From Natronospira sp. (GTDB lineage: Bacteria > Pseudomonadota > Gammaproteobacteria > Natronospirales > Natronospiraceae), in contig PWMQ01000091.1 in the NCBI GenBank assembly GCA_003558125.1, positions 1-64,000 of the forward strand: a stretch of 64,000 nucleotides of DNA, in the 5' to 3' direction. The translations under genes were made by a program, and so were the position numbers. Below the pieces are notes generated by a model, which did not search any database, was not told the DNA's origin, and saw only the letters and a program-made list of their open reading frames with translations. Shown here piece by piece: positions 1-64,000 of this stretch; position 1 is the first letter of the stretch, and the number at the start of each line of letters is the position of its first letter.

Positions 1-20
1 CCTTACTCCCACTGAAAACG

Positions 21-56
21 AACAAGCCCTGCCAAGTCGCCTCGGCAGGGCCTGTT
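21..56 (-). terminator. Rho-independent terminator of the minor pilin operon
   Basis: On the minus strand a 13-bp stem (AACA.GCCCTGCC paired with GGCAGGGC.TGTT, one mismatch) is followed by CGTTTTC. It lies about 30 bp beyond the stop codon of the last pilin gene, so it probably ends the fimT-to-pilE transcript. The T-run is short, so termination may be incomplete. Confidence 0.7.
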
Positions 57-85
57 CCCCTTCGATCTATAGCAGAGACGTGGGA

Positions 86-505
86 CTAGAGCCCCCAGCA
101 ATCGTCACGCTCTTCCGATCCGGTAGAGTCTCGCCGACCAGTATGTGTCAGTGTCAGCGTGCTGCAGCGATCACCGTCACGCTCCGCCTGAACGCCTTGC
201 GGACGGGCTGTCAGCGTAAAGGTGGTTCTCTCGAGATCGCCGATGAAGATTTCATAATGCCCATCCTGCGAATCCCAGGTGGTACCGCCACCATCATCCA
301 CGCACTCCCTGTAATCATTGCGCTGGGTAAAGCAGCGCTCCAGCCGTTGGGCTATCTCCGCTAGACTGCGCTGCGCATCTGCCCGATAGGTGGTCACCAC
401 ATGACGCTGATAGCTGTTATAGGCGAGAGCAGAAATGATGCCAAGTATGGCAACCACAATCATGACTTCAATCAGTGTGAACCCAGCTTGACGCTGCCTA
501 TTCAT
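86..505 (-). CDS. pilE: Type IV pilin-like protein, PilE-type minor pilin
   Basis: Minor pilin with a class III signal: an 8-residue basic leader ending in Gly, then FTLIEVMIVVAILGI with the Glu at +5 needed for PilD processing and N-methylation. It continues into the hydrophobic N-terminal helix. The C-terminal part has two Cys pairs (CFTQRNDYREC and CSTL...CWGL), consistent with the pilin D-region. The ATG at 505 is preferred over 511 because AAAGGA sits 5 bases before it. It is the last gene of the operon, after pilY1, the usual place for pilE in Xanthomonas- and Pseudomonas-type clusters. It should be a low-abundance subunit of the pilus-initiating complex. It could also be called PilA-like; the operon position argues for PilE. 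Confidence 0.85.
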   Translation of the reverse strand: MNRQRQAGFTLIEVMIVVAILGIISALAYNSYQRHVVTTYRADAQRSLAEIAQRLERCFTQRNDYRECVDDGGGTTWDSQDGHYEIFIGDLERTTFTLTARPQGVQAERDGDRCSTLTLTHTGRRDSTGSEERDDCWGL

Positions 506-522
506 GCTCATCCTTTCCGTCC

Positions 523-3500
523 TTATCTATTCTGACGCCAGCTCTGCCGGCCCAATGAATCATCCCCTTTCTCCATGGGCAGCTCTTCCATTTCCGCCTC
601 GGACCCCATCATCATCTTGCCTTCGATGCCCGGTCCTGAAGAAATAATTGCCGGTGTCGTGGGAATACCGACTCTGGAGCGAATGCCACTCACCGGCACC
701 TTGACGGTTTCGCCGTCGATTGTGGTTTCGACATAGCTTTCCTCACCAAACTCACCGTCTCCGGCCAGATCGAAGGGCGAGAAATCCAGGCGTGAACCAC
801 TGAAGGCTTCCATCTCCATGAGCCAACCGTCACCGCCGGCGGCACAGGGGTCCTCACTCGGGATCATGGTTGGGAAGATGATACGGCCATTTCGGAAAAT
901 CGGGTTGAAGATTACTCGCTCACCCTCTCGGCCACGATGTGAAAGAGGAGAAATCAAATCCAGATACCAACCATCTTCCGTTGTCAGCTCGTGATCGGTC
1001 GTGACTCGAAGCTCGAAATCGAAATCCTCAAGCTCATCGATAATTTCCTGCTCCAGCAGATCATCCCGCTCAATTTCCGACTCCTGGTCCCTGATACCGT
1101 AAAAGGACTGGACATCGGGATTACTGACAACAAGGTTATCATCATTCTCAAAGTACTTTCCTGTCCCAAAGAAGACGAAGACATCCCCATCCGGCGAGCG
1201 CGCCACCTGTGGCCGAACGGTGATGGGCTGTACCTCGCCATTGGGCCCTTCCGCGGTGAAGAGCGGGACTGGCGTATTACCGGAACGCAAGCCACCTGGC
1301 GCACGCCAGTTGTTGCCACTCACATCCACACGCCATAGCTGACCCTGGAGATCGCCCATATAGATTCTATCGATCAAGCGATCACCCTCGATGTCCACCG
1401 GGATCGGCGTAGCCATGCCGTTACCCGCCGGATTATCGTCATCATCAGGCAGAAAGGGGTCATCCACTTCCTCACCGTTCAGGGGATCCAGGAAGACCAG
1501 GGCAGCACGATCATTCTCACTCTGGTAACCCGAGGGCACCATCACCACCCAGTCACCACTGGCCGTTTTACCGACAGAGGGCTGACCAAGGACATAGCCG
1601 ATGTCTTCGTGGGCATGGTCCACAGCATTCGGACCCGTTGTAGGGCCGCCAACACGCTCCCACAGCACTTCCGGATCCTCCGGGTTAGAGATATCCAGCG
1701 CATAAACCCCGCGCTCACTAGCACCAAAGGAGCCCACAAGAATCCGCCGCCAGTTACTACCATCCCAGACATCATTCACCCTGGGTGAGCCGTCGAAAAA
1801 GTACTCGCGCTGATAATCCTGGGATGTGAGGCGATTCAACTTGTGCATGATTGCATCCGGAACATAGGAGAAAACCTCCTCCCCGGTTTCAGCGTCAAAC
1901 CCATGTAGCTTGCCGTCATTGGCCGCCACATAAAGCATGGGGCGGTTCTCGCGCATGTCATGAACATGCTGGCTGTAGCTGCCACCACCATCAAAATCTT
2001 CGTCGTTCCGGTAACCGAAATCCTGGGCATGCACGAAAAGTGGATCCGAATTGACGATATCCCCTAGCAACCGCTCCCGCTGCCGGAGCTCACCCTCACC
2101 AGCGCCTTCGTCGCTTTGATCACCACGGAGCCACCAAAGCCGCTCCATGCCCAAGCCGTCCACATCACCCGTGTCCGGGTTGACGTTCAGCAATTCCTTT
2201 TGATCATCTGTCAATCCATCGGCCACATCCCACCGAAATCGTCGCGTATTCTCTGATTCAGGGTCCCAGGTGATGATGTGCCTTTGAAAGGGCCCCGGGA
2301 GCATTTCTTCGGCGTCCCAATGCAGGTCTCCCAAAGTGGCCTCGTCGGTAATACGATAGGCCCGAAGCTCACCAGCCCAGTCTGTCGTGTCAAAACTGGC
2401 CAGGAATGCCAGGGTATCGGTATCCAGGCGGGTTGAATTAGTTGCAATGGATGCCGCACTTGAACGAGCATCACGGACAATCTGCTCGAAAATTGCGTCC
2501 ATGATTTCGTCCAGATCATCCTCATCCTGGGCATCAAATGCGGTTCCGGTACCACCAGCCTCTGCCAGAAAATCAAGTGGATTATCCGTCTCGAAATCGT
2601 CTTCATCCTCAAAAAGCTCTGCGACACCCGGCGGCATGGCAAACCCCACGATAAAAGTCCTTACACCGGTATCCACAGAAAACTTTTCAAGGGCCTCACG
2701 CGCACTACGCATGGCTTCCACTGGATCTTCACCCAGGGCATCGCCATCCTTGTCAACTGAAGGCAGTCCGTCAGTCACCCAGATCGCTGCATTGGCATCA
2801 CAGCTCTCTGGAACGGACATATTGCCTTGCCGACCCTGATCAGGGCCGAAATAATCGTTTTCTCCAAGAAAGTAATCGCGAGCTGTCAGAATCGTTCCTT
2901 CCAGGGGGGTCAACCCTGAAGAAATGAGAGGCCAGGTCTCATCAATCATGATATTGCCGTCACCCGGCCCCCAGTCATGGCGCTGGGGCTTAAGTTTATT
3001 TTCAATCAGTGCCCAGTGATCATCATCGACATTGCCGTCCTCATCCCTGCCACCAATGGGAACATGAAGATAACCCAGGCCCGGAGAAGCGTTGGCGCGC
3101 CACTCCGGTTGATTCAGTGAGAAGAATCCGACACGGTCGCCCCAACTGTCAACGCCCCTCTGACGCATACTGTCGGTCAGTGTAATCCACCACCACGCAC
3201 CTTCTCGGTTAAAGAACCAGAGACCACTATCATCGTCCTGTTCCGCATTGCCCTGGCCGGGATTGGACTTACTCATATCCTGATATATGCGGTAGCTGTG
3301 GGTCTCGTGATCGCGCTCCTCATGGGCGAAGGTATTACGGTCAGTGGTCGGGGGATGAGTATCACCAGTATTCCGGTAATAACCGGGAACGGCCACATTA
3401 TAGAAGACCCAAACGTCGTCCAGTGTCGGATGTTCCTCCCGGAAGCGTTTATTTTCCGAGTACCAGGGCAAATCCGAATCCCAGGCAGTTGCCAGCGGAC

Positions 3501-4026
3501 AGTCTGGGTCAGGCTCGTAGGGACGGTAGAACGAAGGACATTTCTCCTCCGCATAACGCAGGTCTGCCGGTCGGTGTGTCAACCGCCATTGAACGGTTCT
3601 GGGATTATTGTCATCAAACACGTCATCACGATCAGTACTGGGCGGATACTGCTGATAGGAAAGCAAGCCCATTCTGATTTGCCCGGTTCTACCGTAATCA
3701 TCTACTACGGACTGGGTCACTCTCTTGACTATACTGGCCTTGCTGTTTTCGTAGCGGGCACCTGCGGGACACTCATCCGGATCCAGATCCTCCCCAGGAT
3801 TGCAGTTATCCCAGTCCAGAGCCACACGCCCGGCGCTGAGACCTTCCTGCATACTTTCGGAAGTATCAGGAATAAAGAGGATATTGGGGGGCAGTCCACC
3901 TTCGGTAACAAAAAGTGGAACCCGTGCGATATCCGCCGTTACCAGCGGAACGGTCAACAGGGAAAACAGCACCGCTGAGATAACTGCGGTAAGACGCTTC
4001 ATCATTCTAGATGGATTTTTCTTCAT
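523..4026 (-). CDS. pilY1: PilY1-type pilus tip adhesin/assembly protein
   Basis: Large exported protein (1167 aa from the chosen start) that caps minor pilins, promotes pilus extension and mediates adhesion in related systems. It begins with a signal peptide (basic MKKNPSRMMKR, then a hydrophobic stretch to about residue 30). A von Willebrand A-like region follows, with a DTSES motif near residues 54-58 resembling a MIDAS DxSxS site. The C-terminal half carries the PilC/PilY1 beta-propeller, recognisable by LYVAANDGKLHGFDAETGEE and later GDLQGQLWRVD. The ATG at 4026 has GGGAG seven bases upstream and leads straight into the signal peptide. An ATG at 4125 would add 33 residues before it. Lies between pilX and pilE. 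The very high Asp/Glu content fits a salt-adapted surface protein. Confidence 0.9.
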   Translation of the reverse strand: MKKNPSRMMKRLTAVISAVLFSLLTVPLVTADIARVPLFVTEGGLPPNILFIPDTSESMQEGLSAGRVALDWDNCNPGEDLDPDECPAGARYENSKASIVKRVTQSVVDDYGRTGQIRMGLLSYQQYPPSTDRDDVFDDNNPRTVQWRLTHRPADLRYAEEKCPSFYRPYEPDPDCPLATAWDSDLPWYSENKRFREEHPTLDDVWVFYNVAVPGYYRNTGDTHPPTTDRNTFAHEERDHETHSYRIYQDMSKSNPGQGNAEQDDDSGLWFFNREGAWWWITLTDSMRQRGVDSWGDRVGFFSLNQPEWRANASPGLGYLHVPIGGRDEDGNVDDDHWALIENKLKPQRHDWGPGDGNIMIDETWPLISSGLTPLEGTILTARDYFLGENDYFGPDQGRQGNMSVPESCDANAAIWVTDGLPSVDKDGDALGEDPVEAMRSAREALEKFSVDTGVRTFIVGFAMPPGVAELFEDEDDFETDNPLDFLAEAGGTGTAFDAQDEDDLDEIMDAIFEQIVRDARSSAASIATNSTRLDTDTLAFLASFDTTDWAGELRAYRITDEATLGDLHWDAEEMLPGPFQRHIITWDPESENTRRFRWDVADGLTDDQKELLNVNPDTGDVDGLGMERLWWLRGDQSDEGAGEGELRQRERLLGDIVNSDPLFVHAQDFGYRNDEDFDGGGSYSQHVHDMRENRPMLYVAANDGKLHGFDAETGEEVFSYVPDAIMHKLNRLTSQDYQREYFFDGSPRVNDVWDGSNWRRILVGSFGASERGVYALDISNPEDPEVLWERVGGPTTGPNAVDHAHEDIGYVLGQPSVGKTASGDWVVMVPSGYQSENDRAALVFLDPLNGEEVDDPFLPDDDDNPAGNGMATPIPVDIEGDRLIDRIYMGDLQGQLWRVDVSGNNWRAPGGLRSGNTPVPLFTAEGPNGEVQPITVRPQVARSPDGDVFVFFGTGKYFENDDNLVVSNPDVQSFYGIRDQESEIERDDLLEQEIIDELEDFDFELRVTTDHELTTEDGWYLDLISPLSHRGREGERVIFNPIFRNGRIIFPTMIPSEDPCAAGGDGWLMEMEAFSGSRLDFSPFDLAGDGEFGEESYVETTIDGETVKVPVSGIRSRVGIPTTPAIISSGPGIEGKMMMGSEAEMEELPMEKGDDSLGRQSWRQNR

Positions 4027-4124
4027 GGTCCTGCTCCCGGTATCCTGCAGCCAACCGACCCGCAAGCCTGGTTGTTGCATATCTGATGCCCTCGCCGTAT
4101 CGGCCAAGAGAATCTTTGGTGGCA

Positions 4125-4658
4125 CTATCGACGATAAACCACCTGAAGAATGACTTCCGATTGCCCGCTGGCGCCCGTCGAACGGGCGACGATCCTATAA
4201 TACTGAGTATCCTCGAGCGATTCGTCTGCTGCCAATGACCCGCTGGGGTCCGCAACAGGCGGCAGACGCTCGATGTAAAAAGCGGGCGCTTCGGCCAACA
4301 GGCCGTCCATATCGCCCCCGGCATAGGGCCTCACTCCACCAGCCCAATTGAAGTCCCGCCAGTGCGGTGCTGGTGAATCAGCGTGATGATAGAGCCAATT
4401 CAAACTGTCAAATGGCGGAAGGGTCGCTGACTCCGAAAGAAAGTTCTCCGCCTCGCGAATCGCTGCTTCGGCACCCTGGACCGCCAGGTGACGATCCCGT
4501 TGCCCACCCGCCATGCGTTCTTGCAGGGTGGTCGTTTGCATTGCAGTGACCCCCAGGACCGTAAGCAGAAGCAACACGATCAAGCTGAACAACAGCACTG
4601 CGCCACGCTGGCGAACCGGTAGCCCGTCGGGGACAGATTGTGCTCTCTGCCAATCCAT
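4125..4658 (-). CDS. pilX: Type IV pilus assembly protein PilX
   Basis: Minor pilin of the PilX family (177 aa). After a basic leader of about 18 residues comes a long hydrophobic helix (GAVLLFSLIVLLLLTVLGVTAM). Next is the family signature QTTTLQERMAGGQRDRHLAVQGAEAAIREAE, seen in nearly every PilX N-terminus. The remaining 110 residues form the variable head. PilX helps prime pilus assembly with PilV, PilW and PilY1. Its ATG overlaps the TAA of pilW (TAATG), indicating translational coupling. Confidence 0.9.
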   Translation of the reverse strand: MDWQRAQSVPDGLPVRQRGAVLLFSLIVLLLLTVLGVTAMQTTTLQERMAGGQRDRHLAVQGAEAAIREAENFLSESATLPPFDSLNWLYHHADSPAPHWRDFNWAGGVRPYAGGDMDGLLAEAPAFYIERLPPVADPSGSLAADESLEDTQYYRIVARSTGASGQSEVILQVVYRR

Positions 4659-5872
4659 TAGCGATTCCTCAGCCGAATCGTTGTACTAAAGGTGCGCCGA
4701 TTCCTGCGGTCGAACTCATCCTGAATATCCACATTCACATTGGTGCGCTGAAGCGAGAAATCCCGAATCGGCTCGTCAATCTCACGAAGATTTTCCTCAG
4801 AGCGAACCAGCAAGCTGATGCGAACCGCCCGCACACTACCCCAATCCGTTACCTCATCCGCGGTAACATAACGATTGACATTGAAACTACCACTGGCATC
4901 ACGCGTCCCGGTGGTATCGATGCCGTACAACACCTGCATGCTTTCAACTCCCGGCACTAGCTCTACCGCCCGCACGCCAAGCTCATCGTCGTCAGCATCG
5001 TCATCATCATCCAATTCGTCGGCAAAGACCTGACGCATTAAGGTTGGTACACCGGTGCTTGCAGGGACGCCAATGAAGTAGGCAGCTTGCATTGCTCGTG
5101 CCACCTCACCCTCTTCGCCCATATTCCGGAACCGACCAGGGATAGAACCACCGGGCTGGATATTGGAGTTCCCACCACTATCACAGCTGCCACAATTGTT
5201 ATTGCGGCGGAAGAGAAAAGCCCGACCCGCACAATCGGTCGTCAATAGCATGGTCCCCTTGGGAAAAACTCCACCACCATCCGTATGCCATTGAGAACCA
5301 TTGGTAACGGGAGGGACGAGATCTACGCCATCGTTCGACATATAGCGGACAACGAGCACGTCGCTTCCTTCAACGACCTGACCCGCCAGGACGGAGGGCA
5401 AGGCTGGAGACCACTGATCACCATCGTTTGGCGTCTCGGGCGTCAGGGCCGTAATCGGGAGATTGTCTCCCGGCCCGGTCCCCACTGCCTCAAAACCTTC
5501 GATTCCCTGCATGAACCGGGTGAAAAAATCGTCTTCGCCATCGATATGCGAATAAAAATCGATGCGTTCGGGATTCGACATGCACCCCATGTGGCCGGCC
5601 ATCCGCAGATCACTCGTCATATAATCGATTGCGAAGCGGCCACTTTCCTGAACGCGAGACATACTCTCGTTGAGGGTATAGGCACCCCGCATGCCCGAGA
5701 ACAGCTGGATCACGCCAATCATCAATATGGTGCCGATAGCCACCGCGATCATCAGCTCAACCAGGGTCAGGCCGGCTTGGCTACGCAAGGTGCGCGGTTT
5801 GATTGCTCTAGAGTTGCGTCGCATAACGGAATTCCCGCCTCTGATCTTCCGCTGTCCAGTCCTGCTCGCCAT
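4658..5872 (-). CDS. pilW: Type IV pilus assembly protein PilW
   Basis: Minor pilin PilW with the prepilin motif QAG followed by LTLVELMIAVAIGTILMIGVIQLF (Glu at +5). A long head domain includes FAIDYMTSDLRMAGHMGC, typical of PilW. A Cys-rich loop (NNNCGSCDSGGN) and an acidic stretch (DELDDDDDADDDE) are notable. Two starts are possible. The ATG at 5872 has GGAGG six bases upstream but gives a 34-residue leader. The ATG at 5824 gives an 18-residue leader with a weaker site. Both overlap the 3' end of pilV, so the two genes are translationally linked. Confidence 0.88.
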   Translation of the reverse strand: MASRTGQRKIRGGNSVMRRNSRAIKPRTLRSQAGLTLVELMIAVAIGTILMIGVIQLFSGMRGAYTLNESMSRVQESGRFAIDYMTSDLRMAGHMGCMSNPERIDFYSHIDGEDDFFTRFMQGIEGFEAVGTGPGDNLPITALTPETPNDGDQWSPALPSVLAGQVVEGSDVLVVRYMSNDGVDLVPPVTNGSQWHTDGGGVFPKGTMLLTTDCAGRAFLFRRNNNCGSCDSGGNSNIQPGGSIPGRFRNMGEEGEVARAMQAAYFIGVPASTGVPTLMRQVFADELDDDDDADDDELGVRAVELVPGVESMQVLYGIDTTGTRDASGSFNVNRYVTADEVTDWGSVRAVRISLLVRSEENLREIDEPIRDFSLQRTNVNVDIQDEFDRRNRRTFSTTIRLRNR

Positions 5873-6302
5873 CTACATCCTCCGGCCGGCGTTCATCCAA
5901 CCAGCGAACCCGGACGATCACATTGCCCTGGCCATCCACCCTGACCCGGGCCTGCCCATCCGGCAAGGCATTGCGGAGATTGGTCCACCAATCCTGCAGA
6001 TCCATCTCCACCGCCTGATTGGAATGCCCGCCCGGCGGATCGCCATAGCTGTCGATATTGTAGGCACCCTCAAGAGCTGCCTGACGATTCGCTCGCATGG
6101 AATCGACAATCTCGTAGCTCAAGATCGTGGCCTGGGAACGCAGGTAGGCGCTGTGGTTGTTCTGCAGACCGACTACCTGCAGGCTTGCCAAACCCAACAG
6201 GCCGATACTCAATATCAGCAGGGAGATGAGAATCTCCAGCATGCTGAAGCCTTCTTCCTTGCGAGAGGAGACTCGATCACGGAATGCGACGCAAAGATTC
6301 AT
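5808..6302 (-). CDS. pilV: Type IV pilus modification protein PilV
   Basis: Minor pilin PilV (164 aa from the chosen start). An 18-residue leader ends in Gly before FSMLEILISLLILSIGLLGLASLQ. The run LLGLASLQ, followed by LRSQATILSYEIVDSMRANRQAA, is the conserved PilV signature (usually A..LAYDIADRMRAN). The start at 6302 shares ATGA with the fimT stop codon, so it was preferred over upstream codons that would add 26 residues without a leader-like character. Acts with PilW, PilX and FimT in the priming subcomplex at the inner membrane. Confidence 0.9.
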   Translation of the reverse strand: MNLCVAFRDRVSSRKEEGFSMLEILISLLILSIGLLGLASLQVVGLQNNHSAYLRSQATILSYEIVDSMRANRQAALEGAYNIDSYGDPPGGHSNQAVEMDLQDWWTNLRNALPDGQARVRVDGQGNVIVRVRWLDERRPEDVDGEQDWTAEDQRREFRYATQL

Positions 6303-6799
6303 GGATTGCACTCCTCGCGCGTAACGCTGGTCCGGCCGGTGCGATTGAGCCGGATTTGCCTGACCTGGTCCCCCGTACAATTTGGGATCCGATTCTCGAT
6401 ATTCAGGCTATCAGTGACCGCGCCATTACCGAGAAAGGTTACAAGGCTCTTCCCGTCATCTTCGATCATGTTGGGCTCACCGGTCGGCGCCGACCAGACC
6501 CGCAACACATTGCCATAATCGCCTGGCTCGCCTTCGATCAGGATCCAGCCGCTGGCCCAGTCATTGCCACTGCCTGCACAGGTATCTTCGTCGGTACTGC
6601 GGCAGAGGGTCACAAGCCCACCGCGGCGAATGGCCTCGGAACGGGCCATGGTCACGGCGGTAACGAAGTCGTTGACCTGCGCTGTGACGCGATTATTCTG
6701 GACCATGGCGATAAAGCTGGGCGTCGCCAGGGCAATCACGGTCGCCGCCACTGCCACGGTGATAATCAGTTCCAGCAATGTAAAGCCGTTTTGTTTCAT
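6299..6799 (-). CDS. fimT: GspH/FimT-family minor pseudopilin, first gene of the pilin operon
   Basis: FimT/GspH-type pseudopilin (166 aa). A short leader MKQNG is cleaved before FTLLELIITVAVAATVIALATPSF, with Glu at +5. This is followed by the family region ARSEAIRRGGLVTLCRS and a WASGWILI segment found in most FimT/GspH proteins. The Cys pair CRSTDEDTC resembles that of FimT proteins that bind DNA during transformation, but no binding residues can be assigned here. The ATG at 6799 gives the standard short leader and has AGG about six bases upstream. It is the promoter-proximal gene, divergent from gshA; the 172-bp gap presumably holds both promoters, but none is clear. Confidence 0.87.
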   Translation of the reverse strand: MKQNGFTLLELIITVAVAATVIALATPSFIAMVQNNRVTAQVNDFVTAVTMARSEAIRRGGLVTLCRSTDEDTCAGSGNDWASGWILIEGEPGDYGNVLRVWSAPTGEPNMIEDDGKSLVTFLGNGAVTDSLNIENRIPNCTGDQVRQIRLNRTGRTSVTREECNP

Positions 6800-6971
6800 G
6801 AGACCTACTCTATTCAATGGCCAGCGGTTTTCAGCACCTGCCTCAACGGGCGGGACGAAAATCCCGACAAGTGGGTCAACACTCCCACGGTCGCCGTCCG
6901 TCGGCGCTTGACGGCCCGTTTCGCGCGCCCGATCATTGCAGGCCCCTAAGCCCGCTACCGAGGAGACCGTG

Positions 6972-8543
6972 GTGCCTGATCGCGTCGAGAAACGCCTGTC
7001 CCGCCTGCGAAAACAAGGCTGCATCAGCTGCCTGCGAAATGGCCGTCACGGGATAGAAAAGGAAAGCCTCCGTGTCACCGGCGAGGGCCGGATCGCGCTG
7101 TCTCCCCACCCGAATTCCCTGGGTGCCGCGCTTACCCACCCCTACATTACCACGGACTACAGCGAGGCTCTGCTGGAATTCGTCACGCCCCCGTTTGCGG
7201 ATGTCAGCGAAACCCTGGCCCATCTTCAGGATTTGCACAGCTTCACCGCCCGCGTCCTGGCCCGCCAGGAAGAGATGCTGTGGGCCACCAGCATGCCCTG
7301 CGCCATCGGCGGTGATGAGGGCATCCCCATTGCCGAGTACGGCCGTTCGAACGGTGGATGGATGCGCCATGTCTATCGGCGGGGTCTGGCCTATCGCTAC
7401 GGGCGGGCGATGCAGGTGATCTCGGGCGTGCACTACAACTTCTCTCTGCCACAGCGATTCTGGCAGCTTTTTGCCAACTCCGATGATGCCGGGGTCTTGC
7501 GGAACCATCGTGACATCTATTATTTCGGTCTGATCCGCAACTTCCAGCGCTCCGGCTGGCTGATCCCCTTCCTGTTCGGTGCCTCACCGGCGGTGTGCAA
7601 GTCTTTCCTGCAAGGCCGCAGCAGTCACTTCGAGGAGTTCGACGACCACACCCTGTTCGAACCCTGGGGCACCGCGCTGCGGATGAGCGACATCGGTTAC
7701 AAGAACAAGAACCAGGCCGGACTGGGCATTCCCTACAGCGACCTGGAGAGCTACACCCGCTCGCTTGAGCGGGCCACACGAACCCCGGACCCGGAATACG
7801 AGCGGGTCGGCACCAAGGACAATGGGCAATGGCGGCAGCTCAATTGCAACCTGCTGCAGATCGAGAACGAATACTACTCCTTCATCCGGCCCAAGCAGAA
7901 TGCCCGGCCCGGGGAACGGCCGGTGACGGCCTTGCGTGAACGAGGGGTGGAATATATCGAGGTCCGTGCCCTGGACGTGAGTGCCTTCGACACTTTGGGA
8001 GTAGACGAGAGCCAGCTCCGTTTCGTGGAGGCCTTTCTGATCTATTGCCTACTGCAGGAGAGCCCACCGCTGAGCGAGGAAGAAGAACGAGAGATCGACG
8101 TCAACCAGCAGCGAGTGGCCTGCCGGGGTCGCCAACCGGGGCTGGAGCTGCTCCGGGATGGTCGAGCGGTGCGCCTGAGCGAATGGACCCGGGAGATTCT
8201 GGACGGCATGATCGGGGTCTGTGAGCTGCTGGATGCCAATCACGGACAGGGCCGATACCAGGCGGCGCTCAAGGCCCAGCAAGACAAGCTGGCCAACCCC
8301 GATCTGACCCCGTCAGCGAGGATGCTGCGGGAGATGCGTGAACATGGGGAGGGCTTTTTCGACTATGCCCACCGTCTCAGCCGCCAGGCCATGGAACATC
8401 ACCTGGCACAGCCCTTGAGCCGCGAACGGGAGGCGGAGCTGACACGCTTGGCGGAAGAGTCCCTGGCGGCTCAGGCCCGGCGAGAAGCCGAGGATGACGT
8501 GGATTTCGAAACCTACGTTCGGCGTTATTTCGAGACGGCGTGA
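6972..8543 (+). CDS. gshA: Glutamate-cysteine ligase (gamma-proteobacterial type)
   Basis: Catalyses the ATP-dependent joining of L-glutamate and L-cysteine, the first step of glutathione synthesis, in the cytoplasm. The 523-aa length matches the E. coli-type enzyme (about 518 aa). Recognisable family stretches are HGIEKESLRV near the N-terminus, TTDYSEALLEFVTPP, GVHYNFSLP and the central ENEYYSFIRPK followed by GVEYIEVRALDV. The start is a GTG with GAGGAG exactly six bases upstream; the preceding GTG and a TTG at 6936 are less well placed. Monocistronic, divergent from the pilin operon. No terminator is visible before the repeat element that follows. Confidence 0.95.
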   Translation: MPDRVEKRLSRLRKQGCISCLRNGRHGIEKESLRVTGEGRIALSPHPNSLGAALTHPYITTDYSEALLEFVTPPFADVSETLAHLQDLHSFTARVLARQEEMLWATSMPCAIGGDEGIPIAEYGRSNGGWMRHVYRRGLAYRYGRAMQVISGVHYNFSLPQRFWQLFANSDDAGVLRNHRDIYYFGLIRNFQRSGWLIPFLFGASPAVCKSFLQGRSSHFEEFDDHTLFEPWGTALRMSDIGYKNKNQAGLGIPYSDLESYTRSLERATRTPDPEYERVGTKDNGQWRQLNCNLLQIENEYYSFIRPKQNARPGERPVTALRERGVEYIEVRALDVSAFDTLGVDESQLRFVEAFLIYCLLQESPPLSEEEEREIDVNQQRVACRGRQPGLELLRDGRAVRLSEWTREILDGMIGVCELLDANHGQGRYQAALKAQQDKLANPDLTPSARMLREMREHGEGFFDYAHRLSRQAMEHHLAQPLSREREAELTRLAEESLAAQARREAEDDVDFETYVRRYFETA

Positions 8544-8768
8544 AGAGTTCAGACATGAGCAAACCCACCCGGTCCGGAGCCTACCTTGGGTGGTGATCAC
8601 CTGGGCCGTGCTAGCGGAGGGATTGGTTCAGTCTTATGCCTTGGTGCCATCCGGAGGCTTTTGATCGCGAATATATCCGCGATTTCAGCGGCCAAATCGA
8701 AGGCAATCAGCTCATCCCTTTGAAAGCATCCTCAGCGAGCACGGCCGAGGTGACCTCAACCAACGGTA
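8544..8768. other. Non-coding stretch downstream of gshA
   Basis: No convincing gene is visible here. On the minus strand a short open stretch (about 8600-8717) reads DELIAFDLAAEIADIFAIKSLR with no start codon or ribosome-binding site in frame. It could be a decayed gene end, but it is too short to assign. The structured repeat begins at 8769. Confidence 0.35.
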
Positions 8769-8982
8769 GGCCTAGGTGGCGACAGGCCTTTCCAAAACTG
8801 TGTGAGCCAGGGTGAGGCAAGACCGATGGTCCGGTGGACCATCGCAGCTTGCCGAACGCCCGCAAAGGGATGTGCGGACTGGACCGGGAGGCGGAGCAGG
8901 AATGCGCAGCCTTCCGGGCGAACCCAGAGCCTACATGGATGTATTAACGGCGTTCTTGGAAAGGCCTGTCGCCACCTAGGCC
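8769..8982 (+). repeat. Structured 0.2-kb dispersed repeat, copy 1
   Basis: The ends form a 27-bp perfect inverted repeat starting GGCCTAGGTGGCGACAGG on the left and ending CCTGTCGCCACCTAGGCC on the right. Inside are a GATGGTCC/GGACCATC hairpin, a CCGCA/TGCGG hairpin and a GACCGGGAGGC/GCCTTCCGGGC stem. A second copy lies at 56283-56511 in the same orientation with a highly similar core (for example GGCGTTCTTGGAAA and GCCTACA.GGATGTAT) but different terminal stem sequences. No transposase is nearby and no target duplication is evident. It fits either a structured non-coding RNA family or a MITE-like element; the sequence alone cannot decide. Confidence 0.8.
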
Positions 8983-9072
8983 GGAACGCCACCCGTCACC
9001 GACATCGAAGGGCACTAACCCAATCGAAGCCAGCCGCCGAAGCAACCCGAACAAACACCAACTCCCAAAAGC

Positions 9073-9819
9073 CTACTCCCGATCCCGCCGCCGACGAGGC
9101 GCGGAGCCGCGGCCTTCGACGGCGCTGAGGATGCCGCGGAAAATATTGACCTCGTTGCGGTCAGGCGTGGCGCGGGCAAAGAAGCGGCGGATGCGGCGCA
9201 TCAACTGACGGGGATTGTTCGGGTCCAGAAAGCCAATCTCCAGCAAGACCTGCTCGAAGTGGTCGTAGAGCTGCTCCAGCTCCCCGGCCGTGGCGTAGGG
9301 CTGATTGCGACCGCCCGTTTCCGGCAAGGCGCCGTCAATGGCAGCCATGCGCAATTCGTAGCACATCACCTGAACCGCCGCGGCAATATTCAGTGAACTG
9401 TAGTCCGGATTGGCCGGGATATGCAGCAGGCGATGGCAGCGGTCCAGCTCCTCATTGGTCAGTCCGGTCCGCTCACGGCCAAACAGCAGCGCGGCCCTGG
9501 CCCCGTCGGGCAGGGCCATGACCTGATTCACCGCCTCCCGAGGCCCCACCGGCTCCGCGCCGAGGCGCCGGGTGCGGGCACTTGCGCCCACGACAAGCTC
9601 GCAATCGGCAATGGCCTCGTCCAGGCTGTCCACTATGCGGGCCCCGGCAAGCACATCGTCGGCACCGGAGGCCCGGGCGCGGGCCTCATCATCCGGGGGA
9701 TGGCGGGGCGAGACCAGCACCAGATCGTGCAGGCCCATGGTTTTCATGGCCCGGGCGGCCGAACCGATATTGCCGGGATGCGTGGTTCCCACCAGTACGA
9801 TGCGCGTATTCAATTGCAA
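9073..9819 (-). CDS. trmJ: tRNA (cytidine/uridine-2'-O-)-methyltransferase TrmJ
   Basis: SPOUT-class methyltransferase that 2'-O-methylates position 32 of several tRNAs using S-adenosylmethionine. The N-terminus IVLVGTTHPGNIGSAARAMKTMGL is diagnostic of TrmJ. The knot region is ALLFGRERTGLTNEEL followed by ANPDYSSLNIAAAVQVMCYELR. The C-terminal helical extension ends in a basic tail (RRRRDRE). A TTG at 9819 is chosen: AGAGGA lies eight bases before it and translation then begins directly at the family N-terminus. The ATG at 9900 would add 27 unconserved residues. Divergent from suhB, sharing a 130-bp intergenic region. Confidence 0.92.
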   Translation of the reverse strand: MQLNTRIVLVGTTHPGNIGSAARAMKTMGLHDLVLVSPRHPPDDEARARASGADDVLAGARIVDSLDEAIADCELVVGASARTRRLGAEPVGPREAVNQVMALPDGARAALLFGRERTGLTNEELDRCHRLLHIPANPDYSSLNIAAAVQVMCYELRMAAIDGALPETGGRNQPYATAGELEQLYDHFEQVLLEIGFLDPNNPRQLMRRIRRFFARATPDRNEVNIFRGILSAVEGRGSAPRRRRDRE

Positions 9820-9949
9820 GCGTCTTTTCCTCTCAGCGACGGGAATACCGGGATGGCGGCGCGGCCTATGGTATCCTACCCGGCTTCCTGACCCCAGCAA
9901 GCCGTCCGATCTGGGGTATCAACAAGTCCAAGATGGAGGCCGGGAGCCC

Positions 9950-10747
9950 ATGCACCCGTTTCTGAATATTGCCGTCCGTGCCGCTCGCAGCGCTGGCGAC
10001 CAGATCATCCGCCGGATGGCGGACCGGGATTCCCTGAACGTGGCCAGCAAGAAGCGCAATGACTTCGTCAGCGAAGTGGACCATGAGGCGGAAGAGATCA
10101 TCATCAACAGCATCCGCCGTCACCATCGGGACCATGCCTTTCTCGCCGAAGAGCGAGGCCAGGAAGGTGATTCGGACCATGTCTGGATCATCGATCCCCT
10201 GGACGGGACCACCAACTACCTCCACGGACTGCCGGTTTTTGCTGTCTCCATTGCTCACCAGTACAAGGGTCGGCTGGAGCACGGGGTCATCTACGATCCC
10301 ATCCGACAGGAACTGTTCACCGCCAGCCGCGGCTCGGGGGCCTTCCTGGATGACCGGCGGATTCGTGTCTCCGGGCGCAAGGATCTGAACGGCGCCCTGA
10401 TCGGCACCGGATTCCCCTTCACCGACCACCGCTATCTGGACGAGTACATGGCCATGTTCCGCGCCGTGGTCGAGAAAACCGCGGGCATCCGCCGGCCCGG
10501 GGCCGCCGCCATCGACCTGGCCTGGCTTGCAGCCGGGCGCATCGACGGCTTCTGGGAAATGGGCCTGAAGCCCTGGGACATGGCCGCCGGCGCCCTGCTC
10601 ATCCGCGAGGCGGGTGGCATTGTCGGCACCCTCTCCGGCGGTACGGATTACCTCAAGACCGGCCACATCCTCGCCGGCAATCCCAAGGTCTTTGCCGCCC
10701 TCGGCCGCTTGATTCAACCGCATCTGCCGGCGGAGATGAAAAAGTAG
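9950..10747 (+). CDS. suhB: Inositol-1-monophosphatase family protein SuhB
   Basis: Li-sensitive Mg-dependent inositol monophosphatase (265 aa). In enterobacteria SuhB also joins rRNA antitermination complexes. Metal-binding motifs are clear: EERG in the first third, DPLDGTTNYLHGLP (residues about 84-97), and WDMAAGALLIREAGG near the C-terminus. The ATG at 9950 follows GGAGGCCGGGAG. The gene ends at a strong bidirectional terminator shared with secF. Confidence 0.94.
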   Translation: MHPFLNIAVRAARSAGDQIIRRMADRDSLNVASKKRNDFVSEVDHEAEEIIINSIRRHHRDHAFLAEERGQEGDSDHVWIIDPLDGTTNYLHGLPVFAVSIAHQYKGRLEHGVIYDPIRQELFTASRGSGAFLDDRRIRVSGRKDLNGALIGTGFPFTDHRYLDEYMAMFRAVVEKTAGIRRPGAAAIDLAWLAAGRIDGFWEMGLKPWDMAAGALLIREAGGIVGTLSGGTDYLKTGHILAGNPKVFAALGRLIQPHLPAEMKK

Positions 10748-10846
10748 TGCTGAGTGCTGAGTGCTGAGTGAAAAAAGCCCGGTTCCTGGCGGAACCGGGC
10801 TTTTTTTCTTTGCACTTCGTACTCAGAACTCAGTACTCGGTACTTG
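10747..10846. repeat. Inverted heptad repeat array flanking a terminator
   Basis: Left of the terminator the 7-mer GTGCTGA is repeated three times in tandem, starting at the suhB stop codon. To its right the complementary series CTCAGAA, CTCAGTA, CTCGGTA follows. The two half-arrays face each other as an imperfect inverted repeat around the terminator hairpin. The same 7-bp-period layout with different bases occurs at 28522-28592 and 30314-30385. Confidence 0.7.
10771..10807. terminator. Bidirectional Rho-independent terminator between suhB and secF
   Basis: A perfect 10-bp stem GCCCGGTTCC / GGAACCGGGC with a TGGC loop is preceded by six A and followed by seven T. It can terminate suhB on the plus strand and secF on the minus strand, which converge here. 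Confidence 0.93.
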
Positions 10847-10849
10847 TCT

Positions 10850-11842
10850 TCACGGCTGGAAGGGCACGCTTTCCGTGTTCTCGTGATCCTCGCCTTCCTT
10901 CTTGGGCGGCAGGAGATCCTCGCGATTGAGATTGGTGACAATCAGGGTCGTACCGGCGATGTAAATGGATGAGTAAGTACCCACGATCACGCCGACAGTC
11001 AGGGCCAGGGCAAAGCCATAGATCACTTCGCCGCCGAAATTGAGCAGTGAGAGCAATACCAGCAGGGTGGTACCACTGGTCACCACGGTCCGTGAGAGCA
11101 TTTGGTTGACGGAACGGTTGACCACATCAACCGCATCGGCCTTGCGCATCTTGGGGAAGTTCTCTCGCACGCGGTCGAAGAGCACGATGGTGTCATTGAG
11201 CGAGTAGCCAATCACCGCCAGGATGGCCGCCAGCACGCTGAGATCAAACTGGATCTGGGTCACGGAAAAGATGCCGAGCACGATAATGACATCATGAACC
11301 AGACAGGCAATGGCGCCCGGCGCCATCTTGTACTGGAAGCGGAAGGCGACATAGATCAGGATGCCAATGAGGGCAAACAGTACCGCCAGCGCACCCTGCT
11401 CCACCAGCTCGGCACCCACCTGAGGCCCAACGAACTCCACCCGGCGCATATCCACTTCCGGGTTCTGATCCCGCAGCACCGAAAGGACATGATCACTGAC
11501 CATGGCCTGAGCCTCCACGGCATCATCGGCCTGCGGATCATCCACGCCCCCGGCTTCCGGTCCCAGACGAATGAGGATCTCCCGTTCGGTACCGAAGGTG
11601 GTGACCACGACTTCCTCGTAGCCGGCAGCCACCAGGGTTTCCCGAACAGTGGCAACGTCCTTGGCCTCGGGATAACCCACCTCAACGACGAAGCCGCCGG
11701 TGAAATCGATGCCGAAATTCAGCCCCTTGGTGGCCAGCGCCCCAATGGACAGCAGGATCAGCACAGCCGAGAGCACCAATGCGGGTATGCGCTTGCCACG
11801 GCCAACGAAATCGATCTTTGTGTCTTTCTTGATGATATCCAT
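10850..11842 (-). CDS. secF: Protein translocase subunit SecF
   Basis: Inner-membrane subunit of the SecDF-YajC complex, which uses proton motive force to pull exported proteins through SecYEG. There are six predicted membrane segments, the first at about residues 18-38. The periplasmic P1 region begins with the motif GLNFGIDFTGGFVVEV. The second half holds the RND-type block with GYSLNDTIVLFDRVREN and RTVVTSGTTLLVLLSLL. At 330 aa it is slightly longer than E. coli SecF (323). Lies nine bases after secD in one operon and ends at the shared terminator. Confidence 0.96.
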   Translation of the reverse strand: MDIIKKDTKIDFVGRGKRIPALVLSAVLILLSIGALATKGLNFGIDFTGGFVVEVGYPEAKDVATVRETLVAAGYEEVVVTTFGTEREILIRLGPEAGGVDDPQADDAVEAQAMVSDHVLSVLRDQNPEVDMRRVEFVGPQVGAELVEQGALAVLFALIGILIYVAFRFQYKMAPGAIACLVHDVIIVLGIFSVTQIQFDLSVLAAILAVIGYSLNDTIVLFDRVRENFPKMRKADAVDVVNRSVNQMLSRTVVTSGTTLLVLLSLLNFGGEVIYGFALALTVGVIVGTYSSIYIAGTTLIVTNLNREDLLPPKKEGEDHENTESVPFQP

Positions 11843-11851
11843 GACTGACCT

Positions 11852-13708
11852 CTAAATGGCGAGCGACTGCACTTTCCGGCCGCCGTAAATCAGATTGATC
11901 ACGGCGCGGGTGCCCAGAATGGCAGTGAACATGGAGCAGATGATGCCCAGCGACAGTGTCACGGCGAAACCTGCAATGGGGCCGGTGCCGAAGCTGAACA
12001 AGACCACCGCCGCAATCAGGGTGGTGATGTTGGCATCGGCAATGGTCGAGAAGGCCTTCTCGTAACCGGCGTGGATCGCCGCCTGGGGTGTATTACCCGC
12101 TTTGATCTCCTCTCGTATTCGCTCGAAGATCAGCACATTGGCGTCCACCGCCATGCCCACGGTCAGCACGATCCCGGCGATGCCCGGCAGGGTCAGGGTG
12201 GCCTGCAAGGCAGATAGCAGCCCCACCACCATGACCAGGTTGAAGAACAGGGCGAGGTTGGCCACCAGACCGAAGACCTTGTAGTAGATCAGCATGAACA
12301 GAACCACCAGCAGGAAACCGAAGCTGATGGCCATGATCCCGGCCTGGATGTTATCGGCCCCGAGGCTGGCGCCCACGGTGCGCTCCTCGATGATATCCAC
12401 CGGTGCAGCGAGGGCACCGGCCCGGAGCAACAGTGCCAGATTGCGGGCCATCTCGCTGCTTTCCAGATTGGTGATGCGGAAGCGGCTGCCCAGGGTGGTC
12501 TGGATGGTGGCGATACTGATGATCTCTTCCACCTCGGTGCTTTCGCGGACTTCCTCGCCGTTCTCGATGCGGGTCTCGGTGACTCGCTCCCGGAAGACCA
12601 CCGCCATGCCACGCCCCACGTTCTGGCGGGTCACATCCGTCATGCGGCGACCACCCTGGGAATCAAGGGTCACATTGACCTGGGGCGCACCCGTTTCCGT
12701 GTCGAAGCCGGAACTGGCGCCGGTCAGCTGATCACCCGTGGCGATGACATCGCGCTTGGCCAATACGGGGAAGCCATCGCGATGCTGATACAACCGCGAG
12801 CCCACCGGCACACGCCCGGTTTCCTGGGCAAGATAGGGATCGTTGTCCTCGTCCACCAGACGGAATTCCAGCTGGGCCGTGGCCCCCAGGATGTCCTTGG
12901 CTCGGGTGGTGTCCTGGACACCCGGCAATTGAACCACGATGCGATCCGGGTTCTGGCGCTGCACCAGGGGCTCCGCCACACCCAGTTCGTCCACACGATT
13001 TCTCAGGGTGGTCCGGTTCTGCTCCAGGGCGTTTCGCTTGGCCTCTTCCAACTCATCGTCACTGATGCGGACGCGGATGGCGTCTTCCGCATCCATTGCC
13101 GTGACTTCCAGCTCGGGGAATTCACTGCGGATGCGGCGGATGGCCGACTCACGTTCCCCGGCGTCCCGCAGCCGCACCACGACGCCCTGATCCTCGTGCT
13201 CCGTGCCCGTGAAGCGCAGACGGGCATCTCGAAGCAGGTTGCGGACATTGCCGTCCACACGTTCCACCTCCTGCTCACGGACTGCGTCCATGTCCACCTG
13301 CAAGAGGAAGTGCACACCACCACGCAAATCCAGGCCCAGGTTCAGCGTCTTGAACCCCAGCTCCCGCATCCAGTCCGGCATGGCCGGCGCCTGATGAACC
13401 GCGACGACGAAATCCCGGCCCAGCTCGGCACGAAGTCTGAGCTGAACCCGATCCTGCTCATCGCTGTTGGCAAAGCGCAGCACAAGCTGGCCTTCCTCCA
13501 TGCCATAGCGATGAGGCATGGGCTCATCGTATTCTTCCAGGATGGAGAGGATGCGCTCTACGGCCTGCTCGTTGAGTTCGGCCCGGTCGGTGCCGGAAAC
13601 CTGAACCGAGGGATCCTCGCCAAACAGATTGGGCATGGCCAGGGCGCAGCCCACCGCCAGCACGACGACGACGAGCAGATTTTTCCAGGCGGGAAATTTA
13701 TTGATCAT
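11852..13708 (-). CDS. secD: Protein translocase subunit SecD
   Basis: Partner of SecF (618 aa, close to the 615 of E. coli). An N-terminal membrane segment (LLVVVVLAVGCALAMP) is followed by the conserved LNLGLDLRGGVHFLLQVD motif and the large periplasmic P1 domain. A C-terminal block of five membrane helices contains VGMAVDANVLIFERIREEIK and ANITTLIAAVVLFSFGTGPIAGFAVTL in the RND-superfamily pattern. Conserved membrane Asp residues here are thought to relay protons. Upstream neighbour is yajC. Confidence 0.96.
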   Translation of the reverse strand: MINKFPAWKNLLVVVVLAVGCALAMPNLFGEDPSVQVSGTDRAELNEQAVERILSILEEYDEPMPHRYGMEEGQLVLRFANSDEQDRVQLRLRAELGRDFVVAVHQAPAMPDWMRELGFKTLNLGLDLRGGVHFLLQVDMDAVREQEVERVDGNVRNLLRDARLRFTGTEHEDQGVVVRLRDAGERESAIRRIRSEFPELEVTAMDAEDAIRVRISDDELEEAKRNALEQNRTTLRNRVDELGVAEPLVQRQNPDRIVVQLPGVQDTTRAKDILGATAQLEFRLVDEDNDPYLAQETGRVPVGSRLYQHRDGFPVLAKRDVIATGDQLTGASSGFDTETGAPQVNVTLDSQGGRRMTDVTRQNVGRGMAVVFRERVTETRIENGEEVRESTEVEEIISIATIQTTLGSRFRITNLESSEMARNLALLLRAGALAAPVDIIEERTVGASLGADNIQAGIMAISFGFLLVVLFMLIYYKVFGLVANLALFFNLVMVVGLLSALQATLTLPGIAGIVLTVGMAVDANVLIFERIREEIKAGNTPQAAIHAGYEKAFSTIADANITTLIAAVVLFSFGTGPIAGFAVTLSLGIICSMFTAILGTRAVINLIYGGRKVQSLAI

Positions 13709-13741
13709 GGCTTGCTGTCCGCATCGGCGACCGAGGCCGCA

Positions 13742-14071
13742 TTACTTGTCTTCAAAAGTCCCGTTGGGCACCAGTGAGCCCACGGCGTGGCGCTGGATAT
13801 ACAGCTTCTGGCCGCCACCCACATTGAGGGTCACAAACTGGTCGTCGACCTTCTCGATCTTGCCGAGGATGCCGCCCTGGGTCACCACCTCATCGCCTTC
13901 CTTGAGACCGTCCACCATCTGGCGGTGTTCCTTCTGGCGCTTGGTCTGGGGACGGATTAGCAGAAAATAGAAGAGCACAATGATCAGGCCCATGAACATC
14001 AGGCTGACCCAGGGGTTGCCCTCGGCGGCGCCCGCCTCTTGGGCATAGGCACTGGCAATGAAGAAATCCAT
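13742..14071 (-). CDS. yajC: Sec translocon accessory complex subunit YajC
   Basis: Small single-pass inner-membrane protein (109 aa) that associates with SecDF. A hydrophobic segment near residues 22-42 (WVSLMFMGLIIVLFYFLLIRPQ) is followed by the family sequence RPQTKRQKEHRQMVDGLKEGDEVVTQGGILGKIEKVDDQFVTL. The order tgt-yajC-secD-secF matches E. coli and most gammaproteobacteria. Confidence 0.95.
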   Translation of the reverse strand: MDFFIASAYAQEAGAAEGNPWVSLMFMGLIIVLFYFLLIRPQTKRQKEHRQMVDGLKEGDEVVTQGGILGKIEKVDDQFVTLNVGGGQKLYIQRHAVGSLVPNGTFEDK

Positions 14072-14120
14072 GTTTGAATCCTCGATTAAGTCACTTGAAA
14101 ATTAGGGAATTTTTCGCCAG

Positions 14121-16300
<2,180 letters not shown>

Positions 16301-16380
16301 GGCGGGCGGATATTACCACCCACCCCCGCCGGGCGTAAGGGAAGGCCAGCTCACCCCCGGGCGAGCCGTGTATACGGCCC

Positions 16381-16405
16381 GATCCGCAGTCGGGGGCTGC
16401 GGATC
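16381..16405. other. Perfect 9-bp inverted repeat between queA and tRNA-Leu
   Basis: GATCCGCAG and CTGCGGATC flank a 7-base TCGGGGG spacer. It sits 34 bp before the mature tRNA and about 15 bp before a TATCTT element that could be the tRNA -10 box. No T-run follows, so it is not a terminator. It could be an operator or a hairpin in the queA leader. Confidence 0.45.
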
Positions 16406-16438
16406 ACCGGGGATTCATGGTATCTTTCGCGCTCACCC

Positions 16439-16525
16439 GCCCGGGTGGCGAAATTGGTAGACGCAGGGGATTCAAAATCCCCCGGCCGCGAGGCCGTGTC
16501 GGTTCGAGTCCGACCCCGGGCACCA
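16439..16525 (+). tRNA. tRNA-Leu (anticodon CAA)
   Basis: Acceptor stem GCCCGGG pairs with CCCGGGC, discriminator A, encoded CCA. The D-arm region is TGGCGAAATTGGTAGACGC. The anticodon stem GGGGA/TCCCC encloses TTCAAAA, giving anticodon CAA for UUG codons. A long variable arm (GGCCGCGAGGCC) confirms a class II tRNA, and the T-arm contains GGTTCGAGTCC. A TATCTT at 16421 may be its -10 box. Confidence 0.97.
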
Positions 16526-16578
16526 TTTTCTCCCGCCCATCCAATGCCGTCGCCAACCGCCAAGCCAGTGATGACTCC

Positions 16579-17118
16579 ATGAATTTCTGCTCCGAGTGCG
16601 CCCAGCCCATTAGCGTACAAGTCCCCGAAGGGGATAGCCTGCCCCGTTATGTCTGTGAGCAGTGCGGTACCATCCATTACCGCAACCCCCTGCTGGTGGT
16701 GGGCTGCGTGCCGACCTGGGGCGACCGCATCCTGCTCTGCCGGCGAGCCATCGAACCGCGGCTGGGCTACTGGACCGTGCCGGCGGGCTTTCTGGAGAAC
16801 GACGAAACCACCCGCGAGGGCGCGGCCCGGGAAACCCGCGAGGAAGCCTGCGCCGAAGTGGAGATCGGCAGCGCCGTCTCAATGACCCATGTGGTGCATG
16901 TAAACCAGGTCCATCTGATGTACCGGGCACGGCTGGTGAATGAGCGTTATGCTGCCGGCAGCGAGAGCCTGGAAGTGGCCTTGTTCCGACGTGAGGATAT
17001 CCCCTGGGAGGAACTCGCCTTCCCGAGCGTTCGCTTCTGCCTGGAACGCTACTACCAGGACCTGGACCGGGGCACTGAGGGTTTTCACATCCAGGATGTC
17101 CGTCGTCCGGGCAGCTAG
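16579..17118 (+). CDS. Nudix hydrolase with N-terminal zinc ribbon
   Basis: Cytoplasmic pyrophosphohydrolase of the Nudix superfamily (179 aa), substrate unknown. The N-terminus has a CxxC...CxxC zinc ribbon (Cys4, Cys7, Cys26, Cys29) like NudC-related proteins. The Nudix box spans residues 70-92: Gly70, Glu76, then RETREEACA. The catalytic REUxEE part is intact, but the usual Gly after EEx is Cys91. The segment [14 protein letters not shown] resembles ADP-ribose/NADH-type members. The ATG at 16579 was chosen because an upstream frame extension would run through the tRNA gene. Confidence 0.87.
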
Positions 17119-17189
17119 ACCCTTGTCAGCTGTGGCACAATAGGCTTTTACTCAGAACAGCAATCACCCAGTCAGGGGAGCCAGACCTC

Positions 17190-17513
17190 ATGACCTACGT
17201 CGTCACCGAAAACTGCATCAAGTGCAAGTACACCGACTGCGTCGAAGTATGCCCCGTGGACTGCTTCCACGAAGGCCCCAATATGCTGGTCATTGATCCG
17301 GAAGAATGCATCGACTGCACGCTGTGCGAACCGGAATGTCCGGCAGAAGCGATCTTTTCGGAAGATGACCTGCCGGAGGGGCAGGAGCATTTCCTTGAGC
17401 TCAATGAAGAATTATCACAGGACTGGCCGGTGCTGACCGAAAAGAAGGATCCGCCGGAAGACGCCGACGACTGGGACGGCAAGTCAGGCAAGCTGGAGAT
17501 GCTGGAGCGCTGA
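17190..17513 (+). CDS. fdxA: 7Fe ferredoxin (FdxA/Azotobacter FdI type)
   Basis: Small electron carrier of 107 aa. The Cys pattern matches Azotobacter ferredoxin I. Cys9, Cys17 and Cys50 are placed to bind a [3Fe-4S] cluster. Cys21, Cys40, Cys43 and Cys46 are placed for a [4Fe-4S] cluster, and Cys25 corresponds to the free Cys of FdI. The acidic C-terminal extension ([27 protein letters not shown]) is also typical. It stands alone and is followed by a strong terminator. Redox partners are not evident from context. Confidence 0.95.
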
Positions 17514-17537
17514 GCCCAAACACGGTGCGCAATCGAC

Positions 17538-17577
17538 AAGCCGCTACCGGCCGCAGCCGGCAGCGGCTTTCTTTTTC
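17538..17577 (+). terminator. Rho-independent terminator of the ferredoxin gene
   Basis: A 14-bp stem (AAGCCGCT.CCGGC with GCCGG.AGCGGCTT, one mismatch) and a CGCA loop are followed by TTCTTTTTC. It lies 25 bp after the stop codon. Any termination of the converging DJ-1-like gene would be less efficient on the other strand. Confidence 0.88.
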
Positions 17578-17589
17578 AGCCATGCCAAC

Positions 17590-18231
17590 TCAAGCGGCAC
17601 CGGGCCCGACGGGCTGACGCCGATATTCCATGTAAGCCGCGGTCTCATCCGCGACAGCGCGCCCCTGCCAACGCTCGACCAGGTGCAGAGCCGCATCGAT
17701 GCCGGCTGAAATACCACCGGCGGTTACCAGATCCCCCTCGTCCACCACTCGACAATCCCCGACCACCTCACAGTCCGGCGCCAGCTCGGCCAACCACTCC
17801 AGGTAGGCGTGGTGAGTGGTGACCCGCCGTTGGCGAAGCAGGCCCGCGCGGGCCAGGACGCCGGCACCAGTGCAGACCGACATCACCAGCTCGACATCGC
17901 GGGACAACTGCAGAAGACGGGCAAGGAAGGCCTCGTCGGCCATCAGAGCGCGGACGCCGTATCCGCCTGGAATCACCAATGCGTCCAGGCCCGCCGCGTC
18001 CTCCAGCGAAGCGTCGGCAGTCACGCGCAGGCCCCCGGTAGCCGTGATTTCGCGGCGGCCCGACGAGAGCAGCCTGGGTGGCATGGGTGACTGCCCGTCA
18101 AGGCGACTCTCACCCGACCGCCGGGTGACGGAGAAAACCTCGAAGGGCCCGGCAAAATCCAGCACCTCTACCCCGTCAAAGACGAGGATGCCGACACCGG
18201 CAGATGGCTCACCGCGGTCTGTCACCTGCAT
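17590..18231 (-). CDS. DJ-1/PfpI-family protein
   Basis: Class I glutamine amidotransferase-like fold (213 aa), cytoplasmic. VGILVFDGVEVLDFAGPFEVFSV is the N-terminal signature shared with isonitrile hydratases and the sensor domains of GlxA-type regulators. The nucleophile elbow is Cys120 in SVCTGAGVLARAGLL, and a later YLEWLAELAP...DLVTAGGISAGIDAALHLVE completes the family pattern. There is no AraC-type DNA-binding domain, so it is an enzyme-like or chaperone-like member. The start ATG overlaps the TGA of the upstream TraF-like gene (TGATG), so the two are probably co-translated. The reaction is unknown. Confidence 0.82.
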   Translation of the reverse strand: MQVTDRGEPSAGVGILVFDGVEVLDFAGPFEVFSVTRRSGESRLDGQSPMPPRLLSSGRREITATGGLRVTADASLEDAAGLDALVIPGGYGVRALMADEAFLARLLQLSRDVELVMSVCTGAGVLARAGLLRQRRVTTHHAYLEWLAELAPDCEVVGDCRVVDEGDLVTAGGISAGIDAALHLVERWQGRAVADETAAYMEYRRQPVGPGAA

Positions 18232-19613
18232 CAACTGCCGAAGCGGAAACCGAACTGAAAATAGCCGCTGACTTCATTGCTGTTCCCGGCTGCGCCGATG
18301 TCCACGTGTATGGGGCCGGGGGAAAGACCGACACCAACAGAGGCCACGTCTTCGATCAAACTGTCAGAGGCGAGATTGATCCGGTAGCCGGCACGCAGCT
18401 GGATCCAGGAGAGAGGCCGCAACTCACCGCCGAAGGACAGGAAGCGGGTATCCGGCCCAAAGCCCAGAGGCTTGTTCTCGGTAATATCCAGATCAGCGGC
18501 CAATGTAAACATGCGGCGATCCCAGCTGAATCCCACTCGAAGCTGTGGATCCAGATCGATGTCACGGCCCTCCACGGTCCCATAGGATTGAGGGAAGAGA
18601 TTACGAAGGCTGGCACCGACCCGCATGTCGTCCCGGATAGCCATGGCAACACCAATATCCACATTCATGTTGCTATGACTGTCTCGCCGGTCATCAAAAT
18701 CCACATCGTCTTCGTCCTGGACCGTGACGATGTAATCGAAGGTATCAACGTCCACCAGCTTGGGGGTTACACCGACCGCCAGAGTACGGCCACCGACATG
18801 AAAGTCCCGCGCCAGGGTGAAACCAAGCTCCTGCATTACCGCACCCTGGAACTGGAACTCGGAAACGAAATCGTCGGTAGTGTCCTCGTCGGGCAGGTCC
18901 GCATCACGACATTCTTCCAGACGATCCTGGTCCGGCTCATCGCCGGAAGCGGCCTCCTCCAGACAGGAGACCACATTCGCCGCAAGCCCGAAACTGCCAT
19001 CGATCAAGCCGAAATCCTGCTCATCAAGCAGGAAGAGACCGCCCCCCAGACCCCGCACCTGGTAATGGAGGCCCGTTCCCCAGGCACCCAGGCGGGTACC
19101 GAAAGCACCGGAGGCCCTGGCTTCAAAGGTAATCGGCTTATCGGACATGGCCTCGATACGCTGCTTTAATTCCTCGCGGGTGCCATCCAGGGTATTGAGG
19201 TCGGCGGACAAAAGACTGATGTCCTGCTCCAGGGCTTCGTTGCTGTCATATTCCTCGTTATCGATTCGCTGCTGGATCAGGCTGAAGGTGTCATTGAAGG
19301 CCCTGATATCGATTTCAGCCCGATCAATGACATTGGAGTCATCGAACTCATCGAAGGCATCAATGAATTCCTCCTGATCCGCCAGGGAGACCCCGAAGGA
19401 GGGAAAAGTCAGCCCGGTCCGGTAACGGCGCATGGAGGGTGCTGCCAGAGCGGCGTTATACATCACTGAATTCGGCCCATCGGCAGTGGCCACGGCGGCC
19501 CCCCCCATCCCCAAGGCCCGCGGCTCCGCCGGCAGGAAGGGATCGGCGATCAGGATCGCCGGCAGAGAAAAAACGGCGATACCAGCGACCAGGGCAGTGC
19601 GTGATCTAGACAT
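18231..19613 (-). CDS. TraF-like outer-membrane beta-barrel protein (TraF_2 type)
   Basis: Exported protein of 460 aa with a signal peptide (MSRSRTALVAGIAVFSLPAILIADP) and then PRALGMGGAAVATADGPNSVMYNAA. That opening is typical of FadL/TraF_2-like barrels that place an Asn-Pro/Ala turn at the first strand. Residues about 105-180 form a charged helical insert (coiled-coil character). The C-terminal part is built of alternating strands ending in Phe-rich FQFGFRFGS, as expected for an outer-membrane barrel. The ATG at 19613 has AGGGGGAG upstream; earlier codons lack the signal peptide. Proteins of this type are annotated as conjugal transfer proteins, but no conjugation genes are present here. 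Role unknown. Confidence 0.68.
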   Translation of the reverse strand: MSRSRTALVAGIAVFSLPAILIADPFLPAEPRALGMGGAAVATADGPNSVMYNAALAAPSMRRYRTGLTFPSFGVSLADQEEFIDAFDEFDDSNVIDRAEIDIRAFNDTFSLIQQRIDNEEYDSNEALEQDISLLSADLNTLDGTREELKQRIEAMSDKPITFEARASGAFGTRLGAWGTGLHYQVRGLGGGLFLLDEQDFGLIDGSFGLAANVVSCLEEAASGDEPDQDRLEECRDADLPDEDTTDDFVSEFQFQGAVMQELGFTLARDFHVGGRTLAVGVTPKLVDVDTFDYIVTVQDEDDVDFDDRRDSHSNMNVDIGVAMAIRDDMRVGASLRNLFPQSYGTVEGRDIDLDPQLRVGFSWDRRMFTLAADLDITENKPLGFGPDTRFLSFGGELRPLSWIQLRAGYRINLASDSLIEDVASVGVGLSPGPIHVDIGAAGNSNEVSGYFQFGFRFGS

Positions 19614-19770
19614 GGGCTCCCCCTGACTAAAACTTGAGAAAATCCCCCGTATCGACAATGGAGAGTGTTTATCGCCCCTGCCGATCCACCCAAAGTATGG
19701 CGCTGAATGCGGTAAATGAAAAGCCGGATTGACGGGTGGCGCGCCATGGGGGACGACCGGCAATCACAGC

Positions 19771-19801
19771 AAAAAAGGGCCCGACCTTCACGGCCGGGCC
19801 C
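19771..19801 (-). terminator. Rho-independent terminator of the DUF4397 lipoprotein gene
   Basis: On the minus strand a 10-bp stem (GGGCCCGGCC with GGTCGGGCCC, one mismatch) is followed by TTTTTTGC. It lies 26 bp beyond the stop codon at 19827 and separates the lipoprotein gene from the TraF-like gene. Confidence 0.85.
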
Positions 19802-19826
19802 TGGATTCCTCCACAATCAGATCAAA

Positions 19827-21215
19827 TCAATCTGCTTCGCGGTCAACAATCAGCCACGGCGTCGGCTCTTCGTCGCCCTCCTCGCTTTCCGGCAGCGCAA
19901 CCACGGTATACACACTGCCTGCATCGAACTCGAGATCAAGCGGGCCGATAACAGGATCGCCACCGTCCGAGGTAACCACAGCCACCGAATAGGTGCCGGC
20001 CGCGGCTTCGGCGAAATCACTGGCCTCGCCTTCCGACAATTCCTCGATCAGCGCTCCACCGTCGGCCTCCACATCCACCGTGGGCCCGGGAATAATGACG
20101 TGGACGGCGCGGATGGCGAAATCATCTCCGGACACCGGCCCGGAACGGTCCAGGGTAGGCAGGAAGGTCAGACTTCCAGCACCCGCTTCACCCAGGGCAA
20201 AGACGGAATAGGCATTGCCCGGCTCAGGGGACAGATCAAGCTCACCGACAACATTGCCGTCTGCATCCAGCACTCTGGCGAGATAATCCAGCTCGCCCAG
20301 CACGCGGACATAGCCGGTGTGTTCGAAGTAGGACAAGCCCTCAACCAGGGGAATCCAGGAATCACCCTCATCCGTGCTTACTTCCACATCCACCGGACCG
20401 GCATCCGGGCTACCATGGGCAACGCGCACCTCCGATTGCTGATCAATGAGCGGCAGGAAGGGGGCGGCACCCACATCAGTGGCAGCACCGATGAGAATCG
20501 GGGAAAAGCCCTGATCGGTGTTCACCGCGGCGGCCAGCATGGAGACGCCCGGGAAATCGCCGAGCTCAGCCACATAGTCATAGACCACGTCGGTTGTCCC
20601 GCTGACCGTAACCCGAATACGACTGGTCTCGGCAGCCACTTCGAGAAACTCGTCGGCAATATCGCCGAAAGCCAGATCGGTCGCCGCCGGCTCGGCATCG
20701 TCCAGATCGGCATCCACGGTCGTCAGATAGAGATCCACCGCGGGCGCGCCGACAGCCAGGTGAGCCGGTCGCAGCTTCACGAAGCCATCAGCCACACCAT
20801 CATTGAGATCGCTGATGATGGCCACGTCCAGATTGCCGGCTTCAACCGAACCCCAGACGATAAAGCTGTATCGACCGTCAGCCGAGGGTGTCACTGCCTG
20901 ATCGATAACAGCATCTTCCAGCTCGCCGCCCGCAGGGACCACCTGAACGGTGAGCTCATCGGCCGGCACCTCCAGGTAAGGGCTCGCCAGGGGAAAGCCA
21001 ACCTCTTCCAGCACCAGCTCACCACCTACGTAGATGTCCACCGGCCCCGCATCGGGCGAGGCGTGGTAGGCGCGAAGCTCGGCAACCTCACCGGCATCGC
21101 CATTACCATTGCCAGCATCGTCGTCATCATCGCTGGAACTGCTGGAGCTGAAGCAGCCGGCAAGCGCAAAAAACGCAGCCAGCAACAAACTAAGCAAAAA
21201 CTGCCGTTTCTTCAT
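19827..21215 (-). CDS. DUF4397-repeat lipoprotein
   Basis: Exported lipoprotein (462 aa). MKKRQFLLSLLLAAFFALAGC ends in a lipobox with Cys19-20, immediately followed by FSSSSSS and DDDDD, a flexible acidic tether. Residue +2 is Phe, so outer-membrane sorting is expected. The remainder has repeated DUF4397 modules: RAYHASPDAGPVDIYVGGE, VRVAHGSPDAGPVDVEV and the more diverged IRAVHVIIPGPTVDVEADG. These are beta-rich domains found on bacterial surfaces, of unknown function. The start has AGGAGGT six bases upstream. The gene has its own promoter with a palindromic site and its own terminator. Confidence 0.86.
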   Translation of the reverse strand: MKKRQFLLSLLLAAFFALAGCFSSSSSSDDDDDAGNGNGDAGEVAELRAYHASPDAGPVDIYVGGELVLEEVGFPLASPYLEVPADELTVQVVPAGGELEDAVIDQAVTPSADGRYSFIVWGSVEAGNLDVAIISDLNDGVADGFVKLRPAHLAVGAPAVDLYLTTVDADLDDAEPAATDLAFGDIADEFLEVAAETSRIRVTVSGTTDVVYDYVAELGDFPGVSMLAAAVNTDQGFSPILIGAATDVGAAPFLPLIDQQSEVRVAHGSPDAGPVDVEVSTDEGDSWIPLVEGLSYFEHTGYVRVLGELDYLARVLDADGNVVGELDLSPEPGNAYSVFALGEAGAGSLTFLPTLDRSGPVSGDDFAIRAVHVIIPGPTVDVEADGGALIEELSEGEASDFAEAAAGTYSVAVVTSDGGDPVIGPLDLEFDAGSVYTVVALPESEEGDEEPTPWLIVDREAD

Positions 21216-21305
21216 GATTTGACCTCCTGGAAGCGAAGCGCAGCCGCCCCACGTTGGTACCCATGTTCGTTTGGCGTGCGTAGACACCCACGTGCCCACG
21301 CCCCA

Positions 21306-21333
21306 AATGTACATGCTTTGTACATGAAGTCAA
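21306..21333 (-). promoter_or_regulatory. Promoter with paired TGTACA operator for the DUF4397 lipoprotein
   Basis: On the minus strand TTGACT and TACATT are separated by 16 bp. The palindrome TGTACA occurs twice, at 21308-21313 and 21319-21324, with an 11-bp period. One copy lies within the spacer and the other overlaps the -10 element. The layout is that of a repressor operator occupying one DNA face. The start codon is about 85 bp downstream. Confidence 0.6.
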
Positions 21334-21504
21334 CAACATTTAAGGCTTTTTTGACAAAGCGTTACGCTGCCTGGGAATTTTCTGTATCGATTTTATATCA
21401 CTTTTTAACTTATTATGGATCGATCATCGTCAACCACGGGCGTATACCGGCAGCGAATGACCGAAGCAAGGGGGTGCCTGGATTACAAAGGGGGACGGGA
21501 AGGC

Positions 21505-22155
21505 TCAGTCGAGGGGATTACCCACCCAGACAACTTTGCCGAAAACGGACAGGTCCGATTTGCGTTCCTGGCGCAAATACTGTTCCCGGTAGGCGGGATT
21601 GTCATTGGTGGCGAGGACACCACCCTCAACATCAAGCTGGATGCGCCTGACAAGCAGGGCGCCATCCACCTCGAGTACGTAGAGACCGTCTTCACTCAAC
21701 TCATCGTGAGAAGCATCCACCAACAGGAGTGCCCCATCCTGCACGGTCGGGGTCATGCAGTCGCTACGGCTCTCAAGCAAGCGCAAGTGCTTCTCGTTCC
21801 AGCCACGCTCACGCAGCCAATCCGGCTGAAATGCAATCCATAGCGGCTCGCTCCGTCCGCCCTGGAGATCCTGATTGGACTCCGCCGGATCAGCCACGGC
21901 AGGTTGCTCCAGGGCTACAAAATCCACCGCCGGCCCAAGATCCCCTTCCCGTTCCGGGCCTTCACCAGTCAACAACCAATGCGCAGACACCCCGGCGGCG
22001 CGGGCAATACTGGCCAGGCGGGATGCCTTGGGCTCGGCATTACCGGACAGGTAGGTCTCCAGAGTACGCCGGGGAATCCCCGTCTCGCGGGCCAGGCAGG
22101 CACCATTACCCGCCAATTCCGCACATCGCCTTAATCGTTGTTTGAGCATATCCAT
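21505..22155 (-). CDS. CI/LexA-like (XRE-S24) transcriptional regulator without the usual Ser-Lys dyad
   Basis: Phage-repressor-type regulator (216 aa). An N-terminal helix-turn-helix (ACLARETGIPRRTLETYLSGNAEPKASRLASIARAAGVSAHWLLTGEG, residues about 20-66) joins a C-terminal S24 domain (about 105-215). Where the family has D-S-M-x-P-T the sequence is SDCMTPTVQDGALLLVD, so the nucleophile Ser is Cys133. Where the general base Lys normally stands (VKRxQ) there is Arg170. Self-cleavage is therefore unlikely, though dimerisation could persist. The ATG at 22155 follows GGAG. Divergent from a Ner-like gene over 148 bp. Likely targets are its own region and possibly the TGTACA operator nearby; this is inference. 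Confidence 0.83.
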   Translation of the reverse strand: MDMLKQRLRRCAELAGNGACLARETGIPRRTLETYLSGNAEPKASRLASIARAAGVSAHWLLTGEGPEREGDLGPAVDFVALEQPAVADPAESNQDLQGGRSEPLWIAFQPDWLRERGWNEKHLRLLESRSDCMTPTVQDGALLLVDASHDELSEDGLYVLEVDGALLVRRIQLDVEGGVLATNDNPAYREQYLRQERKSDLSVFGKVVWVGNPLD

Positions 22156-22199
22156 TGACTCCGAGCTGCCCTGCTTATTTGCCCGCCCGGCGGATGGCC

Positions 22200-22291
22200 G
22201 AATGGGACATTCCTCATCTTTCACTGTCGAAACTGGTAATTGCCGCCCAGTCTTGGCAAGATGTTGCGCTCTACTGGAGCAGTACTCTGCT
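22200..22291. promoter_or_regulatory. Two small palindromes in the CI-like/Ner-like divergent region
   Basis: GAATG-GGA-CATTC (22200-22212) and AGCAG-TACT-CTGCT (22278-22291) lie between the two divergent regulator genes. The second is only 13 bp before the Ner-like start codon. Both are short, and operator function is a guess from position. Confidence 0.35.
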
Positions 22292-22303
22292 ACGTAACCG
22301 CCA

Positions 22304-22597
22304 ATGACCAAAAGCCACGCCCCAGATATCCCCAGCGAGCCGCGGCAGCGACGGGAATGGATCAAATACCAGCTTCGTTTGCGCGGCTCCTCGCTTGCCG
22401 ACGTGGCCCGGCGGCATGGCGTAAGCCGTGATGCAGCGATCCTGGCCTTGCGAAAACCTTACCCACGCATGGAAAGAGCAATTGCCGAGGCTATCGGACT
22501 CAAGCCACAGCAGATCTGGCCCGAGCGCTATGATGCCGCCGGCTTCCCCAACCGTCCCTTGGGACGCCCTAAAAAGTCTATCAGCAAGAAGACCTGA
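22304..22597 (+). CDS. Ner/Nlp-like winged helix-turn-helix DNA-binding protein
   Basis: Small DNA-binding protein of 97 aa resembling phage Mu Ner and the bacterial Nlp/SfsB proteins. The segment WIKYQLRLRGSSLADVARRHGVSRDAAILALRKPYPRMERAIAEAIGLKPQQIWPERY covers the whole Ner-type domain with its ending IWPxRY. A basic tail (GRPKKSISKKT) follows. No clear ribosome-binding site precedes the ATG, so initiation may be weak or leaderless. Its divergent partner is the CI-like protein. Such a pair looks like the immunity switch of a Mu-like phage, but no other phage gene is present. Confidence 0.82.
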   Translation: MTKSHAPDIPSEPRQRREWIKYQLRLRGSSLADVARRHGVSRDAAILALRKPYPRMERAIAEAIGLKPQQIWPERYDAAGFPNRPLGRPKKSISKKT

Positions 22598-22767
22598 GAC
22601 AACAGCCCGTTGACCCAACGGCCATCCAATTCAGCTGGCCATTCGTCGGAAACAGGCATGGAAAATGGTCATATTGCCCAAGACCCGCTGCGTACAAGGG
22701 CGCAGACTTTTCATGCCGGCAACTCGGTGCTGGCCAAGGCTGAATTCTTCCAACGGCCTGCAGTCGG

Positions 22768-22788
22768 TTACACTGCGGATCAGTGTAA
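22768..22788. promoter_or_regulatory. 8-bp perfect palindrome upstream of the LOG-family gene
   Basis: TTACACTG and CAGTGTAA flank a 5-bp CGGAT spacer, 21 bp before the chosen start of the LOG-family gene. The length and symmetry suit a dimeric repressor. The cognate regulator is not identifiable. Confidence 0.5.
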
Positions 22789-22809
22789 AAAGCCGATGGA
22801 GTGCAGCAA

Positions 22810-23361
22810 TTGAGCAATGTTTGCGTCTTCTGCGGATCGCGGCATGGCCGGAATCCTGACTACACCCGCCTCGCTCACAATCTGGGCGCGGCGCTGGCAG
22901 AGCAAGGCCATGGCCTGGTTTATGGTGGCGGTCGTGTGGGCCTGATGGGCGTCATGGCCGACGCCGCAATGGCAGCCGGGGGCAAAGTGCTCGGCGTCAT
23001 CCCCGAGTCTCTGGAGAGTCGCGAAGTTGGCCACCGCAACATCACGCGACTGGAAGTTGTGTCTGACATGCTCAGCCGCAAGCAACGGATGATCGAGCTA
23101 TCAGACGCATTCATTGCCCTAGCCGGCGGCCTCGGTACGCTGGATGAGCTGTTCGAGGTGCTCACCTGGCGCCAGTTGGGCTTGATTGATGAGCCCATTA
23201 TCCTGCTCGACCCCTTCGAGGATTTCACCGGGATCCGCAGCTGGATGGACCATGCCTGCCGACAAGGGTTCATGGACCCCGAGCATCGCGACATGCTGGT
23301 GGTCGCTCACAGCCCGCAGGAGGCCCTGGAACAACTGACCCCACGGGCTGCAGCCTCATGA
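22810..23361 (+). CDS. LOG-family protein (TIGR00730 type)
   Basis: Rossmann-like protein of 183 aa related to cytokinin riboside 5'-monophosphate phosphoribohydrolases, which release free base from nucleoside monophosphates. Motifs: VCVFCGSRHGRNPDY, VYGGGRVGLMGVMADAA, the SRKQRMIELSDAFIALAGGLGTLDELFEVLTW core with catalytic Arg and Glu. The canonical PGGxGTxxE reads AGGLGTLDE, so the first Pro is Ala. The TTG at 22810 is preferred because GGAG lies eight bases before it; the GTG at 22801 overlaps that site. The gene overlaps the following acetyltransferase by ATGA. The substrate in this organism is unknown. Confidence 0.85.
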   Translation: MSNVCVFCGSRHGRNPDYTRLAHNLGAALAEQGHGLVYGGGRVGLMGVMADAAMAAGGKVLGVIPESLESREVGHRNITRLEVVSDMLSRKQRMIELSDAFIALAGGLGTLDELFEVLTWRQLGLIDEPIILLDPFEDFTGIRSWMDHACRQGFMDPEHRDMLVVAHSPQEALEQLTPRAAAS

Positions 23362-23879
23362 ATGCGCGGGATGGAAATTCAGCAGGGGGGATACGAGCGG
23401 CGAAGGAAAGCGATTGGCCGCTTATGCGGTCCATTTTCCTGCAAGGTGTAGCGACCGGCCAGGCCAGCTTCGAAACGGAAAACAGTATTCCCAGGGACTG
23501 GTCCGAGTGGCGATCCTACAAGCATCCGGATTCGATCCTGGTTCATGAGAGCACAAAGGGTGTGACTGCCTGGGCTGCACTGGCCCCAACCAGCCAACGA
23601 CGGTGCTATCAGGGGGTGGCGGAAGTGCAGTTGTATGTCGCGGAAAGCTGCCGTGGCCAAGGCCTGGGCCAACGCTTGCTGGATGCCCTTATCGACTATG
23701 CCGAAGCCAGGTCTCTTTGGACCCTGCAGGCAATCGTGTTCCCGGAAAATCAGGCAAGTCTTGGCCTGTTTCAATCCCGGGATTTTCGGCTCGTAGGCCG
23801 ACGGGAGAATATCGCCCGCATGAACGGCATCTGGCGAGACACCCTATTGCTGGAGCGGCGCTCTCCCAACATCTACTAG
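23358..23879 (+). CDS. GNAT-family N-acetyltransferase (phosphinothricin acetyltransferase-like)
   Basis: Acetyl-CoA-dependent acyltransferase of 173 aa. The family layout is IRAAKESDWPLMRSIFLQGVATGQASFET at the start, a WAALAPTSQR segment, the acetyl-CoA loop VQLYVAESCRGQGLGQRLLDALIDYA (motif A, R/Q-x-x-G-x-G/A), and ending SLGLFQSRDFRLVGRRENIARMNGIWRDTLLLER. This matches the PAT/MddA subgroup that acetylates phosphinothricin or Met sulfone/sulfoximine. It is translationally coupled to the LOG gene (ATGA overlap). Natural substrate unknown. Confidence 0.85.
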   Translation: MNARDGNSAGGIRAAKESDWPLMRSIFLQGVATGQASFETENSIPRDWSEWRSYKHPDSILVHESTKGVTAWAALAPTSQRRCYQGVAEVQLYVAESCRGQGLGQRLLDALIDYAEARSLWTLQAIVFPENQASLGLFQSRDFRLVGRRENIARMNGIWRDTLLLERRSPNIY

Positions 23880-23906
23880 GCGCTCAATCACTGCCCTTCC
23901 GTAAGC

Positions 23907-24542
23907 CTACCCAAACAGCTGGAAACTGACAGCAGTGAAATGGCAGATACTCCCGCCCAGAACGAAAAGGTGCCAAATGGCGTGGGAGTAAGGCACTCTT
24001 TCATTGTGATAGAAAACCGTGCCGGCGGTGTAGGTGACGCCACCTATGATCAGCCAGCTGAGCGCCGCCGGCGGCAGTTCCCGGGTCATGGGCACGAAAG
24101 CCACCATTGCCAGCCAGCCCATGGTGACGTAGGTGGCCGTGGATAACAGTCGGTAGCGTCCGGTGAAAAACAGTTTGAGCACGATGCCGAACGCCGCCAA
24201 CCCCCAGATAACAGCGAATAGACTCCACCCCCAGCCGCCGTTCAGCCCCACCAGGGTGAACGGCGTATAGGTACCGGCGATCAGAAGGAAGATGGCGCAG
24301 TGATCCAAAACCTTGAGGCGGCGACGCAGTGCCGGACGGCTGGCGGCATGATAGAGAGTGGAAGCCAGATACAGCAGGACCAGGGCAGTGACGAAAACCG
24401 ACGCAGTCACCACTTCCAGCGGCCCTGTGTAAATCGCGGCCAGGGTAATCAGCACCGTGCCGGCCACCAGGCTTACCAATACGCCCAGGCCATGGGTTGC
24501 CACATTGGCCAGTTCCTCCGGTGACTGGCGAAGCCCGGTCAT
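23907..24542 (-). CDS. TrhA/hemolysin III-family membrane protein
   Basis: Polytopic inner-membrane protein of 211 aa with seven hydrophobic segments, in the PAQR-like hemolysin III superfamily. Conserved features are ELANVATHGLGVLVSLVAG, LYLASTLYHAA, LKVLDHCAIFLLIAGTYTPFTLV and the C-terminal HNERVPYSHAIWHLFVLGGSICHF, with the His/Asp residues that bind metal in the superfamily. Homologues help maintain membrane energy homeostasis in media containing fatty acids (TrhA in E. coli), and true hemolytic activity is doubtful. A PsrA-type palindrome 13 bp before the ATG supports a fatty-acid link. Confidence 0.85.
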   Translation of the reverse strand: MTGLRQSPEELANVATHGLGVLVSLVAGTVLITLAAIYTGPLEVVTASVFVTALVLLYLASTLYHAASRPALRRRLKVLDHCAIFLLIAGTYTPFTLVGLNGGWGWSLFAVIWGLAAFGIVLKLFFTGRYRLLSTATYVTMGWLAMVAFVPMTRELPPAALSWLIIGGVTYTAGTVFYHNERVPYSHAIWHLFVLGGSICHFTAVSFQLFG

Positions 24543-24554
24543 ACTGCCTCCTGA

Positions 24555-24603
24555 TTCAAACGAATGTTTGAACCATTATGACCTCAGTCTTCGCCGCCGT
24601 CCA
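24555..24603 (-). promoter_or_regulatory. Promoter and PsrA-type operator of the TrhA-like gene
   Basis: TTCAAAC-GAAT-GTTTGAA is a perfect 7-bp palindrome (24555-24572). Directly upstream on the minus strand are CATAAT (24575-24580) and TGGACG (24598-24603) with a 17-bp spacer. The palindrome therefore covers the transcription start. The CAAAC-N4-GTTTG core matches the binding site known for the fatty-acid regulator PsrA. A similar site lies before fadE. Confidence 0.68.
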
Positions 24604-25222
24604 GGGGGTCAAACAGGTGGCCCATGCGGTCTCGCTTGGTGCGCAGGTAGGCTTCGTTATGAGCAGTGGGATCGGCAATGATGGGCTCACGGTTCACCAC
24701 CTCCACGCCCTCCGCACGAAGCGCCGAGAGTTTGCTCGGATTATTGGTCATCAACCGGACCTGCGGAAGCCCAAACCAGGCCAGAATATCAACGGCGGGA
24801 CGATAATTGCGCAGATCGGCATCAAAACCGAGGCGCTCGTTCGCTTCCACCGTGTCCAGACCCTGGTCCTGGAGGGCATAGGCCCGGATTTTCTCGGTCA
24901 GGCCGATGCCACGCCCCTCCTGGCGAAGATAAATCAGAATCCCGCGGCCCAGGGCGGCGATGCGGGCCAGGGCATCATCAAGCTGGCTGCCGCAATCACA
25001 GCGCAGGCTGCCCAACACCTCACCGGTCAGGCACTCCGAATGAACCCGGCAGAGCGGTGCCGGCTCGCCGCCCAGATCCCCCATTACCAAGGCCACATGC
25101 TCACGGCCACTCCCCGCTTCGGCAAAGACATGCATACGAAAACAACCATGGGCGGTCGGCATGTCGCACTCACTGGAATGGCTGACGGTTCCCCTGCCGG
25201 AGGCGGCCTGCTGCTGCTTCAT
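24584..25222 (-). CDS. ribA: GTP cyclohydrolase II
   Basis: Converts GTP to 2,5-diamino-6-ribosylamino-4(3H)-pyrimidinone 5'-phosphate, formate and pyrophosphate, the first step of riboflavin synthesis (212 aa). The zinc site is CLTGEVLGSLRCDCGSQL (Cys-x10-Cys-x-Cys). The catalytic region is GRGILIYLRQEGRGIGLTEKIRAYALQDQGLDTVEAN, and RLMTNNPSKLSALRAEGVEV follows. No DHBP synthase (RibB) domain is fused. The ATG at 25222 is preceded by GAGAG; the longer frame has no family similarity. Followed on the same strand by the TrhA-like gene. Confidence 0.95.
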   Translation of the reverse strand: MKQQQAASGRGTVSHSSECDMPTAHGCFRMHVFAEAGSGREHVALVMGDLGGEPAPLCRVHSECLTGEVLGSLRCDCGSQLDDALARIAALGRGILIYLRQEGRGIGLTEKIRAYALQDQGLDTVEANERLGFDADLRNYRPAVDILAWFGLPQVRLMTNNPSKLSALRAEGVEVVNREPIIADPTAHNEAYLRTKRDRMGHLFDPLDGGED

Positions 25223-25444
25223 GGATCTCTCAGAATTCCTGAAAAATGGGCGTCTTATTCTACCGGAAGTCACCGCCCGGCACCGGAATCCCCCCGTCCG
25301 TCGCCAATCTGGCCCGCCCGTCACTCGACGACGGCAATACCCGAGCAGCCTGCTAGTCTCAAGTAAGAGTATTCAAGCAGCATTCCGGGTAGAATTGAGC
25401 CCGCCAACCCATTCCGGGAGGATAAAATTGGCGAGGGGACTCTC

Positions 25445-26635
25445 ATGCCGAGCGCGGGACAAGTCCGGGTGGCCGTTCACGATCTGGTCCCTGGATTATA
25501 CATAAGCCAGCTTGACCGGCCGTGGACGGAAACCCCCTTCCTGTTTCAGGGTTTCGAACTCCGCGACGAGCAGGAACTTGGCATCCTTAGAGATTATTGC
25601 CGCTATGTCTGGGTGGACGCGGCCCGCAGCCGGGTGCCCATTCCCGCAGCCAGCAAGCCAGTATCGACCACCTCACAACAACCCCCGGGCTTCGGTGCCG
25701 GCTTGAGCCGCTGCCAACAACGAAGACAACAGGCCAAAGCCATCCTGCGACCCGTCTTTGAGCAACTCAGTGAGGACACGGCCGCCTCGGTGGAGACGCT
25801 GGGTGAAAGCCTCAACAACCTCAACCGGGAACTGATCAATCATCCGGATGCCATGCTGTGGCTGAATGCCCTGTATGAGCCGGACCAACGGCTGATATCG
25901 CACTCGCTCAACGTCTGCACCCTGTCGCTGCTCATGGCCGAGCAATTGAACCTGTCCATGGAAAACCGTACAGCCCTGGGCATGGCGGCGCTTCTGCATG
26001 ACGTGGGCAAACTCGGCCTGCCCGACCGAATCGTCTTTGAGCCATTGCAATTGCGGATGGACGATTGGGAACAGATTCACGCCATGCCGGTAAGGGGCGC
26101 TGAACGACTCAAACGCTGCGGACTGTCCGAAATGGTCATTGAGATGGTCCACCGCCACCAGGAACACCTGAATGGCGACGGCTTTCCCAGACAGCTCCGC
26201 GGCACCCGTGAGCTGTCACTGGAGACCCGCATACTTGGTCTGGCCAATGCTTACGATGCGATGACCGCTGACTGGCCCCGCAGACCTGCCCTATCGGGTC
26301 ATGAAGCGGCGGTACGGCTTAACCGTATTCAAGCCGATCGCTGGGGCCGGGAATGCATGGAAGGCCTGCGTCGTGCTCTGGGCGTTTACCCACCAGGCAC
26401 CCAGGTATTGCTAACCAGCGGGGACAAGGCCGTGGTAATCATGAGCCAGCCGCAGACCCGACTCCGCCCAACCGTGGTCATCCACGAAAAGGCTGCAGGC
26501 CAGGCGCCGGAGAGCATGGCATTGACCGATCTGTCCATGCCAGGCTGCCGCCATCGAATTGAACGGCCACTCCCCGCACACCCGAAACAGGGAGAGCTGC
26601 TGGCCCACATCACGCATCGACTTCTGGCTGCCTGA
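25445..26635 (+). CDS. DUF3391/HD-GYP domain protein, probable c-di-GMP phosphodiesterase
   Basis: Cytoplasmic signalling protein of 396 aa. The N-terminal DUF3391 region (about 6-65) includes VHDLVPGLYISQLDRPWTETPFLFQGF. The HD-GYP domain spans about 150-330, with LLHDVGKLGLP (His185, Asp186) and ILGLANAYDAMTA. The signature usually written HHExxDGxGYP reads HQEHLNGDGFP (238-248): the second His is Gln, Asp is Asn, and Tyr is Phe. Activity on c-di-GMP is likely from the family but may be altered. GAGGGG lies six bases before the ATG. Monocistronic and convergent with lpd, with no terminator visible between them. Confidence 0.86.
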   Translation: MPSAGQVRVAVHDLVPGLYISQLDRPWTETPFLFQGFELRDEQELGILRDYCRYVWVDAARSRVPIPAASKPVSTTSQQPPGFGAGLSRCQQRRQQAKAILRPVFEQLSEDTAASVETLGESLNNLNRELINHPDAMLWLNALYEPDQRLISHSLNVCTLSLLMAEQLNLSMENRTALGMAALLHDVGKLGLPDRIVFEPLQLRMDDWEQIHAMPVRGAERLKRCGLSEMVIEMVHRHQEHLNGDGFPRQLRGTRELSLETRILGLANAYDAMTADWPRRPALSGHEAAVRLNRIQADRWGRECMEGLRRALGVYPPGTQVLLTSGDKAVVIMSQPQTRLRPTVVIHEKAAGQAPESMALTDLSMPGCRHRIERPLPAHPKQGELLAHITHRLLAA

Positions 26636-26674
26636 CTCAGGGGCGGAGCGTGTCTTAGGGAACCTCTGATTAAT

Positions 26675-28468
26675 TCATTCGCGCTTGGCTTTCCGCTTTG
26701 GCACGTACAGATCGGTCAGATTGCCCTCGAAGGCCTCGGCGCTGAATGCCACGGTTTCACTCAGGGTTGGGTGAGGATGAACGGTGAGTCCGATGTCGGC
26801 GGCATCCGCCCCCATCTCTATGGCCAGCGCCATCTCTGCTACCAACTCGCCCGCGTTGGGGCCCACTGCGGCACCCCCCAAGATCTTGTCCGTCCTGGGA
26901 TCAAACAAGAGCTTGGTCAGCCCCTCATCGCGCCCCAATGACAGCGCTCGGCCGCTGGCGGCCCAGGGAAAACTGCCGACTTCGTAATCGATCCCCTCCG
27001 ACTTCGCCTGCTGTTCCGTCAGGCCAACCCAGGCCACTTCCGGATCGGTATAGGCGACAGAGGGGATGACGCGAGCGTCAAAATAGGATTTTTCCCCCGC
27101 CGCCACTTCGGCCGCCACCTTGCCCTCATGGGTGGCCTTGTGGGCCAGCATGGGCTGTCCTACCACATCGCCGATGGCAAAGATGTGGTCCACATTGGTT
27201 CGCATCTGACGATCCACGGCAATGAAGCCACGATCATCCACCTGCACACCGGCCTTCTCGGCATCGATCTTGCCGCCATTGGGAGCACGGCCCACAGCTA
27301 CCAGAACCCGCCCGTAATAGGTAGGCCCGGGAACGTCCTTGCCTTCAAAGGTCACCTTGATGCCCTTCTTGTGAGCTTCGAACTTGCTGGCCTTGGTGCC
27401 GGTCATGATGCGCGCGTAGCGCTTGGAGACATACTTTTCATAGGGCTTGACGATGTCCTTGTCGGCCCCCGGCATAAGCTGGTCAGTGAGCTCGACCACA
27501 TCGATCACCACCCCCAGAGCAGAATAGACATTGGCCATTTCAAGACCAATGATGCCGCCGCCCACCACCAGCATCTTCTTGGGCAGCTCTTCCAGCTCCA
27601 GGGCATCGGTGGAATCCATGACTCGCGGATCATCGTGCGGGATGAAGGGCAACTTCACCGGCTGAGATCCAACGGCAATGATGGCCTTGTCGAAATGAAT
27701 GACAGTTTCCTTTCCGTCCTTATCCACCACGAGGTGGCGATCATCGGCAAAACGACCCAGGCCGGTGACCGTTTCCACATTACGCTTTTTCGCAAGCCCC
27801 GCCAGACCGCCCGTGAGCTTTCCAATTACCTGGTTCTTCCATTCCCGTAGCTTGTCCCGGTCAATCTTCGGCTTGCCGAAATCCACCCCATGATTGGCCA
27901 TGGCGCCCGCTTCGTCGATGACCTTGCCCGCGTGCAACAAGGCCTTGGAGGGAATACAGCCCACATTAAGACAGACACCGCCAATGGACTCATAACGCTC
28001 AACCAGAATGACTTTCAGACCCAGATCGGCTGCACGGAAGGCGGCGGTATAGCCGCCTGGCCCGGAGCCGATCACCAGTAGATCGCAATGCTTGTCGGCA
28101 TCGCCGGAATATTGGGCCGTTGCCGGCGCCGGTTTCTCGGCCTTTTCAGATTTTTTCTCGGACCCGGACGCCCGGCTTTCCGCTTTCTCCTGGGCAGCCG
28201 TTCCGGCATCACTCTTGGTGTCTTCTTCCTCGGCTTCCAGCTCGGCAATCACCGAGCCCTCGGCAACCTTGTCGCCGGTACTCACCTTCAGGCTGATGAT
28301 CCGGCCCGCCTGAGGCGCAGGAACATCCATGGCCGCCTTGTCCGTCTCCAGCGTAATCAGCCCGTCTTCCGCCTCCACGCTGTCGCCTTCCGCCACCAGC
28401 ACATCAATGACTTCCACTTCATCGAAATCGCCGATGTCTGGGACTTTGACTTGGATGTTATCCGCCAT
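26675..28468 (-). CDS. lpd: Dihydrolipoyl dehydrogenase with N-terminal lipoyl domain (PDH E3)
   Basis: FAD enzyme that reoxidises dihydrolipoamide of pyruvate dehydrogenase (597 aa). Residues 1-80 are a lipoyl domain with the lipoylation site ETDKAAMD. An acidic/Ala linker reaches about residue 125, and then the E3 core begins (DLLVIGSGPGGYTAAFRAADLG). The redox disulfide is in GGVCLNVGCIPSKALLH and the C-terminal His-Glu pair in HPHPTLSE. Its lipoyl domain is almost identical to the first one of AceF (eight differences in 79 residues), and the upstream DNA is also similar, which points to duplication. Last gene of aceE-aceF-lpd. Confidence 0.96.
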   Translation of the reverse strand: MADNIQVKVPDIGDFDEVEVIDVLVAEGDSVEAEDGLITLETDKAAMDVPAPQAGRIISLKVSTGDKVAEGSVIAELEAEEEDTKSDAGTAAQEKAESRASGSEKKSEKAEKPAPATAQYSGDADKHCDLLVIGSGPGGYTAAFRAADLGLKVILVERYESIGGVCLNVGCIPSKALLHAGKVIDEAGAMANHGVDFGKPKIDRDKLREWKNQVIGKLTGGLAGLAKKRNVETVTGLGRFADDRHLVVDKDGKETVIHFDKAIIAVGSQPVKLPFIPHDDPRVMDSTDALELEELPKKMLVVGGGIIGLEMANVYSALGVVIDVVELTDQLMPGADKDIVKPYEKYVSKRYARIMTGTKASKFEAHKKGIKVTFEGKDVPGPTYYGRVLVAVGRAPNGGKIDAEKAGVQVDDRGFIAVDRQMRTNVDHIFAIGDVVGQPMLAHKATHEGKVAAEVAAGEKSYFDARVIPSVAYTDPEVAWVGLTEQQAKSEGIDYEVGSFPWAASGRALSLGRDEGLTKLLFDPRTDKILGGAAVGPNAGELVAEMALAIEMGADAADIGLTVHPHPTLSETVAFSAEAFEGNLTDLYVPKRKAKRE

Positions 28469-28592
28469 GAGTTTGCCTTCTTCGGGTTCTCTTCAAGTTT
28501 CTGTTGTACGGACTTCGATCGCCGGGCGGCGAGCTACGAGCAGCGAGCGGCGAGCCGATTGCTCTTGGCTCGTTGCTCGTGCTCGCTGCTCA
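28469..28592. repeat. aceF-lpd spacer: duplicated leader plus inverted heptad array
   Basis: The 28469-28522 part resembles the DNA just upstream of aceF (30261-30313); both begin with a GTTTGCCTTCTTC-like or GTTGCCTTCTTC run. The 28522-28592 part contains tandem 7-mers CGGGCGG, CGAGCTA, CGAGCAG, CGAGCGG, CGAGCCG, then the opposing series CTCTTGG, CTCGTTG, CTCGTG, CTCGCTG. The array runs up to the aceF stop codon and could fold into a long imperfect hairpin in the message. Confidence 0.72.
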
Positions 28593-30260
28593 CATAACGA
28601 GATTCCTGCATTCGCCCAGCACATCCGCCAGGTAGCGGGTGAAGCGGGCGGCGGCGGCGCCGTCGATGACTCGGTGGTCATAGGACAGGGACAGAGGCAG
28701 CGTGAGCCTTGGCTCGAAATCCTGGCCGTTCCATACCGGCTTCATCTCGGCCTTGGAGACGCCGAGGATAGCCACCTCCGGGGCGTTGACAATGGGGGTG
28801 AAGGCCGTGCCACCGATACCGCCCAGACTGGAGACCGTGAAACAGGCGCCTTGCATATGCTTCTGCTGAAGCTTGCCATTGCGGGCCTTCTCGGCCAGCT
28901 CGCCCAGTTCACGGGCCACATCAAAGACGGACTTATCATCCACGTCGCGAATGACGGGCACCACCAGACCGTTGGGCGTGTCGGCGGCAAAACCCAGGTG
29001 GAAGTATTTCTTCATCACCAGGTGCTCGCCATCCGGATCCAGGGAGCTGTTGAAATCCGGGAATTCCCGCAAGGCATGCACACAGGCTTTCATGATGAAG
29101 GCCAGGGGCGTCATCTTGGTGCCCATGGCTTCGGCGTCAGACTTCAGGGCCTTGCGTACCGCATCCATCTTGGTGATGTCAGCCTCATCATGCTGCGTCA
29201 CATGAGGCGCATTGACCCAGCTGGCCTGGAGACGGGGACCGGAGATCTTCTTGATTCGGCCCAGCGGCACCCGCTCCACATCACCAAACTTGGAATGATC
29301 AATATCCGGCACCTGGGGCAAACCAGCACCGCCACCGGCACCACGAAGCTGAGATTTGACCCACTTTTTCACATCATCATGGGTGATCCGGCCCTTATAG
29401 CCGGAGCCGTGAATCTTGACCAGATCCGCACCCAGTTCCCGGGCGAACTTGCGTACCGAGGGGCTGGCATGGGCCTTGGCGAAGCCGGATTCGTCAATGG
29501 CCTGGAGGGAGCCTCTATCCAGCCCCTTATCCGTACCACCGCCTGCATCACCGGTGGGCTCGCTTTTCTTGTCTTGACCGGGCTTCGGAGATTCAGGCTT
29601 GTCTGCCTTTTTCGGCTCACTTTCGGAGGCGGAATGTTCAGGCTCAACACCACCCACCACCGCTTCCATCACGGCAACCACACTGCCCTGAGACACTTTG
29701 TCTCCGGCCTTGACCTTCAATGACTTGATAGTGCCGGCATGGGGCGCAGGCACATCCATGGCCGCCTTGTCCGTTTCCAGGGTAACGATGCCCTGCTCTT
29801 CTTCGACTTCGTCCCCTTCAGCCACCAGAACATCAATCAATTCCACTTCATCGAAGTCACCGATATCAGGGACCGTGACCTCCACTTCCTGCTTTTCGCC
29901 GGCCGGCGTCGCCTCTTCCGTCGCATCGCTGGCAGGCTGGGACTGATCCTCATCGGTATCAGAATCATCGGATCCAGATGGCTCATCAGAACCCTTGTCC
30001 TGAGCCGATTCTGAACCTTCCACTGCCTCAAGCTCGGCAATTACCGTGCCCTCAGAGACCTTGTCTCCACTGGCCACCTTGAGGCTAAGCACCTTGCCCG
30101 CCTGGGGCGCCGGCACATCCATCGCTGCCTTGTCCGTTTCCAGGGTAATCAGGCCATCCTCAGCCTCGACGCTGTCCCCCTCTGCCACCAGCACATCAAT
30201 GACTTCCACTTCATCGAAATCACCGATATCCGGGACCTTGACTTGGATTTTGTCCGCCAT
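28590..30260 (-). CDS. aceF: Dihydrolipoyllysine acetyltransferase (PDH E2)
   Basis: Core of the pyruvate dehydrogenase complex (556 aa). Two lipoyl domains lie at about 1-80 and 125-200, each with ETDKAAMD as the lipoylated Lys site, joined by acidic Ser/Asp/Glu-rich linkers. The E1/E3-binding domain follows (ASPSVRKFARELGADLVKIHGSGYKGRITHDDV, about 255-290). The catalytic acetyltransferase domain contains the active-site LSYDHRVIDGAAAARF near the C-terminus. E. coli AceF has three lipoyl domains. Here the third is in effect carried by Lpd, a common arrangement in other gammaproteobacteria. Confidence 0.96.
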   Translation of the reverse strand: MADKIQVKVPDIGDFDEVEVIDVLVAEGDSVEAEDGLITLETDKAAMDVPAPQAGKVLSLKVASGDKVSEGTVIAELEAVEGSESAQDKGSDEPSGSDDSDTDEDQSQPASDATEEATPAGEKQEVEVTVPDIGDFDEVELIDVLVAEGDEVEEEQGIVTLETDKAAMDVPAPHAGTIKSLKVKAGDKVSQGSVVAVMEAVVGGVEPEHSASESEPKKADKPESPKPGQDKKSEPTGDAGGGTDKGLDRGSLQAIDESGFAKAHASPSVRKFARELGADLVKIHGSGYKGRITHDDVKKWVKSQLRGAGGGAGLPQVPDIDHSKFGDVERVPLGRIKKISGPRLQASWVNAPHVTQHDEADITKMDAVRKALKSDAEAMGTKMTPLAFIMKACVHALREFPDFNSSLDPDGEHLVMKKYFHLGFAADTPNGLVVPVIRDVDDKSVFDVARELGELAEKARNGKLQQKHMQGACFTVSSLGGIGGTAFTPIVNAPEVAILGVSKAEMKPVWNGQDFEPRLTLPLSLSYDHRVIDGAAAARFTRYLADVLGECRNLVM

Positions 30261-30388
30261 GGGGTTGCCTTCTTCAGGTTTTGTTCAGGTTTCTCTTGTA
30301 CTGGCTTCGAGTACCGGGCTACGAGCCACTAGCAACGATCGACGAGCCGGCTGCTCGAAGCTCGTTACTCGTGGCTCGGAGCTCTCCG
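30261..30388. repeat. aceE-aceF spacer: duplicated leader plus inverted heptad array
   Basis: After the leader shared with lpd (30261-30313), tandem 7-mers CGGGCTA, CGAGCCA, CTAGCAA, CGATCGA, CGAGCCG are followed by the opposing CTCGAAG, CTCGTTA, CTCGTGG, CTCGGAG. They end three bases before the aceE stop codon. The two halves are imperfectly complementary, so the transcript could fold between the two cistrons. Confidence 0.72.
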
Positions 30389-33055
30389 TCACACGGTGAC
30401 GGGATTCGGCGCATCCGGATCGATGCCGTATTTCTTGATGGCTTCGGCCACTTTCTTCTTGTCGAACCCGCCCTCATCGGCCAGCGCCTTCAATGCGGTC
30501 ACGGCGATGTGATAGCGGTTCACTTCGAAGAAACGACGCAGATTGTCGCGGCTGTCGCTGCGGCCGTAGCCATCGGTGCCCAGGGTCAGATAATGGCGAT
30601 CCATCCAGGGGCGAATCTGATCCGGGAAGGCGCGAATGTAATCCGTGGCCGCCACGGCCGGGCCATCGAAGCCTTCCATCTGTTTTTCCACCCAGCTACG
30701 GCGCGGCTTTTTGGCATCCGGATGCAGGCGATTCCAGCGATCCACATCCATGCCGTCCCGACGCAGCTCGGTGAAGCTGGTGGCGCTCCAGATGTCGGCG
30801 CTGACGCCAAAGTCCTTCTCCAGCAACTCGGCCGCCGCAATGACTTCGCGGAAGATGGTGCCGGAACCTAGCAGCTGCACCCGCTTTTTCTTGCGCTTGT
30901 CACCCTGACGGAAGAGATACAAGCCCTTGCGGATGCCCTCTTCGGCGCCTTCCGGCATGGCCGGGTGGGTGTAGTTCTCGTTCATCATGGTGATGTAGTA
31001 GAAGACATTTTCCTTGTCTTCGTACATGCGCTTGAGGCCATCGTGCACCACGACCGCCATTTCGTAGGCAAAAGCCGGATCATAGGCCACACAATTGGGG
31101 ATAGTGGAACTCAGGATATGGCTGTGGCCATCCTGGTGCTGCAACCCTTCCCCATTCAGGGTGGTTCGACCGGCGGTGCCGCCCATGAGGAAGCCGCGGG
31201 CCTGCATGTCACCGGCGGCCCAGGCGAAATCACCGATGCGCTGGAAGCCGAACATGGAGTAGTAGCTGTAGAAGGGAATGGTGGGCACACCCCAGTTGGC
31301 CGGGGCCGTGGCCGCCGCCACCCATGAGGACATGGCACCCGCCTCGGTAATGCCTTCTTGCAGAATCTGACCTTTCTTGTCTTCCTTGTAGAACATCAGC
31401 TGGTCGGCATCCTGGGGCTTGTAGAGCTGGCCCACGGAACTGTAGATCCCCAACTGACGGAACAGCCCGTCCATGCCGAAGGTGCGGGCCTCATCCGGAA
31501 TGATCGGCACAATGTACTTACCGATCTGCTTGTCCTTGGTGAGCGCGGTCAGCATCCGCACAAAGGCCATGGTGGTGGAGATTTCCCGATCCGTGCCATT
31601 GAGGTGCTGCTTGAAGATATCAATGGCCGGGATTTCCAGCTTCGGTGATTTATCTTCCCGGGCCGGCAGGTACCCACCCAGCTTCTCGCGCCGGGACTTC
31701 ATGTACTTGATTTCGGGACTGTCTTCCTTGGGACGATAGATCGGCACGTCATTGATCTTCTCATCCGATATGGGCAGGTTGAGCCGATCCCGATAGTACT
31801 TGAGGTCTTCCTCGCCCAGCTTCTTCTGCTGGTGAGCAATGTTCTTCGCCTCGGCAGCCTTGCCCATGCCGAAGCCCTTGACGGTCTTTGCCAGAATGAC
31901 GGTGGGCTGCCCCTTGTGATTCACCGCATGGTGGTAGGCCGCGTAGACCTTGCGGGCATCATGGCCACCTCGGTTGAGGCGCCAGATCTCCTCGTCGGAC
32001 ATGTTGGCGACCATTTCCTTGAGCTCGGGATACTTGCCGAAGAAATATTCCCGCGTGTAGGCGCCGCCCTTGGCCTTGAAGTTCTGGTACTCGCCATCCA
32101 CGGCTTCTTCCATGCGACGACGCAGCAGACCCTTGGTGTCCTTTTCCAGCAGCGGATCCCAACGGTTACCCCAGATCAACTTGATCACATTCCAGCCGGA
32201 GCCGAGGAAATCGGCTTCCAGCTCCTGGATGATCTTGCCGTTGCCCCGCACCGGGCCATCCAGGCGCTGCAGGTTGCAGTTGACCACGAAGATCAGGTTA
32301 TCCAGGCCTTCCCGGGCAGCCAGGCTGATGGCACCCAGGGATTCCGGCTCGTCCATCTCCCCATCACCCAGGAAACACCAGACCTTGGCGTCCTTGGGAT
32401 CGATCAGACCGCGATGCTCCAGGTAGCGCATATAGCGGGCATGATAGATGCCCATGATGGGGCCCAGCCCCATCGAAACGGTGGGGAATTGCCAGTAATC
32501 GGGCATCAACCAGGGATGGGGGTAGGACGTAATCCCCTTGCCATCCACATCTTCTCGGAAATGCAGCAACTGCTCCTCACTCAGGCGGCCTTCCAGGTAG
32601 CTCCGAGCATAGATACCGGGAGAGGAATGGCCCTGGATATAGACCTTGTCACCAGGATGGTCATCGCTGGGGGCGCGCCAGAAGTGATTGAAACCGACTT
32701 CATAGAGAATGGCCGAGGAGGCGTAACTGGCAATATGACCGCCCAGTTCGGTGCCCTTGCGGTTGGCGTGCACGACCATGGCCATGGCATTCCAGCGGAT
32801 CATGGCCTCGATACGCTTCTCCAGCTCCCGGTCGCCTGGATAACCCGGTTCGCGAGCGGTTGAAATGGTATTGAGATAGGCCGTGTTGGGCCGATAGGGC
32901 AAATAGGCACCAGAGCGCCGGGCGTGATCGATCAGTTGTTCCAGGAGGAAGTGGGCACGCTCCGGGCCGTGCACGGCCAGGGCGGATTCCAGGGACTCGA
33001 TCCACTCCCGGGTCTCGTCCGGGTCCACATCTTTGAAGCGTTCGTTGTCCGCCAT
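30389..33055 (-). CDS. aceE: Pyruvate dehydrogenase E1 component, homodimeric type
   Basis: Thiamine-diphosphate enzyme that decarboxylates pyruvate and acetylates the lipoyl groups of AceF (888 aa; E. coli 887). Characteristic segments are DPDETREWIESLESAL, HIASYASSAILYEVGFNHFWRA, GKGITSYPHPWLMPDYWQFPTVSMGLGP, the ThDP motif CFLGDGEMDEPESLGAISLAARE...NCNLQRLDG, and KTVKGFGMG. First gene of the PDH operon, divergent from an aminopeptidase gene. A palindrome lies in its leader. Confidence 0.97.
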   Translation of the reverse strand: MADNERFKDVDPDETREWIESLESALAVHGPERAHFLLEQLIDHARRSGAYLPYRPNTAYLNTISTAREPGYPGDRELEKRIEAMIRWNAMAMVVHANRKGTELGGHIASYASSAILYEVGFNHFWRAPSDDHPGDKVYIQGHSSPGIYARSYLEGRLSEEQLLHFREDVDGKGITSYPHPWLMPDYWQFPTVSMGLGPIMGIYHARYMRYLEHRGLIDPKDAKVWCFLGDGEMDEPESLGAISLAAREGLDNLIFVVNCNLQRLDGPVRGNGKIIQELEADFLGSGWNVIKLIWGNRWDPLLEKDTKGLLRRRMEEAVDGEYQNFKAKGGAYTREYFFGKYPELKEMVANMSDEEIWRLNRGGHDARKVYAAYHHAVNHKGQPTVILAKTVKGFGMGKAAEAKNIAHQQKKLGEEDLKYYRDRLNLPISDEKINDVPIYRPKEDSPEIKYMKSRREKLGGYLPAREDKSPKLEIPAIDIFKQHLNGTDREISTTMAFVRMLTALTKDKQIGKYIVPIIPDEARTFGMDGLFRQLGIYSSVGQLYKPQDADQLMFYKEDKKGQILQEGITEAGAMSSWVAAATAPANWGVPTIPFYSYYSMFGFQRIGDFAWAAGDMQARGFLMGGTAGRTTLNGEGLQHQDGHSHILSSTIPNCVAYDPAFAYEMAVVVHDGLKRMYEDKENVFYYITMMNENYTHPAMPEGAEEGIRKGLYLFRQGDKRKKKRVQLLGSGTIFREVIAAAELLEKDFGVSADIWSATSFTELRRDGMDVDRWNRLHPDAKKPRRSWVEKQMEGFDGPAVAATDYIRAFPDQIRPWMDRHYLTLGTDGYGRSDSRDNLRRFFEVNRYHIAVTALKALADEGGFDKKKVAEAIKKYGIDPDAPNPVTV

Positions 33056-33093
33056 GTTGAATCCTTAATCAGCAGGAATTTTTATTCATCTTT

Positions 33094-33117
33094 CCGGCAT
33101 CTGTCGTAGGATGCCGG
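33094..33117. promoter_or_regulatory. 8-bp palindrome in the aceE leader
   Basis: CCGGCATC and GATGCCGG flank an 8-base spacer, 39 bp before the aceE ATG. It differs from the enterobacterial PdhR box. The rest of the 280-bp aceE/aminopeptidase gap shows no clear promoter. The site could be an operator or an mRNA hairpin. Confidence 0.4.
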
Positions 33118-33335
33118 GTTGCAGCCTTCGCCGAAGCCGTTTGAACAGCGTGACGAAGACGCGAAGGAAGGCTGGGCCCGGTGGGGCGGGCGTGGATTGC
33201 GGCGCCGACATGCCCCGGGCCGAGGAAGGTCGGGCGCATCGACGGCCACGCGACACATTGGGCTGACCGCCGCCACCCACCGTTCAAACAGCGAGTATGA
33301 TCGTTTTTTGCACTGCCAAGGTCAAGGACAACACC

Positions 33336-34844
33336 ATGCCCCTGAAACTGCCCGATTTGCCGAAAATCCAGATAAAACAGGACACAAGGCTCCCGGATGA
33401 AAGCCCGGAGCAGCAATTCGATGCCATGATCCTGATCATTGACGGGGCGGAGGAGACGGCCGGCATTCAAACGCGGCAACCCGCCTGGCTCGGCGGGATA
33501 GAGGCGGACTGTTTCCAACAGCATCCAGAGAGCAGCAATCCCGCCGTTGGCAGCCGCGGCGGCTGCCGCATCGCCCGGCTGCGCGTGGACAAGGGGCTGA
33601 ATGCCTTCCAGGCCCTGTCATTGGCCCGCAAGACCCTGGAATTGCTGCTCTCGGACCGGCCCCGGAAACTGGCGGTGATTGATCTTGCCGCCGACATCCA
33701 CCAGGGCGAGAGGATGACCGAAGCCATCATTGCGGGCCTCTACGCTGCCCTCTACCAGCCGCCCCGCAGCGGCCGCACTACCCTGGAAGCGCTTAGCGTG
33801 GAGAGCCTTGACCTGTTTGGTCCCCACCGGGCGCCCGACATCAGTCGGGCAGAGGCCACGGCGGAAGGCAATCAGCTGGCCCGATGGCTGACCCAGCTAC
33901 CGGGCAATCACCTCTCTCCCGGTCAATATCGGGAACTGGCCGAAAGCCTGGCGCGCCAGGAAGGTTGGGACAGCCACTTTTACGATGAGCAGGAGCTGGA
34001 CCGTTTGGGCGCCGGTGCCTTTCTCTCGGTCACCGCCGCCAGTCCAAACCGGGACGCCGGCATCCTCCGCCTCAGCTACCGCCCGGCTGGCGGGACCAGC
34101 GCACCTCTGGCCCTGGTGGGCAAGGGAATCTGTTTCGATACCGGCGGCACAAACCTGAAAAATGCCAGCGGCATGTACGGCATGCATGGTGACATGCAGG
34201 GCAGTGCGGTAGCGCTGGGCACCCTGCTTGCCCTTAGCCGCCTGAAATTCCCCCATGCCGTGGACTGCTGGCTCGCCCTGGCGGAAAACCACATTGGGTC
34301 CCGTGCCACGCGACCGAATGACGTGGTCACCGCCCTTGACGGGACCACCATCGAGATCGTCAACACCGATGCCGAGGGCCGCATGGTGCTGGCCGATACA
34401 TTGGCCCTGGCCAGTCGCCAGCAACCCAGGGCAATCCTGGATTACGCCACCCTCACCGGCAGCTGTGTAGCCGCCCTCGGGCAACGCATGAGCGGTGCCA
34501 TGAGCAACCGCCGCGACTGGGTCGAAGCCCTGATTCGCGCCGGGGAGCGTAGCGGTGAGCGGGTCTGGCCGCTGCCCTGGGAAGCGGATTACGACGAAGA
34601 TCTGGAATCGTCCGTGGCCGACGTCATCCAGTGTCGCCCCCCGGCCGAGGCCGATCACCTCTATGCGGCCCGCTTTCTTGGCCGTTTCGTCGCTGAGGAT
34701 ATCGGCTGGGTACATATAGACCTCTCCGCCGGCAAACGGGAGGGCGGCCTGGCCCACGTCCCCGGCGATGTGACCGGTTTTGGTGTCCGTTTCGGCGTGG
34801 AATGGCTCAGTTTCCTGGACAACTCCCTGATCGGAGAAAAGTAG
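33336..34844 (+). CDS. M17 leucyl aminopeptidase family protein
   Basis: Cytosolic zinc/manganese aminopeptidase (502 aa) with a diverged N-terminal macro-like domain (to about 165) and an M17 catalytic domain. Metal and catalytic motifs are LVGKGICFDTGGTNLK (usual form GKGxxFDSGGxxLK), HGDMQGSAVALG, and NTDAEGRMVLADTL with the metal-binding Asp/Glu and catalytic Arg. The segment ITPxDxxSP seen in many PepA proteins is replaced by GMYGMHGDMQ, typical of the second proteobacterial M17 subgroup. The ATG at 33336 has AAGGA upstream. Probably degrades imported or turned-over peptides. Divergent from aceE, followed 54 bp later by pyrC. Confidence 0.9.
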   Translation: MPLKLPDLPKIQIKQDTRLPDESPEQQFDAMILIIDGAEETAGIQTRQPAWLGGIEADCFQQHPESSNPAVGSRGGCRIARLRVDKGLNAFQALSLARKTLELLLSDRPRKLAVIDLAADIHQGERMTEAIIAGLYAALYQPPRSGRTTLEALSVESLDLFGPHRAPDISRAEATAEGNQLARWLTQLPGNHLSPGQYRELAESLARQEGWDSHFYDEQELDRLGAGAFLSVTAASPNRDAGILRLSYRPAGGTSAPLALVGKGICFDTGGTNLKNASGMYGMHGDMQGSAVALGTLLALSRLKFPHAVDCWLALAENHIGSRATRPNDVVTALDGTTIEIVNTDAEGRMVLADTLALASRQQPRAILDYATLTGSCVAALGQRMSGAMSNRRDWVEALIRAGERSGERVWPLPWEADYDEDLESSVADVIQCRPPAEADHLYAARFLGRFVAEDIGWVHIDLSAGKREGGLAHVPGDVTGFGVRFGVEWLSFLDNSLIGEK

Positions 34845-34898
34845 TCGGAACGGGGGCTGGTACAATGGCCGCCGTATCCGATGCAAATCAGGAAGCTC

Positions 34899-35942
34899 AT
34901 GGACACCTTCGTAATCTCTCGCCCCGATGACTGGCATTTGCATGTGCGCGATGGGGCCGCCATGCAGGCCGTGGTCCCGGAGACGGCCCGCATCTTTGCC
35001 CGCGCCATCATCATGCCCAATCTGAACCCCCCGGTGACCACCGTCGCTGAGGCGGAAGCCTACCGGGACCGCATTCAGGCTGCGATCCCTGAAGGTAGTG
35101 ACTTTCGGCCGCTCATGACCCTGTACCTGACGGACAATACGGACGAAGACACCATCAAGGCCGCCGCCGAGCATGATGACATCCACGCCTTCAAACTCTA
35201 TCCGGCGGGCGCCACCACCAACTCGGCCTCGGGCGTCACCGACATCCGCAATGTCCGAGGCGCCCTGGAGGCCATGGCGGAACATGACATTCCCCTGCTG
35301 GTTCATGGCGAGGTAACCCGGCCGGAAGTGGACTTCTTCGACCGGGAGAAGCGCTTCATCGACGAAGTACTCATGCAGGTGGTGGAGGACCATGCTCCAT
35401 TGCGGGTGGTCTTCGAACACATCACCACTCGGGAAGCAGTGGACTTCGTGCACCAGGCGCCGGCACGGGTGGCGGCCACCATCACTCCCCAGCACCTTTT
35501 GGAAAATCGCAACGCCCTGTTTCGCGGTGGCCTGCGCCCCCACCATTTCTGCCTCCCCGTCCTGAAGCGGGAGGAAGACCGTCATGCCCTACTGGAAGCG
35601 GCCACCAGCGGCTCACCCTCATTCTTCCTCGGCACGGACAGCGCCCCCCACCCCCGTGGCGCCAAGGAATCGGCCTGCGGCTGCGCCGGCATTTACTCGG
35701 CTCACACCGCCCTGGAGCTCTATGCAGAGGCCTTTGAGGCCGTGGGACGCCTGGACAGACTGGAAGGGTTTGCCAGCCATTTCGGGGCTGACTTCTATGG
35801 CCTGCCACGAAACCAGGGCAAGGTCAGGCTTTCACGGCAGCCTCGGCAAGTCCCGGCTGACCTGCCCATGGGGCCGGATGTGGTCGTACCATTTCGGGCC
35901 GGCGAAACAGTCGCCTGGACCGCAGAGCTGGAGCAGGCATGA
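34899..35942 (+). CDS. pyrC: Dihydroorotase
   Basis: Class II dihydroorotase (347 aa) of pyrimidine synthesis, cyclising carbamoyl aspartate. The binuclear zinc site is visible: [12 protein letters not shown], the carboxylated Lys in [14 protein letters not shown], His in LLVHGE, and [10 protein letters not shown]. The flexible catalytic loop region [14 protein letters not shown] and the catalytic Asp in [15 protein letters not shown] follow. The ATG at 34899 has AGGA six bases upstream. Its stop overlaps the rnt start (ATGA), so the two genes are translationally coupled. Confidence 0.96.
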
Positions 35943-36598
35943 AAGAGGATTGCGAGAAGGACTACCAGAACCAGGATCCCCGGATTGTTGACCGCTTCCG
36001 GAGTTTTCTACCGGTAGTGGTGGATGTGGAGACAGGTGGTTTCAACCCGGCCACCGATGCCCTGCTGGAAATTGCTGCCGTACTGGTGCACATGGATGAT
36101 CGCGGCGAGCTCTATCGCGGTGAGACCTATCGTTTTCATGTTGCGCCTTTCGAGGGCGCCAACATCGAGGCGGCGGCACTGGAAGTCACGGGCATCGACC
36201 CGGATCATCCCCTGCGCCCGTCAATGAAGGAAGCGGACGCCCTGGGCCGGCTTTTCAAGCCGATCCGCGCGGAAGTCCGCAACACTGGCTGTACCCGAGC
36301 AATACTGGTTGGCCACAACAGCTGGTTCGACCTCCAGTTCCTCAATGCCGCAGTGGAACGTTGTGGCATCAAACGGAACCCCTTCCATCCCTTCTCAAGC
36401 TTCGATACCGCCACTCTGGGCGGCGCTGCCTTCGGCCAGACCGTACTCCACCGGGCAGCCAAGGCAGCGGGGCTACGATGGGATGACAAGGCCGCCCATT
36501 CGGCCGCCTATGACGCGGAGCAGACCGCGGAACTATTCTGCGACATCATCAATCGCCTCAAGCCCGTCTATCAGGAAGCCATCGGCAACAGGGAATAA
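35939..36598 (+). CDS. rnt: Ribonuclease T
   Basis: DEDDh 3'-5' exoribonuclease that trims the CCA end of tRNA and the 3' ends of stable RNAs (219 aa). Catalytic residues lie in [11 protein letters not shown] (first Asp and Glu), [19 protein letters not shown] (second Asp) and [21 protein letters not shown] (His and last Asp). The KAAHSAxYDAExTAxLFC sequence is diagnostic of RNase T as opposed to other DEDDh enzymes. Follows pyrC with an ATGA overlap, an order also found in Pseudomonas, and ends at a strong terminator. Confidence 0.95.
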
Positions 36599-36632
36599 AA
36601 AAGGCCGCAGCACTCGGGCTGCGGCCTTTTTC
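36597..36632. terminator. Bidirectional terminator between rnt and grxD
   Basis: A perfect stem AAGGCCGCAG / CTGCGGCCTT with a CACTCGGG loop has an A-run on the left and TTTTTC on the right. It serves the converging rnt and grxD transcripts. Confidence 0.92.
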
Positions 36633-36652
36633 AATGCCCTTTACACAAGGGC

Positions 36653-36970
36653 TTAGTCGCTGGCGACTGCCTTGAGTTCCTTCTCTAGCTCGCCGGACTG
36701 GAACATCTCCATGATGATGTCGCAACCACCGATCAGCTCACCCTTGATGTAGAGCTGAGGGTAGGTAGGCCAGTTGGAATACTCCTTCAGACGCTCCCGA
36801 AGTTCCTGATCCTCCAGGATGTTGAAATAGGAAAAAGGCACACCGACCTGCTTGAGTACCTGCGCGGTCTGGGCGGAAAACCCACACTGGGGAAAGTCCG
36901 GCGTTCCCTTCATGTAGAGAAGGATGTCGTTGCTGTCCAGCTGTTCCTTGATCTTGTCTTCAATAGTCAT
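36653..36970 (-). CDS. grxD: Monothiol glutaredoxin Grx4
   Basis: Monothiol glutaredoxin of 105 aa that binds or transfers [2Fe-2S] clusters with glutathione. The active-site motif CGFS is at Cys29 in LLYMKGTPDFPQCGFSAQT. The glutathione-binding WPTYPQLYIKGELIGGCDIIMEM follows. Length and sequence match GrxD closely. Monocistronic. Confidence 0.97.
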   Translation of the reverse strand: MTIEDKIKEQLDSNDILLYMKGTPDFPQCGFSAQTAQVLKQVGVPFSYFNILEDQELRERLKEYSNWPTYPQLYIKGELIGGCDIIMEMFQSGELEKELKAVASD

Positions 36971-37011
36971 AATGGCAAGTCCTGCATGAATGAAAATGGT
37001 TGGGCGTTTCG

Positions 37012-37359
37012 TCAGCCGCCGTTGACGGGCTCCATATCCCGGCGCTCGTCACTGCCGTCAAAATCCACATCGGTGATGACACGGCGCACACCGGGCACGC
37101 CCTCGACACGCATCACAATATCGCCAATGGCTTGCGGCTCGGGCACGGAACCGGTCAGGGTGACCACACCCTCTTCCACCGCGACTCGCACGGTCCCTGC
37201 GCCACGGACCGGGGCATTACGGATTTCCGACTGCACGGCCCGCTGGATGGAGCGGTCGTCATCCGGATCCACCTCTCCCGGGCCCATCATGGCGCAAGCG
37301 GACAGGGCCATTAGCATTCCCAGGAGCATGGCAGGCAACAGCGATTTCCAAGGATTCAT
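37012..37359 (-). CDS. BON-domain lipoprotein
   Basis: Small exported protein (115 aa). MNPWKSLLPAMLLGMLMALSAC ends in a lipobox, followed by AMMGPGEVDPDDD. One BON domain occupies about residues 35-100 (SIQRAVQSEIRNAPVRGAGTVRVAVEEGVVTLTGSVPEPQAIGDIVMRVEGVPGVRRVITDV). BON domains bind phospholipid or other envelope components, as in OsmY and DolP. Only one BON copy is present. The ATG at 37359 opens the signal peptide; the longer frame overlaps hyuB. Probably envelope stress related; this is family inference. Confidence 0.83.
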   Translation of the reverse strand: MNPWKSLLPAMLLGMLMALSACAMMGPGEVDPDDDRSIQRAVQSEIRNAPVRGAGTVRVAVEEGVVTLTGSVPEPQAIGDIVMRVEGVPGVRRVITDVDFDGSDERRDMEPVNGG

Positions 37360-37403
37360 GGTCGGCGTCCCAATGGTTGCGGGGGATCTAATGGGGCATT
37401 TTA

Positions 37404-38945
37404 TCATGCCGGACCGGGGTCCCCCCAAGCGCCCCCGCCCGGTGTCTCCAGCAACAGTCGATCACCGTCGACGACGGAAAAACTCGCCTTGCCCGGTAAT
37501 GCCCGGCCATTGAGATGATTACGCCCGGCCTGGCCCTCGCGCCCGCCGGCGAGGCCCCAGGGACCACGGCGTCGACGTTCGCTGATGATGCTGACCTCTG
37601 CCTTGTCGAGAAACTGATACTCACGGGCCAGGCCCCAACCGCCCCGATGGCGGCCCCGCCCACCGGAATCCGGCCGGTAGGCATAGCGCAGAACCCGCAG
37701 TGGCCAGTTCATTTCCACTACCTCCACCGGGGTATTGAGGGTGTTGGTCATATGGGTATGCACCCCATCCAGGCCCGGCCCGGCCCGATGGGCCCCGCCG
37801 CCACCGCCCAGGGTCTCGTAGTAATCCCATCGCCGACCGCTGAGCGACCCCATGGCAAGGTTGTTCATGCTGCCCTGACTGGCCGCGGGCATTTCATCCG
37901 GTATGGCCTGAGCCAGTGCGCCAATGAGTGTATCCACCACGCGGCTGCTGGTTTCCACATTGCCCGCCGCCACTGCTGCGGGGGGACGGGCATTGACCAG
38001 GCTGCCGACCGGCGCCTGGATGCTGACACCTCGAAAGGCGCCTGCCGAGGCCGGCATCTCCGCCGGCATCAGACAACGGAAGACGTACAGTACCGCAGCC
38101 GCGGTCACCGACAGAGGACAGTTGATGTTTCCCGCCACCTGATCGGCAGTGCCATCAAAGTCCACCGTCACATCGCCCCGCTCCACCTTCAGGCATACCC
38201 GGATGGGAATATCCTCGGCACCAAAGCCATCATCATCCATGTAATCGGTAAAACAATACCGACCCGAAGGGATGCGAGACAGGGTGGTCCTGGCCATGCG
38301 TTCGGCATAATCGTTTATGGCGGCAAGGGCCTGATCCCATTGCGCCCCCTGATGATCGGCCGCCAGCAATCGGAGTTGTTCGACCCCGGCGCGAACCGAG
38401 GCGACCTGGGCAGCAAAATCGCCCGCCACCAGGGCGGGGTTGTTCATTCGCCCTGTCAGGGTAGCCATCACCGTCTGATCCAGATCACCATGGCGACCAA
38501 TCAAGGTCGGCGGAATGATGACGCCCTCGTCATCCAGGTCCCGGGACAGCGGCAGGGAACCGGGGCTGCTGGAACCAATGTCGGAGTGGTGGGCGCGGTG
38601 GGCGACAAAGCCGAGCAGCCGCCCCGCCTCGAAAACCGGCATGATCACGGTTACATCCGGCAGATGGGTTCCGCCGAGATAGGGGTCATTGAGGGCGAGG
38701 ATGTCACCTGCCGCCCAGTCGCGGACATCCACCACATCTCGCATGGCATGGGCCATGCTGCCCAGATGGACGGGAATATGGGCCGCCTGGGCGCAGAGTT
38801 CACCACGGGCATCAAAAAGGGCACAGGAAAAATCCAGCCGGTCACGGATATTCGGGGAAAAGGCGGCCCGGCGCAGCACTGCGCCCATCTGCTCACAAAT
38901 GCTGTTGATGCGATTGATGAAAACGGACAGTCGAACCGGATCCAA
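37404..38945 (-). CDS. Hydantoinase B/oxoprolinase-family protein
   Basis: Homologue of the HyuB subunit of ATP-dependent hydantoinase/5-oxoprolinase/acetone carboxylase-type enzymes (513 aa). Recognisable are MGAVLRRAAFSPNIRDRLDFSCALFDARGELCAQAAHIPVHLGSM, DILALNDPYLGGTHLPDVTVIMPVF, HRAHHSDIGSSSPGSLP, and GNINCPLSVTAAAVLYVFRCLM. HyuB normally works with HyuA, the ATP-binding subunit, but no hyuA lies beside it here. It may pair with a subunit encoded elsewhere or act alone. The substrate cannot be predicted. Lies 45 bp upstream of the BON lipoprotein. Confidence 0.88.
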   Translation of the reverse strand: MDPVRLSVFINRINSICEQMGAVLRRAAFSPNIRDRLDFSCALFDARGELCAQAAHIPVHLGSMAHAMRDVVDVRDWAAGDILALNDPYLGGTHLPDVTVIMPVFEAGRLLGFVAHRAHHSDIGSSSPGSLPLSRDLDDEGVIIPPTLIGRHGDLDQTVMATLTGRMNNPALVAGDFAAQVASVRAGVEQLRLLAADHQGAQWDQALAAINDYAERMARTTLSRIPSGRYCFTDYMDDDGFGAEDIPIRVCLKVERGDVTVDFDGTADQVAGNINCPLSVTAAAVLYVFRCLMPAEMPASAGAFRGVSIQAPVGSLVNARPPAAVAAGNVETSSRVVDTLIGALAQAIPDEMPAASQGSMNNLAMGSLSGRRWDYYETLGGGGGAHRAGPGLDGVHTHMTNTLNTPVEVVEMNWPLRVLRYAYRPDSGGRGRHRGGWGLAREYQFLDKAEVSIISERRRRGPWGLAGGREGQAGRNHLNGRALPGKASFSVVDGDRLLLETPGGGAWGDPGPA

Positions 38946-39031
38946 GCTGACCCCCCATCCGATGAATGGACCTCAAGGGTACTTGGCCGGGGGGCGGGAA
39001 ACAAACGGCCAAGGATGAGGCCATGGATTGT

Positions 39032-39286
39032 CTAGCCGGCAGGGTCCCTCTCGGGCAACTGGCGCACCACTTCCCACTGCTCTTCGGGACTCAACTGACT
39101 CCATTGAGCAATTTCCGTCAGTGAGCGAAAGCAGCCCATGCAATAGCCCTCGTCATCCATTGTGCAGACACCCACACAGGGGGATTCCGGCGGTTCGGGA
39201 CTGGCCGGCATGGCGCGCGGCGACTGCCGGTCAGGCTCGTGGTCGGCCGGGGATTTGAGGTACTGGCGTACGACTGCCTTGCTCAT
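39032..39286 (-). CDS. DUF1289 Cys-rich small protein
   Basis: Protein of 84 aa with the DUF1289 core SPCVGVCTMDDEGYCMGCFRSLTEIAQWSQLSPEEQWEVVRQL. Four Cys (C-x3-C-x7-C-x2-C) probably bind a metal or iron-sulfur cluster; function unknown. The ATG at 39286 is chosen over an in-frame GTG at 39304. It follows sodB on the same strand beyond a terminator and precedes hyuB. Confidence 0.85.
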   Translation of the reverse strand: MSKAVVRQYLKSPADHEPDRQSPRAMPASPEPPESPCVGVCTMDDEGYCMGCFRSLTEIAQWSQLSPEEQWEVVRQLPERDPAG

Positions 39287-39312
39287 GGCTGATGTCTCGG
39301 TCACTCAAATGA

Positions 39313-39337
39313 AGGCCCGCGCGGGCTGCGCGGGCCT
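39313..39337 (-). terminator. Probable terminator after sodB
   Basis: On the minus strand a perfect 10-bp stem AGGCCCGCGC / GCGCGGGCCT is followed by TCATTT, 12 bp beyond the sodB stop. The T-run is interrupted, so read-through into the DUF1289 gene is likely. Confidence 0.65.
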
Positions 39338-39348
39338 CGCATTGTACA

Positions 39349-39933
39349 TTATTTGGCCAGATTGGCCGCGGCGAACTCCCAGTTCACCAGCTTCCAGAAC
39401 GCCTCCATGTACTTGGGGCGGGCGTTGCGATAGTCGATGTAATAGGCATGCTCCCAGATATCGCAGGTGAGCAGCGGCGTGAGACTGTCATCGCTCAGCG
39501 GAGTTTCAGCATCATCCGTCTGCACGATATCCAGGCTGCCATCGGCTTTCTTCACCAGCCAGCCCCAACCGGAGGCAAAATTGGCCACGGTCTGTTCGGT
39601 GAACTCCTTGCGGAAGGCATCCACCGAGCCCCAGCGCTTCTCGATGGCGGCTTTCAGCTCACCGTCCGGCTCACCGCCGCCATTGGGGCTGAGAGACTGC
39701 CAGTAGAAGTTGTGGTTCCAGACCTGGGCGGCCTGGTTGAACAGTTTGCCGCTGGCCTTTTTCACCAAGTCTTCCAGACTCAGCTCGGCATCGGGCGTGC
39801 CCTCCACCAGGCCATTGAGGGTATTGACGTAGGTCTGGTGGTGCTTGCCGTAGTGATATTCCAGGGTTTCCCGGCTGATATGGGGCTCCAGGGCATCCAT
39901 GGCATAGGGCAGCTGCATCAACTCGTGACTCAC
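39349..39933 (-). CDS. sodB: Superoxide dismutase [Fe]
   Basis: Iron superoxide dismutase of 194 aa (E. coli SodB 193). Metal ligands are the His in HYGKHHQTYV, the His in AAQVWNHNFYWQSL, and Asp/His in LTCDIWEHAYYIDYRN. GGEPDG and ANFASGWGWLVK indicate the Fe-type subgroup. A GTG start at 39933 is preceded by AAGGAGG five bases upstream and gives the family N-terminus SHELMQLPYAMDALEPHIS. Upstream ATG codons lack such a site. Confidence 0.96.
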   Translation of the reverse strand: MSHELMQLPYAMDALEPHISRETLEYHYGKHHQTYVNTLNGLVEGTPDAELSLEDLVKKASGKLFNQAAQVWNHNFYWQSLSPNGGGEPDGELKAAIEKRWGSVDAFRKEFTEQTVANFASGWGWLVKKADGSLDIVQTDDAETPLSDDSLTPLLTCDIWEHAYYIDYRNARPKYMEAFWKLVNWEFAAANLAK

Positions 39934-40037
39934 TCGGGCCTCCTTAGTGTGGCTCATTGGGATAATACCGGCCGGCCGCGCCCGCAATCCGGGCAGGCCT
40001 TGTAATCCACCGGTTCTGTCCTAGGGTTTAGGGGGTA

Positions 40038-40060
40038 CGTTCCAGCGCTCTCCTGGAACG
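40038..40060. promoter_or_regulatory. 8-bp palindrome upstream of the PuuD-like gene
   Basis: CGTTCCAG and CTGGAACG flank CGCTCTC, 55 bp before the membrane-protein ATG and 104 bp before the sodB start on the other strand. It could serve either gene. No T-run follows, so a terminator is unlikely. Confidence 0.4.
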
Positions 40061-40115
40061 CGTTTCCATTATCCACCATCTGTCAAGTCTCGAAACCAAC
40101 GAGAGGTACACAAGA

Positions 40116-40730
40116 ATGAATCCACTCAATTCCATCAAGGGTGTCTGGATCCTGGGCTTTGTGCTCGCGGTGATTCTGGGCGTGGTGGTCAACCTCACCG
40201 CCACCGGTAGCTGGTTTGACTTCAATCACGCCGAGTTCTGGCGCTGGATTCACGTCATTGCCGGCATTGTCTGGATTGGCCTGCTCTACTATTTCAACTT
40301 CGTCCAGATTCCGGCGGTGGCCCAGGCCGGCAGTGAGGCAGCCCCCATCAACCGCTTCGTGGCCCCCACGGCACTGCTCTGGTTCCGCTGGGCCGCCGTC
40401 GCTACCTGGGTGTCCGGCGCCATCTATCTCGCCATCATCCAGCAGTTCGCCAATGTCTTCACCCTGGGCTTTGCTGGCGGGTTCGACGCCGCCTACGGCC
40501 TGCCCATGGGCATCGGCGTCTGGCTCGGGACCATCATGCTGATCAATGTCTGGGCACTGATCTGGCCGAACCAGAAGAAGGTTCTGGGTATTGTCGAGGC
40601 CAGTGACGAGGAAAAGACCAAGGCCAAGCAGATCGCCAAGATGGCCTCGCGCACCAATGTGGTCCTGTCCATTCCCATGCTCATGTTCATGGTCGCCGCC
40701 AGGGGTGGCGTCTCGGTGCTCGCCCTCTGA
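40116..40730 (+). CDS. Urate hydroxylase PuuD-like membrane protein, lacking the cytochrome domain
   Basis: Integral membrane protein of 204 aa resembling the N-terminal membrane domain of PuuD (Urate_ox_N family). There are about five hydrophobic segments. The conserved EFWRWIHVIAGIVWIGLLYYFNFVQIPA contains the His and Trp typical of the family, and LWFRWAAVATWVSGAIYL follows. Full-length PuuD carries a C-terminal cytochrome c domain with CxxCH; it is absent, and the gene ends cleanly at a terminator. No purine catabolic gene is nearby, so urate may not be the substrate. A heme-binding redox role is possible. Confidence 0.75.
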   Translation: MNPLNSIKGVWILGFVLAVILGVVVNLTATGSWFDFNHAEFWRWIHVIAGIVWIGLLYYFNFVQIPAVAQAGSEAAPINRFVAPTALLWFRWAAVATWVSGAIYLAIIQQFANVFTLGFAGGFDAAYGLPMGIGVWLGTIMLINVWALIWPNQKKVLGIVEASDEEKTKAKQIAKMASRTNVVLSIPMLMFMVAARGGVSVLAL

Positions 40731-40756
40731 ACGGAGCACCCCCGACCATCAAGCGC

Positions 40757-40787
40757 AACGGCCCGCTTCGGCGGGCCGTTTTTTTGG
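40757..40787 (+). terminator. Rho-independent terminator of the PuuD-like gene
   Basis: A perfect stem AACGGCCCGC / GCGGGCCGTT with a stable TTCG loop is followed by TTTTTT. It starts 26 bp after the stop codon. Confidence 0.95.
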
Positions 40788-40904
40788 CTATCCGTCATCG
40801 AAGGGCTCTCGACAAAACCTAAGCCACCCACCAACACGACCAAAATCCCCCCCCTTCACCAGATCTTCTTTGTCGCACCAACCCGGGCACCCTATACTGG
40901 CCCC

Positions 40905-41441
40905 ATGAAGCCAATCCGCTTGCAAACCGGCCGTGGCCGCCCCGAATTCATCATGCTCCTGGTGGGCCTGTTGCTGGCCCTGGGCGTGCTTACCCTGGCC
41001 TTTGAGCGGATTCTGGACCAACGCCAGCACCCCAACCAGGCCGTCAGCGCCCAGGCCCTGCAGGATGGCAGCCTGGAGATTCGTCTCGACCGAAATCCCC
41101 AGGGTCATTATCTGGCCAGTGGTCACATCAACGGCGAGCCGGTCCGCTTTCTCATCGATACCGGTGCCACCGGCATTTCCGTCCCCGGACACCTGGCCCG
41201 GAAGCTGGGACTGGAACGTGGCGCCGCCATCCCCACCCGCACTGCCGGCGGTCGGGTGAACAGCTACCTCACCCAGCTCGAGAGTGTCAGCCTGGGCGGC
41301 ATCCGCCAGGACGATGTGCGCGCTACCATCAACCCCCATATGGACCTGGATGAAGTCCTGCTGGGCATGAGCTTTCTCGGCCCGCTGGAAATGGAGCAGC
41401 GCGACGGCACCCTGGTGATCCGGCAACCCGCCCGACACTGA
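40905..41441 (+). CDS. Retropepsin-like aspartic protease family protein (TIGR02281 type)
   Basis: Membrane-anchored protein of 178 aa. One N-terminal hydrophobic segment (about 15-33, IMLLVGLLLALGVLTLAF) is followed by a periplasmic-facing retropepsin-like domain. The active-site triad Asp-Thr-Gly is at residues 85-87 in RFLIDTGATGISVP. The LGMSFLGPLEMEQRDGTLVI ending matches the TIGR02281 clan-AA aspartic protease family. Function is uncharacterised; it probably dimerises to form the two-Asp site. Precedes nadC by 50 bp. Confidence 0.87.
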   Translation: MKPIRLQTGRGRPEFIMLLVGLLLALGVLTLAFERILDQRQHPNQAVSAQALQDGSLEIRLDRNPQGHYLASGHINGEPVRFLIDTGATGISVPGHLARKLGLERGAAIPTRTAGGRVNSYLTQLESVSLGGIRQDDVRATINPHMDLDEVLLGMSFLGPLEMEQRDGTLVIRQPARH

Positions 41442-41491
41442 ACGCCCATCGGCGGTATAATTCCGCGCCCGATTTCTCCCAGGAGACCGCT

Positions 41492-42325
41492 GTGCTGCCC
41501 TTACCCAAGGATCTGGACAAACAGGTTGACCGCGCCATTGAGGAGGATCTGGGCGACGGCGATCTCACTGCCGCTCTGATTCCGGCTGACCGCCAGGCCC
41601 AGGGCTACATTCTCACCCGCGAGGCGGCGGTTCTCTGCGGCACGCCCTGGGCCGAGGCCGTGTTTTCCCGCATTGATCCCCAGATCAGGGTGGAATGGCT
41701 TGCCCGGGAAGGCCAGCAGTTGGCGGCGGATACCCGCTTTGCCCGTCTCTACGGCCCGGCACGAAGTCTGTTGACCGCTGAACGGACTGCCCTCAATTTC
41801 CTCCAGACTCTGTCCGCCACCGCCACCGAAACCGCCCGCTATGTCGCCCTGGTGGCTGGCAGCAACACCCGTATTCTGGATACCCGCAAGACCCTCCCCG
41901 GCCTGCGCACCGCGCAAAAATATGCCGTACGCTGCGGTGGTGGCCATAACCACCGTGTGGGCCTGTTCGACGGTATCCTGATCAAGGAGAACCACATCGC
42001 TGCCTGCGGCGGGATTGGTGCGGCAGTGGCGGAAGCCAGGCGACACCACCCCGGGGTCGCGGTGGAAGTGGAAGTGGAAGACCTGAGCGAGCTGGATGCG
42101 GCCCTGACAGCGGGTGCCGACATCCTGATGCTGGACAATTTTGACCTCCCCGGCCTGCGCGAGGCAGTGAAAATCAACGCCGGGCGCGCCAAGCTGGAAG
42201 CCTCCGGAGGGCTCACTGAGGAGGCGCTGCGCGGAGTCGCTGATACCGGGGTGGATTTCATTTCCGTCGGCGCGCTCACCAAGCACATTCGCGCCATCGA
42301 CCTGTCCATGCGGCTGGATCCCTGA
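41492..42325 (+). CDS. nadC: Nicotinate-nucleotide pyrophosphorylase (carboxylating)
   Basis: Quinolinate phosphoribosyltransferase of NAD synthesis (277 aa). Motifs: EEDLGDGDLTAALIP near the N-terminus, ERTALNFLQTLSATAT, the substrate-binding ILDTRKTLPGLRTAQKYAVRCGGGHNHRVGLFDGILIKENHI, and C-terminal LEASGGLTEEALRGVADTGVDFISVGALTKH. A GTG start has AGGAG six bases upstream. Confidence 0.97.
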   Translation: MLPLPKDLDKQVDRAIEEDLGDGDLTAALIPADRQAQGYILTREAAVLCGTPWAEAVFSRIDPQIRVEWLAREGQQLAADTRFARLYGPARSLLTAERTALNFLQTLSATATETARYVALVAGSNTRILDTRKTLPGLRTAQKYAVRCGGGHNHRVGLFDGILIKENHIAACGGIGAAVAEARRHHPGVAVEVEVEDLSELDAALTAGADILMLDNFDLPGLREAVKINAGRAKLEASGGLTEEALRGVADTGVDFISVGALTKHIRAIDLSMRLDP

Positions 42326-42394
42326 GCCGCTGGGGCAGCGAGATATTCCGGCACAGCTTGACCCAAATCAGATTTCGCTCGCCGCCCAATATGG

Positions 42395-42427
42395 TATGCT
42401 GAGCGGCCCGTGAAACAAGCGTTTGAA
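42395..42427 (+). promoter_or_regulatory. Putative -10 element and PsrA-type site upstream of fadE
   Basis: TATGCT (42395-42400) is a plausible -10 box; no good -35 is seen. Eleven bases further, GAAAC-AAGC-GTTTGAA (42412-42427) matches the core AAAC-N4-GTTT of the palindrome before the TrhA-like gene. The right half is identical and the left half imperfect. fadE is a classical PsrA target in Pseudomonas-like bacteria. Confidence 0.55.
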
Positions 42428-42485
42428 TTTTGCCCTTCCGGGCACTCAACAGCTTCATTTCGACATCTCGAACAGGAGGACGACC

Positions 42486-44951
42486 ATGTCCGGCCTTGTC
42501 TGGTTTCTCGTCACCATCGCCCTGGCCCTTTCCCTGGCCTATATCCGGGCGAGCCTCCCCGTATGGACCGGCGCCTTCGCCGCCCTGATCGGGGCCAACT
42601 GGCTTATCTCCGGCAGCCTGCCGCTGGTGGCCACCATTGTTTTCCTGGCTGTGGCCATTCCCCTGAACGTCCTGCCCCTGCGGCGGGCAGTGTTCAGCAG
42701 CCGGCTGCTGAACTGGTTCCGTTCGGTCATGCCCCCTATTTCTCAGACCGAGAGGGTGGCCCTGGATGCGGGCAACACCTGGTGGGACGCTGACCTGTTT
42801 ACCGGCCAGCCGGACTGGAACAAGCTCCTGAGCTATCCCTCGCCGCAGCTGACTGACGAGGAACAGGCCTTCGTGGACGGACCCACCGAAGAGCTTTGCA
42901 AGATGATCGATGACTGGCAGATCACTCATGAGCTCAACGATCTGCCCGCACCGGTGTGGGATTTCCTGCGCGACAACCGTTTCTTCGGCATGATCATTCC
43001 CAAGGAATACGGTGGCCTCGGCTTCTCCGCCCTGGCCCACTCCTCGGTGGTGATGAAGGTTGCCAGTCGCAGTCCTTCCGCCGGTGTGACCGTGATGGTG
43101 CCCAATTCCCTCGGGCCGGGTGAGCTCTTGCTCCATTACGGTACTGACAAACAGAAGGACTACTATCTGCCGCGGCTGGCCAAGGGCGAGGAAATCCCCT
43201 GTTTCGCCCTGACCGGCCCCCATGCCGGCTCCGACGCGGGCGCCATCCCCGATACCGGGATCGTCTGCAAGGGTGAGCACAACGGCAAGGAAGTGCTGGG
43301 CTTCCGGCTCAACTGGGATAAGCGCTATATCACCCTGGCCCCGGTGGCCACCTTGCTGGGCGTGGCCTTCAAGGCCTATGACCCGGATGGACTGTTGGGT
43401 GACAAGAAGAGCCTGGGCATTACCCTGGCCCTGATCCCCACCGACACGCCGGGCGTGGAGATTGGCGACCGCCATTTCCCCCTCAATGCCTCCTTCCAGA
43501 ACGGACCTACCCGCGGCAAGGATGTGTTCATACCTATGGAATACCTGATCGGGGATCAGGAGTACATCGGTGAGGGCTGGCGCATGCTCATGAACTGCCT
43601 GTCGGTAGGCCGGGCCATCTCCCTCCCGGCCCTGGGCACCGGTGCCGGCAAGCTGTCCAGCCGAGCGACGGGCGCCTATGCCCGGGTTCGCAAGCAGTTC
43701 AAGACCCCCATTGGCAAGTTCGAGGGTGTTGAAGAAGGTCTAGCCCGTATCGGGGCCTACACCTACCGCATGGAAGCCATGCGGCGCATGACTGCCGGCG
43801 CCCTGGATCTGGGTGAAAAACCATCAGTGCTCTCGGCCATTCTCAAGTACCACTGCACCGAGGGCATGCGCCAGGTCGTGGGTGACGCCATGGATATCCA
43901 CGGTGGCAAGGGCGTGATGATGGGCCCAGGCAACTACCTGGCCCGCACCTACCAGTCCATTCCCATCAGTATCACGGTGGAGGGTGCCAATATCCTCACC
44001 CGCAGCCTGATGATCTTTGGCCAGGGCGCCATCCGCTGCCACCCCTATCTCCTCAAGGAGATGGAGTGTGTGGGCATGGAAGATGAGGAGCAGGCGGTGC
44101 GCAAGTTTGACCGCGCCCTCTTCTCCCACGTGGGCTTCACCATCAGCAATGCGGTTCGTGCCTTCGTCACCGGCCTGACCCGGGGTCTGTTCATCCGCAC
44201 GCCTGAAGCGGGTGAGGTCAGCCGTTATTATCGTCAGTTCTCTCGCATGAGTGCGGCCTTCGCCTTCTCCGCCGATGTGACGCTGCTGTTGCTTGGCGGC
44301 GAACTCAAGCGCAAGGAGAAACTCTCCGCCCGCTTCGGTGATGTCCTCAGCCACCTTTACATGGGCTCGAGCATGCTCAAGCAGTTCGAAGACCAGGGTC
44401 GTCCTGCTTCGGACCTGCCCATGCTCCACTGGGCCTGTCAGGAATCGCTGTACATCATCGAAGACCGGCTGAACGAGATCTTCCGCAACTTCCCGTCCCC
44501 GCTGCTGGGTCGGCTGGTGAAGCTGGTAGTCATGCCCACCGGACGCAGTTTCCGTCGTCCCAGTGACCGTCTCGGTCACGAGGTGGCTTCCCTGCTGCTG
44601 ACCCCCTCCGCGGCACGCGACCGCCTGACTCGTGGCGTCTGGAGCAGCAAGGACCCCGAGGACCCGGTAGGCAGGGTGGAATATGCCATGGATCGCATGA
44701 TTACCGCCGAACCGCTGGAGGCCCGTCTTCAGAAAGGCCTGGGCGTGCGGCTGTCGGCAGCCAATCTGGAAGATACCGTCAAGCGCGGCGTGGCCGAGGA
44801 CGTTATCTCCGAACAGGAGGGCGCAATCATCCTCGAAGCCGCCAAGGCGATGGCCGCCGCGATTGCCGTGGATGAGCTGCCGGCCGAGCGGGAACCGGAG
44901 GCCCATGGCAGCTCGGCCCGCCAGGGTGAGGCAGCCAAAGCCACCGGCTAA
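42486..44951 (+). CDS. fadE: Acyl-CoA dehydrogenase FadE
   Basis: Membrane-associated FAD acyl-CoA dehydrogenase that starts each round of fatty-acid beta-oxidation (821 aa; E. coli FadE 814). Two N-terminal hydrophobic segments (to about residue 70) are followed by the dehydrogenase region: FFGMIIPKEYGGLGFSALAHS, ALTGPHAGSDAGAIPDTGIV, GRAISLPALGTGAGKLSSRATGAYARVRKQF and DAMDIHGGKGVMMGPGNYLARTYQSIPISITVEGANILTRSLM. The FadE-specific C-terminal domain completes it. AGGAGG lies six bases before the ATG at 42486. Alone in its transcript, ending at a strong terminator. Confidence 0.96.
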   Translation: MSGLVWFLVTIALALSLAYIRASLPVWTGAFAALIGANWLISGSLPLVATIVFLAVAIPLNVLPLRRAVFSSRLLNWFRSVMPPISQTERVALDAGNTWWDADLFTGQPDWNKLLSYPSPQLTDEEQAFVDGPTEELCKMIDDWQITHELNDLPAPVWDFLRDNRFFGMIIPKEYGGLGFSALAHSSVVMKVASRSPSAGVTVMVPNSLGPGELLLHYGTDKQKDYYLPRLAKGEEIPCFALTGPHAGSDAGAIPDTGIVCKGEHNGKEVLGFRLNWDKRYITLAPVATLLGVAFKAYDPDGLLGDKKSLGITLALIPTDTPGVEIGDRHFPLNASFQNGPTRGKDVFIPMEYLIGDQEYIGEGWRMLMNCLSVGRAISLPALGTGAGKLSSRATGAYARVRKQFKTPIGKFEGVEEGLARIGAYTYRMEAMRRMTAGALDLGEKPSVLSAILKYHCTEGMRQVVGDAMDIHGGKGVMMGPGNYLARTYQSIPISITVEGANILTRSLMIFGQGAIRCHPYLLKEMECVGMEDEEQAVRKFDRALFSHVGFTISNAVRAFVTGLTRGLFIRTPEAGEVSRYYRQFSRMSAAFAFSADVTLLLLGGELKRKEKLSARFGDVLSHLYMGSSMLKQFEDQGRPASDLPMLHWACQESLYIIEDRLNEIFRNFPSPLLGRLVKLVVMPTGRSFRRPSDRLGHEVASLLLTPSAARDRLTRGVWSSKDPEDPVGRVEYAMDRMITAEPLEARLQKGLGVRLSAANLEDTVKRGVAEDVISEQEGAIILEAAKAMAAAIAVDELPAEREPEAHGSSARQGEAAKATG

Positions 44952-44976
44952 TTGATTGCCACCATGCTGCAAGCAC

Positions 44977-45007
44977 AAAGGCCCCACCTTGCGGTGGGGC
45001 CTTTTTT
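44977..45007 (+). terminator. Rho-independent terminator of fadE
   Basis: A stem AAAGGCCCCACC / GGTGGGGCCTTT with a TTGC loop runs into TTTTTT, 25 bp after the stop codon. Confidence 0.94.
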
Positions 45008-45055
45008 ATCGTTAAACATTCAGGAAAAACCCCAAGGAAATGCTGATTCAGGGAT

Positions 45056-47584
45056 TCACGAATCATCCCGGGGCAAGCGCTCTCCCGTTCGAATCAGATC
45101 AGCCACATCCTCGGCCATTAAGGGGCGGCTAAAGTAAAAGCCCTGCATCAGACGACAGCCCGCTTCGATCAACAGGTCTCGTTGGACCGACTGTTCGATA
45201 CCCTCGGCAATCACCTTAAGACCAAGGGCGCTGGCCATGCTGATGGCCGCACCGGTAATGGCCTCGTCCTCACTTGAGCTCGCAATGTCCCGAACGAAGG
45301 AGCGGTCCAGTTTGAGAATATCCACCGGCAGGCGTTTCAGCTGACCCAGGGAAGAACTACCGGTGCCGAAATCATCCATGGCCACCCGCACCCCATGCTC
45401 CCGCAGGCGATCAAAAACTGCCTGATACTGTTGTTGACCAATCAGCACATCACTCTCGGTCACCTCCGCAACCAGGCGGTTTGCATCAATGCCATTGCGA
45501 CTCAGACTGCGATCCACCATGCCGGGCAGGCCACCATGACGACATTGCACCATGGAAAAATTGACGCTCATGGTGAGGTCTTCACCCTCAAGCTGATCCC
45601 ACTCACCCAACTGAGCCAAGGCCCGGTCCAACACCCATTCCCCGATGGGCACAATCAAACCGGTTTCCTCGGCCAAGGGAATGAATTCACCCGGCGACAC
45701 CATGGTGCCATCAGGGCGTTGCCAGCGAACCAGGGCCTCAACTCCCATGAGGCTGCCGGTTTCCGATTGCACGATAGGCTGATAATGGAGTAAGAAATCC
45801 TGCTCCTCCACGGCTCGCCGCAATTCATTGTCCATTGACAGGCGACGCACCGCTCGCTCCCGAAGCTCAGGAGTGAAGAAGGCGTAGCGGTTTCGCCCCT
45901 GCTTCTTGGCTTCATACATGGCCGCATCCGCATTCTGCAGCAGCCGTTCGGCTTCCTCGGCATGATCGGGAAAGAGGGAGATACCGATACTGCAGGTCAG
46001 GGTCACTTCGGTATTGCCCAACATGACCGGTCTCACCAGGCCCTTGCGGATGCGGTTGGCAATGCCACGCAGGGTCTCCAGGCTTTCCACCCCGTGGACA
46101 ATCACCGTGAACTCATCACCGGCCAGGCGGGCTACCCAATCACCCTCCCGGGTACTGTCCAGTAGACGCTGGGCAATCTCCTGCAGCACCACATCGCCGG
46201 CATGGTGCCCCAGAGAGTCATTCACGGCCTTGAAGCGATCCAGGTCCACAAACAGCAGTCCCACCCTCTCCCCTTCCCTGGCTGCCGATTGCAGGGACCG
46301 CTGGAAGAATTCGTGGAAGGCATTTCGATTGGGCAGCCGGGTCAGACCATCCAGGGTTGCCATTTCCCGCAGGCGATGCTGAGCCTGTCGTCGGTCGGCA
46401 GCGGCAAGTGCCAGGGAAATGAAGTCAACGGCGGAACTGATGAAGTTGTCATCGTCTTCCGTCCAGAAGCGTTGAATCCGGGACTCGGCCATGAGAAAAC
46501 CGCGAATGCGGCCACCACGCCGGAAGGGGGTCACCAGGGCAGAATAGACCCCATTGGGTCGAAAATAGTCTTCTCGATACAGGGCGGCTCTCGGATCAGC
46601 GTTGACGTCGGAGAGCACTAGTGTCCTGGTCTTCTCCAATTCCCGTCGGCTTTCGGCATCGATTCGGATATCGAAGCTTTCATCAGGCTGCTGCCTGGCC
46701 TGGTCCCCGTCCAGAATCATTCTGGCCCGAAACAGCTCCTGGTCCAGATTCAGATCCCAGACCGAGACCCTTGTCACCGCCAGTCCCCGTGCCACCCCGC
46801 GAGCCACCCCGACAATAGCGGCTTCCAGGTCACCCTCGGCAATAACCGGGTTACGCGCCAATTCCATGAGAATGAGTTTTCGGCGATGGTTGGTGGTCTC
46901 ACGCCGCCGCAGCTCCGACTCCACCCGTCGCCGCTCCTCCACTTCGGTACGCAAGGACTCGGCCACCGATGCATAAGAAAAACGCGCACTAGTCGCTTCA
47001 ACCTGATCTCTGTTGATGCGCGGCGCCGCCAGCCCCAAAACCACCGCCGCCAATGCCACCAGGCCGGCGGTAATCTGGCTCAAGGGCTCGCCCACAAAAA
47101 CCAATCGAAGGAAAACAGGCAAGAGAAAACATGCCAGGGCCAACTGAAACATCCACAGAGCCGGAGCCAGAAGAGGCAATGCAACACCGGAGATAGCCAC
47201 CATGGACAGGGCAATTATGACCTGGAACTCTGGCTCATCCAGCGGGAAAAACAGGGCGCCGGCTACCCCCCAGATCGGCGCGGCAACTGCCAGGCCCACG
47301 CCAAAGGCGATCAGCCAGGTTCGTGGTCGGTTGATATGGCCGCGATAATGAAAAAAGGCCAGGGCCAGGGCCAGACGGCAGAACTCCACCAGACACAGGG
47401 TGATTGCCCACGCCATCGCCACACCGGTCTCGACCACTTCCCGGAACAGGGCCGCAAGCAGGAATGCCGCAGGAATGCTGACCACGTGGACCGGCAGGGA
47501 ATAGCTGAACAAGCGCCGGACCATCTCCGATTGGACCCGCGCATTAACATCCCTGTCAGTTACGGTGACCTTCTTGGCTTCCAT
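45056..47584 (-). CDS. GGDEF-EAL protein with membrane sensor and GAF-like domain
   Basis: Bifunctional-type c-di-GMP signalling protein (842 aa). The N-terminus holds about six membrane helices (residues 25-200). A helical linker and a GAF-like domain follow (about 230-400). The GGDEF domain (about 410-575) has [15 protein letters not shown] and RLAGDEF; AGDEF is a functional variant in many cyclases. The EAL domain (about 585-835) has [10 protein letters not shown], an intact EAL, plus [29 protein letters not shown] and VIAEGIE, so phosphodiesterase activity is likely. The ATG at 47584 has GGTGGGA upstream; the ATG at 47617 directly abuts AAAGG. Divergent from a small lipoprotein gene. Confidence 0.9.
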
Positions 47585-47638
47585 CTGGTCCCACCTATTG
47601 CCAACCCGAGAACCCATCCTTTGCCGTGACCATGCAGG

Positions 47639-47650
47639 GAAACCGGTTTC
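47639..47650. promoter_or_regulatory. 12-bp perfect palindrome between the GGDEF-EAL gene and a lipoprotein gene
   Basis: GAAACCGGTTTC lies 54 bp before the GGDEF-EAL ATG and 98 bp before the lipoprotein ATG. It may be an operator for either gene; only symmetry and position support this. Confidence 0.35.
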
Positions 47651-47748
47651 GGAAATCCCCTATTGGTCCACCAGGTCCATGCGGTAGACTGCCGTCAGGT
47701 AAACAACATGCCCAAAAACGGCCCGTTGGGCAAATCAGGAGGTAGGAG

Positions 47749-48126
47749 ATGGAACAGCGACGCGGCATCACGCTGATTGGCTTGACCTGCCTTCTGGCTT
47801 TCACGACCGCCTGCGCGGGCTTCATTCAAGATCGACAAACCAGGGATCGCCAGGCGAGAATCGAACGGGCCATTCAGGATGATGCCACCTGCCGCCAGCA
47901 AGGCCGTGAATTCCCCTCTACCGCCTACACCCGCTGCCGGCAATCCTTACAGGATCAACGGGAGTGGCGTCAGTTGCGCGCCCTGGAGATACTGGAGCCA
48001 GAGCCCATGGGCGCCGGCGTTCGTGACCCCTTCCACCGCCCGTCGAGCGAAAGGGGTGATTTCCGCTGCGAAAAACGCCGCTGGGAAGAAACCGAGTGGA
48101 TTGAGTGTGGTGTGTATCCCAATTAA
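47749..48126 (+). CDS. Small lipoprotein of unknown function
   Basis: Protein of 125 aa with a lipoprotein signal (MEQRRGITLIGLTCLLAFTTAC). The mature part is rich in Arg, Gln and charged residues (FIQDRQTRDRQARIERAIQDDATCRQQG) and has four further Cys, possibly two disulfides (Cys pairs near 47/62 and 106/120). AGGAGG followed by TAGGAG precedes the ATG. No known domain is recognised. Convergent with the next gene, with only 17 bp between stops. Confidence 0.75.
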   Translation: MEQRRGITLIGLTCLLAFTTACAGFIQDRQTRDRQARIERAIQDDATCRQQGREFPSTAYTRCRQSLQDQREWRQLRALEILEPEPMGAGVRDPFHRPSSERGDFRCEKRRWEETEWIECGVYPN

Positions 48127-48143
48127 GCACAGGGAGCCAGCGT

Positions 48144-48644
48144 CTAGCCCCGGGATGCCTCCCACTCATCGACAGCAGTGCCAAGACGACGCGCACAAGC
48201 CCGCAAATGCGCAATTGCGTCTTCATTGGCCTCGGTGCGCAGGGCTTCCCAGGCTTGATCCAGGTATTCCTCACCTGTCCTCGCGATACCGTCGTCTTCC
48301 AGCATCTGTGCTGCACGGCGCAAGGCACCCAGGCACTCATCCACACTGGCCTCATCCAGCTCGGATTCCGTAAAAACCAGAGCACAGGCCCCCAGGGGCG
48401 CCGCATCCAGGGCCCGGTCCTCGGAGGTTTGCTGATCGAGGGGCACGCTGTGCCGATAACGCGCCACCAGACCTTCAACCATCCAGACCAGGGCCAGCAT
48501 GGAGGCCATGTCATTGAAAAGGTGAGGATCACCGCGCTCGGCAGCGGTCTCCGCCGCTGCCGCCAGCGCTGGCGCTACGACCAGCCGGTACTCACCGGAA
48601 GCCAGTCGCAGAGAATCTGGCGCACTTGTGGGGGTCTCATTCAT
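48144..48644 (-). CDS. Hypothetical helical protein
   Basis: 166-aa protein, probably all helical and soluble, with many Ala and Glu and no signal peptide. Segments such as AAAAETAAERGDPHLFNDMASMLALVWMVEGLVARYRH and LDEASVDECLGALRRAAQMLEDDGIA suggest stacked helices. I do not recognise the family. The ATG at 48644 overlaps the yigZ 3' end by eight bases, so it is likely co-translated with yigZ; an in-frame TTG at 48674 is an alternative. Confidence 0.7.
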   Translation of the reverse strand: MNETPTSAPDSLRLASGEYRLVVAPALAAAAETAAERGDPHLFNDMASMLALVWMVEGLVARYRHSVPLDQQTSEDRALDAAPLGACALVFTESELDEASVDECLGALRRAAQMLEDDGIARTGEEYLDQAWEALRTEANEDAIAHLRACARRLGTAVDEWEASRG

Positions 48645-49308
48645 GCCGGCTTTCGTCCTCCAGTTTGATTTCAATGCGGCCGCTGCTGGCCTGGGTCAAT
48701 TCATTATCCAGGGCTGACAGGCAGCGTGCGGGTAACTGGGCGCGGATGTGCACCCGCTCACCGTAGTCCACCTCAAGCGCCTGAGCCTCGTGAGCCAGCA
48801 GCTGGCGGCGCACCAGACTTTCGTGCTCGAAATCCAGGACCAGCTGCAGCTCCCGGCTGGGCTCCCGCCAGCTCAGTTCAGTGGCGTCCAAAGCCCGTTG
48901 CACTGCGGCCCCGTAGGCTCTGACCAGGCCTCCCGCGCCCAGCTTGATACCACCGAAATACCGAATCACCACTACTACCGTGTCACCCAGCCCCTTGTGT
49001 TCCAGCACCGACAACATGGGACGGCCGGCGGTGCCGGCTGGCTCGCCCGCATCGTGGCTGCCCATCTCCGCACCGCCCAGGGGATTGCCGGCCACAAAGG
49101 CCCAGCAGACATGGCGGGCATCGGGATAGCGGCGGCGGCAATCCTCGACAAAGGCCATCGCCGCTGCTCGACTGTCGGCCCGGCCGAGGCGGGTGATGAA
49201 ACGGCTGCGCTTGATCTCCAGCTCGGTTTCCACCGACCCGGCGGGATGCTGGTACGGGGTTTCGCTCACGGCCTGCTCGCGCGCTTGGGTGGAAGGGAAT
49301 GTTATCAT
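48637..49308 (-). CDS. yigZ: YigZ/IMPACT-family protein
   Basis: IMPACT-family protein (223 aa). The N-terminal UPF0029 domain carries ELEIKRSRFITRLGRADSRAAAMAFVEDCRRRYPDARHVCWAFVAG, DAGEPAGTAGRPMLSVLEHKGLGDTVVVVIRYFGGIKLGAGGLVRAYGAAVQRAL. A ferredoxin-like C-terminal DUF1949 domain follows. Eukaryotic relatives modulate translation stress signalling; the bacterial role is unclear. Two starts are possible: ATG at 49308 (GGAAAG upstream) or GTG at 49269, which begins SETPYQHPAG as in most homologues. The 5' end overlaps the divergent thiI region. Confidence 0.9.
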   Translation of the reverse strand: MITFPSTQAREQAVSETPYQHPAGSVETELEIKRSRFITRLGRADSRAAAMAFVEDCRRRYPDARHVCWAFVAGNPLGGAEMGSHDAGEPAGTAGRPMLSVLEHKGLGDTVVVVIRYFGGIKLGAGGLVRAYGAAVQRALDATELSWREPSRELQLVLDFEHESLVRRQLLAHEAQALEVDYGERVHIRAQLPARCLSALDNELTQASSGRIEIKLEDESRHE

Positions 49309-49364
49309 GGGCGGCTTTCCACGCATGCTGCGTGGCGACCCAAGCAACCGGATCCGTCAACGTC

Positions 49365-50627
49365 GTGGCCATTCTTCAGGACAAGATAAACCGAATTCTG
49401 CTGACCTATGGTGAACTGGCCCTCAAGGGCCGCAACCTGGACGACTTCAAGCGCCGTCTGCAGGACAATCTGCGTCTTCGTCTGGCGTTCGCGGGCCCCG
49501 GCTGGACGGTCCGCTGGCGACATAAGCGCCTGTTCGTGGAAGTCCCTGAACAGGGGCGGGAACAGTTGCCTGCGGTGCTGACGGCGCTGCAGGAGGTAGC
49601 GGGCCTGGCCTGGATTCATCCCTGCCGCTGGTTGCCGGGCGACCCGCGCCCCAGCACGGAGCACCTCCCTCAACTGGAATCCTGGTTGCTGGAAATGGCC
49701 CGGGCGAGTTACCGCCCGGGTGATCGCTTCCGGGTCACGGTCAATCGGGCCGACAAGCGTTTCCCGGGCCGCTCCAACGCCCTGGAACAGGAGTGGGGCG
49801 CACGCCTCATCCAGGAGACCGATTGGGATCAGGTCAGCCTGCGCCGCCCGGAGCGCAATTTTCAGCTCAATATCTATCCCGAGGGCTGCTACCTGTTCTG
49901 TGAGCGGCTGCCGGGGATGGGCGGGCTGCCGGTAGGCAGCGGTGGTCGGCTGATGACCATGCTGAGCGGAGGCATAGACTCTCCGGTCGCGGCCTGGATG
50001 ATGGCCAAACGCGGCTGTAGCCAGGATTTCATCCATTTCACCGCGACCCACCAACAACAGAACGACCCGGCCAGCAACAAGGTGGTGGACATGGTCCGTC
50101 ACCTGAGTCGTTTTACCATCCGCTCTCGACTCTATCTGGTGCCCTATACCCATTTCGATCTGGCCATGCTGGCCTCTCCCAGCCCCTATGGCGTCATTCT
50201 GTTTCGCCGCTTCATGGCTCGGGTGGCGGAAAGCCTCTGCCAGGAGACCGGTGGACTGGCTCTGCTCAACGGCGACAGTCTGGGGCAGGTGGCCTCCCAG
50301 ACGCTGGAGAACATGGTGAGCAAGTCGCGGGCGGTGACCCTGCCCATCCTCCGCCCCCTGGTAGGTATGGACAAGCAGGAGATAATCGATATCGCTCGAC
50401 GGATCGGCACTTTTGAGAATGCCATCCAGCCCTACAAGGACTGTTGCGCACTGATTGAACAGTCACCCAAGACACGCTCCGAACATGGGCGCCTGAGCCG
50501 GGAGGAAAAGGACGCCTTTGACGACTACGAAGGGCTGATCCGTGACAGCCTAGCCGAGGCAAGGCGGCTGGATTTCCAGTGCGGGGAAGCGGTCGATCCT
50601 GATAGCAAGGACCCACTCAGGGGCTGA
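49365..50627 (+). CDS. thiI: tRNA uridine 4-sulfurtransferase ThiI (no rhodanese domain)
   Basis: Makes 4-thiouridine at position 8 of tRNA, and in some bacteria supplies sulfur for thiamine (about 420 aa). An N-terminal ferredoxin-like domain begins LLTYGELALKGRNLDDFKRRL, a THUMP domain follows, and the PP-loop ATPase has MLSGGIDSPVAAWMMAKRG. YKDCCALIEQSPKTRS near the end holds the Cys that takes part in thiolation. The C-terminal rhodanese domain of E. coli ThiI is absent, so sulfur must arrive by another route. The start is uncertain: GTG at 49365 is chosen; ATG at 49299 would overlap yigZ. Confidence 0.92.
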   Translation: MAILQDKINRILLTYGELALKGRNLDDFKRRLQDNLRLRLAFAGPGWTVRWRHKRLFVEVPEQGREQLPAVLTALQEVAGLAWIHPCRWLPGDPRPSTEHLPQLESWLLEMARASYRPGDRFRVTVNRADKRFPGRSNALEQEWGARLIQETDWDQVSLRRPERNFQLNIYPEGCYLFCERLPGMGGLPVGSGGRLMTMLSGGIDSPVAAWMMAKRGCSQDFIHFTATHQQQNDPASNKVVDMVRHLSRFTIRSRLYLVPYTHFDLAMLASPSPYGVILFRRFMARVAESLCQETGGLALLNGDSLGQVASQTLENMVSKSRAVTLPILRPLVGMDKQEIIDIARRIGTFENAIQPYKDCCALIEQSPKTRSEHGRLSREEKDAFDDYEGLIRDSLAEARRLDFQCGEAVDPDSKDPLRG

Positions 50628-50639
50628 CGAAGGAAAGCG

Positions 50640-52175
50640 CTAGAGGTTCCTGAAGACCTGCTCCGGGCCCACGCAACGGTCAGGCAGCCGCGCCCGTCCT
50701 GGTGCCCGTAGAAAATCGACGACCGCATCGGCAATACAATCGTTATCGAAAACCAGACCATGAGTCCGACCCTCGGCAAGCAGCAAATGACTCTGGGACA
50801 GATGTGACTGCTGGTGACGCGCCCACTCCTTGGGGGTGACAGGATCCAACTCGCCGGCCAACAGCAACACCGGCAGATCGGCCTGCACAGGCTGGCGAAA
50901 GGCCTCGCCATCGAATTGACCGCTATCCCAGCCATTGACGCAGGGATGATGGCGCCAGATGGACTCGGGAAAGCTCGCCTCAAGCCCAAGAGCCTGGACT
51001 GCCTGATCCATGCGCGCCGGATCCGAAACCGCCGATTCCTCGCAGATCGATGCCCAATAAACTGCATCCCGTCGGTCCGGATCCAGGGCCGGCCCCACGA
51101 CCTGGCTCAGCAGGCCGGCAAGATCCCTGAAATCGTCGCCGGCAGCTGCCACGATGGCCGCCGGCAGGGCTGCCAGGCTGTCGTCAAATACCTGGGCCGC
51201 GAAGACGAGATCGGCATAGCGCTTGCCGTCGAGCCAGAGCGGCTGTGGCGGGCGTCCGTTCAGCTCCAGCAACAGCAGCTCGGGTTCCCGGTCAAGTCGC
51301 GACTGGAGCTGTTCATGGGCCTCAGCCAAGGCCGGGCCGGGGCAATCCGGCTCTGCCTGGCAACGATCCAAAAGACGATCCCAGGCATCGGCATAAACCG
51401 TCGGCAATGTAATGATGGGATCCCGGTCGGTGGGAAAGACACCATCCAGTACGGCAGCCGAGAAGCGCTCGGGCCGTTGCCGCAACAGGGCCAGCGCCAT
51501 GCGCGAACCATGGGAAAGGCCCAGCAGACGAGCCTGCTGATCACCGACCGCCGCGAGCATGCCGGGCACATCACCAAGCATGTGACGGGCGGCGAAGTCG
51601 GCCGGATCCAGACCGTCGGCCTGCAGCCTGTTCCGGCACGCCGCCAGCATCTCGCGACTGGCCACCGCCTCCTCCTCAGGCGTCAGTGGCCGGGCCATGA
51701 TATCGCTCACCAGCGCGGCCCGGTCCGGGCAGGCGGTGCCGGGCCGGGCATTGCCGGTGCCGCGGGGGTCGAAAATCAATAGCCGCCCCGGAAAACGATG
51801 GGCCTGCATCCAGGCTGCCCACAGCCAGGCACTGTCCGCATCCGTCCCGCCGGGGGCACCGGGCCCGCCCGGCAGATGAATGGTCAGAGGGGCGTAGGGA
51901 GGCTCACCGTCCCGGCGCAACTCGACAAGGGGCAGCTGAATCGGCTCGCCGCCCTCTGTCCGGACACCGGTATCGTAATCGCTGCAACGGGCAGTGACGC
52001 CGGCGGGCAGGCGGAATTGGCAATCCCGCCATTGCAGATCCTCGCTGGCAAGCGGCGGGCGGGGCTGGCTGCCATCCAGGGCCGGCCCGTCCGGCACAGC
52101 GGGACGCAACAGCCAGGAAGCCAGAAGCAGCACGGCCAGCAGAATGCTGCCGGCAAGCGCGAGCTTCAGAGGCAC
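50640..52175 (-). CDS. Alpha/beta-hydrolase peptidase, tripeptidyl-aminopeptidase-like
   Basis: Secreted or membrane-anchored alpha/beta hydrolase (511 aa) related to proline iminopeptidase/TAP (S33). An N-terminal hydrophobic segment (residues 4-23) is followed by IHLPGGPGAPG (oxyanion hole), RLLIFDPRGTGNARP, the nucleophile elbow GLSHG with Ser221, C-terminal LAGELDPVTP (acid Asp) and GRTHGLV (His). Several Cys (CRNRL, CQAEPDC) suggest disulfides and a periplasmic location. It is third in a three-gene operon with tight overlaps (10 bp with the preceding lipoprotein gene). Substrate unknown; release of short peptides is plausible for a proteolytic organism. Confidence 0.85.
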   Translation of the reverse strand: MPLKLALAGSILLAVLLLASWLLRPAVPDGPALDGSQPRPPLASEDLQWRDCQFRLPAGVTARCSDYDTGVRTEGGEPIQLPLVELRRDGEPPYAPLTIHLPGGPGAPGGTDADSAWLWAAWMQAHRFPGRLLIFDPRGTGNARPGTACPDRAALVSDIMARPLTPEEEAVASREMLAACRNRLQADGLDPADFAARHMLGDVPGMLAAVGDQQARLLGLSHGSRMALALLRQRPERFSAAVLDGVFPTDRDPIITLPTVYADAWDRLLDRCQAEPDCPGPALAEAHEQLQSRLDREPELLLLELNGRPPQPLWLDGKRYADLVFAAQVFDDSLAALPAAIVAAAGDDFRDLAGLLSQVVGPALDPDRRDAVYWASICEESAVSDPARMDQAVQALGLEASFPESIWRHHPCVNGWDSGQFDGEAFRQPVQADLPVLLLAGELDPVTPKEWARHQQSHLSQSHLLLAEGRTHGLVFDNDCIADAVVDFLRAPGRARLPDRCVGPEQVFRNL

Positions 52176-52696
52176 CGCGCGCCGCGCTCAATACCGCGCC
52201 GGCAATAATGCCGGGCCTCGACCCGGGTCAATTGCCAGCATTCATTGTCACGCTCGAACCGCAGGCGATGGTCGATGCCGGCCAGGGAATCGTCCTTGAA
52301 CCCCCAACGCTGCAACAGGCCCTCATGACTGTCCTCCGACAGCGCCCGGGCGCGAATGTCCACATCGATGCGATCATCCTGGGCTGCCCCCAGCAGACCG
52401 CGCCCCCGGGCCCAGGCCTCCACGACATCCTCAATCTCGCCGCAGAGGGCCTCCTCGGGCAACTGGCTGGTGTCCTCCAGGGCCTCCACATGGACCCATT
52501 CGCTGCGAGCGGGCTGGAAGGGACTGTCTGCAGCTCGCTGGCGGTAATCGGTCCAGGCCGGCTGTAGATAGAAACCATTGTCGTCCGCCTCGCCCTGCTG
52601 TGCGGGAGGCGATATCTCATCCGCCTGGCAGGCCATCAACCCAGGCAACAGCAATGCGATGATCGCCAGGCCCGGGCGCAAACCATATCGATTCAT
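52166..52696 (-). CDS. Lipoprotein of unknown function
   Basis: 176-aa protein with lipoprotein signal MNRYGLRPGLAIIALLLPGLMAC. The mature part is acidic, with WTDYRQRAADSPFQPARSEWVHVEALEDT, a hydrophobic helix EEALCGEIEDVVEAWARGRGLLGAA, and a Cys-rich end (ECWQLTRVEARHYCRRGIERGARCL). No known domain is recognised. It overlaps the upstream membrane-protein gene by ATGA and the downstream hydrolase gene by 10 bp, so the three form one translationally linked unit. Confidence 0.72.
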   Translation of the reverse strand: MNRYGLRPGLAIIALLLPGLMACQADEISPPAQQGEADDNGFYLQPAWTDYRQRAADSPFQPARSEWVHVEALEDTSQLPEEALCGEIEDVVEAWARGRGLLGAAQDDRIDVDIRARALSEDSHEGLLQRWGFKDDSLAGIDHRLRFERDNECWQLTRVEARHYCRRGIERGARCL

Positions 52697-53481
52697 TCGG
52701 TCCTCGCTCGCTCAATCAGATCGCGAATCTGAGAGGCCCGTTTAAAGGCCCCGTTGCCACTGGTGGAAAAGCCGAACAGCGGCTTGGTCTCACCATTCTT
52801 CATCCGAATCACCGCCCGATGCGTGGGCCGACTTCGGCCGCCCCGGGAGCTGGAGTAACTGGTCTCCACGTCCACCTCATCGACCTCGGCCAGGGGCAGA
52901 CGTTCCTCCCGACCGGAGGACTGCCACCAGCGGCGGCGGCGGAGCATCAGCCAGCCGCTACCCGGCAGGGCCTCGACCTCGGCCACATTTCGCACACCCA
53001 GAAGCATGTACAGGCCGATGGCCGGAAACAGCAGAATGAACAGGCTCAGCATGCCACCCGCGGCATGACTCAACTCCAGACGCGGCTGGTCCGGATTGTT
53101 CACAAACGCATTGACCTCTTGGGCCATGCGCTCGTGGGCAGTCCGGGAGGAACTGCGAAAGGCCGACAGATCCCGGGACCCAGAGGCTGTATCGAGCACG
53201 GCCCAGTAATTGGTGCTTGTCCCCCCGTCGCTATTGCGACTGCGCCGAGACCTTACTTCAGCACCGCGCAGGTCCGACAGTGCGAAGACATCATGGGTGC
53301 TGGAAAAGGGCCCCACCGACTGGTAAACACACTCCCCACTGGCCCGCTCACAGACCAGATCCACCGCAGCCTGGGAAAAGACCCAATAGATACCGGAGCC
53401 CAGCACCACGAAAAAGGCCCCGATAAACATGGAAACCTTGTTACGAAACTCAACCTTGAGGCCGGAAGCCGTATTCATCAT
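52693..53481 (-). CDS. Two-helix membrane protein of unknown function
   Basis: 262-aa protein with membrane segments at about 17-38 (VSMFIGAFFVVLGSGIYWVF) and 144-163 (GGMLSLFILLFPAIGLYMLL). Between them is a domain with CERASGECVYQSVGPFSSTHDVFALSDLRGAEV, which resembles the PH-like 'bPH' domains that follow membrane helices. After the second helix comes a second strand-rich domain (GWLMLRRRRWWQSSGREERLPLAEVDEVDVETSYSSSRGGR). GGGGGAG lies six bases before the ATG. First gene of the operon with the lipoprotein and the hydrolase. The function is not evident. Confidence 0.7.
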   Translation of the reverse strand: MMNTASGLKVEFRNKVSMFIGAFFVVLGSGIYWVFSQAAVDLVCERASGECVYQSVGPFSSTHDVFALSDLRGAEVRSRRSRNSDGGTSTNYWAVLDTASGSRDLSAFRSSSRTAHERMAQEVNAFVNNPDQPRLELSHAAGGMLSLFILLFPAIGLYMLLGVRNVAEVEALPGSGWLMLRRRRWWQSSGREERLPLAEVDEVDVETSYSSSRGGRSRPTHRAVIRMKNGETKPLFGFSTSGNGAFKRASQIRDLIERARTE

Positions 53482-53589
53482 TGCTCACTCCCCCCAAAAA
53501 ATCTCCCTGAGACAACCCCAGAATACCCCACACAGCCACCCACCAAAACCGGATCAAATCAAAGAGCGGTGGCGAAAAGTGACTCAACG

Positions 53590-53620
53590 AAAAAGGGGCC
53601 GCTCATTGCTGAGCGGCCCC
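53590..53620 (-). terminator. Rho-independent terminator of tRNA-Thr
   Basis: On the minus strand a perfect 10-bp stem GGGGCCGCTC / GAGCGGCCCC with a 6-base loop is followed by TTTTTC, 14 bp beyond the tRNA 3' end. Confidence 0.92.
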
Positions 53621-53633
53621 GAAATCGAAAAAC

Positions 53634-53709
53634 TGGTGCCGGAGATAGGAATTGAACCTACGACCTTCGCATTACGAATGCGCTGCTCTACCGACTGAGC
53701 TACTCCGGC
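53634..53709 (-). tRNA. tRNA-Thr (anticodon CGU)
   Basis: On the minus strand the acceptor stem GCCGGAG pairs with CTCCGGC, discriminator A, encoded CCA. The D arm is GCTCAGTCGGTAGAGC. The anticodon arm GCGCA-TTCGTAA-TGCGA gives CGT; the 27-43 pair is G-A, as also in the E. coli homologue. The T arm is GTAGG-TTCAATT-CCTAT. The sequence closely matches E. coli thrW. Confidence 0.97.
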
Positions 53710-53720
53710 GCAAGGCGGAG

Positions 53721-53750
53721 ATTATAGCGGTATTCACCCCGGGCGGACAA
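53721..53750 (-). promoter_or_regulatory. Promoter of tRNA-Thr
   Basis: On the minus strand TTGTCC (53745-53750) and a consensus TATAAT (53721-53726) are separated by 18 bp. The -10 box ends 11 bp before the mature tRNA. The leader CTCCGCCTTGC contains no extra gene. Confidence 0.87.
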
Positions 53751-54136
53751 TCGCGGTCCGCCTACGACCTGAGTTAAAAATCCGCGCAATTCCCATTCGG
53801 TTTTTACCCCCCCCCGCTGATCGTTGCACCGCAACAACAATCTGACCCCCGGATTATGTCATTCCCCGACGAACGGTAACTTCACCTGGAAGGCCCGTCA
53901 TAAAAGGCTCTCCGGAACTCCACCCCAGTGCCCAGGAGCCGGATTCACGAATTCGGGTTGCATCCACAGCAAGATCGACTAAACCTATTGACTGGCGTCC
54001 GCGGACGTCGCTTTGCGTTTCGACACCCAGGGACAGCGCAGGCAGTTAACCACAGGACGGTGCACAGAAGCCGGGGGGGTTTCTGCTTGCAGGCGCGAAG
54101 GTTTACCAAAAATAAACCTCAACTGGAGTGTCACTT
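53751..54136. other. Leader/intergenic region upstream of the subtilase gene
   Basis: No gene is seen in this 386-bp stretch. Notable features are a 12-bp perfect palindrome CGTCCGCGGACG (53996-54007) just after TTGACT (53988-53993), and an AGAAGCC/GGTTTCT hairpin around 54066-54084. A perfect 7-bp hairpin AGGTTTA/TAAACCT (54099-54119) ends four bases before the GGAG ribosome-binding site. A long structured 5' leader for the protease mRNA is plausible. No known riboswitch class could be matched with confidence. Confidence 0.5.
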
Positions 54137-55462
54137 ATGCGTTATACCTCTCTGTTGCTCGGGGCCGTTCTGGTTCTGGGCCTTTCCACCGCCAATGCCA
54201 ACAATCGACATGTGGATGTCATTGTCAGTCTGAATGACGGCGGTCCCGCAGCCGAAGCTGCAGCCAACCGGGCAGATGCCGCCAACTTCGCCGCCGAGTT
54301 CGGTGTTCGCGCCGAGCGCGTCTATGGCGCAGCCCTGACCGGCTTCGCCGCCTCCGTACCCGAGGCTCGCCTGGACGCCCTGCGCAATCACCCGCGTGTT
54401 TCCAGTGTCACCATGAACGGCCGGGTTTCCATTGCCCAGGGCAACTGCCCCCACTGCGGTGGCGGTGGTGACGACGACGATGATGATGACGATCAGGGCA
54501 ATCAGACCTTGCCCTGGGGCATTGAACGCGTCGGTGCCGACCAGAACAACAACACCGGTGACGGCATCAGCGTCTATGTACTGGACACCGGCATTGACGC
54601 GAGTCACGACGACCTGGCCGGCAATCTGGGCAATGGCTTTGCCTCCGAGCCCTGCCAGGACCAAAGCAGTGGTCCGCCCAACAGCCGTCGGACCTGCGAA
54701 ACCGACTGGGATGATGACCAGGGCCACGGCACGCATGTCGCCGGTACCGTGGGCGCCATCGACAATGATATTGATGTCGTGGGTGTTGCCCCGGATGTCA
54801 CCCTGCACTCGGTCAAGGTGCTCGATAGTGGCGGTGGCGGCAGCTTTGCCGGCATCATCGACGGCATCGACTGGGTAGCCGAGCAGGTCCAGGCCAGCGG
54901 TGAACCCGCCATTGCCAACATGAGCCTGGGCGGTGGCGGTTCCAAGAGCGGTGAGTGCACCGAGAATGGTTTCGTCGGCGATGATGCCATGCATGAAGCC
55001 ATCTGCAACGCCACCAACGTGGGCGTGGTCTTCGTCGTCGCTGCCGGCAACGAGGGCGCCGATGCGGCCGGGTCCGTGCCGGCGGCCTATGACGATGCCG
55101 TGATTACGGTGAGCGCCACCGACTCCAGCGACGACTGGACCAGCTGGTCCAACTGGGGTGACGACAGTGCCGACTGGACCAGCAATCAGTCCGCACCCGT
55201 GGCCATTGCCGCACCCGGTGCCGCGATTGAGTCCACTGCCATGGGCGGTGGGACCGAGAGCCTGAGCGGCACTTCCATGGCAGCCCCGCATGCGGCCGGT
55301 GCCGCAGCCCTGCTGCTTCGCTCCAACCCGCAGTCCGCGGATGCCAGTGCCTTCCACAATATCCGCACTGGCTTGTTGAACAGCGCCGAGGACAGCAGCG
55401 GCTTCTCCAACACCAGCGGCAACCCGCACGACGAGGATTTCCTCGACGCCAGCGGTCTCTGA
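54137..55462 (+). CDS. Secreted S8 family serine protease (subtilase)
   Basis: Exported endopeptidase of 441 aa. A signal peptide (residues 1-22, ending ANA) precedes an inhibitor-I9-like propeptide (about 25-100). A linker contains CPHC, Gly4 and eight consecutive Asp (112-119). The catalytic domain has Asp150 in YVLDTGIDASHDDL, His197 in GHGTHVAGT, Asn305 in VAAGNEG and Ser380 in SGTSMAAPHAAGAAALL. The mature enzyme is very acidic and Asn/Asp/Gly-rich, fitting activity at high salt. GGAG lies eight bases before the ATG; the upstream in-frame GTG lacks a site. A terminator follows. Confidence 0.95.
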   Translation: MRYTSLLLGAVLVLGLSTANANNRHVDVIVSLNDGGPAAEAAANRADAANFAAEFGVRAERVYGAALTGFAASVPEARLDALRNHPRVSSVTMNGRVSIAQGNCPHCGGGGDDDDDDDDQGNQTLPWGIERVGADQNNNTGDGISVYVLDTGIDASHDDLAGNLGNGFASEPCQDQSSGPPNSRRTCETDWDDDQGHGTHVAGTVGAIDNDIDVVGVAPDVTLHSVKVLDSGGGGSFAGIIDGIDWVAEQVQASGEPAIANMSLGGGGSKSGECTENGFVGDDAMHEAICNATNVGVVFVVAAGNEGADAAGSVPAAYDDAVITVSATDSSDDWTSWSNWGDDSADWTSNQSAPVAIAAPGAAIESTAMGGGTESLSGTSMAAPHAAGAAALLLRSNPQSADASAFHNIRTGLLNSAEDSSGFSNTSGNPHDEDFLDASGL

Positions 55463-55490
55463 TCATCGCCATTCGGCAATGATCACGGAA

Positions 55491-55520
55491 AAGGCCGGGC
55501 TCACGCCCGGCCTTTTCTTT
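55491..55520 (+). terminator. Rho-independent terminator of the subtilase gene
   Basis: A perfect stem AAGGCCGGGC / GCCCGGCCTT with a TCAC loop is followed by TTCTTTTCC, 29 bp after the stop codon. Confidence 0.9.
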
Positions 55521-55678
55521 TCCTCCCAAGAAATCCTGCCCGTAAAGCATTCTGGAACATCCCTGTCGGAAAATTCCGGCACCGTCTGTCCCCGCCTTGA
55601 GCCTCCGACCGGAGCCTGAATAAGCTCCGCAAAACAATGAATCTGGGGGAGTCATTCAATCAGGGAGGGTTAATCAAC

Positions 55679-56206
55679 ATGAAAAAGGGGGAAAGGGGCC
55701 TGACGCTGCTGGAACTGCTGATCGCCCTGGCGGTGGTCGGCCTGCTGATGGGGATTGCCACCCCGGCGGTTGACCGCTGGGTCCAGGAGACCCGCGCCAC
55801 CACCGGCACCAATATGATGATCGGCAGCCTGCAATTCGCCCGCAGCGAATCCCTGCGCGTGGGCGTGCCGGTCAGCCTCTGCCCAAGCCGGGACGGACGA
55901 CATTGTGCGGCCGATCAACAGGCCTGGTCAGAGGGATGGCTGATCTACCGCCACCAGCAAAGTCATGGTAATAACCGTCTCAGCCACCCGGATCAGATCC
56001 TGCGTGTGCAGTCTGCGGGCGTGCCGGGCCTGCGCGCCAACCGCCAGCGCTTCACCATGCGCACGGACGGGCGGCGCAGCACCAATGGCTCCATTCTGGT
56101 CTGCCGGGAGGGAGAGGCGCTGGCGGCCCGGGCGATCATCATCAACGTGAACGGCCGCGCACGCAGCACCCGCGACCCGCAGAGGATGCCTTCGCCTGAG
56201 TGCTAA
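55679..56206 (+). CDS. GspH/FimT-family pseudopilin, second copy
   Basis: Pseudopilin of 175 aa with leader MKKGERG and then LTLLELLIALAVVGLLMGIATPAV (Glu at +5). ARSESLRVGVPVSLCPSRDGRHC and WSEGWLIYRH parallel the FimT encoded at 6299-6799. The C-terminal end is basic (RRSTNGS, RARSTRDPQR). GGGAGG precedes the ATG by about 10 bases. It is isolated from other pilin genes and sits after the protease terminator, so it has its own promoter. FimT homologues can bind DNA during natural transformation; whether this copy does is unknown. Confidence 0.87.
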   Translation: MKKGERGLTLLELLIALAVVGLLMGIATPAVDRWVQETRATTGTNMMIGSLQFARSESLRVGVPVSLCPSRDGRHCAADQQAWSEGWLIYRHQQSHGNNRLSHPDQILRVQSAGVPGLRANRQRFTMRTDGRRSTNGSILVCREGEALAARAIIINVNGRARSTRDPQRMPSPEC

Positions 56207-56282
56207 AGAGCGCTAACGACGGCGCTCAGTTGCCTGTCCTACCCAATAAGGCCAAGTCCACACAATGCGAGCCACGGCGTGA

Positions 56283-56511
56283 GGTGGCGTAGCAGGGGCC
56301 GGGGAGGCTTTTCCAGGATTGTGGGCGACAGGGTGAGCCAAGACCGATGGTCCAGTGGACCATCGCAGCATGGCGAACGCCCGCACGAGGATGTGCGGGC
56401 CGGACCGGAAGGCGGAGCAGGAAAGCGCAGCCTTTCGGTCGCCCCCAAAGCCTACAGGGATGTATCTACGGCGTTCTTGGAAAAGCCTCCCCGGCTCCTG
56501 CGGGAGCCACC
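56283..56511 (+). repeat. Structured 0.2-kb dispersed repeat, copy 2
   Basis: The core matches copy 1 (8769-8982), including GATGGTCC.GTGGACCATC, AACGCCCGCA, GGCGGAGCAGGAA, GCGCAGCCTT and GGCGTTCTTGGAAA. The ends form a different long stem: GCCGGGGAGGCTTTTCCA (left) pairs with TGGAAAAGCCTCCCCGGC (right), then GCAGG/CCTGC and GGTGGC/GCCACC. The central stem GACCGGAAGGC/GCCTTTCGGTC has one G-U where copy 1 has G-C at that position. The flanks (56207-56282 and 56512-56582) hold nothing else recognisable. Confidence 0.8.
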
Positions 56512-56582
56512 GGATCGAAGCCGCTTAGGCCGGGACTGAAATGGGGTCCAGGTATTCCTCGCCAGAGAGCTGGCGAAAAAGC

Positions 56583-57539
56583 CTAAGTAGCTTGCTCAGA
56601 CGGTCGGGTGCGCAGCAGGCGTGGCAGGGAGAAGGTGACGGTTTCGGCGCGGCCTTCGGTTTCCTGGACGGTCTCACCGCCCCAGTCGCGAAGCTGCTGG
56701 ACCACCTGCTGGACCAGCACCTCGGGTGCCGAGGCGCCGGCGGTGACCCCCACCTTGTTCACGCCCTCAAACCAGTTCCGGTCCAGATCGCCGGGCCCAT
56801 CCACCAGCCAGGCCCGAGCCCCTTCCCGCTCGGCCATCTCGCGCAGACGGTTGGAGTTGGAGCTGTTGGGCGAACCCACCACCAGCATCACTTCCACCTC
56901 GCTGGCCAACCCCCGGACGGCATCCTGGCGATTCTGGGTGGCGTAGCAGATGTCTTCCTTGCGCGGACTGGCCACGGCCGGGAAACGGGCACGCACCGCC
57001 TCGATCACCCGGGCGGTGTCGTCCATGGAAAGGGTCGTCTGGGTGACGAAGGCCACGCTCTCCGGATCCTTCACATCCAGCCCGGCCACATCCTCCGGCA
57101 CTTCCACCAGATGGATCTGCCCACCCCACTGGGTATCAAAACGCCCCATGGTCCCCTCGACCTCCGGATGGCCGGCATGACCGATCAGGATCACATCCCT
57201 GCCCTCGCGGGCGTAGCGATGAACCTCCAAATGGACCTTGGTAACCAGCGGACAGGTGGCGTCAAAAACCTTCAGGCCACGGCGCTCGGCCTCCTCTTCC
57301 ACGGCCCGGGAAACCCCGTGGGCGCTGAAAATGACAATGGCGTCATCCGGCACCTCGTCCAGTTCCTCGACGAATACCGCCCCCAGGCCCCGCAGACGAT
57401 TGACCACGTAGCGGTTGTGAACCACCTCGTGGCGGACATAGATAGGCGCGCCGTACAACTCGAGGGCCCGCTCGACAATCTCGATGGCCCGGTCCACGCC
57501 GGCGCAGAATCCACGGGGATTGGAGAGCAGAATATCCAT
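56583..57539 (-). CDS. ispH: 4-hydroxy-3-methylbut-2-enyl diphosphate reductase
   Basis: Last enzyme of the MEP isoprenoid pathway, an iron-sulfur protein yielding IPP and DMAPP (318 aa). Cluster ligands are Cys in [17 protein letters not shown], in [12 protein letters not shown] and in [14 protein letters not shown]. Other family blocks are [38 protein letters not shown] and [16 protein letters not shown]. It is separated from lspA by a repeat-rich spacer where many gammaproteobacteria have fkpB. Confidence 0.97.
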
Positions 57540-57948
57540 GGCTTACCTCAAGGGGGTGGGGGCTTCGATCAGGGCTCAATTGTACCGCAGGGGGGCCGCT
57601 GGGAGAAAATCCGGCGCTCAGCGAAAGACCCCAAAACGGGTCCCGCGCCAAGACGGAAAAAATTCAAAAGAATGCCTCGCGCAGTGACGCAAAGACGCGG
57701 AGAAATTCAAAAGAAAAAGATTTGGCCTCGCGCAAAGATCGCTAAGAGCGCTAAGGGTTGATGCTGTCGCCGCGAGAGGCTTTGGCGAAGATCACGGATA
57801 AGGACCATTGGTTCCGCAATGGGATCAGCACACTAAAAAACAAACGGTTTTCCTTTGCGTTCTTGGCGCCCTCTGCGCGAGGCATTCTTTTGAATTTCTT
57901 TGCGTCTTGGCGTCTTGGCGCGAGATCGCTTTTCCGTCTTTTTGCCGC
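57540..57948. repeat. Repeat-rich ispH-lspA spacer with octad repeats and a 25-bp inverted repeat
   Basis: No gene is seen in this 409-bp gap. Its ends contain octad-like units (TTTGCGTC, TTGGCGTC, TTGGCGCG at 57900-57923; CGCAAAGA, TCGCTAAG, AGCGCTAA at 57730-57754). A 25-bp exact inverted repeat pairs 57660-57684 with 57873-57897; it includes AATTCAAAAGAATGCC on the left. Similar low-complexity GCAAAGACGC runs occur between genes in many bacteria; their origin is unknown. The whole spacer could form a cruciform or long RNA hairpin within the ileS-lspA-ispH transcript. Confidence 0.72.
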
Positions 57949-58458
57949 CTAGGAACCCTGACGCCGTGGCCAGAAGCTGTCGATGATGACCAGGGCAGCA
58001 CCGATGGTGATGGCGGCGTCGGCAACGTTGAAGGCCGGCCAGTGCCAGTCCCCCACATAGAAGTCGATGAAGTCCACCACATAGCCGTAGGCAATGCGGT
58101 CGATGAGGTTGCCTACTGCACCGCCGAGGATGAAGGCGAGACCACAAGCCAGACGGCGTTCACCATAACGAGGCAGGTACCAAAGCCAGGCAATGATGCC
58201 CAGACTAACCAGGCTGGCCAGAATGGTGAGGAACCAGCGTTGCCAGCCACCGGCATCGGCCAGGAAACTGAAGGCCGCGCCTGGATTGTGAAGCAGACGA
58301 ATGTTGAGAAAAGGCATGACGGCAATGGAGTCATAGAGCTCCATGCTGCGACTCACCCAGATCTTGGTGATCTGGTCCAGCAGGACGATCACGGCGGCCG
58401 GTGCCAGCCAGATCAGCGCCCCGCTGCCCTTCGGTTTCTTGATCTCCACACCCAGCAT
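57949..58458 (-). CDS. lspA: Lipoprotein signal peptidase II
   Basis: Inner-membrane aspartyl peptidase that removes signal peptides from prolipoproteins after diacylglyceryl transfer (169 aa). Four membrane helices. Conserved boxes are LLDQITKIWV, LLHNPGAAFSFLADAGGWQRW, GGAVGNLIDRIAYGYVVDFIDFY (two catalytic Asp) and PAFNVADAAITIGAALV. The ATG at 58458 has GGGAGAG six bases upstream; the longer frame begins with a TTG at 58494. Follows ileS after a hairpin-rich 127-bp gap. The several lipoproteins in this window are its predicted substrates. Confidence 0.95.
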   Translation of the reverse strand: MLGVEIKKPKGSGALIWLAPAAVIVLLDQITKIWVSRSMELYDSIAVMPFLNIRLLHNPGAAFSFLADAGGWQRWFLTILASLVSLGIIAWLWYLPRYGERRLACGLAFILGGAVGNLIDRIAYGYVVDFIDFYVGDWHWPAFNVADAAITIGAALVIIDSFWPRRQGS

Positions 58459-58499
58459 GCCAGCTCTCCCGGCCTTAAAGACAAAACCCTTCAAGCACC

Positions 58500-58563
58500 G
58501 AAGCCGCCGAAAAGCGCAGACTCATTGACGCAGTGCAATGAGTCCGCTGAATTCGGTGGCTTC
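58500..58563 (-). other. Long imperfect hairpin between ileS and lspA
   Basis: GAAGCCGCCGAA (58500-58511) pairs with TTCGGTGGCTTC (58552-58563) with one G-U. Inside it GACTCATTG pairs perfectly with CAATGAGTC, and AGCG pairs with CGCT across a small bulge. The structure starts 22 bp after the ileS stop codon. There is no T-run, so it may act in mRNA processing or stability rather than termination. Confidence 0.6.
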
Positions 58564-58585
58564 TCCGCTTGCCTTGTTATTTTCC

Positions 58586-61399
58586 TCAAGCGAAACGACG
58601 AACTTCGCCGTCGCCTTCGACATTGCTGACGCAACGCCCGCAGATGTCCGGGTGCTCGGCGTTGTCACCCACATCGGCGCGACGATGCCAGCAGCGCACG
58701 CATTTTTCATGCTCGCTGCGCTCGGCCAGGATCCAGAGACCCTTGGCTTCCTGTCCTGCCTCGGCCGCATCAGGACGACCGTCCGCGGCTGCGGTGCGGG
58801 CGTCACTGGTGATCAGCGCAAAACGCAGCTCGTCACCCAGCACATCGAGCTTGTCCTTGAGCGAGCGCTCGCAGAACAGGGTCACCTCGGCATCCAGGGA
58901 CGCACCGATTTTCTCTTCATTACGAAGGCGTTCCAGGACCCGCTTGACCTCGTCGCGGACGGCAATGACCGCTTCCCAGTCCACATCCTCGGCTTTCACC
59001 GTCGGAAGCTCATACCAGGTCTCCAGGAAGACACTGTCCGGATGCTCACCCGGCAGATGACGCCAGATTTCCTCACTGGTGAAGGAGAGGATGGGCGCCA
59101 GCCAGCGCACCATGGCCTCGGCGATATGATACAGCGCCGTCTGACAGGACCGCCGTGCATGGCTGTCGGCCTGGGTGGTGTACTGGCGATCCTTGATCAC
59201 GTCCAGGTAGAAGCCACCCATATCGTTGACGCAGAAATTGTGGACGCGCTGATAGATATGGTGGAACTCGTATCGATCGTAGGCGCCACGCACTTCTTCC
59301 TGCAGGGCTGCAGCGCGTGCCACCGCCCAGCGGTCCAGGGCCAGCATCTGCGACGGTTCCACCGCGTCCTTCGCCGGATCGAAACCGGCCATGTTGGCCA
59401 GCAGGAAACGCAGGGTATTGCGCATGCGTCGATAGCTGTCCGCCACCCGCTTGAGAATCTGATCGGAGACGGCGATCTCGCCGCGATAGTCGCTGGCCGC
59501 CACCCACAGGCGCAGCACATCGGCCCCCATCTGATTGAAGACCTTTTGCGGGGCGACCACATTGCCCATGGACTTGGACATCTTGCGGCCCTTCTCATCC
59601 ACGGTGAAACCGTGGGTGAGCACACCCTTGTAGGGGGCGGTGTCGCGGATGGCCACGGAGGTCAGAAGCGAGGACTGGAACCAGCCACGGTGCTGATCGG
59701 AGCCTTCCAGGAAAAGATCGGCCGGCACCTGCAGATCCTCGTGACGGTCCAGTACACAGAAATGCACCATGCCGGAATCAAACCAGACATCGAGAATGTC
59801 GGTGACCTTTTCGTAATTGTCGGCTTCATCGCCCAACAGCTCGGCCGGGTCCAGCTCGAACCAGGCATCAATGCTTTCCTTCTCGACCCGTTTGGCAACC
59901 GCTTCCAGCAATTCCGGCGTCTTGGGGTGCAATTCACCCGTTTCCCGATGCAGGAACAGGGCAATGGGAACCCCCCAGCTACGCTGACGGGAAATACACC
60001 AATCGGGACGGTTTTCCACCATGGCGCGGATACGGCCTTCGCCCCAGTCGGGAGTGAACTTCACCTTGCCAATTTCATCCAGCGCCGCCTGACGCATGCC
60101 GCCGCGATCCATGCTCACGAACCATTGGGGTGTCCCCCGGAAGATCACCGGCGTCTTGTGCCGCCAGCAGTGGGGGTAGCTGTGCTGGTATTTTTCATGG
60201 TGCAGCAGCATGCCGCGCTCTTCCAGCAGGGCCACCAGCTTGGGGTTGGCCTTGAAGACATGCTCGCCGGCGATGTGCTCGGCCTCGTCGGTGAACACGC
60301 CGTTTTCATTGACCTGATGGTCCATGGGCAGGTCGTACTCCAGGCCCATGAGATAGTCTTCCTGGCCGTGGCCGGGGGCGGTGTGCACAGCCCCGGTACC
60401 GGACTCGGTGGTGACGTGATCGCCAAGCACCACCGGCACCTGGCGATCCAGATAGGGGTGTTGCAAGGACAAGCGCAACAGCTCACTGCCGGCGGCGACC
60501 GCCAGACGCTCCGCACCACCAAAGCCCCAGCGCTCAAGCACGGTATCCACCATTTCCACCGGCAGCACGGTGATCTCGCGACCATTGGGGCCGGTGGCCG
60601 CATAGAGGCCATATTCCAGCTTCGGACTCAGGGCCACGGCCCGGTTGGCCGGAATGGTCCAGGGCGTGGTGGTCCAGATGGGCAGGAAGGCCGGGGCATC
60701 GACGGCCTCGGCCGCGAGGCCGAAACGCTTGGCCAGCTCGGCCTTGTCGGTCACCGGGAAGCGGACATCCACCGCCGGCGAGGTGTGCTCCTGGTATTCG
60801 ACCTCGGCCTCGGCCATGGCCGAGCGGCAGTCCATGCACCAGTGCACCGGCTTGTAGCCCTTGTAGAGATGGCCGCGCTCAATCATCTTGCCGAAAGCCC
60901 GCAATTGGTCGGCCTCGTACTGCGGGTTCATGGTCAGATAGGGCCGGTCCCAGTCACCGAGCACGCCCAGGCGCTTGAAATCCGTGCGTTGACGGTCGAT
61001 CTGCTCATGAGCGTAATCCCGGCAGGCCTGGCGAAAGTCGCGGGCATCGACCTTGTCACCGACCTTGCCCACCTTGGCCTCGACCTTCAGTTCAATGGGC
61101 AGGCCGTGGCAGTCCCAACCCGGCACATACGGGGCGTCAAAGCCCTCCAGGGTGCGGGACTTGACCACCATGTCCTTGAGAATCTTATTGACGGCATGAC
61201 CGATGTGGATGTCGCCGTTGGCATAGGGCGGGCCATCCGGAAGGATGAACTTGGGCCGCCCGCGAAAACGCTCCCGAATCTTCTGATAGAGACCACTGTC
61301 TTCCCATTCCCGCAGCATGTCCGGCTCGCGCTTGGCCAGGTTGCCGCGCATGGGGAAGTCGGTCTTGGGCAGATTGAGCGTGGACTTGTAGTCGGTCAC
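58586..61399 (-). CDS. ileS: Isoleucyl-tRNA synthetase
   Basis: Class I synthetase charging tRNA-Ile, with an editing domain for valine (937 aa; E. coli 938). HIGH motif: [21 protein letters not shown] (about residues 55-75). KMSKS motif: [17 protein letters not shown] (about 600). Editing domain residues are in [13 protein letters not shown] and [17 protein letters not shown]. The C-terminal zinc site is [12 protein letters not shown]...CGRCV. Bacterial-type IleS, so it should be mupirocin-sensitive by family. Lies between ribF and lspA in the usual order. Confidence 0.98.
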
Positions 61400-61434
61400 C
61401 GTTTCACCCTAACAATCAACTGTGAATTCGCCGG

Positions 61435-62376
61435 TCATGTCACCGGCACTTGTTCTTCCGCCAAAACGGCTCGCGCCGCCCGGCTGTCCTCATCCATCTG
61501 GCGGCGCAGGGCCGACAGATCCTCGAATCGTTCCTCGTCGCGCAAGTGGCGAATCAGGCGGACCCGCAGATGGCGTCCGTAGAGATCACCTTGCCAATCG
61601 AAGAGATGAACCTCCAGCAATCGCCTGCGACCATCCACCGTGGGTCGCCGCCCCAGACTGGCCACCGCCGGCAGGGGTTCGGCCTTGTCCAGCCCCTCGA
61701 CCTGCACGGCGTAAACCCCGTCCCGAGCCGCCAGCCGCTCGTGGACGGCGAGATTGGCGGTGGGATAACCCAGCGTTCGCCCCAGTTGCCGCCCCCGGCG
61801 CACCCGCGCCGTGACTCGCGGCCACTGACCCAGCAAGGCCGCGGCCTGACGGGTCTCACCCAGCTCCAGGTGACGGCGGATGCGGGTACTGGACACCCGG
61901 GCACCCTGCCCTTCCACCGTGGGCATCACCTCCAGGCGAAAACCCTGATCCGCGGCCGTCGCGGCCAGACTGTCTGCATCGCCGGCCCGGTCCCGGCCAT
62001 AGCGGAAATCATCCCCGATCAGGAGATAGGCCGGGGCCAGACCCTGCTGCAGGACATCCTGTTCGAAGGCCCGGGGGCTCATTCCGGCCAGGGCGGCATC
62101 AAAGCGCAGAAGCAGCAACTGATCCACCCCGGCCTCGGCCAACAGCTCATGGCGATCACGGAAGCCGACCACCCGGCTTGGCGCCCGCTCACCCAGGAAA
62201 TAATCCAGCGGCCGCGGTTCGAAACTGATCACCGTCAGCGGACCGGCAGGCTCGGTAGCCCGCGCCCGTTCCAGCATGGCCCGATGACCGCGATGCACGC
62301 CATCGAAATTGCCGATGGTCACCGCTCCGCCCCGACGGGCGTGGCTCAAATGTTGCCGTCCGCGTATCAGCCGCAA
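61435..62376 (-). CDS. ribF: Bifunctional riboflavin kinase/FAD synthetase
   Basis: Makes FMN from riboflavin and then FAD (313 aa). The N-terminal adenylyltransferase domain has TIGNFDGVHRGHRAML, FEPRPLDYFLGE and YLLIGDDFRYGRDRAGD, and ends VSSTRIRRHLELGE. The C-terminal flavokinase domain has RVRRGRQLGRTLGYPTANL and RPTVDGRRRLLEVHLFDWQGDLYG. It lies 36 bp upstream of ileS and 53 bp after murJ. The start codon at 62376 is not an ATG (RC of CAA gives TTG-type or similar codons here are possible), so the exact N-terminus is less certain than the product. Confidence 0.95.
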   Translation of the reverse strand: MRLIRGRQHLSHARRGGAVTIGNFDGVHRGHRAMLERARATEPAGPLTVISFEPRPLDYFLGERAPSRVVGFRDRHELLAEAGVDQLLLLRFDAALAGMSPRAFEQDVLQQGLAPAYLLIGDDFRYGRDRAGDADSLAATAADQGFRLEVMPTVEGQGARVSSTRIRRHLELGETRQAAALLGQWPRVTARVRRGRQLGRTLGYPTANLAVHERLAARDGVYAVQVEGLDKAEPLPAVASLGRRPTVDGRRRLLEVHLFDWQGDLYGRHLRVRLIRHLRDEERFEDLSALRRQMDEDSRAARAVLAEEQVPVT

Positions 62377-62429
62377 GTCCAGGCTTCCCGTAATGCAAAA
62401 CGGGGCATTATATCAACTATCGGCCGCCG

Positions 62430-63977
62430 TCAGGCCATCACATGCCGCCGCCGGAGCCCCAGCAGCAAGAGTACCAGTCCATAAACCAGGGCCCCGGTGC
62501 CAATGCAGACCGCCAGCAGCCCCACCCGCTCCCAGACGCCCGCATCCAGCCAATCCGCCAGTGGGCCGGCAAGCCACAGCACCACCGCGGCCATTACCCC
62601 ATTGGCCACCAGCCCCTTGAAGAACAACGAGGCCCAGCCCGGCCCGGGCCGGTATACGCCGCGACGGCGCAGCCCCATATACAGGAGACCGGCATTGATG
62701 AAGGCGGCGATCGCCGTTGCCAGGGCAAGGCCCATGTGCGGGGCGACGAATCCGGTCATCACCATCGGCAGCACGAACGCGAGATTCAGCACCATGTTCG
62801 AGACCATGGCCACCACCCCGGCCTTGACCGGTGTCTTGGTGTCCTGGCGGGCGAAATAGCCGGGGGCCAGCACCTTAACCAGCGTGAAGCCCACCAGACC
62901 GAAGGCATAGGCCATCAGGCTCCAGGCCGCCATGCGAGTGTCATGGGCCGTAAATTCGCCATACTGGAACAGGGTCGAGAGCATGGGGCCGGCCAGACAG
63001 AACAACCCCACCGCCGCCGGCACCGCCACCAGCCAGACCAGACGCAGGGCCCAGTCGAGGGTATCGGAAAAGGCCTTGGGGTCTTTTTCCGCGTATCGCG
63101 CCGACAGGCCGGGAAGGATTACCGTGGCCAGGGCAATGCCGAACACCCCCAGCGGAAACTCCATCAGGCGGTCGGAGTAATACAGCCAACTCACACTGCC
63201 GGCCACCAGAAAGGAGGCGATGATGGTGTCGATCACCAGATTGATCTGGGCCACCGAGGAGCCAAACAGGGCCGGCGCCATCAGGCGCATGATGCGCCTG
63301 ACACCCTCATGTTTCGGATCCCAGCGCGGCCGGGGCAGCAGGCGCAAATGCTTGAGAAAGGGAATCTGAAACAGTAACTGAGCCACCCCCGCCGCAAACA
63401 CACCGACCGCCAGGGCCATGCCCGGTTCGTCGAAATAGGGGGCCAGCCAGACCGCCGCCCCGATCAGGCAAACGTTAAGCAGGACCGGTGTAAAGGCCGG
63501 CACCCCGAAGCGGTTGTAGGTATTAAGAATCCCGGCCGCCAGGGACACCAGGGAGATGAACAGCAGATAGGGAAAGGTCCAGCGCAGCATGGCCGTGGCC
63601 AGCTCCCGGCGGCCGTCCTCGCCGTCGAAACCGGGGGCGAAAATCAGAATCAATACCGGCGCTGCCACCACCCCGATCAGGGTAATCAGCACCAGTACCG
63701 CCCCCAGGATACCCGCCACCCGGTCCACCAGCGCCTGCACCTCGGCATGTTCACGCTGGCTGCGATACTCGCCGATCACCGGCACAAAGGCCTGGGAAAA
63801 TCCCCCCTCGGCAAACAGCCGCCGCATGAAATTGGGGATCTTGAAGGCCACGAAAAAGGCGTCCATGACCGGCCCGGCCCCGAAGAAGCGGGCAAAGACC
63901 ACATCGCGGACGAATCCCAGTACCCGGGAGAGCAGGGTCATGCCGCCGACCAGACCGGTGGAGCGCAGCAGACTCAT
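62430..63977 (-). CDS. murJ: Lipid II flippase MurJ
   Basis: MOP-superfamily inner-membrane protein with about 14 helices that moves lipid II across the membrane for peptidoglycan synthesis (515 aa; E. coli 511). The N-terminus [65 protein letters not shown] is diagnostic, with the charged residues that line the cavity. FGSSVAQINLVIDTIIASFL and YYSDRLMEFPLGVFGIALATVILPGLS follow. The order murJ-ribF-ileS-lspA is common in gammaproteobacteria. Only 23 bp remain upstream in the window. Confidence 0.97.
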   Translation of the reverse strand: MSLLRSTGLVGGMTLLSRVLGFVRDVVFARFFGAGPVMDAFFVAFKIPNFMRRLFAEGGFSQAFVPVIGEYRSQREHAEVQALVDRVAGILGAVLVLITLIGVVAAPVLILIFAPGFDGEDGRRELATAMLRWTFPYLLFISLVSLAAGILNTYNRFGVPAFTPVLLNVCLIGAAVWLAPYFDEPGMALAVGVFAAGVAQLLFQIPFLKHLRLLPRPRWDPKHEGVRRIMRLMAPALFGSSVAQINLVIDTIIASFLVAGSVSWLYYSDRLMEFPLGVFGIALATVILPGLSARYAEKDPKAFSDTLDWALRLVWLVAVPAAVGLFCLAGPMLSTLFQYGEFTAHDTRMAAWSLMAYAFGLVGFTLVKVLAPGYFARQDTKTPVKAGVVAMVSNMVLNLAFVLPMVMTGFVAPHMGLALATAIAAFINAGLLYMGLRRRGVYRPGPGWASLFFKGLVANGVMAAVVLWLAGPLADWLDAGVWERVGLLAVCIGTGALVYGLVLLLLGLRRRHVMA

Positions 63978-64000
63978 GCCCTGCCCTCGCCGGGCCTGGA

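Follow-up and report, generated by a model that had tools for sequence, protein, structure and literature searches.

The small RNAs of the Csr/Rsm systems, CsrB (RF00018), RsmY (RF00195) and RsmZ, carry several hairpins with ANGGA loops. The consensus sequences published for CsrA are RUACARGGAUGU and (A/U)CANGGANG(U/A) (PMC6692469), and a CsrA dimer bridges sites separated by 10-63 nt and does so best when the distance exceeds 18 nt (PMC7652899). In Pseudomonas putida, RsmA, RsmE and RsmI pull down RNA of a long intergenic palindromic region and of ISPpu8 flanks, a result that its authors left open (PMC7937890). Palindromic repeats of the REP/BIME type and miniature transposable units (MITEs) are the other described systems with which the element reported here can be compared.

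The window that we analysed, a stretch of 64,000 nt from Natronospira sp., contains two copies of this element, at 8769-8982 and 56283-56511. It shares with the Csr/Rsm sRNAs several ANGGA-loop hairpins, and its consensus and spacing fit one CsrA/RsmA dimer over two sites, but it is scattered between genes in dozens of copies, whereas the sRNAs come from one or a few dedicated genes; in addition, it is closed by a clamp of 24-33 bp, has no T-run terminator and finds no match in Rfam. The Rsm-bound palindrome at ISPpu8 sites of P. putida KT2440 resembles it by description, as a long intergenic palindrome and IS target whose RNA co-purifies with RsmA, RsmE and RsmI (PMC7937890). Like REP/BIME sequences, the copies are intergenic palindromic repeats near the 3' ends of genes, arranged as inverted pairs in some genomes. 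Unlike them, they are ~110-220 nt long and consist of a core of two hairpins closed by a stem free in sequence, not of a short palindrome of fixed sequence; the stem sequence is unique to many copies, and no 5' GTAG/GGAG tetranucleotide was seen in the base composition around it. MITEs offer a further likeness, since the element of one genome (G265) forms part of a 165-bp unit that is bounded by terminal inverted repeats and has 8-bp target duplications, but most copies, those of the window included, are without recognised terminal repeats or duplications, and copies at orthologous loci are under constraint. In our view, the element is best placed as a dispersed and partly mobile repeat with a clamp stem and a double-hairpin RNA architecture of the Csr type.

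Two copies with a common plan

On the plus strand, the element consists of a first stem arm (P1, 24-33 bp), C[CT]GTG, a hairpin H1 with loop ANGGAN or AGGAN, GAGC, a short hairpin H2 with loop ANGGAN, TTYACRGCGT and the closing arm P1', and it reaches past P1 into conserved flanks. The preliminary description had noted similar cores and terminal stems that are complementary within each copy, and both observations are confirmed. The cores are 85% identical over 177 nt. In copy 1, the arms at 8769-8795 and 8956-8982 are complementary over 27 nt (100%), whereas those of copy 2, at 56292-56318 and 56475-56501, are complementary at 93% over 27 nt and are accompanied by an outer block, GGTGGC (56283-56288) with GCCACC (56506-56511), that pairs according to sequence and predicted fold. 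The predicted plus-strand folds have z = -9.4 (copy 1) and -10.3 (copy 2), and 0 of 200 dinucleotide shuffles fold as well.

Both copies are of a long form, in which ~105 nt, here called module E, lie inside the H1 loop of the short form. In copy 1, the 5' half of H1 (GTGTGAGCC AGG, 8800-8811) corresponds to GTGTGAGCCAGG-ATG-GCGAACC of the short copies, and its loop is split by an insert of three hairpins (8812-8916) that takes the place of the AT and is missing from short copies (model R1, match at 8809-8917, 71.3 bits, E 2e-12). Alignment to R1 places the second hairpin of the module at 8858-8879, with a GGGATG loop (GGA at 8868-8870) in the predicted fold, and the third, with apex GCAGGAATGC, at 8884-8917. 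The 3' half of H1 follows at 8917-8923, by comparison with short copies, and then come H2 (8932-8943; loop ATGGAT, 8935-8940), assigned from the core consensus, and the conserved junction TTAACGGCGT (8944-8953; consensus TTYACRGCGT in alignment A2). In copy 2, module E occupies 56330-56438 (R1, 73.8 bits, E 6.5e-13) and H2 lies at 56453-56464 with loop AGGGAT (56456-56461; core consensus). All these features are on the plus strand; an inverted partial copy of the conserved 5' flank of the repeat adjoins copy 1 on the minus strand (8579-8620, 81% complementary to 8730-8771 over 42 nt).

Copy 1 lies between the convergent genes gshA(+) and trmJ(-), and copy 2 between a GspH-like gene(+) and ispH(-). 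A position downstream of a minus-strand gene, which had been singled out, is therefore not supported as a special feature, since each copy follows a plus-strand gene as well. The gshA-trmJ spacer of two congeneric genomes is only a few tens of bases long and lacks the element, so that copy 1 was apparently inserted in the lineage of the window.

A large family of dispersed repeats

The element had been described as present in two copies, which is a large underestimate. BLAST with the 178-nt core against the 2.78-Mb assembly of the window's genome (G000) returned nine essentially full-length copies with module E, including both of the window, one truncated long copy and ~15 shorter ones. R2, a covariance model that covers the short core and the stem and whose per-genome counts are lower bounds, finds at least 37 copies in this genome, at least 26, 30 and 29 in three relatives, and at least 46 in G084. 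It matches 45 of 274 sampled gammaproteobacterial genomes; in a sample of the phylum, 16 of 299 genomes match, all of them Gammaproteobacteria. In the family of G338, 37 of 198 genomes match, including about 25 of genus g369, each with between at least 8 and at least 24 scored copies.

The window copies therefore belong to a large and apparently unnamed family of dispersed hairpin-forming repeats. Searches of Rfam gave no match to the window, none to copy 1 even at E up to 5, and nothing at the gathering score over the elements of ten related loci; we consequently reject a known Rfam family. We found no description of it in searches of the literature outside subscription journals. One exact pattern had no match in viral contigs, blastn with a window copy gave none in plasmids or E. 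coli, and the G265 element gave none in plasmids either; carriage by phages, plasmids or E. coli was rejected on these pattern and blastn searches.

Covariation and strand asymmetry

The stem sequence is wholly different among many copies of the same genome while the core remains similar. In an alignment of 94 distinct elements fitted to the model, 94.4% of the cells are paired, and P1 and core covary strongly (0.723, against 0.202 after shuffling and no more than 0.149 with the partners slid). An unfitted alignment of 13 sequences also covaries (0.485 against 0.228). The proposal of the preliminary description, that pairing is retained despite sequence change as expected from selection on a folded strand, is thus upheld by the 94 elements, and also by the orthologous copies and the strand asymmetry described below. 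Copies with non-complementary arms, which would have spoken against it, are few (L218, L211, L225, L229 and L230) and are exceptions among otherwise paired copies. The first is a mosaic of two stem types; in the other four, the core is gone, as is one arm entirely or for the most part, and the junctions lie within short direct repeats.

G-U pairs outnumber A-C mismatches 92 to 16 in the P1 of 124 distinct stems (p = 4e-14, an optimistic value because copies share ancestry, but with a clear direction), in a register chosen on Watson-Crick pairs only, without favouring G-U. A duplex, a cruciform or arm-to-arm correction would lead to equal numbers of both, and the excess therefore indicates that one strand folds. 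Nearly all of the 94 distinct elements have ANGGAN in both core loops. When every copy is counted, all 92 H2 loops of six nt and all 59 H1 loops of that length contain GGA; the distance from GGA to GGA is 20-25 nt (92 elements). The stem is a sequence-free clamp, and the informative part of the element is the core with its two ANGGAN loops.

Constraint at orthologous loci

We compared 2.5-kb windows around copies in the congeners G350, G415 and G451, and used eight of the pairs with homologous flanks. Of 425 core sites compared, 22 differ (5.2%), whereas the third codon positions of flanking genes have mostly changed at a proportion of 0.25-0.49 (six pairs measured). In P1, 32 paired double changes contrast with about five that break a pair. 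Loop changes number 13: the two N positions of ANGGAN account for 12, the first A for one and GGA for none (p = 1.7e-5). Since orthologs retain their own type of H1 stem and paralogs differ in it, homogenisation among copies does not explain the similarity. Judging from these comparisons, the copies are held at fixed loci by selection at the level of the host, and the initial notion of a selected fold was right in kind.

An origin of the stem from an inverted target duplication was considered and rejected: the sites that look empty (L211, L225, L229 and L230, and L427 in G265) are more plausibly explained by deletion between short direct repeats, and P1 turns over in place in orthologous copies.

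A candidate CsrA/RsmA-binding domain

C-G-closed ANGGAN loops 20-25 nt apart are, as a sequence pattern, what has been published for CsrA/RsmA recognition. The sequence CTACAGGGATGTAT, shared by many H2 hairpins, agrees almost exactly with the CsrA consensus; csrA is present in the genome of the window, and the Rsm-bound palindromic RNA of P. putida provides a precedent. We infer that the elements would be transcribed, bound by CsrA/RsmA and of regulatory effect. In a plus-strand transcript, the P1 stem, almost free in sequence, would clamp the core and keep it folded whatever its surroundings, and the core would offer two C-G-closed ANGGAN hairpins at a spacing that one CsrA/RsmA dimer could bridge. 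Dozens of copies may then bind the protein locally, at the 3' regions of mRNAs, or jointly form a distributed titrator. Module E has entered the first loop of the window copies, replaced its AT and added further GGA hairpins. Spread would have taken place partly as cargo of MITE-like units, followed by retention at fixed loci. A portable CsrA/RsmA-binding RNA domain, spread in part as MITE cargo and kept by selection, is in our judgement probable, if only slightly so.

Several observations go against binding by CsrA/RsmA. The GGA strand has no clear sense bias, as the upstream gene is in plus relative to minus orientation at 21:12 in the studied genus and 48:41 in the wider set, counts that rely on rough gene calls. 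In the window copies, the H1 loop is disrupted by module E, so that the loops of E, together with H2, would be presented instead. One metagenome-assembled genome (G212, 98% complete, fragmented into 270 contigs) gave no csrA hit despite intact ANGGAN copies. We rejected the co-occurrence of csrA as support, as it gives no usable signal to separate carriers from non-carriers: the gene is found in 41 of 45 element-bearing genomes and 194 of 229 others, which is not a convincing difference.

Mobility and module E

No IS end is apparent at the window copies, where neither terminal inverted repeats nor target-site duplications were recognised by eye. This does not extend to other genomes: in G265 identical copies with the same core lie in the 165-bp unit, whose terminal inverted repeats read GTAAyTATTCAGC; most of ten copies examined have 8-bp target duplications, and one unit is devoid of the hairpin. 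We take these ends to be IS66-like. Three copies of recent origin in G350 have P1 and flanks in common, along with imperfect terminal repeats. In G212, about 11 near-identical units of ~240 bp (L200-L204) with inverted ends AGGCGATT.../...AATCGCCT contain an E-like domain and often lie at contig ends. Different MITE-like carriers thus bear the domains. In G000, one element (L226, G000:C87) is broken by a sequence that reads by eye like a fragment of an IS110-type transposase, and another (L025/L231, G000:C35) carries, in the region of H2, a ~300-bp insert that has inverted ends.

Module E is itself a structured domain of three hairpins, with conserved joints G[T/C]GAG, GA[A/G]CG and TGGAC and an ANGGAN hairpin of its own. 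Of its 25 pairs, 17 have changes on both sides, 90% of the cells are paired (70% after shuffling), and covariation is 0.488 against 0.146 after shuffling. Its insertion turns GTGTGAGCCAGG|ATG|GCGAACC of the short form into ...AGG[GTGAG...CTTCCG]GGCGAACC, and it is found repeatedly in place of the AT of ANGG|AT|G loops, in H1, in H2 or in another E. It also starts directly after GG in the D-loop, anticodon-loop and antisense T-loop hairpins of tRNAs and in 5S hairpins, the upstream part of the target being duplicated, which looks like an unusual mechanism of integration or copying. At L210 (G005:C14), L024, L034, L035, L036 and L039, E lies beside tRNA or 5S genes with an upstream duplication of 17-45 bp, sometimes in tandem. 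No enzyme behind the module was found. E-like sequences are present in 23 of 274 genomes, and a pattern scan names among the carriers Halospina, Halomonas, Bisbaumannia, Solimonas and metagenome-assembled genomes of Ectothiorhodospiraceae, Nitrospira and Spirochaetales. A bolder proposal, which we put forward tentatively and would not ourselves expect to hold, is that of a self-nesting dispersed family of mobile RNA domains with a CsrA/RsmA-binding double hairpin as cargo, which would form a distributed titration or anchoring network for a global post-transcriptional regulator, built by transposition and expandable by modules inserted into its own loops.

Alternatively, the element may be a mobile single-stranded DNA hairpin whose folded plus strand is recognised by a transposition enzyme (HUH/Y1-like or other), with GGA loops serving as contact or target sites and E entering loops because the enzyme is bound there. 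Such a hairpin would account for the recurrent replacement of AT, with E nested in itself and in both core loops, for the insertions after GG in tRNA and 5S hairpins with their upstream duplications, and for the units that are fresh MITEs, and G-T pairs are tolerated by folded single-stranded DNA as well as by RNA. Yet orthologous copies remain loop-constrained long after insertion and keep locus-specific stems, mobility alone does not predict selection at the level of the host, and no partner enzyme was identified. We regard this explanation as unlikely.

Position near gene ends and significance

Stop codons lie within tens of nucleotides of the copies, whichever way these are oriented, and few copies separate divergent genes, as would be expected of a generic 3'-end structure of the REP/BIME kind, in which the hairpin shields the 3' ends of mRNAs or separates convergent genes and the loops serve another RNA-binding protein or the stability of the fold. 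The element is not an intrinsic terminator, a candidate that we rejected because no T-run follows P1 in 119 copies (T frequency 0.08-0.26 at +1 to +20), and a plain barrier hairpin does not require the conservation of A-GGA in both loops with N positions left free. We find this role quite improbable. Upkeep of the palindrome at the DNA level, by which arm-to-arm template switching would preserve complementarity without selection in what are junk MITEs, is disfavoured by these data and very improbable: it fits the derivation of many copies from MITE-like units and the deletions between short direct repeats that are typical of palindromes, but arm correction is strand-symmetric and cannot yield G-U over A-C at 92:16, and in junk the core would not have stayed at 5% divergence where neighbouring third codon positions have reached 25-49%.

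If the CsrA/RsmA-binding domain is real, mobile elements would have placed tens of CsrA/RsmA sites, as yet unannotated, in each of many bacterial genomes. The modelling of CsrA titration would change, palindromic Rsm targets such as that of P. putida might be explained, and the family would provide a clear case of repeats that supply a regulatory RNA domain. Even with another partner than CsrA, a hairpin family absent from Rfam, under strong loop selection and present in 45 of 274 genomes, needs an explanation and a name.

Some copies form higher-order arrangements. In G000, they often lie beside REP-like sequences. In G002, cores occur as inverted pairs ~320 bp apart at seven loci or more, and one locus (L342, G470:C1) has six copies head-to-tail with a period of ~228 bp and REP-like sequence in between. 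The hairpin motif GCAGGATTGC is found many times in a record titled Ruminiclostridium sp. UBA10951 (L054, L059, L062 and L069) and also in Kuenenia (L061, L065 and L074), in both cases in differently arranged repeats of GGA-loop hairpins.
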